Shown: positions 1-26,735 of the stretch, piece after piece | Position numbering within the stretch: position 1 is the stretch's first letter | Layout of the letters: the number at the start of each line of letters is the position of its first letter | IMG/VR virus record: IMGVR_UViG_3300030107_002372 | Coordinates: 16,878-43,612 of that record | DNA length: 26,735 bases | Direction: 5' to 3' (one strand) | Source of the DNA: a virus | Notes under the pieces: model-generated | Told to the model about the DNA's origin: nothing | The model's database searches: none | What the model saw: the letters and a program-made list of their open reading frames with translations, nothing else | Position numbers and translations under genes: made by a program

Positions 1-1764
1 GTAATTATTGACAATAGTGCCGCTGGAGATTCAACAGATGAACTTGTTGGGTTTAGATTTAGACATAATGGTGGAACAGCGGCAAAGATACAAGTTGGAA
101 GAGAGGAAAATTTCGCTAATGCGGCGGCAAGGTCTGGTTTTATAAGTTTTAAAACATCCAAAGATGATACTGAGGCTGAAAAAATGAGAATTACTGCTGA
201 TGGTAATATTGAAGTAACTTCTGGTGCTCTACAGATAAAGACTGCTGGTCAAGAGCTTCAATGGGTAAATGGAGCAACTAAACTTACTGGTGCAGATTCA
301 TATTTAGAATTTAATGTTAATTCTGCAAGAAGATTTAAACTTGATGGCAACTCTGTTATCTCATTATCTAATAATGATGATGGAACTTCAAATACAATAT
401 TGGGAAAAAATGCTGGTGATTCAGATGGTGCAGGTGATAACAATGTATTTGTAGGTGAATTAGCTGGTGGCACAGGAACTCAAACTGATGCGGCAGATAA
501 TAATGTTGGCGTTGGTTATAGTGCTTTAACTGATTTAACTACTGGTGCAGACAATACATCTATCGGTCAATCAAGCCTAGCTGAACTAACAACAGGAAGT
601 TACAATACTTCGGTTGGAAGATTATCCACTCCTGCTTTAACGACTGGTAGTCATAATGTGGTTATTGGAAGGGCAAATTTATATGAAGCGGCTGATGACG
701 AATCAAATAATATTGTCATTGGAAATAGTGCAATGGGTTCAGCCAAACAAAATGGAACAGCAAGTGCAACTAATAGGGAAGTAAAACAAAATATAGCTAT
801 CGGTACAGATGCTTTAACAGGAGGCACTTTAACAGGTACTAATCATCTCGAAGGCAATGTGGCAATTGGGCATTTAGCAATGGATGCTACTGGGGCAAAT
901 AATCAAATAGGTACAGTTGCTATTGGTACATCTGCATTATCAGATTTAACAAGTGGTTCTGGTAATACTGCAATTGGCTACAAGGCGGCTGATTCTGTCA
1001 CGACTGGAAGCAATAACACAGCTTTAGGATATGAAGCCTTAATTGATAATTTGGTGGGAAGTGGAAATACTGCGATTGGTCGTCAAGCATTATATGACTT
1101 TGTAGCAGATTCTGCTGGACACGGATGGAACACAGCAGTGGGTGAGGGTGCTGGATATGATGTTTCAACTGGCACATCCAACACAATAATCGGGGCTTCG
1201 GCGGCAAATGCTGGTAGTAATGATTTAACCACTGGAGATGCTAATACATTAGTTGGGTCAGAAACTTCAACAAGTGCATCTGGCGCCTTGAATCAAAATG
1301 TTTTCGGCTATGGTGTCGTTGCAAGTGGTAATGGAACTTTTACATTTGGACATGGTGGAACAGATACTACTTGTACTAACGGAGCAACTACTTGGAGCAA
1401 TCCTTCAGATGAGCGAATCAAAAAAGACATTAATGATAGTTCATTAGGACTTTCTTTCATTAATGATTTAAAACCCAGAACTTTTAAATACAAAACAAAA
1501 GGCGAACTACCATCAAATCATACTGAATACATAAAAGATAGTACAGATTTATATAGAGAAGATAAAACATATCATGGTTTCATCGCTCAAGAAGTAAAAG
1601 AAGCTATTGATAATGCTGGGGATAAGGTCAAAGATGGTTTTGAAGGATGGGCCACAAATGCAACAAATGATTTTCAAAGGGTTGGGGAAACTGCATTTAT
1701 TGGTGCATTAATTAAATCTGTTCAAGAATTATCTGCAAGGGTGGAAGAATTAGAAAAGAAATAA
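1..1764 (+). CDS. Tail fibre / tail spike, 5'-truncated, with C-terminal Peptidase_S74 chaperone
   Basis: The frame is open from the first base, so the gene starts before the window; the ATG at 184 is internal, inside a phrase (EKMRITADGNIEV) typical of phage tail fibres. Numbering from that Met, residues about 70-375 are degenerate repeats of the form T-G-x-N-T-x-I-G-x-x-A-L, like the head repeats of trimeric adhesins. The C-terminal 119 residues match the Peptidase_S74 intramolecular chaperone: S408-D-E-R-I-K413 gives the Ser-Lys dyad with the usual five-residue spacing, followed by LKPRTFKYK and GFIAQEV. In this family the domain trimerises, helps the fibre fold, then cuts itself off before the Ser. 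The product should be a trimeric host-recognition fibre at the tail. A coiled-coil tail (VQELSARVEELEKK) ends the protein, as usual for S74 domains. The next gene follows after 22 nt. Confidence 0.88.
   Translation, partial: VIIDNSAAGDSTDELVGFRFRHNGGTAAKIQVGREENFANAAARSGFISFKTSKDDTEAEKMRITADGNIEVTSGALQIKTAGQELQWVNGATKLTGADSYLEFNVNSARRFKLDGNSVISLSNNDDGTSNTILGKNAGDSDGAGDNNVFVGELAGGTGTQTDAADNNVGVGYSALTDLTTGADNTSIGQSSLAELTTGSYNTSVGRLSTPALTTGSHNVVIGRANLYEAADDESNNIVIGNSAMGSAKQNGTASATNREVKQNIAIGTDALTGGTLTGTNHLEGNVAIGHLAMDATGANNQIGTVAIGTSALSDLTSGSGNTAIGYKAADSVTTGSNNTALGYEALIDNLVGSGNTAIGRQALYDFVADSAGHGWNTAVGEGAGYDVSTGTSNTIIGASAANAGSNDLTTGDANTLVGSETSTSASGALNQNVFGYGVVASGNGTFTFGHGGTDTTCTNGATTWSNPSDERIKKDINDSSLGLSFINDLKPRTFKYKTKGELPSNHTEYIKDSTDLYREDKTYHGFIAQEVKEAIDNAGDKVKDGFEGWATNATNDFQRVGETAFIGALIKSVQELSARVEELEKK
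391..1320 (+). repeat. Tandem degenerate protein repeats in the fibre shaft
   Basis: About 14 degenerate repeats, each with a core such as NTAIGYKAA, NTALGYEAL or NTAIGRQAL, separated by variable TTGS/TSGS linkers and spaced about 14-25 residues apart. The DNA has diverged and the repeat is visible mainly at protein level. This layout is typical of left-handed beta-roll shafts in trimeric fibres and adhesins. Confidence 0.7.
1402..1428 (+). other. Predicted autocleavage site of the S74 chaperone
   Basis: The Ser codon at 1405-1407 starts the motif S-D-E-R-I-K-K-D. By homology to endosialidase and neck-appendage chaperones, the bond just before this Ser is cut, with the Lys five residues on acting as partner. 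This is inferred from motif match only. Confidence 0.65.
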
Positions 1765-1786
1765 TTAACAAACAAAGGAGTTAAGA

Positions 1787-2035
1787 ATGGCTGAAAAAGA
1801 CAACGAACAAAAGCGAATCTTAAACATTGATAACAAAGAATACATTATTAATGACATGACAAATTATCAAAAGTCTATATTAAACGACATAGAGAACTAT
1901 CAAATGCAAATAGATAGATTAAACAGGTGGAAAGAAGGGCAAGTGTATGTTCTTAGTAGGTCTTTACAAGAGCAAGAGGCTGATGTTATTAAGGATGACC
2001 ATTCTCCACATGACCCCGGAGATGAGAACGATTAA
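1787..2035 (+). CDS. DUF6447-like small phage protein
   Basis: 82-aa acidic protein preceded by a good AAAGGAG ribosome site. The N-terminal phrase ILNIDNKEYIINDM, followed by a helical stretch with periodic Leu/Ile (about residues 25-60), resembles the DUF6447 family found beside tail-fibre genes in marine phages; that match is from memory. Its function is unknown. The acidic C-terminus (DPGDEND) is probably disordered. The stop codon directly abuts the ATG of the next gene, so the two are probably cotranslated. Confidence 0.6.
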   Translation: MAEKDNEQKRILNIDNKEYIINDMTNYQKSILNDIENYQMQIDRLNRWKEGQVYVLSRSLQEQEADVIKDDHSPHDPGDEND

Positions 2036-2329
2036 ATGATTATTCGTAGATGCGCTCAAGACCATGATGTTGTTCTTCATAAGAATACTAAACCAAATAT
2101 GATAAAAAAGATAAAGTTGGCAAATGGTTCATTTGGTACGCTTACTTATCCATCAAGCGCAAAGGATTATTTTCTTCGTGTTGATGGTGAGATTGTTAGG
2201 CGAAGCGACAGTTTTAAAACATGCGAAGAAGAATTTGTAAAAGAGTGCGCTAAAAAACATTCTGATGGTCATGGACGTATCGATTATTTAAAACATAAAC
2301 TGGTAAATAATAAGGTGGTGGAAAGATGA
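2036..2329 (+). CDS. Hypothetical protein, small and basic
   Basis: 97-aa protein not recognised. It starts immediately after the upstream stop codon; a second Met at residue 22 (MIKKIKLANGS) is a possible later start. The middle looks beta-rich (GTLTYPSSAKDYFLRVDGE) and the C-terminal half is charged and helical. The end overlaps the next gene by four bases (ATGA), which supports it being a real member of the operon. There is no signal peptide, membrane helix or metal motif. Confidence 0.55.
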   Translation: MIIRRCAQDHDVVLHKNTKPNMIKKIKLANGSFGTLTYPSSAKDYFLRVDGEIVRRSDSFKTCEEEFVKECAKKHSDGHGRIDYLKHKLVNNKVVER

Positions 2330-2619
2330 AAAGCCCTTTAACAGGTTTAGTATCATGGCAATTAGAAACAGGTCAGTTAGACCATTGGACTTCCTATCAT
2401 TTAGCGGCTGGTGCATTTTTATGCAAAGTATTTCAATGGTTGAATTGGAGTGATTTCTGGTGCGTCATGGGAGTGTTTATTATAGGTGTTCTATGGGAAA
2501 TCTATGAATGGATAGTAGAGGGAGATGAAGAAACTTACGGCTCAAAAGAAAAATGGGCATACAACACATTTGCTGATATAGTTGTCGAAACAGCTATTGC
2601 ATGGTGGATGGTACTTTAA
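2326..2619 (+). CDS. Small polytopic membrane protein
   Basis: 97-aa protein with about three hydrophobic segments: residues 25-40 (LAAGAFLCKVFQW), 45-62 (FWCVMGVFIIGVLWEI) and 80-97 (FADIVVETAIAWWMVL). The pattern H-x-x-A-G near the first helix, W-E-I-Y-E-W after the second and N-T-F-A-D before the third resembles VanZ-like and YfiM-like small membrane proteins seen in phages. It may belong to the membrane/lysis functions encoded just downstream, but no activity can be assigned. It starts inside the previous gene's stop (ATGA). Confidence 0.6.
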   Translation: MKSPLTGLVSWQLETGQLDHWTSYHLAAGAFLCKVFQWLNWSDFWCVMGVFIIGVLWEIYEWIVEGDEETYGSKEKWAYNTFADIVVETAIAWWMVL

Positions 2620-2630
2620 GGAGTTAAACA

Positions 2631-2948
2631 ATGTCAAATTATATACATAAATATACAGCACAAGAAGCATCTAACTTGCTTCTGGGGCAAAATGGATTTG
2701 ATGTCATTGCAGAGCATGATACAAATACCTCTTCTCCAGATACGGGTTCATGGGTAGCTATACAGGCGCTTGGTAAAGGTGGTGGAGATGCGGCTGTTGA
2801 GTATCTGAAACTCAAAGTTACTGCCAATGTTGGCGATAGCATATCGAGTTGGTTTTATATGATTCCCGGTGAAATTCTATATGGAAACTTTAGTGGAATT
2901 ATAAATCATACAGACTCTACAGCGACATGCATAGCCTACAGAGGATAA
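2631..2948 (+). CDS. Probable virion decoration or small structural protein
   Basis: 105-aa protein with an AAGGAG site seven bases before the ATG. It has no membrane helix and looks beta-rich. The run NGFDVIAEHDTN, GSWVAIQALG, GDSISSWFYMIPGEILYGNFSGI and the ending CIAYRG resembles small phage structural proteins that carry a central G-D and a C-terminal I-A-Y-R-G. Its place among tail and fibre genes agrees with a virion role. The assignment is by general resemblance only. Confidence 0.45.
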   Translation: MSNYIHKYTAQEASNLLLGQNGFDVIAEHDTNTSSPDTGSWVAIQALGKGGGDAAVEYLKLKVTANVGDSISSWFYMIPGEILYGNFSGIINHTDSTATCIAYRG

Positions 2949-2971
2949 GAAGGACAAAGAGATTAGAAAGA

Positions 2972-3430
2972 ATGGGTTTACAAAAGCCTAGTAATTCTTT
3001 TAGTCTGTCCAAGGTTAAAGACCTTATACAACTTGAGGTTGTAGACAATGTTAGTAACATGATTGACAAGCTATCTAGTAAAAAAGATAAGCGTGATGCT
3101 ACTTTAGATATTAAGTTAAAAAATATTGTAAAAGGCATTGAAGAGCAAGGTAAAAGAGTTGAGAATACAGATACTCGTCTTGACTCTATTGTTTCTAATA
3201 TTGAGGCTTTGAGTAAAAATAGTGTTGAATATGACAAGAATTTGAATAAGATTGTTCAGAGTTTAAACAATAAAGAATTAAGCAATAAAGAGTTTAGTAA
3301 AAAGTTTGAGGTGATTGATAGAAATATTGATATCATTTACAACAAGCTTTCAAAAATAGACACATCCATAAAAAAACCAAATGTTTTTATGAGATCTGTT
3401 AATTGGGTTAAGCGAAAATTGTGGAGGTAA
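2972..3430 (+). CDS. Coiled-coil protein with basic C-terminus
   Basis: 152 aa from this ATG. An upstream in-frame ATG at 2927 would overlap the preceding gene by 22 bases and has no ribosome site, so the later start is preferred, though its own site is also weak. Nearly the whole protein (about residues 15-135) is heptad-like helix rich in Lys, Asn and Ser with spaced Ile/Leu/Val. It ends in a basic aromatic stretch (SVNWVKRKLWR). No enzyme motif is seen. A structural or membrane-peripheral role is possible; the function is unknown. Confidence 0.5.
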   Translation: MGLQKPSNSFSLSKVKDLIQLEVVDNVSNMIDKLSSKKDKRDATLDIKLKNIVKGIEEQGKRVENTDTRLDSIVSNIEALSKNSVEYDKNLNKIVQSLNNKELSNKEFSKKFEVIDRNIDIIYNKLSKIDTSIKKPNVFMRSVNWVKRKLWR

Positions 3431-3431
3431 T

Positions 3432-3536
3432 ATGAACTATGTAATTAAAAAATTAAAAAATGGAGACTTTAAAGTTGTTCGTAAAAAAACTAGCACTTCC
3501 TATGACATTCCTGTTGTGTATAGCTATAAGCCTTAG
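3432..3536 (+). CDS. 34-aa basic peptide with strong ribosome site
   Basis: Encodes MNYVIKKLKNGDFKVVRKK and a short tail ending in SYKP. It has one of the best ribosome sites of the region (GGAGG, five bases before ATG) and lies directly after the stop of the previous gene. It overlaps the start of the following lipoprotein-like gene in another frame. The phrase VIKKLKNGDFKVV reads like a short beta-hairpin. It could be a real small protein, or a leader whose translation delivers ribosomes to the overlapping gene. Confidence 0.45.
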   Translation: MNYVIKKLKNGDFKVVRKKTSTSYDIPVVYSYKP

Positions 3537-3717
3537 TTGTTCTTCTGGATGGTCTGTTGCGAGTTACGAGCTCACTCCTTTAGACACATCAAGGAATACT
3601 ATTTTTATTGAAATAATGGCACAAGATTCTGTAGAGCATTGGTATTTACAAAGTATCTATAATGGTAGTAATTGGTGCTATTTACATTCAAACTGGGAAG
3701 AAGTAAGGGTTCGATGA
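3460..3717 (+). CDS. Putative small lipoprotein / exported protein
   Basis: 85 aa with a signal-like N-terminus: basic residues (KLFVKK), a hydrophobic core (ALPMTFLLCIAISL) and Cys27 followed by S-S-G, compatible with lipidation although the -3 position (Ser) is not ideal. There is no ribosome site at this ATG; an internal ATG at 3502 would shorten the signal. The remaining 58 residues are mature domain with aromatic residues near the end. It overlaps the next gene, which encodes a membrane-anchored coiled coil, by four bases. A lipoprotein next to a one-helix coiled-coil protein is the arrangement of o-spanin and i-spanin pairs, but the Pro-rich region usual in o-spanins is absent. Confidence 0.4.
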   Translation: METLKLFVKKLALPMTFLLCIAISLSCSSGWSVASYELTPLDTSRNTIFIEIMAQDSVEHWYLQSIYNGSNWCYLHSNWEEVRVR

Positions 3718-4037
3718 GTGACAATGCTAAAACATACAGAAGCTATGGGGCTACTATGCTCGATGATAACCTTAATGTGGGTATTAATATCAAATTCATG
3801 GTACGCTTACTTGTGCTGTGCGTTTTGTTGGGCTGGTATGCTATGCATCTTTTGGATAGACTGGAATCGGTTGAGGAAAGGTTATTGGAGGCTAGTGGGC
3901 AGATCAGGACTATACTTGATCAGCAAATGGCACAACAGCAAGAGAAACAAGCAGAGCTAGAGGAGCAGATAAAATTTTATGAAAAAGAATTTAATATCAA
4001 TCCTTTTAGTTGGGGTAAAAAAAGGAAAATGAAATGA
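3714..4037 (+). CDS. Single-TM coiled-coil protein, possible i-spanin-like
   Basis: 107 aa starting at the ATG that overlaps the previous stop (ATGA); an earlier in-frame start at 3672 would overlap that gene by 46 bases. A short polar N-terminus precedes one membrane helix (about residues 26-46, FMVRLLVLCVLLGWYAMHLL), then a long Glu/Gln-rich coiled coil (residues 48-90) and a basic tail. This topology fits an inner-membrane spanin subunit or a holin-associated factor. The family was not recognised. Confidence 0.5.
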   Translation: MSDNAKTYRSYGATMLDDNLNVGINIKFMVRLLVLCVLLGWYAMHLLDRLESVEERLLEASGQIRTILDQQMAQQQEKQAELEEQIKFYEKEFNINPFSWGKKRKMK

Positions 4038-4162
4038 GCGACCGGGAAGAAGCCTTTATTCGTGGTCAAGCTATATTAATGATTGCAAGAAACCAAGGAA
4101 GAAAAAATATTAGAAAAAGAGTATTAAGAAGATATCTAAGATGTATTAAGGGTTGTTTATGA
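4034..4162 (+). CDS. 42-aa highly basic protein
   Basis: Reads MSDREEAFIRGQAILMIARN then a strongly basic helix rich in Arg and Lys (RKNIRKRVLRRYLR) ending CIKGCL. It has an AAAGGAAAA ribosome site and overlaps both neighbours by four bases (ATGA at each end). That makes it very likely to be translated despite its size. The amphipathic basic helix could bind nucleic acid or the membrane surface. The function is unknown. Confidence 0.5.
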   Translation: MSDREEAFIRGQAILMIARNQGRKNIRKRVLRRYLRCIKGCL

Positions 4163-4476
4163 ATTTTATGGAAATATATGGCGAAGCTGGGATGATTGGC
4201 ATTGTGGGTGTTATGTTTGTTTATTTAGTAATATCTTTATCTAAAAAGTCAGAAGCACAGCAACAAGCATTAGAGAATTTAAAGGTAGAGAATAAAGGAC
4301 AAAGTGAAACGCTAGAAAATATGGAAGGCATGATAATAAAACTTATTACAAGATGGAACACTTCAGATGATAAATTAGATAGAAAATTTGATGCTATGAC
4401 AAAAGAAATTAATGATCTAGATAATCAAGTATCAGAACTAAAAGGTTCAATGAGTAGAATAAATGGCAGGCACTAA
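4159..4476 (+). CDS. Single-TM coiled-coil protein
   Basis: 105 aa. The ATG overlapping the previous stop (ATGA) is chosen over a TTG two codons earlier. Residues about 11-29 form one membrane helix (GMIGIVGVMFVYLVISL), followed by a basic-to-acidic coiled coil over the rest of the chain. It resembles small holin- or spanin-like accessory proteins, with probable N-out or N-in single-pass topology. The end overlaps the next gene by 14 bases. Confidence 0.5.
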   Translation: MNFMEIYGEAGMIGIVGVMFVYLVISLSKKSEAQQQALENLKVENKGQSETLENMEGMIIKLITRWNTSDDKLDRKFDAMTKEINDLDNQVSELKGSMSRINGRH

Positions 4477-4750
4477 ACCACTATCAGAATCAAGTAGCCT
4501 TAATATTTCACTTCCAATGCTTTTTCAAGCAATAGCATTAATTGGTGCTATGGTTTGGGGATATGGGGAACTTAATTCAAGAATATCTTTTTTAGAATAT
4601 CAGGTGAGTATTAATGAAGAACATATTGGTAGAATGGAGGAAGATGCTAAGGCCAATCAAAATGCTGAAATTCCTGCTGATATTAAACAAAATCAAAGAA
4701 TTGATTATTTAGAAAAAGAGCTAGATAGATTAAGAAGTGCAGGGAATTAA
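4463..4750 (+). CDS. Single-TM coiled-coil protein (MAGTKPLSE type)
   Basis: 95 aa beginning MAGTKPLSESSSLNISLPML, then one membrane helix (about residues 17-34, MLFQAIALIGAMVWGYGEL) and a coiled coil (SRISFLEYQVSINEEHIGRM, then LEKELDRLR). Proteins with this start and layout recur in marine phage genomes, as far as I recall, without known function. It starts inside the previous gene. A role in lysis or in anchoring the tail or injection machinery at the membrane is conceivable. Confidence 0.5.
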   Translation: MAGTKPLSESSSLNISLPMLFQAIALIGAMVWGYGELNSRISFLEYQVSINEEHIGRMEEDAKANQNAEIPADIKQNQRIDYLEKELDRLRSAGN

Positions 4751-4757
4751 ATTAGAT

Positions 4758-4913
4758 ATGAAGTTTGTTTTTAATATTATTAGCTTGCTAGGAGCAATAG
4801 CTTGGGGCTGGTATCAAATGGAATTAAGGGTTACTGCTATAGAAATGAAAATCGAACATAATGAAAAAATGGCTAAATTACGAGATGAGATAATGGAGTT
4901 AAAGGGTAAATAG
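4758..4913 (+). CDS. 51-aa single-TM protein
   Basis: N-terminal membrane helix (FVFNIISLLGAIAWGWYQM) followed by a short charged coiled coil (MKIEHNEKMAKLRDEIMELK). It has the same design as its neighbours on both sides, in reduced form: W-G-Y/W after the helix and a Glu/Lys-rich heptad stretch. Its stop codon directly abuts the next ATG. The similarity suggests that it and the preceding gene may be paralogues. Confidence 0.5.
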   Translation: MKFVFNIISLLGAIAWGWYQMELRVTAIEMKIEHNEKMAKLRDEIMELKGK

Positions 4914-5117
4914 ATGAAGCACAATAATATAGAAAAGTATAGATTTGATGTAAAAGAGCGTTTAATGAGAATAGAAACTATTTTAAACAGGGAATTGCCA
5001 GTCATCAAAGAAGAACTAAAAGTGGCCAATGGTCGCACAAGGGCTTTGGAGAATTGGAGGAATTATATCTTAGGGGGGATGGCATTACTCACAGCACTAT
5101 GGGGGATACGTGGATAA
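4914..5117 (+). CDS. 67-aa protein with C-terminal TM helix
   Basis: A helical, charged N-terminal part (about residues 1-48) is followed by a C-terminal membrane helix (NYILGGMALLTALWGIRG). The order of coiled coil and membrane helix is reversed relative to the three preceding small proteins. AAAGGG lies ten bases before the ATG. The stop overlaps the GTG start of the next gene by eight bases. The tail-anchored topology recalls haemolysin XhlA-type phage membrane proteins, which carry an N-terminal coiled coil and a C-terminal helix; this is resemblance only. Confidence 0.5.
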   Translation: MKHNNIEKYRFDVKERLMRIETILNRELPVIKEELKVANGRTRALENWRNYILGGMALLTALWGIRG

Positions 5118-5421
5118 TAACAACGTAAATGAATACCATATTCAAGACCAAAAACATCATATTAATACAGAATTGATCGGTATTATTAAATACAGGCAAG
5201 CAAAGAAGTGGCTGATCAGTATAGCTGTTGTTGCTTTATTTTCTGTAATACTTGCATTAATGATATACTTTATGAGTTCTGGTGTGGATGTAATGACAGG
5301 GTGGAAAGAAATACTACTTTTAATGTTAGGTGGCTTTGTTGGTTCTTTTGCCAAAGTAATAGATTTTTGGTTCAATAATGCAGAAGATGATGTTAAATTA
5401 CTGGAGCATGCAGATGATTAG
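5110..5421 (+). CDS. Small membrane protein, two TM helices, GTG start
   Basis: 103 aa. The only start in this frame near the upstream stop is GTG, behind a GGGGG run. There are two membrane helices (about residues 32-53, WLISIAVVALFSVILALMIYF, and 65-83, EILLLMLGGFVGSFAKVIDF) with polar ends. It lies immediately before the holin gene and could be a second holin or antiholin. The family was not recognised. Confidence 0.5.
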   Translation: MDNNNVNEYHIQDQKHHINTELIGIIKYRQAKKWLISIAVVALFSVILALMIYFMSSGVDVMTGWKEILLLMLGGFVGSFAKVIDFWFNNAEDDVKLLEHADD

Positions 5422-5430
5422 GAGGCAATC

Positions 5431-5856
5431 ATGGGCTTATTAAGTTCATTGGCAAAAGGTGCTGGTAGTCTATTAGGTGGAGATACCTTAAAAGATGTAG
5501 GGAATATCATTGATAATTTACATACATCTGGCGAAGAAAAGGCTAAAGCAAAACAAGCATTAGAGGAAGTTCTTATCAAAGCAGAACAGTCAGCCCAAGC
5601 TGAAGTATCTGCTAGGTGGGAAGCTGATATGAAGCATGGTAGCACTCTTAGTAAAAATATTAGACCATTAACATTGATATTTCTCACTGCTATATTTACT
5701 GTATTAAGTATATTTGATGGAAATTTAGAAATAGGCGGCAAAGCTTTTACCATTGGAGAAGCTTATGTTCCTGTATATCAAACACTATTAATGACTGTTT
5801 ACGCCGCTTACTTTGCTGGCAGATCTATAGAAAAAGTTAAGGAGGTAGCTAGGTAA
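5431..5856 (+). CDS. Holin, GTA_holin_3TM family-like
   Basis: 141-aa protein with an AGGAGG site. An amphipathic Gly/Ala-rich start (LLSSLAKGAGSLLGG) and a charged helical part lead to the signature K-N-I-R-P-L-T-L-I-F-L-T with a hydrophobic helix (residues about 78-95). The helix VYQTLLMTVYAAYFAGRS follows, and then I-E-K. This pattern is characteristic of the three-helix holins first described in gene transfer agents (PF11351), which permeabilise the inner membrane to trigger lysis. It ends the membrane-protein cassette and overlaps the next gene by one base (TAATG). No endolysin lies next to it. Confidence 0.75.
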   Translation: MGLLSSLAKGAGSLLGGDTLKDVGNIIDNLHTSGEEKAKAKQALEEVLIKAEQSAQAEVSARWEADMKHGSTLSKNIRPLTLIFLTAIFTVLSIFDGNLEIGGKAFTIGEAYVPVYQTLLMTVYAAYFAGRSIEKVKEVAR

Positions 5857-6338
5857 TGCCCAAACAACAATATACCATACGCAGTTTTGCAGGAGGAATC
5901 AATACTGTTCAAGACCCTCGTGATATTGCCGAGAGTGAAGTTAGTAGGATTGATAATATGTCAATAGATGCACAGGGTAAGATAAAATCCGCTGGTGTGT
6001 TTAATACCCACGATGTTAATCCTTCAAATCCGGGCGGGTCTGCTCTTACAAAGTACATTTCTACCTGTACTGCTAGTTTAGACAACAGGTCAAATAGTAG
6101 CCCCGGCACGGCCACCGGAAGGTCAAATAAGGGCGGAGGATTTAATTTGTTTTATTTTGAGTGTGACCACAGTAGAAAAAATGAATTTAATGATGACAAT
6201 ACTGCAACATTTACTGTTGGCACAACAGACGATAGTAGAAATGTTTGGTTTGTCAATCCTCAAAATTCTAATGTAACAAGTAATGCGGCTACTCCAGCGG
6301 GCGATGCTCCTGCCAGTGGCTCTTCCAGTAGTTTGTAA
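5856..6338 (+). CDS. Tail-nozzle-like protein, N-terminal part
   Basis: 160 aa. The N-terminus (FAGGINTVQDPRDIAESEVSRIDN, then D-A-Q-G-K-I-K-S-A-G) matches the opening of T7 gp12-like tail proteins, where a G-G-I motif is followed by an Asn-rich turn and a G-x-I-x-x-R/A strand. Residues about 94-118 (GGFNLFYFECDH) correspond to the next conserved strand of that fold. The protein then becomes Ser/Ala/Gly-rich and stops (PASGSSSSL), while the rest of the expected protein continues in the next gene in another frame. This is read here as the first half of a split tail protein; a sequencing indel is an alternative. Confidence 0.55.
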   Translation: MPKQQYTIRSFAGGINTVQDPRDIAESEVSRIDNMSIDAQGKIKSAGVFNTHDVNPSNPGGSALTKYISTCTASLDNRSNSSPGTATGRSNKGGGFNLFYFECDHSRKNEFNDDNTATFTVGTTDDSRNVWFVNPQNSNVTSNAATPAGDAPASGSSSSL

Positions 6339-6340
6339 TT

Positions 6341-9163
6341 ATGGCTTTAGCGGTAATACCATCAACTCAATATATTAAATACTTTGGAGATGTTGATTAT
6401 TGGACAAATGTAGCCGGTTTGGCTATTGGCGATGTTATTACTATTAGGGGTACTAAATACAATGATGGTGTTTATACTGTAATTGGATTTACACAGCAAT
6501 CCGATGATCACTATATGATGGTTGCAGGAAGGCCCCTTACTGATGAAATTGCTGTAACTGTTGCTACATCAGCGTCCTTTTCAAATGGTGACAATCATAT
6601 AGACATTAATAGCAGTGCCGATGTAAGAGTTGGCCAAACTATTGCTTCTAGTCTTGGTGGTGTTGCTTCTGGAACAACACTTACTTCAGCAAATTCTAGT
6701 GGTACATTTGGAATAAATGTTACAGTGGTTGGCCTATCTGCAAATGTTACAGGAATACCTTCTACTGGAACTTTGCCCAGTTCAAATTTAACATTTACCT
6801 CTTCCCCAGATGGGGCGGCTTCTGGTGTTTTAATAAAAGGCAGGCGTACTACTGGAGATAAGCTTATTGCACTAGGGGACGCAGAAAATAATGTAGTTGA
6901 TATTTGGTCATACAATTCTATATCAGATGCAAGTTCTCCTAATGATGGTTGGTTAGCCTCTGAAATAAGCCCTGTGCTTATTAACCCCTCTAGTGAACAT
7001 GTTGAAACTTCAGAGTTTGTTTTTACTTTTGTAGATGAGGTTTTGAGAGTTGCTGATTCTAATGCTCAGAATAATGCGATCATGAAATGGTATGGATATA
7101 TTCAAAGAACACAGTTTAACAATACAAAAGGACTGGCTTTTAGTGGTTGGTTTGAACACCCTACATACCTATCGCCACCATCATCGGGTATAGCTATGTT
7201 GACCAGTGGAGAACATACCGTTGCAAACTCTGGCAATTATACAGTTTTAAATTCTATTGTAGAAGATGGAGATGGTAACGATGTGCTAACAGCGGAGGCT
7301 TTAACCGCCATTACAGAAGATTATATTGCCTTTGATACTGATAATAATGCTATCAATGCAAATCACTTTTTTGCCGTTGGGCAGGTTTATTCTATATTAA
7401 GCACTTCTTCTGAAGAGCCTGAATGTTTTATGATTAGAAGGCCATCTGAAGGTAGCACAGGAACAGCTCAGGAGGTTCGGGTATATAGGGGATATGGCAA
7501 CACTACAGATGTGGCAGTTAATGATAATTCTGGAGCAATATATAAAAGAGGACTTGGATGGAATATTGGGGTTACTGGACATGCAGATGAGGGGGAGTGG
7601 GAAACGATGGATTATGAATTTTGGCAAACATTTATATACGATGGAAACCAAGAGACACTTCCTGTTAAGTTTGATAATACTTTTACTCTTAGTAACGAAT
7701 CAAAAGCTTTAGAGTGTACTGTTTATGCAGATAGATTTTATCATGGTCGTATTTCTGGGGGAAGAATATATATTCGTGAAAAAGATGGAGATGATGAATT
7801 AATACTATTTGCAGATATAGATATTGTGCAGGGCGTTAGAATGTCCCTAGAGGATGATTATACAGCTTGGGTTTATCAGGCGGCCAGCACAGCAACTAAT
7901 ACGCATCAGTCTGGATATTATTCTGCCGCTAGTAGCTCTGTTGGTTTAAAATCAATAAGACCAAATCTTGATACTTATCGAAACTTAAATGGATATACAC
8001 ACGAAAAGAAATACAATTCATTGGGTAAGGTTAAAGAAACATATCAAGCCTCTATTATTGCAGGGAGAAGAACATTTATTGCTAATACCGTATCAAAAGA
8101 ACCAGACGATTCTAAAAAGAGATATGGAGATAGGATCATGTATTCAGAGATAAATAAATTCGATACGTTTCTCCCTCATAACTTTATAGATGTTTCTAAA
8201 GGTGATTATGGAGAGTATACTGCACTAGAAGTGTATGCTGATAGACTGATAGCTTATAAGCATAATCTTGTTCACTTTATAAATATTTCAAATCCTTCAC
8301 CTACGGGTTGGTTCTTAGAGAATACTATTCAAAAACATGGAGTAAGTTATCAGCATAGTGTTACTAAAACAGAGTTTGGAATTGCGTGGGTCAATGAAAG
8401 AGGTTGTTTTTTGTACGATGGAAGCAGGGTAAGAAATTTAATAGAAAATAAACTAGCTGTCTTTCAAAGCTCTAATAGCAATATTCCATCGTGGAATGAT
8501 TTTGCTCAGGGGTCAGCCCATCAGAAAGACACTATGATCGGGTATGATACTGTTAGTAATCAGCTTATTATAATGCGCTCACCTAAAGACCTGTCAGATA
8601 ATAGCAATCAATGTTTTATCTATGATTTTGATAGCAATGGATGGGTTTATAATACCAACCTATTTAATGAGGGTTATTACTATACAAATTTTGCAACAGA
8701 TTGGCATAATAATTTAATCACCTTTGGTGAGGCTTCTTCCACTACAATGGCCCCACGTAAATACTTAGCCTCGGTGGCGAGTAATGCAAATCAAGTATTA
8801 ACTACTAGGGATGTTGATTTTGGACAACCGGGAATAATTAAAAAAATATACAAAGTTACAATGACATATAGATGCAGTGCAGAGCAACAAACTCCTCTAT
8901 ATTATGCTAAAGATGGTACTCAAAGTTTCAATGCTTTTGCTACAGGAACAGGCATAACTCCACAAGGAGATACGGGTGGTGCTGGGTATTTAGAAAGCAC
9001 TGCTTCTTCTGGAGAAACATGGGATGTTGCAGTTTTTACTCCATCTAGTCCAATATCTTGTCAAAGTATTCAATTTCGATTAGCCCCTCCAACTTCTGCA
9101 ACTATGGAAATTAATGACATGAATATAGAATACAGAATTATTAGAAATAAAAATGTAAGTTAA
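6341..9163 (+). CDS. Tail-nozzle / tail tubular protein B-like, main part
   Basis: 940 aa, beta-rich, without membrane helices. The first 170 residues look like an added domain (GDVITIRGTKYNDGVYTVIG, then Ser/Thr/Gly-rich strands). From about residue 173 (GDKLIALGDAENNVVDIWSY) the text resumes where the preceding gene leaves off in comparable phage proteins. It continues with FVDEVLRVADSN and WYGYIQRTQF, then a long repetitive beta domain ending near DVDFGQPGIIKKIYKVT. This fits the tail nozzle of podoviruses (T7 gp12 type, usually about 800 aa), through which DNA leaves. It begins two bases after the upstream stop with no ribosome site, implying translational coupling. Its stop overlaps the next ATG by one base. 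Confidence 0.6.
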   Translation: MALAVIPSTQYIKYFGDVDYWTNVAGLAIGDVITIRGTKYNDGVYTVIGFTQQSDDHYMMVAGRPLTDEIAVTVATSASFSNGDNHIDINSSADVRVGQTIASSLGGVASGTTLTSANSSGTFGINVTVVGLSANVTGIPSTGTLPSSNLTFTSSPDGAASGVLIKGRRTTGDKLIALGDAENNVVDIWSYNSISDASSPNDGWLASEISPVLINPSSEHVETSEFVFTFVDEVLRVADSNAQNNAIMKWYGYIQRTQFNNTKGLAFSGWFEHPTYLSPPSSGIAMLTSGEHTVANSGNYTVLNSIVEDGDGNDVLTAEALTAITEDYIAFDTDNNAINANHFFAVGQVYSILSTSSEEPECFMIRRPSEGSTGTAQEVRVYRGYGNTTDVAVNDNSGAIYKRGLGWNIGVTGHADEGEWETMDYEFWQTFIYDGNQETLPVKFDNTFTLSNESKALECTVYADRFYHGRISGGRIYIREKDGDDELILFADIDIVQGVRMSLEDDYTAWVYQAASTATNTHQSGYYSAASSSVGLKSIRPNLDTYRNLNGYTHEKKYNSLGKVKETYQASIIAGRRTFIANTVSKEPDDSKKRYGDRIMYSEINKFDTFLPHNFIDVSKGDYGEYTALEVYADRLIAYKHNLVHFINISNPSPTGWFLENTIQKHGVSYQHSVTKTEFGIAWVNERGCFLYDGSRVRNLIENKLAVFQSSNSNIPSWNDFAQGSAHQKDTMIGYDTVSNQLIIMRSPKDLSDNSNQCFIYDFDSNGWVYNTNLFNEGYYYTNFATDWHNNLITFGEASSTTMAPRKYLASVASNANQVLTTRDVDFGQPGIIKKIYKVTMTYRCSAEQQTPLYYAKDGTQSFNAFATGTGITPQGDTGGAGYLESTASSGETWDVAVFTPSSPISCQSIQFRLAPPTSATMEINDMNIEYRIIRNKNVS

Positions 9164-9837
9164 TGGATAGGACAATCAGAGGATTAGTAAATTCTAAGCA
9201 AGCTAACTTGCATACGGAAGAAGAGGTATCTGTTGATAAATTAGCCGATGGTCAGGTTGTTATGTCTAAGGGTTCTGGTCGTCAACCCGTTTTAGCAATA
9301 AAGAAAGATGGGAAGGTATATAAGGCAAATATGTCTTATAATGGAAATCATGTGGTTGATAGATCACTCATAGCTCATACTATAAAGTATACCAATAAAT
9401 TTATAGACTATCGTTGTTTTTCTCATAATTTTAATTTAGACCTCGACACAACAGAAATATACCTACCTTGGTATAATACTGGAGAACTTACAGCACTGCG
9501 TCCAGCGGTAGGATTTCTAACTCCATTTAAAGCTACTTGTCATAAGCTAATATTTAAACCTCCTAACCTTGATGATAATGCAGATAACATAACATTTGCA
9601 ATTAAAAAAATAGATAATGGAGATGCAACAACTGATGCTTTATGCAACTATACATATTCAACTACATTTGTAGATCACACGTCAGTCACAATCAATAAAT
9701 CTGACTGGAGCGCCTCTCCAACTGTTGACGCTGGTGATGTTATTGCTATCACTGTTACAGCTTCGCATGCTGATATAGTAACCAGCGCAAAAGATTTTTG
9801 GGTTACTTCGGTTTGGAAAATGGAAATAGTGGTTTAG
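9163..9837 (+). CDS. Virion structural protein with C-terminal beta-sandwich
   Basis: 224 aa. The N-terminal 65 residues (MDRTIRGLVNSKQANLHTEE and VSVDKLADGQVVMSK) read like the short leader that links marine phage fibre-type proteins to the virion. After a linker, residues about 90-224 form a predicted beta-sandwich (KATCHKLIFKPP, NITFAIKKIDNG, DVIAITVTAS, VWKMEIVV) common in structural proteins of such phages. It starts one base inside the stop of the tail-nozzle gene, so it may be a tail-associated accessory fibre or decoration protein. The exact role is not known. Confidence 0.5.
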   Translation: MDRTIRGLVNSKQANLHTEEEVSVDKLADGQVVMSKGSGRQPVLAIKKDGKVYKANMSYNGNHVVDRSLIAHTIKYTNKFIDYRCFSHNFNLDLDTTEIYLPWYNTGELTALRPAVGFLTPFKATCHKLIFKPPNLDDNADNITFAIKKIDNGDATTDALCNYTYSTTFVDHTSVTINKSDWSASPTVDAGDVIAITVTASHADIVTSAKDFWVTSVWKMEIVV

Positions 9838-9885
9838 GATATGGAATGTTGAAATATTTTTTATTAAATTCAAAGGAATTATACC

Positions 9886-11187
9886 ATGCATAATCAATCC
9901 CACATCCTATCAATGTTATTATCATCTGAAGATGAGGACTTCTCTATGGCAAACCCAGATAATCTTTTAAGTATGATGCAGTCTGGCGGACATGCAACTA
10001 GAGGTAGTGCAATGTTAGCTCAGGCAATGCAAAGACAAAGCGATATGAAAAAATTAGAATCGCAACAAAGGCAAGAAGCTGAAAGGCAAAGAAAAGGCCG
10101 TTTTTGGGGTTCTACTTTAGGAAAATTAGGTGGAATAGCGGGAGCCGCATTTTTTGGCCCTGTCGCTGGTGCGACTATTGGCGAGGGCCTTGGTACTGCA
10201 ATTGGTGATAGGCTTGGCGCGGGAAAAGCAAAAGATTATGATTCTAGCGGTACTGTTTTTGCTCAACAGGACTTTAGAGATGTAGATGAAGCTAGTAAAG
10301 ATTATAGCGAAGGTATGTTGGAGCGCGCTGGTGCGGCTGGATTAGAGGCGGGATTTGACGCTTTAACTGCTCCCAGTGGAGGATTATACGGAGACATGCA
10401 TAAGAAGGCAGGCAATTTACGTTCTACTATGGCACATAGGTTGGGCCTTACAAGTTCTTCTATACCCTCTGTTGTACCAGATGAGATAATCGATACAGGC
10501 ATAGCTGATTCTTTTCTTGATGATGCTTCAATGTTTGATCGTTTACCTCTCCCCTCTTCTTACGACCCAAGATCACAAGTAGCTTCTTTACCGGGATTAG
10601 ATATGGGTATGTTTGGCCAACTTCAAAATGGCGGTTTGATTGGTATGCAAAATGGGGGGTTTGCTGAGGACGATAGATTCTTTAGAGATTCAGCTCCTTT
10701 GGTAACGGGGCCAGAAGAAACACAGGGCCAGTCTATGACCGAGTCTATATTAAGAGAAAGGGGAATAAATCCAACTCCTCAGCAATTAGCTTTATTTGAG
10801 GATTTTGACCCGACTGAATTACAACAAATCACCGAAGGATTACAACAAGGTTTATTGGCGGGGAGGGAGCAATTCGCACAGCAATCTGCTGGTATGGGCT
10901 TTGCGGGTTCTGGTGCAATGCAACAACAGCAAGCACTACAAAGAGAAGCGGCAGTCGATCAGATGGGTTCTGCTAGAATAAGAGCAATGAAAGATTTTGA
11001 ATCACAAACTTTAGGAACTGCCGCTGATTTGGTAAGCGGAGGTGCGGAATTTGCTGTCGATTCTTCTATTCCAAAACAACCACCAACAGGCGTTCCTAGT
11101 TCTACCTTTGGCCCTTCTTGGACTCAACAGGGGCCGGATGGAAGGCAGTGGGTTTGGACTGGTACTCAGTGGATAACCGAGGATTAA
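9886..11187 (+). CDS. Putative internal virion / DNA ejection protein, Gly-zipper
   Basis: 433 aa with an AAAGGA site. A Gln/Arg-rich helix (residues about 45-70) leads into a glycine-zipper stretch (about 73-112: GKLGGIAGAAFFGPVAGATI and GEGLGTAIGDRLGAG), typical of proteins that insert into membranes during DNA ejection. The middle has repeated M-Q-N-G-G phrases (about residues 245-258) and the later part a Gln-rich helix (MQQQQALQREAA). It ends in a Trp-rich motif (W-T-Q-Q-G-P-D-G then WVWTGTQW). It is the first of three consecutive genes ordered like T7 genes 14, 15 and 16. No direct sequence match to the T7 proteins is visible, so the role is from position and composition. Confidence 0.5.
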   Translation: MHNQSHILSMLLSSEDEDFSMANPDNLLSMMQSGGHATRGSAMLAQAMQRQSDMKKLESQQRQEAERQRKGRFWGSTLGKLGGIAGAAFFGPVAGATIGEGLGTAIGDRLGAGKAKDYDSSGTVFAQQDFRDVDEASKDYSEGMLERAGAAGLEAGFDALTAPSGGLYGDMHKKAGNLRSTMAHRLGLTSSSIPSVVPDEIIDTGIADSFLDDASMFDRLPLPSSYDPRSQVASLPGLDMGMFGQLQNGGLIGMQNGGFAEDDRFFRDSAPLVTGPEETQGQSMTESILRERGINPTPQQLALFEDFDPTELQQITEGLQQGLLAGREQFAQQSAGMGFAGSGAMQQQQALQREAAVDQMGSARIRAMKDFESQTLGTAADLVSGGAEFAVDSSIPKQPPTGVPSSTFGPSWTQQGPDGRQWVWTGTQWITED

Positions 11188-11190
11188 ACA

Positions 11191-12825
11191 ATGGCTAATG
11201 GCCCTAGGACAATATATAGTAGAAAACAGCGCTTGGCTCCCGGTCAGTACGAAACACCCCTTGCAGACTTTTTAGATAGATTGCCAGAGCTATATAACCG
11301 ATATCAACAGAACAAATTAGCTCTTGAAAGGCAACAACTTGCAGAAAAAAGATATCAAGATTCTATAGCTAGGCAGAATAGACTAGATGCTGAAAACCAA
11401 CAGCGTTATGTAGCAGAACAAAAAAGGCTAGATGATAAAGTCAAAAGAGATGAACTTAATAGATTAAGGTCTATAGGAAGAAGTTTTATAAATAGTGGAG
11501 ATACAGAACAGGCAATAAAAATATTTGAAAAAACTGGTGATATGGATTTTGTTTCTGGTTTAAGGTCTAAAGCAGAAAAAGAGGCAGGTAGAGAAGATGA
11601 GTTTGTTGATATTAGAAGTATGGCTGGTAGGTCAGATACAAATCCTTTTGAATATAGAGATAGGTTAAAAGCCTTTAGGGAAAGGTATGATATAAGACCC
11701 GGTGATAATAGCAGTTTAGACAGTCAACTATTTCAAATAGAATCTAAAAACAATGCAGAAATTAAATACAGGAACAGAGGCTCGGTACCTCCACAAGAAT
11801 GGGAAGTTAGATTTGGGCCTTCTGGAAGAATGGATTACAATAATCTTAAAAATGCAGAAAAAAATTTAGAAGACTTAGCAGAAGAAAAAGCTTCTCCTAG
11901 TTCCGCAATTACATCTGGAATGGGCGGTGCTACCCTTGAAGAAAGAATAGAAGTAGAGCGAAAGACTATAGAGGATATATTGAATCAACCTAAATATAAA
12001 CTTGAAACAGAGGCAGAGTATAGAGCTAGGAAAGAATCAGAAAAGCAGGTAGGTAGCATTTTGCAAAAAGCTAATCTTGCAAGAACTCAAGGCTTGTCTT
12101 TTCCAAACATAGGTTACGGAGAAACTACATTTGACATTGCTATGCCAACAGAAAATAACCTTGCAGATTTTAACAACGATATTAGTAAAAAATTAGATAA
12201 GGTTTTATCTGACCCGAATACACCTACCAACGAGGCTGGGTCAAGTGAAGAGGATTATCCAGTTGCAACTGAAGCTGTACCGGGTTTGTCTACTGAGGAA
12301 AAAAGAGAGCTTGGTATGCCTATGTTAAATTTACCTACCGTAGAAGCAGGGCAAGATTCACCACAGGCACCAACCAAAAGCGATACTACTTTAAATTTAG
12401 GTAAAGAAATATCTGCCAATGTTAAAAAGCCAAAAGGTCGCTATGGTAGTGTTGAGGGTGCTCTAGTAGAGACATATAAAAAGATGAAAAATATTAAAAA
12501 GCTAGAAGATAAAAGCAGATACGATTTAGAAGGTATAGGTGGTGATCAGTCTTATAGAAACGCATTAAAGCAAGCTGACAAATTAAGAAAGCAGTTAAAA
12601 AAAGATATTTTATCAATATATGACCCGAATACACAGCGGTTTAGGTATCCCGGTTACGCTGAGATGTTTTCTCCTGTTGGAGATAAGGTCATGAGTTTTG
12701 GTAGGCAGAAACAATTAGATACTAGAAATGTTGCAGGTGGAATCCTCGGTAGGCAAAAAATACCTGTTAAAGATATAATGCCATTTATAGAGGAATTGTT
12801 TCCACCACAGATTGCAAGTAGGTAA
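11191..12825 (+). CDS. Putative internal virion / ejection protein, coiled coil
   Basis: 544 aa beginning three bases after the preceding stop. The N-terminal 120 residues are a long Gln/Arg/Leu coiled coil (YQQNKLALERQQLAEKRYQD). A helical region follows with an I-K-I-F-E-K-T-G-D repeat-like segment. Residues about 340-410 are Pro/Ser/Glu-rich and probably disordered (SDPNTPTNEAGSSEED). The C-terminal part is basic and helical. Position between a Gly-zipper protein and a 1326-aa protein matches the middle ejection protein of podoviruses. There is no catalytic motif. Confidence 0.45.
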   Translation: MANGPRTIYSRKQRLAPGQYETPLADFLDRLPELYNRYQQNKLALERQQLAEKRYQDSIARQNRLDAENQQRYVAEQKRLDDKVKRDELNRLRSIGRSFINSGDTEQAIKIFEKTGDMDFVSGLRSKAEKEAGREDEFVDIRSMAGRSDTNPFEYRDRLKAFRERYDIRPGDNSSLDSQLFQIESKNNAEIKYRNRGSVPPQEWEVRFGPSGRMDYNNLKNAEKNLEDLAEEKASPSSAITSGMGGATLEERIEVERKTIEDILNQPKYKLETEAEYRARKESEKQVGSILQKANLARTQGLSFPNIGYGETTFDIAMPTENNLADFNNDISKKLDKVLSDPNTPTNEAGSSEEDYPVATEAVPGLSTEEKRELGMPMLNLPTVEAGQDSPQAPTKSDTTLNLGKEISANVKKPKGRYGSVEGALVETYKKMKNIKKLEDKSRYDLEGIGGDQSYRNALKQADKLRKQLKKDILSIYDPNTQRFRYPGYAEMFSPVGDKVMSFGRQKQLDTRNVAGGILGRQKIPVKDIMPFIEELFPPQIASR

Positions 12826-12833
12826 TTTACAAA

Positions 12834-15800
12834 ATGCCTACTAATCCAGAGTCTTTTAGCTCTTTTGCAAAAGCACTAAACTCTGCATACAGCAACCCAG
12901 ATGTTGTTTCAAATGAAAACGTAAACCGACTATATGAGGCGTTTGATTACCTTGACGCTGACTCTGATCCTGTAAATGATAAGTTTGATCCGTATGCGTA
13001 CAGGGCAGAGTTACTAAATGAAACAAACAAACTAAAAACCTCTACAGAAGATGAAACATTGTATGGGTTTATCCCCGGAGATTGGTTGCCAAGCTGGGTC
13101 AAGGATGGTTACAATAGAAGCATTACTGGCTTGTCAGAGCAAATAGTGTCTGGCGAGCAGAGGTTTGATCTTAGTAAGTACGAACCAAATATGCTAGAAG
13201 ACATAGGTGCTACTGTTATATCGTTTATACAGCCATTAGATTTTGCAACAATGGCGGCTGGTGGTGGTATTGGAGGATTCGCCGCTAAACAAGCATTAAA
13301 ATCTGGTGCAAAAGAAGCTCTGAAGAAAGGTTTGTCAAAAACGGCTACAGGTACTATCGTATCGAAAAAACTAGATGATTTTGCGGTGAAAGAAATATTA
13401 GGCAATACTCCAAATAAAGCTATCCAATTAATGATTAACGGTGGAGTTGCACCTAGAGTAGCAAAAAAAGCTGTAGAGCAGGCCGCTCCTAGAGTTGTGC
13501 ACAGGGCATTGATTGAAGGTGCGACTGGTGCAACTGGCCTTGGGTTCTATCAAGGGATAGCAACTGCTGAGATGTCAAAGATTGAGACTGGTGATGTTGA
13601 TGAGGTATTGGCATTGAAAGAAGGTATCAAGGGCACAGCACTTGGTGCCGTTACAGCAGGTACTGGGCCAATAGTAAGATCAGCATTAAAAGGATTAAAA
13701 CCCGCTACTCAGACACTCGCAGTTAAGGCTGTGGAAACCGCTGAGTTTGGTACACTTGCACCAGTATTGAGTGGGGAAGATATAAACTTAGAGGGGTACG
13801 TTCATGCGGCGGGTGTCATTGGTGGACTAACGGCACAGAAGGCGGCTTTGAGGTACGCAAAAAAAGGTATTGATGCTATAAAATCTAAGCAGTATGAAAG
13901 TGCAATGGATGCTAATACTACATCTAGGTTTTTACTGGAGGAGAGATTAAAAAGAGAAAGCGGAAAAAAAGAAAAGTCAGTTAGGGAGATTCAAGAGGGT
14001 CAAGAAATTTTTGTTGATAGAAATGGAACAGAATTTGATCAGTTGAGATTTAATGACAAAAAGAAACAGGTAACTTTAAGAAATAGAACCACTCAAAAAA
14101 AAGATAAAATTAATTACGATCAGTTTAATCAATTATTGTTTCGTAGAAAAAGCAAAGCTAGAACAGAAAAAGGTTTAGCTATAAGTAGAAACAAGCAGAT
14201 AAAAAACATTCAGAAAGAACTGGGTATAAATGATAAAAGATTTAATGAGTACATTGACAGCTCAAGAATAAAACAAAGACCAGAAGGTACGAAGAACAGA
14301 TATTCACTAAATAATCTTACCGGCATTGAAAGATTAAAGTTGCTTAATGAGTTAAGGCATGAGAAAAGAATTGTAGACCTGACCAAGACATTAGAAGCAA
14401 ATGGATGGGAAGGGAGCTTGCTTCCAAAACAAAGATTAATAGATAGGGTTTTACCTAAACTGCCTAAGTTTTACAGGCAAACTAAGAATAGAGGTACTAC
14501 ACAGCTAGAAACATTGTCTTTTCGAGATATGGATAATTTTAATACCAGAGAGCTAACCTTGACTGGTGAATTTATACAGCAATTTAGAAGTGCTGGTGTT
14601 TTTAAAAGTGGATGGTTTAAAAAGAAACAGTTTATTAAGAAAGCTGAGGCTTTATCAGATAAACTTGAAGACCCCAGATATGCAAATCCTAAAAATAAAA
14701 ATCTTCCTGACTTTGAGCAAGTTAGGGAGGTCAGAAAAGTGTTTGAAAACATTTGGGATTTGGCAAATGATGCGGGTATAAACCTTGGGCCCAAAGAAAG
14801 TTTTTATTTTCCCCACATGATTAAACCTGAGTTTTTAGGTATTTTTAATAAAGACATTGCTAAGGTTGCCAAAGATAATTCATCACTAGCATTTGATAGT
14901 TCTTTAGCAAAGAATAAGGACTTTCAAAAGCTAATTGGTGAGTACGTTAAGAATAATGAATTTGACCCTGCTACCGTTTCAGCATTAAAGGATATGGCTA
15001 ATATTAAGCCAAAAGAAGTTGCAAGAACAAGAACACAGCAAATAGAGATGAATAAAAAATTAGCTCAGGCGTTTTACGACTTAAATAATGCGGTGACTGT
15101 TCACTTTAGTAGCACGGCAAAGAACCTTGAGTTAGCAAGGAAGGGTGTTAAGATACCAAAGCAATTTATGGAACGTGATTCAAGATTAGTCCTTGCTCGG
15201 TATGCTAAACAAGTTGCTACTAGGGTTGCTTTTGTAGAAAACTTTGGAGCAAAAGGCGAGGTTGTTTATAGTAGAATAGCGGCGTTAAAAAAACAAAGCC
15301 AAGAGGCTTATGTCGCTCAAAACTTAACTCAAGGAACCCAGTTTAAAAATTCAGCAGACTTACTTGATCAGCTCTTTAAATCAGCTACAAATAAAATAGA
15401 AATAGACCCTTCATATAACTGGAAATCGTCAACCGCTAGAAACTTTTGGAGTGACGTGGTTGATTTTCAAATCGGTACTAAAATAGGTTCTGGATTTGCA
15501 ACCATTCCTAATATTACACAGACAATGATCTCTACGGCAGTGAGGACTGGGTACTACCCTTTGATGAAAGCTATGTATAAATTGTCTACTTCTCAGAAAT
15601 ACAGAGATGACATAAGAAAATCTGGAGTGTCTAACTTATCTGTATTCCAGATGATTTCTAACTTAGAACCTACAGACAGACTTATGAGTAGGTTTGCAGA
15701 TATGACTACTAGAGTTAGTCAATTCCAGAGGGTAAACCAGTATAATCAAATATTATCTGCGGCGGCGGCTAGGGAGTGGATAGGTGCCCTTAGAAAGACT

Positions 15801-16814
15801 GCAAATGGAAAAAGTGCTCTACTAGATACAGGTATTAAATTACCTCAATTATTGGGCGGTAGAAGACTTAATAGAAGGCAATGGGCTATTGGGACACTAA
15901 AAGAATTAGGTATTGAAAATTATAAAAAAGCACCTACAGAAAGACAGTTGCTTGAGTCTATGTATAAATTTTCACGAGATAGTCAGTTACAGAGAAATGT
16001 ATTGACAGAACCATTGGTCTCTCTTGATCCTAGATGGAGACCGTTCTTCCTTTTTAAAAAGTTTGGATACAAGCAATTTAATTGGATAAGGGAACAGTTA
16101 TTAGCTGAAGTCTCTCGTGGTAATTTATTTCCCATGTTAAGACTTGGTGTAGCTGGCATGGCTGGTGGAGAGTTTGTTAGCTTTGCAAGAGATTCTTTAG
16201 CTGAGTGGATTTCTGGAGGAGAAGTATACGACAAGAATAGATATATGTTTCCCTATCTAACAAAAGGCACCCCTATGTCAAGCATTGGCGCTGATCAATA
16301 TATAGACATGTCAGAGTTTACAATAGATGATTACGTTGATAGATTTGCATCTGTAGGTGCCTTTGGTGTCATTGGTGATATTGTTGCAAACGAAAATAAA
16401 ATTAGAGCATTGGAGTTTGCGGGAAAACCTGCTGTAATTCAAGACTTGGATAAGATATGGAGTGCAATGACAAGAACCATTGAAGATACGAAAGACTATG
16501 GTCTTGGTGCGGCGTTTCGTATGCCTAAGTATGTAGCGCCTGTACTTGGTACAATTCCCAGAAGGGGCCTAGAAAGGTTTGAAAGAAAGTTTGCACCGGG
16601 TCAAAGAGAAGCTTACGTTAAAAGAATAAAACAATTAAGACTGTCAGATATAAAAGATGCCATTATAGAAGGAGACAGTAATAAGGCTACAAGATTAATA
16701 TTTGATTACAACAGAACATTTGGTTCTGAGAATCCAATAGGTTATGAAGATTACGATGCGGATGCAATTACCGAAAGAATTATAAATAAAGCAAAGAAAA
16801 GAGCTAACCCTTAA
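12834..16814 (+). CDS. Large internal virion / ejection protein
   Basis: 1326 aa, close in size to T7 gp16 (about 1318 aa). It is mostly helical with several Gly/Ala-rich hydrophobic patches: residues about 124-152 (VISFIQPLDFATMAAGGGIG), 228-246, 263-285 and 1098-1115 (LFPMLRLGVAGMAGGEF), suited to membrane insertion. A basic helical middle (400-760) includes long charged stretches. The C-terminal region has F-F-L-F-K-K-F-G-Y-K-Q-F-N-W-I-R, a segment type seen near the end of phage ejection and large polyvalent proteins. No lytic transglycosylase motif is evident at the N-terminus, unlike T7 gp16. It is the last plus-strand gene and its stop lies inside the end of the converging minus-strand gene. 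Confidence 0.55.
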   Translation: MPTNPESFSSFAKALNSAYSNPDVVSNENVNRLYEAFDYLDADSDPVNDKFDPYAYRAELLNETNKLKTSTEDETLYGFIPGDWLPSWVKDGYNRSITGLSEQIVSGEQRFDLSKYEPNMLEDIGATVISFIQPLDFATMAAGGGIGGFAAKQALKSGAKEALKKGLSKTATGTIVSKKLDDFAVKEILGNTPNKAIQLMINGGVAPRVAKKAVEQAAPRVVHRALIEGATGATGLGFYQGIATAEMSKIETGDVDEVLALKEGIKGTALGAVTAGTGPIVRSALKGLKPATQTLAVKAVETAEFGTLAPVLSGEDINLEGYVHAAGVIGGLTAQKAALRYAKKGIDAIKSKQYESAMDANTTSRFLLEERLKRESGKKEKSVREIQEGQEIFVDRNGTEFDQLRFNDKKKQVTLRNRTTQKKDKINYDQFNQLLFRRKSKARTEKGLAISRNKQIKNIQKELGINDKRFNEYIDSSRIKQRPEGTKNRYSLNNLTGIERLKLLNELRHEKRIVDLTKTLEANGWEGSLLPKQRLIDRVLPKLPKFYRQTKNRGTTQLETLSFRDMDNFNTRELTLTGEFIQQFRSAGVFKSGWFKKKQFIKKAEALSDKLEDPRYANPKNKNLPDFEQVREVRKVFENIWDLANDAGINLGPKESFYFPHMIKPEFLGIFNKDIAKVAKDNSSLAFDSSLAKNKDFQKLIGEYVKNNEFDPATVSALKDMANIKPKEVARTRTQQIEMNKKLAQAFYDLNNAVTVHFSSTAKNLELARKGVKIPKQFMERDSRLVLARYAKQVATRVAFVENFGAKGEVVYSRIAALKKQSQEAYVAQNLTQGTQFKNSADLLDQLFKSATNKIEIDPSYNWKSSTARNFWSDVVDFQIGTKIGSGFATIPNITQTMISTAVRTGYYPLMKAMYKLSTSQKYRDDIRKSGVSNLSVFQMISNLEPTDRLMSRFADMTTRVSQFQRVNQYNQILSAAAAREWIGALRKTANGKSALLDTGIKLPQLLGGRRLNRRQWAIGTLKELGIENYKKAPTERQLLESMYKFSRDSQLQRNVLTEPLVSLDPRWRPFFLFKKFGYKQFNWIREQLLAEVSRGNLFPMLRLGVAGMAGGEFVSFARDSLAEWISGGEVYDKNRYMFPYLTKGTPMSSIGADQYIDMSEFTIDDYVDRFASVGAFGVIGDIVANENKIRALEFAGKPAVIQDLDKIWSAMTRTIEDTKDYGLGAAFRMPKYVAPVLGTIPRRGLERFERKFAPGQREAYVKRIKQLRLSDIKDAIIEGDSNKATRLIFDYNRTFGSENPIGYEDYDADAITERIINKAKKRANP

Positions 16815-17034
16815 TTTTTTTATAGCACTCTTCAGCCCATTCTGGAAAGCCTTGCTTAGTCCAAAACTCAGCTAACTTCTTATAATAATTATTTACTGAA
16901 ATCCTACCTGATTTCACCAACCTCATTAATTTGATCAACTCATCAGAACTTTCATCATTCATGATTTTTTCCTGTTCTGGAAAATCATCTAATATATCCA
17001 TTATCGCCGACCACTTATTATTAAAGTTTGACAT
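16804..17034 (-). CDS. 76-aa hypothetical protein, last minus-strand gene
   Basis: Starts MSNFNNKWSAIMDILDDFPE behind a GAAAGAAGA purine run. A TTG-initiated version, 20 residues longer, would lie deep inside the previous gene and is less likely. It is helical, with a C-terminal aromatic part (FWTKQGFPEWAEECYKKIKG). It is not recognised. It overlaps the preceding Cys-rich gene by 34 bases and the converging large virion gene by 11 bases at the stops. Confidence 0.5.
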   Translation of the reverse strand: MSNFNNKWSAIMDILDDFPEQEKIMNDESSDELIKLMRLVKSGRISVNNYYKKLAEFWTKQGFPEWAEECYKKIKG

Positions 17035-17243
17035 TCTTCTTTCTTTTTTCTTGTATAGCCTGACCTTTGGCTCTTTGTCATTTTCAACCAACAATCAGGG
17101 AGTGATGAAACTCGACAATCATAGCTACTTGCAATTCCACAAAACTCAATTTTTTCACTACCATAACCGGCACTAATAGGATCGTATGTAGAAAAAGCAC
17201 AAAAACCACACACTTTGTCAATTTTACTACATTTTTGAAACAT
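17001..17243 (-). CDS. Small Cys-rich, probably metal-binding protein
   Basis: 80 aa. C12-G-F-C15, C35 and D50-C51-W form the spacing of a four-Cys zinc site like those of small phage and plasmid zinc-finger proteins; C5, C43 and C71 are additional. The rest is polar with a basic C-terminus. It is preceded by a long AT-rich leader with a GAGGGGG run about 15 bases from the ATG, further than usual. The role is unknown; a nucleic-acid-binding or regulatory function is inferred only from the Cys pattern. Confidence 0.5.
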   Translation of the reverse strand: MFQKCSKIDKVCGFCAFSTYDPISAGYGSEKIEFCGIASSYDCRVSSLPDCWLKMTKSQRSGYTRKKKEECQTLIISGRR

Positions 17244-17330
17244 TGACTTAAAAAACCCCCTCTATATTCCCGTATTTCGCTATAAAAACTTTTTTTTGAT
17301 ATAACTATCGACTAAATAAAACATTAATAA

Positions 17331-17352
17331 TAAGGGGGCGTTAGCCCCCTTA
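17331..17352 (-). terminator. Probable intrinsic terminator of the minus-strand operon
   Basis: Perfect 9-bp inverted repeat TAAGGGGGC / GCCCCCTTA with a four-base loop, 14 bases past the stop of the 70-aa gene. Read on the minus strand it is followed by TTATTAATGTTTTATTT, a moderately T-rich tract. On the plus strand no T tract follows. Confidence 0.6.
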
Positions 17353-17365
17353 TATTCAACAAGTC

Positions 17366-17578
17366 CTAGAAAGGGCTACTTTCCTTTTTATATGGGTCTT
17401 GAAACTGTCCAGAAAGAAATCTATCTCCCTTTTCACTCTCATTTATCCATAAGGAGAAGTCTTGCTTCTTGCCATTGACCATTCCGTTGCCGGTATAATC
17501 TGGCTTTTTATCGCCTTCTTCTTTGTACTTATTTTTCCACAGCTTAAAGCTGTTATCTTTTTGTTTATATTCGGGCAT
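17366..17578 (-). CDS. Conserved small phage protein, DUF736-like pattern
   Basis: 70 aa behind a clear GGAGG site. It has the order K-D-N-S-x-x-L-x-K-N-K-Y-K-E, then P-D-Y-T-G-x-x-M-V-N-G-K, then S-L-W-I-N-E-S-x-K-G-x-R-F-L-S. This resembles the widespread small phage/bacterial family 'KDNSGxLFKN...DYTGxxxVxGxxYxLSAWxxxSKxGxKFxSL'. The fold is likely a small beta-barrel. Function is unknown; such genes often sit next to recombination or replication genes. It is the last gene before the terminator. Confidence 0.6.
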   Translation of the reverse strand: MPEYKQKDNSFKLWKNKYKEEGDKKPDYTGNGMVNGKKQDFSLWINESEKGDRFLSGQFQDPYKKESSPF

Positions 17579-17603
17579 GCATGCCTCCTATTTATGAGAT
17601 GGT

Positions 17604-17819
17604 TTAGTTCAGATCTTTTTTAGCAACCACGCTGGTACTTTCATCTGCAATACCCTTGTATCTGATACCAAACCATCTCGTTTGTTGTTCATATTTTTTT
17701 TCTAACTCTTTCATTCTTTGATGTGCGGCCCCATTCTGCCTTACCACATTACGTTTCAATAATCTTTTGTAAAATGCAATAAGTGCTCTGCGCTTCATTA
17801 GTTTGTGACTATTATTCAT
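17604..17819 (-). CDS. 71-aa basic hypothetical protein
   Basis: Strongly basic, helical protein (LMKRRALIAFYKRLLKRNVV, then HQRMKELEKKYEQQTRWFG). It overlaps the nuclease-like gene upstream by eight bases, so the two are probably cotranslated. The composition would suit nucleic-acid contact, but no family is recognised. Confidence 0.5.
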   Translation of the reverse strand: MNNSHKLMKRRALIAFYKRLLKRNVVRQNGAAHQRMKELEKKYEQQTRWFGIRYKGIADESTSVVAKKDLN

Positions 17820-18141
17820 TTGCCAACTCCTTCATTATAGATAATAAATTAATAAAATATTCATAGTCCAATACAATATATGGTTTCCCTCTGTCTTCCC
17901 TAATGACAACACCTTCCTCGCTTTTTTCAGGCTTGCACCACTTAGCGATCCTAGTTCTTCTTTTACAGCCATAGTAATGTCCTTCGATTTCAATATCTCC
18001 CTGCTCGTGTTGTGCACCTCCCCTATCTCTATTGAAAGCTTCCAATCCTAATTCCTTTGCCATTCTCACTGCCTGTCTCTGTAATTCCGCACCTCTTTGT
18101 CGTGCTCTTCTTCCTCTTCGTACATTGTCTGGATTCTTCAT
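17812..18141 (-). CDS. PD-(D/E)XK / Holliday-junction-resolvase-like protein, catalytic Glu missing
   Basis: 109 aa. A basic start (RRGRRARQRGAELQRQA, with E19) is followed by FNRDRGGAQHEQGD49-I and then Y-Y-G58-C-K60-R-R, and W-C-K-P. This matches the phage resolvase/nuclease pattern R-x-R-G-x-A-Q-x-x-G-D-I ... E-x-K. Asp49 and Lys60 are present, but the expected Glu two before the Lys is Gly58. It starts in an ATGA overlap with the zinc-ribbon gene. In the family it would cut branched or damaged DNA; with Gly58 it may be inactive, use another acid (E51 or E53), or act only in binding. Confidence 0.6.
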   Translation of the reverse strand: MKNPDNVRRGRRARQRGAELQRQAVRMAKELGLEAFNRDRGGAQHEQGDIEIEGHYYGCKRRTRIAKWCKPEKSEEGVVIREDRGKPYIVLDYEYFINLLSIMKELANE

Positions 18142-18308
18142 ACTGCTAACCTCATTTTACTATGTATCTTTTTACTCCTGCATCTAGGACAACTCATATA
18201 CAAATTCTTAGATGCGCTCCAATGTTTAACATTGCAAGTTTCACACATATATAAATATTCTAATATATCGTAGCCACCTGAAAACTTTTTTCTAATGGTT
18301 TCAAACAT
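18138..18308 (-). CDS. 56-aa zinc-ribbon protein
   Basis: Reads MFETIRKKFSGGYDILEYLY, then C22-x-x-C25 and, after 14 residues, C40-P-R-C43, ending in a basic tail. Two CxxC knuckles 15 residues apart are a classic zinc ribbon. It overlaps the upstream gene by eight bases and the downstream nuclease-like gene by four (ATGA), supporting expression. It probably binds DNA or RNA or acts as a cofactor of the nuclease genes around it; that role is inference. Confidence 0.6.
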   Translation of the reverse strand: MFETIRKKFSGGYDILEYLYMCETCNVKHWSASKNLYMSCPRCRSKKIHSKMRLAV

Positions 18309-18543
18309 TTGACACCACCGAATCTTCCACTTCTTGCACGTTTAAATCTCTATTTAACCTAGCCTCACTTTCCTTTTCAAACATTTGACCTTCTATTCTT
18401 TCCATGTCTTTAAGCAGGGCCTCATATCTGCCCCTATACTGACTTAATCTAGGACTATTTAAAGCTATTTTTAAAGCACTTATGTGTACCTGAACTTCTT
18501 GTCTTGTGTATTTTATCTTTGCTGTGCATATATAATGATTCAT
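18301..18543 (-). CDS. 80-aa helical hypothetical protein
   Basis: Starts MNHYICTAKIKYTRQEVQVH and becomes a charged helix (YEALLKDMERIEGQMFEKES) with an acidic end. No motif is recognised. The start overlaps the stop of the nuclease gene before it (ATGA), and the end overlaps the zinc-ribbon gene by eight bases, so it belongs to the same operon. Confidence 0.5.
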   Translation of the reverse strand: MNHYICTAKIKYTRQEVQVHISALKIALNSPRLSQYRGRYEALLKDMERIEGQMFEKESEARLNRDLNVQEVEDSVVSNV

Positions 18544-19019
18544 AGAATCTCATTTCCTTTTTTAAATGGTAGATAAGCATTTGTCCTAACAACGCTTCCC
18601 CCATTTATTGTTTTTTGTGTTCTTGTGTTTTTAATATCAAAATCGAATAGAAAATTCCCATACTTATCTGTTATTTTCCAATACATAATTATCTTATCTT
18701 TAATTAAATAAAGGAAACCAAGATAGGGAACTCGTAGCATTTCTGAAAGTCGTTTGCCGTCCATAATTTTCTCAAATGTAATAAGCCATGATCCATATTC
18801 TCTTAGTTCCATTAAATTCATATTTCTACATTTCGATTCAAATATTCCTGTAACTTTATTACCTTTTGTAATAAACCCATCAACCTTTGCATCCATATTC
18901 TTGTCAGTCTCTAACACGTTGCAATCTTCTGTATCCCTAGCAATAATAGACTTTATCCTTTTTAGCATTTCCTTTTCATACCGTAATGATATCTGTCCTT
19001 TTTTTGTTAATATGTCCAC
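18540..19019 (-). CDS. PD-(D/E)XK nuclease-like phage protein, GTG start
   Basis: 159 aa. Residues 43-63 read D-A-K-V-D47-G-F-I ... G-I-F-E61-S-K63-C-R-N, the Asp and Glu-x-Lys of the restriction-endonuclease fold. Hydrophobic strands follow (VPYLGFLYLIKDKIIMYWKI) and then a conserved-looking end, T-I-N-G-G-S-V-V-R-T-N-A-Y-L-P-F, familiar from phage proteins. The start is GTG overlapping the upstream TAG by one base. It is probably a DNA nuclease in recombination, repair or host-DNA degradation; the substrate cannot be told. Confidence 0.6.
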   Translation of the reverse strand: MDILTKKGQISLRYEKEMLKRIKSIIARDTEDCNVLETDKNMDAKVDGFITKGNKVTGIFESKCRNMNLMELREYGSWLITFEKIMDGKRLSEMLRVPYLGFLYLIKDKIIMYWKITDKYGNFLFDFDIKNTRTQKTINGGSVVRTNAYLPFKKGNEIL

Positions 19020-19495
19020 TAGAAAGGTGCTCCGGGTTTATTAATAAATTGAATCAGTCTTGCAACTGGATAAAAAACCTCAGAATCCAGATCATTAAAA
19101 AAGCTTTTCATTGATACGTCTATAATGACCTTTGCTTTGTAAATGTCAGCAAGGCGAAGGTAGGGCAATTGATTACCCTTACCTTCACCACTGCGGAGTT
19201 GCATAATAGAAAGAAACTTAGCGAAACCCCAGTTCTTTCTATGTTCATAAAGACAATCACCCACTTTTTTATACCTAAAAACACCATTGTCCTTGACCAC
19301 ACATGCCTCGTACTCAGGGTGTTCTTTTCTGTCAATTTCATACTCAGGTTTGAATACATCTGCCACATACCTGCCGAAGTTCATGTCATTAGAAGTATCC
19401 ATTCCTATGATTCGTGCCGTGTATCTTCCAGAGGGTACGTTTTTTGTAAACTGATTGTCATCAGAGGGATAGTATGCATCTCCAATATCGACCAT
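19019..19495 (-). CDS. Putative ssDNA-binding-like recombination protein
   Basis: 158 aa, beta-rich: GRYTARIIGMDTS, then FGRYVADVFKPEYEID, DNGVFRYKK, NWGFAKFLSIM, LPYLRLADIYKAKVIIDV. Aromatic residues alternate along strands. It lies between the Cas4-like exonuclease module and a nuclease gene, the place where phages often encode a DUF669 or single-strand-binding-type protein. The fold assignment to an OB-like ssDNA-binding protein is inference from layout and neighbours. There is no ribosome site at the ATG, which follows the upstream stop by three bases, so coupled translation is likely. Confidence 0.4.
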   Translation of the reverse strand: MVDIGDAYYPSDDNQFTKNVPSGRYTARIIGMDTSNDMNFGRYVADVFKPEYEIDRKEHPEYEACVVKDNGVFRYKKVGDCLYEHRKNWGFAKFLSIMQLRSGEGKGNQLPYLRLADIYKAKVIIDVSMKSFFNDLDSEVFYPVARLIQFINKPGAPF

Positions 19496-19498
19496 AGT

Positions 19499-19909
19499 TT
19501 AAAAGTGCTTCATGGTTCCTATCTTATCAAGGCACGCCTGAAGATTATCAAGTGTTATGTTGCCTTGTTTAAGCTGGTAAAGAACTTTGTTTTTATCCTT
19601 CTGCCCTAGTGTTTTTACTGCCATTTCTATCGTGTTTCTTAAATAGTCTTCATCTGTTTCTTTTATCTCTTCACCGCCAAACACTTTAACTACCTCTTCT
19701 TTCAGTTCTGTATCTGTCATAGCTTTCTTTTTATCTAGCACATCCTTTATCCCATCGTAGCCATGTATAATGAACTGAACCCACTTCTCTATCTCTCTCA
19801 TGTTTTCCGGTGTAAGTTCCATTCCCTTACTAAAAGCCTCGACAGCGACACCATGCCGTATCTTACCTTCGGTTATCTTATCCCAGTCGGGTTGTTTTTG
19901 ATCACTCAT
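19499..19909 (-). CDS. Conserved phage protein next to Cas4-like nuclease
   Basis: 136 aa. The start (PDWDKITEGKIRHGVAVEAF and M-E-L) matches a widespread phage type with the phrase D-W-D-x-I-x-x-G-K-x-R-x-x-V-A-V, usually found next to recombination or DNA-binding genes. The rest is acidic and helical, ending in a Leu/Gln-rich repeat-like segment. It starts within the ATGA overlap with the nuclease gene and has GGAG upstream. The function is unknown; a partner of the exonuclease is plausible. Confidence 0.55.
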   Translation of the reverse strand: MSDQKQPDWDKITEGKIRHGVAVEAFSKGMELTPENMREIEKWVQFIIHGYDGIKDVLDKKKAMTDTELKEEVVKVFGGEEIKETDEDYLRNTIEMAVKTLGQKDKNKVLYQLKQGNITLDNLQACLDKIGTMKHF

Positions 19910-20634
19910 AAGTCATCTCCTTTTTCTTTTAGTCCTCCACCACACACTTGATAAAAGTTGCAGTATTTTATATTACATTCCCATTTGTAAACAGGCGCAA
20001 CCCCTAGCTCTATTGGAGGATTTCCTTTTTTAAATCTTTCATTTACATCATGCCAATATTTTTTTGCTTTGTCTATGTATGATGTTCTAATTACTTTTTC
20101 TTTCATTCTTGAATTATCTTTATTGTAATATATTAACGAAAGTTTTTTTAATTTGTTCCCAAATTCTTTTTCATACCACCAACCATAAGTTCCTAGCTGT
20201 AAAAAATAATTCTCAGGCGGGTTAGGATCTGGAGCTCTTCCAAAGATCCCTCTCCACTTCCATGCATTACATGTTTTAATATCATAAAGAGCATTATCCT
20301 CTACTATTACAACATCTAAAAAACCCCTGACATTAACCTCTGGCAGTCTTATTTCCTTCTCAATAAGTATTTTAGAACCATTTAATCTGGCATGCTCCAT
20401 CAATGCTTCTTGTATATCTCCATGCACAAGGTCTCCCAAGCGAAACAATCTTAAAGTATCGTCATTCACTGGCGTTGGCTCTACTCCTGCAACGTGCTGA
20501 AAATAATGCTTACGCATACACATCCCAGAAGCAGATCCGTGAAACCACTCTCCGTGATCCTCGTACCTTTTTTTGTAGTGTGTCTCATTGCCCTTGCGAA
20601 GCCACTTGTGGTAAATATCTTGTATGTCTATCAT
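19906..20634 (-). CDS. Cas4-like PD-(D/E)XK exonuclease with Fe-S cluster
   Basis: 242 aa, usual length for phage Cas4-like nucleases. It has all RecB-type landmarks: C39 (SGMCMRKHYFQ), H71 in G-D-L-V-H, D107 in R-G-F-L-D, D118-I-K120-T, Q146 in F-L-Q-L-G-T-Y, and a C-terminal C220-x4-C225-x5-C231 set that with C39 would hold a 4Fe-4S cluster. Family members are 5'-3' ssDNA exonucleases that make overhangs, in phages probably for recombination or replication. The operon downstream holds a conserved partner, a possible ssDNA-binding protein and another nuclease, forming a recombination module. No cas1 or cas2 and no CRISPR array are present. The ATG follows an AAGGA-type site and the structured leader upstream. 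Confidence 0.82.
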   Translation of the reverse strand: MIDIQDIYHKWLRKGNETHYKKRYEDHGEWFHGSASGMCMRKHYFQHVAGVEPTPVNDDTLRLFRLGDLVHGDIQEALMEHARLNGSKILIEKEIRLPEVNVRGFLDVVIVEDNALYDIKTCNAWKWRGIFGRAPDPNPPENYFLQLGTYGWWYEKEFGNKLKKLSLIYYNKDNSRMKEKVIRTSYIDKAKKYWHDVNERFKKGNPPIELGVAPVYKWECNIKYCNFYQVCGGGLKEKGDDL

Positions 20635-20655
20635 TCCTTATTTCCTTTGGTATGT

Positions 20656-20733
20656 GAAAAATGCGGGGCAAATCGAGATGTGTAGTTGCGGGTGGCCGGA
20701 AAAGTATAAACCGACCTATGACATGCCCCGCGT
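20656..20733 (-). promoter_or_regulatory. Structured intergenic element, terminator/attenuator-like
   Basis: Read on the minus strand, GCGGGGCA pairs with TGCCCCGC 53 bases later (8 bp), and the second arm is followed by ATTTTTC, like an intrinsic terminator. Inside is a second hairpin, GGTCGG / CCGGCC with an 11-base loop and one G-U pair allowed only on this strand. Directly after it, ACCCGC could pair with the GCGGG of the first arm, excluding the terminator stem. The element lies between a 66-aa gene and the Cas4-like gene. It could be an attenuator, a small RNA or a riboswitch of unrecognised class. Confidence 0.5.
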
Positions 20734-20739
20734 GGATCA

Positions 20740-20940
20740 TTAATCCTTATACTCTAATACATTCTTTTTACTAGAGAACAAAGTTATCTCAATGTCCTCA
20801 CCTCTTTTTGTTTTAATATGCATTGTCCTAAAATACTTTTCTCTTGTTTGGGACATTTTTAACGAATAGGTCTCTTCTACTTTTACAGACTCAACATCGT
20901 GTATATTAACTTCCTGCCCCGTTCCTATTTGAAGCTCCAT
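20740..20940 (-). CDS. 66-aa hypothetical protein
   Basis: Begins MELQIGTGQEVNIHDVESVK with a good GGGAG site that lies inside the end of the previous gene. Beta-strand-like alternation (YFRTMHIKTKRGEDIEITLF) suggests a small beta-fold. No family is recognised. It is the last gene before the structured intergenic element and may be separated from the nuclease module by it. Confidence 0.5.
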   Translation of the reverse strand: MELQIGTGQEVNIHDVESVKVEETYSLKMSQTREKYFRTMHIKTKRGEDIEITLFSSKKNVLEYKD

Positions 20941-21160
20941 AACTCTCCCTTTCCTTTTTCTCTTCTTGTTGTGCCCATTTGTCCAATGCAGTCAACTCTT
21001 CCGCTTCTGCGATTGCAATATGGTCTAGGGCGCGTTTTAATCCACATATCTCAGCAAAATAATAATCATTACCGGGGTTGGTATCCCAATGCTTTTCTGC
21101 TTGATTTATGTCTTTATTTATTCTGTACTTTAACTTGCTTAGTACACTAAACATGTTCAT
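20906..21160 (-). CDS. 84-aa helical hypothetical protein
   Basis: Starts MNMFSVLSKLKYRINKDINQ with GGAG upstream. The middle (DYYFAEICGLKRALDHIAIA) looks like a helical hairpin followed by a Glu/Lys-rich helix and a Gly/Asn/Ser tail. No motif is recognised. Its end overlaps the next gene by 35 bases in another frame; the ribosome site of that gene is embedded here. Confidence 0.5.
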   Translation of the reverse strand: MNMFSVLSKLKYRINKDINQAEKHWDTNPGNDYYFAEICGLKRALDHIAIAEAEELTALDKWAQQEEKKERESYGASNRNGAGS

Positions 21161-21181
21161 CTCCTTTTTGTACCGTTATTT

Positions 21182-21706
21182 TCATTTTACACAACTATAA
21201 TGCTTAACATGATCAATAAGTTCCAAATTTCTTTCATATTCTTTTATCATTGTTTGTATATTTTTATAATAATCATAATCGCTATATGTTTTTATCTTGT
21301 GGCAGTTACGACACCGCACATCACACTTTTCTATCTCTCTTTTTATTGTGCTCCATTTATATCCGTTCCTAACCATGTATGAAATACCTTCTGACCCTTG
21401 AAATTTTTTCTTAATTCCTCTAACATGATCAAATTCCAGAACTCGATGGTCTTGTGTACCACAGTCAACACATCCTTTAGCAAAATACATATATAATATT
21501 TTTTCATAGTTCTCATTTTGTAACTTTGCCTTTCTTTCCTTTGTTTGTTTAAGTCGCTTTTCTCTGTTCTTTATATACCATTGTTGATTATGATATTTCT
21601 TTTGACATTTCTTGCAACTATACTGTCTACCATCAGCCTTTTGTCTGTTGATATAGAAGTCTTTCTTTGGTTTTTCTTCGTGGCAACTAGCACATATTTT
21701 CATCAT
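21182..21706 (-). CDS. HNH endonuclease (free-standing homing type)
   Basis: 174 aa. The N-terminal zinc pair is C5-A-S-C8 and C31-K-K-C34, in the context E-K-P-K-K-D-F-Y and Y-S-C-K-K-C, typical of phage HNH proteins. The second half holds C79-x-x-C82, L-E-F-D93-H94-V and K-C-D-V-R-C132-R-N134-C135-H136, the HNH/zinc nuclease core. Such enzymes nick or cut phage DNA to spread their own gene. It stands alone between the methyltransferase-like gene and a small gene, with GGAG upstream. ATG ATG offers two starts three bases apart. Confidence 0.85.
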   Translation of the reverse strand: MMKICASCHEEKPKKDFYINRQKADGRQYSCKKCQKKYHNQQWYIKNREKRLKQTKERKAKLQNENYEKILYMYFAKGCVDCGTQDHRVLEFDHVRGIKKKFQGSEGISYMVRNGYKWSTIKREIEKCDVRCRNCHKIKTYSDYDYYKNIQTMIKEYERNLELIDHVKHYSCVK

Positions 21707-21733
21707 TCAACTACTCCTTTAAGTTATTGATAA

Positions 21734-22369
21734 TTAGCATTTTATACCACTAAAATCTTTTACTACTTCTCTGCATAATTCTTTCGGAAGAAGCCCTCTC
21801 TCATACGCATTTTTTAAACCTTGTGTTCCGGTTCGACTCCCTCTAGGAGCTCTCTCGTGATGGCAGTCGGGGTTACCATTCTTACACATCTCTCTTGGCT
21901 TCCAAGAATTGCTGTTCGTCCATATGTCAGTTGGCTTCATTCTGCTATCGCCATACTGACAAAAAGAAACAGTATGCCTGATCGGTAATTCCTGCACTAC
22001 GTCCAATTTTCTTAGCAATCCTCTTGGGTTTTCCATATACCAATATTCAGGGTTAAAGTATTCTATTATCTCTAGTGCTTTCTTAACCATTGCCAGTCCA
22101 ATATAGGCTTGAGATGTTTTGGGTATGTATGCTCGATGACCACCTTTCCAGTGATGTCCAATTGATGCAACGCTAAAGGTTGTGCAGGGCGGTGAGGCCC
22201 ATACCACATCGGGCTTAAAGGGTATCTTCTTGGGAGCGATAAACAAGATATTGGTCTCCAGCGTGATATCCTTACCACCTACGATGTCTATGGTATAGAC
22301 CTCATGCCCATATTCTTTAGCCACCTTTGAGAAGGTGCAAGAGCCTGCAAATAATTCTAAAACTTTAAT
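21734..22369 (-). CDS. Short C5-cytosine DNA methyltransferase-like protein, ATT start
   Basis: 211 aa when begun at ATT. Motifs: I, KVLELFAGSCTFSKVA (SAM binding); IV, W-A-S-P-P-C62 with the catalytic Cys; VI, Y-M-E113-N-P; then Q-Y-G-x-S-R-M-K-P-T-D-I-W-T and A-P-R-G-S-R-T-G-T-Q-G, typical of the compact phage version. An ATG for the expected start (M-K-V-L-E) is absent: the codon is ATT at 22367-22369, with AGGAG six bases upstream, and a stop lies two codons before. The first standard start, GTG at 22324, would remove motif I. The family methylates cytosine in DNA, often protecting phage DNA from host restriction. The target domain is short, so specificity is unknown. It follows the 55-aa gene immediately. 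Confidence 0.7.
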   Translation of the reverse strand: MKVLELFAGSCTFSKVAKEYGHEVYTIDIVGGKDITLETNILFIAPKKIPFKPDVVWASPPCTTFSVASIGHHWKGGHRAYIPKTSQAYIGLAMVKKALEIIEYFNPEYWYMENPRGLLRKLDVVQELPIRHTVSFCQYGDSRMKPTDIWTNSNSWKPREMCKNGNPDCHHERAPRGSRTGTQGLKNAYERGLLPKELCREVVKDFSGIKC

Positions 22370-22372
22370 TCC

Positions 22373-22540
22373 CTACTCCTCTTCTTCTGTCGTTTCATCA
22401 GGGTCAACATCAATCTCCAAATATTTTTCATCATCCATAACGTAATTAATTGCATCTTCTTTCAAGATAGACTTGGCTTCCTCAACTGAGTCAGCTTCTA
22501 CAAATCCACTAGCCGTGATTGTCCAATGGTATTCTTTCAT
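22373..22540 (-). CDS. 55-aa acidic protein, coupled to the methyltransferase
   Basis: Reads MKEYHWTITASGFVEADSVE then EAKSILKEDAINYV, ending D-E-T-T-E-E-E-E. The beta-strand plus 'V-E-A-D-S-V-E-E-A-K' layout resembles the common small phage fold seen in many strand-helix proteins of unknown role. It has GGAG upstream of the ATG. The codons for the Glu run at its end form the ribosome site of the next gene, and its TAG stop is three bases before that gene's ATT. Confidence 0.55.
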   Translation of the reverse strand: MKEYHWTITASGFVEADSVEEAKSILKEDAINYVMDDEKYLEIDVDPDETTEEEE

Positions 22541-22560
22541 TAGTTGCTCCTTTGTTTATA

Positions 22561-22580
22561 GGGGCGGGTTGCCCCGCCCC
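22561..22580. terminator. GC-rich hairpin between minus-strand genes
   Basis: Perfect 8-bp inverted repeat GGGGCGGG / CCCGCCCC with a four-base loop, eight bases past the stop of the 86-aa gene. Neither side is followed by a true T run (plus: AGTTTAGTTT; minus: TATAAACAAA). It could be a weak terminator, an RNA-stability hairpin or a processing site between two genes. Confidence 0.45.
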
Positions 22581-22588
22581 AGTTTAGT

Positions 22589-22849
22589 TTACGCTACTTC
22601 TTCTTCTAAGGGATAAGTTTCATACTCATCGAGTTTCTCAAGGATGTCTCGAACTAAACCCCATACCCCCGCAAACCTCATGATTCTTTTATGCTCATCG
22701 TATAACCTACCTTGATTGCAATCCCAGTTATATCTATTCACAAGCTTTAAAACGTCTAACATTTCAGGTGCAAACTTTATTAGCTTAGCGTTGCTATCTA
22801 ATTCATTCTTTCCTTCGGTTGTATTGTTAGTAATAGTTTGATTTTTCAT
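22589..22849 (-). CDS. 86-aa hypothetical protein
   Basis: Has a strong GGGAG site and its own candidate promoter upstream. A polar start (MKNQTITNNTTEGKNELDSN) is followed by a helical domain (LIKFAPEMLDVLKLVNRYNW, W-G-L-V-R-D-I-L-E-K-L-D-E-Y) and an acidic end. The pattern A-P-E-M-L-D-V-L-K is like small phage helical proteins with 'APELLEAL', none of known function. It lies between the candidate promoter and the GC-rich hairpin, so it may be a single transcription unit. Confidence 0.5.
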   Translation of the reverse strand: MKNQTITNNTTEGKNELDSNAKLIKFAPEMLDVLKLVNRYNWDCNQGRLYDEHKRIMRFAGVWGLVRDILEKLDEYETYPLEEEVA

Positions 22850-22866
22850 TTTAACTCCCTTTTTTG

Positions 22867-22899
22867 TGGCACTTTTTTTGTGTGCCGTTTCCCATTATA
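22867..22899 (-). promoter_or_regulatory. Candidate promoter -10 box and leader hairpin
   Basis: On the minus strand a perfect TATAAT (22899-22894) is followed by a leader that contains GGCAC / GTGCC with a nine-base A-rich loop, then GGGAG and the ATG of the 86-aa gene. No good -35 box is at the normal distance. The intergenic position supports a promoter; the hairpin may shield or expose the ribosome site. Confidence 0.4.
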
Positions 22900-22925
22900 C
22901 GCTCTAAGTTTCAAAAAGTTCCATA

Positions 22926-23210
22926 TTAATTTTTTTGAGGAGATATAAAATATCTGTAAGTTCGTTTGTTAAATTGATTCTTTTGTACAAATTCCCTGAT
23001 CTCTATAACCTGATCATGTTCTCCAACAAAGACCATTCTTATATAATCTAAAACATCTTTTCCAAGTCTTTGTCCTTTTTTCCATCGTAAAACTCTATTC
23101 TCTCCCCAGTAATCATATTCACAATCCCATATCCTTGCCCCACAAATACCTAATAACAGCAATATTTTAGCTTCTACGGGGTTTTTATGCTTATAACTAT
23201 ACTTAACCAT
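22926..23210 (-). CDS. 94-aa hypothetical protein
   Basis: Basic protein with a GGGGAG site. Its sequence (HKNPVEAKILLLLGICGARI, then VLRWKKGQRLGKDVLDYIRM and FISPQKN) has one short hydrophobic patch, too short and polar-flanked to be a confident membrane helix. It starts three bases after the stop of the zinc-ribbon gene. It is not recognised. Confidence 0.5.
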   Translation of the reverse strand: MVKYSYKHKNPVEAKILLLLGICGARIWDCEYDYWGENRVLRWKKGQRLGKDVLDYIRMVFVGEHDQVIEIREFVQKNQFNKRTYRYFISPQKN

Positions 23211-23213
23211 ACC

Positions 23214-23507
23214 TTACTCCCCTTCTTGATTAAAATGATACACTTCTACATGAGTGTTGCAGTCGTAGTTAGAACAAGAAAAATTGGATGCGATACCTTC
23301 CTTGTCCTCTTCTAGCATGACTTCCTGTATGTCGTGGTCTCCACCCCATATTAATTCACAATCACAATGCCAACATCTAAATCTATGTAGGTCATTCGGA
23401 TCCTGAGAATCAATTATATTCTGTAATCGTCTTATCTTTTCCTCTCGCCTTTCCACCATTTGTTCGTATCGAAGTACTTCCAACTGCAACTCCATGTATT
23501 GTTTCAC
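23214..23507 (-). CDS. Coiled-coil zinc-ribbon protein, GTG start
   Basis: 97 aa. The N-terminal 35 residues form a charged coiled coil (LEVLRYEQMVERREEKIRRL). C45-W-H-C48 and C78-x4-C83 then form a zinc-ribbon-like pair, with C50 extra. The GTG start overlaps the previous stop (GTGA) and has GGAGG upstream. Proteins of this design occur in phages as small regulators or structural adapters; no function can be named. Confidence 0.6.
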   Translation of the reverse strand: MKQYMELQLEVLRYEQMVERREEKIRRLQNIIDSQDPNDLHRFRCWHCDCELIWGGDHDIQEVMLEEDKEGIASNFSCSNYDCNTHVEVYHFNQEGE

Positions 23508-23626
23508 TTACCCCTCCAGTCCTGTATTGTATATACTACCAAACAGACAATAAATAATACCATAGTTAGCGTCATCAGGCTCATAGAAAAAATAAATAAA
23601 TTCACTACCCATTCCCATACGTCCAT
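23504..23626 (-). CDS. 40-aa single-TM protein
   Basis: Reads MDVWEWVVNLFIFSMSLMTL then a continuing hydrophobic run (TMVLFIVCLVVYTIQ) and a basic tip (DWRGK). It is essentially one long membrane helix. GGAGG stands ten bases before the ATG, and the stop overlaps the next gene's GTG. Position in the early-type block suggests an inner-membrane effector such as those that alter host physiology or exclude other phages; this is speculation. Confidence 0.5.
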   Translation of the reverse strand: MDVWEWVVNLFIFSMSLMTLTMVLFIVCLVVYTIQDWRGK

Positions 23627-23631
23627 TACTA

Positions 23632-23871
23632 TCATCCCTCCTCCTCGTGTGTTTCGATCATATCCTGTATCTCCTCATTATTATCAGACATGATATAAAG
23701 GGAGTTTGTTATAATTCGTTGTGATCTTTCTATCTTTCTTAAATGGACTCTCATTTTTACATTGGTGTAGATAAAGGTGATACAAGTAAATGCAAACACA
23801 ACCATCATTAGCCACCAAGCATTTGTTTCGTCCATAGTAAACAATTCCCAAGTGTAATACATTAATTCCAT
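23632..23871 (-). CDS. 79-aa single-TM protein
   Basis: A short N-terminus is followed by a membrane helix (about residues 19-37, WWLMMVVFAFTCITFIYTN), a basic stretch (KMRVHLRKIERSQR) and an acidic helix. The positive charges after the helix predict N-out and C-in. GGAG stands eight bases before the ATG. It lies beside another small membrane gene, suggesting a membrane-directed pair. Confidence 0.5.
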   Translation of the reverse strand: MELMYYTWELFTMDETNAWWLMMVVFAFTCITFIYTNVKMRVHLRKIERSQRIITNSLYIMSDNNEEIQDMIETHEEEG

Positions 23872-23893
23872 AGCACACTCTCCTTATTGTTAT

Positions 23894-24070
23894 TCATTGT
23901 TCCACCTGCCTTGCTCTTTTGCATAAAAAAGCCTCTACTATCCTTGTCATCAGTTCAGGGTTAATCTTATGCTCTCCCATGAGATGTTCTGCTTCCCTAT
24001 CCATTGCCTCATCCAGATCTGGAAACAATAGATCACACAACTCATCAAATAGTATGTCATTTTCATTCAT
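23894..24070 (-). CDS. 58-aa acidic helical protein
   Basis: Reads MNENDILFDELCDLLFPDLD, then MDREAEHLMGEHK and VEAFLCKRARQVEQ. It starts in an ATGA overlap with the 37-aa gene before it, behind AAGGAA. The pattern of acidic residues and Leu suggests a small helical bundle. No family is recognised. Confidence 0.5.
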   Translation of the reverse strand: MNENDILFDELCDLLFPDLDEAMDREAEHLMGEHKINPELMTRIVEAFLCKRARQVEQ

Positions 24071-24180
24071 TTCCTTGCTCTCCTCTTGTATTTTCTTTTT
24101 TTTCTAGGTTTTACAGGACTTGGTTTATCTCCAAGAATCACTCTTGTTACCAATTCCATTGATTGTATGAACTTTTTCAT
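24067..24180 (-). CDS. 37-aa basic peptide
   Basis: Reads MKKFIQSMELVTRVILGDKP then S-P-V-K-P-R and a polybasic tail (KKRKYKRRARK). The start overlaps the previous gene's stop (ATGA), its end overlaps the next gene (ATGA), and GGAGAGGAC precedes it. The basic tail suggests nucleic-acid binding. It is kept because of the precise overlaps on both sides. Confidence 0.42.
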   Translation of the reverse strand: MKKFIQSMELVTRVILGDKPSPVKPRKKRKYKRRARK

Positions 24181-24506
24181 TTGTCCTCTCCTTTTGGTTT
24201 ATAAGTTCTTATCATACACACTAACAATAAAAGATAATTAATAATGTCCATTATCCGGCCTTCTATGCTTTCAGAATATTCCTTACCATCTTTAAAATAG
24301 TTAAAAACACTGCTTGTATGCTTCAGTAAATATACTGACAGCACCTTCATTGGTGACAGTCCTAATGTTTTTGCTATATTCTCGAAGTTCCATAAAACAT
24401 TTGAGTTGTGATGTCCTTCTGTATACTCAATACGTTTGTCGTCTGAAAGCTTGAGAGTTTTCCTGAGAAAATCCTCCCTCATAAATTGATATTCTTTTGC
24501 GTTCAT
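24177..24506 (-). CDS. DUF1599-like (nucleotide-modification-associated) protein
   Basis: 109 aa from MNAKEYQF, which follows the upstream stop by one base; an in-frame ATG 12 codons earlier would overlap that gene. Features: R-I-E-Y-T-E-G, N-S-N-V-L-W-N-F-E-N-I-A-K, then Y-L-L-K-H-T-S-S-V and S-I-E-G-R-I-M-D-I-I-N-Y-L-L-L-L. An N-F-x-N-I-A helix, a K-H helix and a final R-x-x-D-x-x-N-Y-x-L-L helix make a pattern like the DUF1599 proteins linked to phage nucleotide metabolism or DNA modification. The match is by eye, and the activity is unproven for the family. Confidence 0.45.
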   Translation of the reverse strand: MNAKEYQFMREDFLRKTLKLSDDKRIEYTEGHHNSNVLWNFENIAKTLGLSPMKVLSVYLLKHTSSVFNYFKDGKEYSESIEGRIMDIINYLLLLVCMIRTYKPKGEDK

Positions 24507-24507
24507 T

Positions 24508-24648
24508 TTACTGTTCTCTTTTTTTTTCATTGGATACGGCATCAGCTTTCTCCTTCTTTTTTTTAATAAATCTTATGTGCGCTTTCTTCAAAAACTTTTC
24601 AGCACCTTCGTACCCAAGTTCGGTTACTAACGATTTCATCTTTCCCAT
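24508..24648 (-). CDS. 46-aa basic protein
   Basis: Reads MGKMKSLVTELGYEGAEKFL then a polybasic stretch (KKAHIRFIKKKKEKA). GGGAG stands just upstream of this ATG. A longer in-frame version from 24729 would overlap the lipoprotein gene by 70 bases and has no ribosome site, so it is rejected. It is probably a small nucleic-acid- or membrane-associated protein of unknown role. Confidence 0.45.
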   Translation of the reverse strand: MGKMKSLVTELGYEGAEKFLKKAHIRFIKKKKEKADAVSNEKKREQ

Positions 24649-24659
24649 AATAACTCCCT

Positions 24660-24881
24660 TTATTTGTTTAATGCACCAACTATGAATATAGTTCCATGTT
24701 TTGTGCTTACCATACGAACTTTTTCCCATCTATAATGCGATTTGCAATACAGATGAAAGGTTTCATTCATAGAATAGATCTGCTTGTTGTAATCATGTAC
24801 ATATTTGTCTCTATCCATTATTTTGTACGATGGTAGGCTTACGCTACAGCCCACAAACATCAACATTAATAAGTATCTCAC
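24660..24881 (-). CDS. Small predicted lipoprotein, GTG start
   Basis: 73 aa. The N-terminus MRYLLMLMFVGC12-S has a short hydrophobic core and a Gly-Cys lipobox, so it is probably lipidated at C12. The mature part is charged and Tyr-rich (DRDKYVHDYNKQIYSMNETF). The GTG overlaps the upstream stop (GTGA) and GGAGG is six bases away. An envelope lipoprotein outside the lysis cassette, in early-type genes, recalls superinfection-blocking lipoproteins of other phages, which is only analogy. Confidence 0.5.
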   Translation of the reverse strand: MRYLLMLMFVGCSVSLPSYKIMDRDKYVHDYNKQIYSMNETFHLYCKSHYRWEKVRMVSTKHGTIFIVGALNK

Positions 24882-25099
24882 TTGTGACCTCCTGCCAATT
24901 CATTTATCTTAGATTCTGCAATTAGAAACATCTCATTCGTATCATACATCTTGTTTCCTTTTTTGTCGATATATGAAAGGATCGGAACTGAGATCGTATC
25001 TTTACGCACAGTCCTAAGCTCCTCTCTTAGTGCCTTTATCTTATCATTCAACTCTTTTTCTCTAAGCGTGACCAATTCTAATCCTATGTCTTTATTCAT
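24878..25099 (-). CDS. 73-aa coiled-coil hypothetical protein
   Basis: A coiled coil over residues 6-35 (LGLELV-type start, then LREKELNDKIKALREELRTV) is followed by a short beta part (VPILSYIDKKGNKMYD) and a helix. The ribosome site is weak (AAACAAG). The stop overlaps the lipoprotein gene's start. No family is recognised. Confidence 0.48.
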   Translation of the reverse strand: MNKDIGLELVTLREKELNDKIKALREELRTVRKDTISVPILSYIDKKGNKMYDTNEMFLIAESKINELAGGHK

Positions 25100-25104
25100 C
25101 TTGT

Positions 25105-25269
25105 TTATTTATCTTTTTTTAGTTCTTTCCAAGTATCAGCAATATCATCGTAAAGGATTCTTGGTGTGTATTGTTTGTCGTCAAAAATACTATTGGCAAT
25201 TTCTATCAGTAAATCTTTTGGGTCTTCACATCCAAGCCAATACTCAAGCATTTCTTTATTGATTTTCAT
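25105..25269 (-). CDS. 54-aa hypothetical protein
   Basis: Reads MKINKEMLEYWLGCEDPKDL, then LIEIANSIFDDKQYTPRILY and D-D-I-A-D-T-W-K-E-L. GAGG stands eight bases before the ATG. The composition is protein-like and well structured (acidic, helical), unlike a chance frame. It sits between the coiled-coil gene and the HNH gene. The function is unknown. Confidence 0.5.
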   Translation of the reverse strand: MKINKEMLEYWLGCEDPKDLLIEIANSIFDDKQYTPRILYDDIADTWKELKKDK

Positions 25270-25280
25270 TATAAGCCTCA

Positions 25281-25700
25281 TTAATAGTTTTGATGTCCAT
25301 GTAATTCCATGTGGCAGTTAGCACAAAGGACAATACACTTCTTGATCTCGTTAAATATTTTCTTGAGTCCAAACCCATCCCTAACCATGTTGCCCACGTT
25401 GGCTTCTTTTGTATGGTCGTGATGATGAAATTGTAATGCCCAAGTAGAAAACTTTTTACCTCTTGATCTCTGAGAGTAACCACAACTTACACAACTCAGT
25501 TCTTCTTTGTACTCTCTCACCTTTCTAGCCTTCTCCATTCTTCCGTTAGGTGTTTTCTTTTTATGATCCCAATAGCATCCATGTTTTGTACAATAGTATC
25601 TTCTGTATGGATTACCCGACTTGTCAAACATACCCGTCTTAGCAAACTCTGATAAATCCATACTGGAATTACATCCTTTACACGTTCTTGTTTCTGTCAT
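25281..25700 (-). CDS. HNH endonuclease, second copy type
   Basis: 139 aa. The N-terminal zinc site is C7-K-G-C10 and C37-x4-C42; the core is C70-V-S-C73-G-Y-S, L-Q-F-H92-H93-H94-D95, and C126-A-N128-C129-H130-M-E-L-H134. It belongs to the same broad HNH class as the protein at 21182-21706 but is clearly diverged. It is probably a free-standing homing endonuclease. The start overlaps the stop of a 30-aa frame (ATGA), and it has no ribosome site of its own, so it is probably translated by coupling. Confidence 0.85.
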   Translation of the reverse strand: MTETRTCKGCNSSMDLSEFAKTGMFDKSGNPYRRYYCTKHGCYWDHKKKTPNGRMEKARKVREYKEELSCVSCGYSQRSRGKKFSTWALQFHHHDHTKEANVGNMVRDGFGLKKIFNEIKKCIVLCANCHMELHGHQNY

Positions 25701-25789
25701 TCACACAAACTTTGAAAATTCTCACGAGCCACAGAAAGCGCATCACTCTCAGAATTGGCGTAGACTATGGTTCTTATTATCATGTGCAT
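25697..25789 (-). CDS. 30-aa peptide, possible N-terminal remnant of a larger gene
   Basis: Reads MHMIIRTIVYANSESDALSV and A-R-E-N-F-Q-S-L-C-E, with an AAGGAG site nine bases before ATG. A strand followed by 'A-x-S-E-S-D-A-L-x-x-A-R-E-N-F' looks like the beginning of a longer strand-helix phage protein, cut off where the HNH gene begins. It may be a truncated gene or a functional leader for the HNH gene. Confidence 0.4.
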   Translation of the reverse strand: MHMIIRTIVYANSESDALSVARENFQSLCE

Positions 25790-25821
25790 TTTATTTGCTC
25801 CTTTTTTGTTTCTTGTCGTTT

Positions 25822-26013
25822 TTATTGGCTTGTTAATAGTCTCACTTCGCCCTCTATCTCATAACCACTAGATCCCGTTTCGCTCTCTTCTACGTTTTGC
25901 ACCCAATGGTTATAAAAATCTCCGGAACTATCTTCAATATCTGCAACTACTACCGGCAAATCTTTATTTTTAATTTGTTCTAGTTTTTTAATTAGTTCTT
26001 TTACTTTCAACAC
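25822..26013 (-). CDS. 63-aa conserved-looking phage protein
   Basis: Starts MLKVKELIKKLEQIKNKDLP followed by V-V-V-A-D and G-S-S-G-Y-E-I-E-G-E-V-R-L-L. The layout resembles short phage proteins beginning 'M-x-V-x-E-L-I-x-x-L', followed by P-V. The first codon is GTG, and an adjacent TTG fits a TTGA overlap with the previous stop; GGAG lies five to eight bases upstream of these. The function is unknown. Confidence 0.5.
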   Translation of the reverse strand: MLKVKELIKKLEQIKNKDLPVVVADIEDSSGDFYNHWVQNVEESETGSSGYEIEGEVRLLTSQ

Positions 26014-26192
26014 CTACTCCTTTTATTTAGTTTTTTACACAATTCTTTTGCTTCTTGTAAGTCTGTAAAATCGTATGACATTGTTCTTTCGTTCTTGTTA
26101 TCTGTGCCATCATAAGGCTCACCATCAGACACTTGATATTCTTTCTGCTTTCCATCTTCTGTTAAACCTTCTACTATTATCCACTTCTGCAT
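26007..26192 (-). CDS. 61-aa hypothetical protein
   Basis: Reads MQKWIIVEGLTEDGKQKEYQ, then a polar middle and FTDLQEAKELCKKLNKRSRC. A strand followed by a C-terminal 'L-Q-E-A-K-E-L-C-K-K-L-N' helix is a layout often seen in small phage proteins. It starts one base inside the stop of the previous gene. The function is unknown. Confidence 0.5.
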   Translation of the reverse strand: MQKWIIVEGLTEDGKQKEYQVSDGEPYDGTDNKNERTMSYDFTDLQEAKELCKKLNKRSRC

Positions 26193-26389
26193 TATTCTTC
26201 CTCCATTATAAATTTCTTAACATAATCTAAAGTCATGTACCTATCTTTAGATTTATTTAAAAATACTGGTTCGTCTAGTTTGTCAAATCCTCCTTTGTAA
26301 CATATTGAATCAATCGTTATAATATCTTTAGGTTGTCCATCTCCATAGTCTTGATCCCATAAAACTTTTTTTCCTATGTATTCTTTCAT
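26192..26389 (-). CDS. 65-aa hypothetical protein
   Basis: Reads MKEYIGKKVLWDQDYGDGQP, then DIITIDSICYKGG and VFLNKSKDRYMTLDYVKKFI. It looks like a small beta-barrel of about five strands. It abuts the previous gene (one-base overlap) and begins behind GGAAGA. No family is recognised. Confidence 0.5.
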   Translation of the reverse strand: MKEYIGKKVLWDQDYGDGQPKDIITIDSICYKGGFDKLDEPVFLNKSKDRYMTLDYVKKFIMEEE

Positions 26390-26703
26390 TACTCTTCCTC
26401 CTCATCATGTTCTTTTATTGCATCTTGTCGTTCCTCCCAAAGATGAAAAGCCACCTCATAGAAATTGACTTCCTTTATGGAACTATTAACAATATCTGAA
26501 ATAAAACCTGATATTATTTTGCACTCACTAGCCATATCTTCTGCCCATTCTTCTAGCTTTTTACTGAGTTCGTATGGATTCTCAGAATCAAATGCAAGTT
26601 CTAAAGCTACGCTATGATCTGACTCCTTGTTTGTGATCCACAAATTAAAGTTCCAAGTCTCATAATTTGTCCATCCGTTGTATTTATTACTACTCATTGT
26701 CAT
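26389..26703 (-). CDS. Conserved phage protein, GWTNYETWN family
   Basis: 104 aa. The N-terminal signature Y-N-G-W-T-N-Y-E-T-W-N-F-N-L-W-I-T-N is shared by many small phage and plasmid proteins (DUF7249-like as I recall), usually among early genes; the activity is unknown. The rest is helical and acidic, ending in an E/D run. A second Met at 26697 sits at better spacing from the AAGGGGG ribosome site and may be the true start. It is the first minus-strand gene visible here, with a -10 box just upstream. Confidence 0.6.
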   Translation of the reverse strand: MTMSSNKYNGWTNYETWNFNLWITNKESDHSVALELAFDSENPYELSKKLEEWAEDMASECKIISGFISDIVNSSIKEVNFYEVAFHLWEERQDAIKEHDEEEE

Positions 26704-26726
26704 AACCCCCTTGTTTTTTGTCTTCC

Positions 26727-26732
26727 ATTATA
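26727..26732 (-). promoter_or_regulatory. Candidate -10 box upstream of the minus-strand cluster
   Basis: TATAAT followed by GGAAGAC and then AAGGGGG and the ATG, read on the minus strand. Any -35 box lies beyond the window edge, so this is only a candidate. A similar TATAATGGGAA stands upstream of the 86-aa gene. Confidence 0.35.
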
Positions 26733-26735
26733 AAT

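Follow-up and report, generated by a model that had tools for sequence, protein, structure and literature searches.

The RNase III processing sites of phage T7 are stems with an internal loop, placed between early cistrons. In phage T4, a folded 5' part of the gp32 system is followed by an unstructured part which carries the ribosome-binding site (PMC535899). The gene 43 operator is a hairpin-loop of 16-18 bases with overlapping ribosome-binding site sequence (PMC3014915). Here we describe element 1, a new covarying RNA family that constitutes a leader ahead of a Cas4-like exonuclease gene. It was analysed in a viral DNA stretch of 26,735 nt (hereafter the window), positions 16,878-43,612 of the IMG/VR record IMGVR_UViG_3300030107_002372; the full viral record is 43.6 kb long.

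Organization of the leader

The Cas4-like gene (19906..20634, minus strand) codes for a PD-(D/E)XK exonuclease (PDDEXK_1, phrog_1706). Directly upstream of element 1 lies orf66 (20740..20940, minus strand), encoding a small beta-strand protein. The two genes are separated by 105 nt on the minus strand. Element 1 occupies this gap from the stop codon of orf66 up to a point shortly upstream of the Cas4 Shine-Dalgarno sequence, and the gene layout bears out the site proposed in the initial annotation, between the small early genes and the recombination module. The early region of the window also contains two HNH endonuclease genes (21182-21706 and 25281-25700, minus strand) and a small C5-methyltransferase-like gene (21734-22324).

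The covariance-model match (R1/R2) to this structured RNA spans 20663..20731 of the minus strand, on which all parts described below are located. Both helices that had been read from the letters by eye were found at their places. The outer 8-bp stem, P1, is formed by GCGGGGCA (20724..20731) and TGCCCCGC (20663..20670), and is lengthened in the window by GTC/GAT beyond a 1x1 mismatch. It encloses a 6-bp hairpin, P2, with arms GGTCGG (20711..20716) and CCGGCC (20694..20699) that include one U.G pair; the P2 loop (20700..20710) is rich in U and poor in G. P2 and the 3' arm of P1 are joined by J2/1 (20671..20693), a C/A-rich, G-poor single strand which starts with ACCCGC (20693-20688) and contains the conserved core CAACTACACATCT (20688-20676). 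ATTTTTC (20662-20656) is situated directly 3' of P1, and the Shine-Dalgarno-like AAAGGA of the Cas4-like gene (20643..20648) lies outside the fold.

In general, P2 is nested within P1 and the two are separated by a G-poor single strand with the core CAACUAC, the whole taking up about 70-90 nt; P1 and P2 together make up a helix of about 18-20 bp around an internal loop. P1 starts shortly past the upstream stop codon, and in 21 lineages its end lies 17-28 nt upstream of the Cas4 start codon. The Cas4 Shine-Dalgarno sequence is about half to fully unpaired in the predicted fold. Because G is depleted in the unpaired parts (7% in the P2 loop, which has 58% U across the 21 lineages, and 8% in the junction), these are expected to stay open. 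The CAACUAC core is kept in most clades and altered in the group of L026, L034, L042 and L060. Tertiary pairing or a pseudoknot among loop, junction and tail was in no case better than in swapped or shuffled controls, and a pseudoknot of gp32 type was not found. Sequestration of the Shine-Dalgarno sequence by the P2 loop, or a pseudoknot formed by it, was rejected, since pairing energies were no better than those of between-lineage swaps.

When the site was folded with RNAfold in 215 nt of context, both helices reached pair probabilities of 0.97 or higher. The fold energy in the window is unremarkable (z -1.73, 14 of 200 shuffles being as good), the plus-strand fold has z 0.08, and equally strong stems are present elsewhere in the window. 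Folding energy alone would not reveal element 1; conservation and covariation are decisive.

Covariation and strand

Covariation in relatives had been named beforehand as the test on which the proposed structure could fail, and element 1 passed it. A model derived from 8 copies served to align 30 copies, and the alignment is fitted to this model. In it, pairing is canonical in 97.6% of pair cells and two-sided changes occur at 15 of 17 pairs (96 cells). The covariation score is 0.576, a level that none of 500 shuffles attained; shuffled alignments gave 0.228, and sliding by 1-3 columns gave no more than 0.10. The same complementarity was recovered by an independent, model-free stem search. Parsimony on the Cas4 protein tree counted about 40 two-sided and 29 one-sided branch changes; with about 40 two-sided changes, inheritance of one event is no explanation. 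Sequences of P1 differ widely among relatives, as in CGGGGCAGG/..TTGCCCCG, CAGGGCAGGC/GCCTGCCCTG, TTAAGGGCGAGG/CCTCGCCCTTAA, AGGGGGTAGG/CCTACCCCCT and GAGGGTCAACT/AGTTGGCCCTC. P2 occurs as GGTCGG, GGCGG, GATCGG, GAACTGG, GGTTGG or CCAGATTG, each with its complement.

Across relatives, 21 G.U pairs are found versus 4 A.C pairs. It is therefore reasonable to assign the RNA to the Cas4-sense strand, as the G-U logic of the hairpin had indicated. With helices supported by covariation and a fixed position before one gene on its sense strand, element 1 can be regarded as a conserved structured RNA, putatively cis-regulatory.

The initial annotation recognised no known class, and Rfam 15 agrees: there were zero hits at the gathering threshold in the window or 8 relatives, and at relaxed thresholds the window and 10 relatives yielded chance-level hits only. 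An earlier description of element 1 was not found in the literature searched, where the 224-motif set of 2017 was compared via Rfam only.

Distribution in viral genomes

In the viral collection, 64 proteins are related to the Cas4-like protein (64-87% identity), and profile search adds others down to 58% identity. One relative is encoded on a Marinimicrobia MAG contig; the phage collection gave zero matches at E 1e-5. A homologous element is present at the same position in about 55 viral loci of uncultured marine phages. The architecture is shared by about 50 of the first 64 Cas4 relatives and by L124, L161, L165, L171 and L173. Each of 35 full viral records contains one convincing copy or none, always directly before Cas4, and no convincing second copy. 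L033 and L048 display the architecture by stem search and fall below the reporting level of the model in the full-record search. Outside the lineage, the CAACTACACATCT pattern retrieved unrelated matches only and no model hit.

Element 1 is absent before Cas4 in L049-L058 and in the more distant L176-L203. Non-carriers have the Cas4 start overlapped by the preceding gene, orf84 running into it; in carriers, the start is spaced and has its own Shine-Dalgarno sequence.

The sole hint of a host is the Marinimicrobia MAG contig. A host-encoded element was rejected: in the phylum of this MAG, the element occurs in 1 of 199 genomes, on a 9.6-kb contig also holding the Cas4-like gene, and the other 198 are without element and gene at the thresholds used.

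In every carrier lineage but L060, orf66 adjoins element 1 upstream, and it is absent from the non-carrier records searched. Its relatives were detected only in contigs already in the set. No PDB structure matched its predicted four-stranded fold at E below 0.1, and the viral library gave only uncharacterised phage proteins. On the simplest reading of these gene orders, orf66 and element 1 would have entered or left the interval between orf84 and Cas4 jointly. L060 demonstrates that the element can persist without the gene. The link is correlative, seen within a single lineage, and may go back to one event.

Further structured elements

A second covarying RNA, element 2, is located before an SSB-like gene (17578-17366, minus strand), at 17596-17679 on the minus strand, 3 kb downstream of element 1. 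Two-sided changes affect 14 of 19 pairs (63 cells) in 24 aligned copies, with 0 of 500 shuffles reaching this level. Its P1 comprises 13 bp + 6 bp, and a GRUUGGC strand is conserved in most relatives. Element 2 can be recognised by eye in the majority of the 59 loci inspected, among them those without element 1, to which it is unrelated; in the window, the upstream ORF extends into its 5' arm. A terminator-like hairpin, ATAAGGGGGCTAACGCCCCCTTAT (17330-17353, minus strand), immediately follows the SSB-like gene, close to where the early and late genes converge.

In records where element 1 is missing before Cas4, the early operon has stems with long loops at other places. Strong stems whose loops are poor in G precede orf84 or a small ORF in L050 (2711-2768), L054 (2716-2769), L049 (2553-2623) and L053 (2557-2620). 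The L050 stem before orf84, GAGGGCAGCCTAGT/ACTAGGTTGTCCTC enclosing CCCCACAACTAC, retains a CCACAACUAC core without P2. This shared core suggests homology to element 1, though it receives no support from the model (E 0.59, E-values of the covariance models being rough). In L056 (1227-1300) and L116 (10190-10315), a 16-bp stem enclosing hairpins (CCGG..CCGG, AGTCTTTTGACT) precedes an 86-aa gene and is possibly a further RNA family. L115 (6027-6185) and L122 (6536-6649) share a near-identical 84-nt element, GAT(A/G)AGAGCGT..ACGCTCTTATT, with a conserved 62-nt loop; as it stands before different genes in the two phages, it is possibly mobile. A 20-bp stem with 51-nt loop before a 118-aa gene is found in L110 only (9548-9781).

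Possible function

Position, strand, single copy and fixed spacing argue for a cis-acting leader that works on mRNA. We give about an even chance to the reading that element 1, as part of the early polycistronic mRNA, controls translation of the Cas4-like exonuclease. The most likely mechanism would be that of a protein-bound translational operator. The fold would display a single-stranded patch and an open ribosome-binding region, and a phage or host protein binding RNA or ssDNA would attach to the patch and repress or time exonuclease synthesis. The SSB-like protein, the exonuclease and orf66 are candidates for this binding protein. A conserved open strand beside an exposed ribosome-binding site would favour protein binding, as in T4 genes 32 and 43, and the second structured leader before the SSB-like gene counts as support. 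Translational operators usually overlap the ribosome-binding site, but the fold of element 1 stops before it. Also counted against the operator are the single-strand core, which is not invariant given the L026/L034/L042/L060 group, the lack of any loop-Shine-Dalgarno or other tertiary pairing that beats swapped controls, and the Cas4 homologues of L049-L058 and distant loci, which do without element 1.

The data do not decide between such an operator and an element for mRNA processing or stability. In the latter case, host RNases would cut the stem or be blocked by it, in the manner of a T7 RNase III site, and the Cas4 mRNA would receive a 5' hairpin with no protein operator involved. The length of the P1 and P2 helix around its internal loop, the site between cistrons of a long operon, and other long intercistronic stems at various places in the same phages are consistent with this possibility. 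We consider it somewhat unlikely, as the long G-poor strand with its CAACUAC core exceeds the needs of a processing hairpin.

An independent trans-acting small RNA that merely shares its locus with Cas4 would fit the compact conserved fold and the exposed single strands. It is improbable given that the element always lies directly before Cas4 with tight spacing and has no conserved terminator or promoter.

The initial annotation had interpreted the site as an intrinsic terminator or attenuator with mutually exclusive pairings, because the GC-rich P1 is followed by ATTTTTC in the window and ACCCGC can pair with GCGGG. The alternative pairing is indeed possible there (5 bp as opposed to 8 bp), but it is not conserved and remains at shuffle level across lineages. 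Its fold is also 8 kcal/mol weaker than the main one (-18.9 versus -26.9 kcal/mol), which tells against the proposed attenuator or riboswitch switch. Neither is the U-run conserved: among the 8 bases that follow P1, 5 T or more are present in no more than 5 of the 21 lineages, and a terminator scan found no terminator-like site. Since lineage comparison and fold energies both go against it, this terminator and switch were rejected; comparison largely refutes the reading and leaves it a very small probability.

Similarly slight are the prospects of a metabolite riboswitch of new class. The two-helix layout in a 5' leader and a partly conserved junction strand would suit it, but there is no invariant binding core (J2/1 and loop vary in sequence and length between clades), no alternative structure covers the Shine-Dalgarno sequence, and the single gene context is not metabolic. 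A protein-coding reading, as a small gene or a leader peptide (ORF 20740-20585), is suggested by an ATG at the upstream stop, from which a frame continues across the element in many lineages. This reading, like that of a DNA-level site (origin, recombination), is highly unlikely: a frameshift separates the near-identical L024 and L025; L008, L046, L124 and L171 have no such ORF; the only one in L007 (ATG inside the element) stops after 12 codons; open frames account for over half of all frames in this place in any case; and the G.U/A.C asymmetry speaks for an RNA of one strand.

Returning to the translational operator, it is conceivable, though rather doubtful, that elements 1 and 2 are two operators of one phage RNA-level circuit which would set the exonuclease:SSB ratio in recombination, with orf66 as dedicated RNA-binding partner moving with element 1. 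The pairing with orf66, together with the second leader before the SSB-like gene, yields a specific hypothesis about binding that short RNAs and small proteins would suffice to test. Element 1 adds a covariation-supported RNA family without Rfam entry to an uncultured marine phage lineage, and points to RNA-level control of phage recombination genes beyond the T4 model.

Comparison with known regulatory elements

Like the T7 RNase III sites, element 1 has a stem with internal loop between early cistrons; in contrast to them, it contains a long conserved single strand, and its cleavage is only putative. The manA and wcaG families are similar in being RNAs detected by comparative genomics beside protein genes in marine phages (PMC2864571; Rfam), but no Rfam model matches element 1 in either gathering or relaxed search. 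With the gene 32 (SSB) operator of T4 and RB69, it shares a fold followed by an open stretch with the ribosome-binding site, before a phage gene of replication or recombination (PMC535899). That operator is a gp32-bound pseudoknot of about 28 nt, whereas element 1 is P1 enclosing P2 in about 70-90 nt, with no pseudoknot found, a putative binder only and an exonuclease as the gene concerned. Finally, the gene 43 operator of T4 and RB69 likewise places a hairpin ahead of the start codon, again in a phage gene for DNA metabolism (PMC3014915). Compared with this hairpin, element 1 is larger, consists of two helices and ends before the Shine-Dalgarno sequence.
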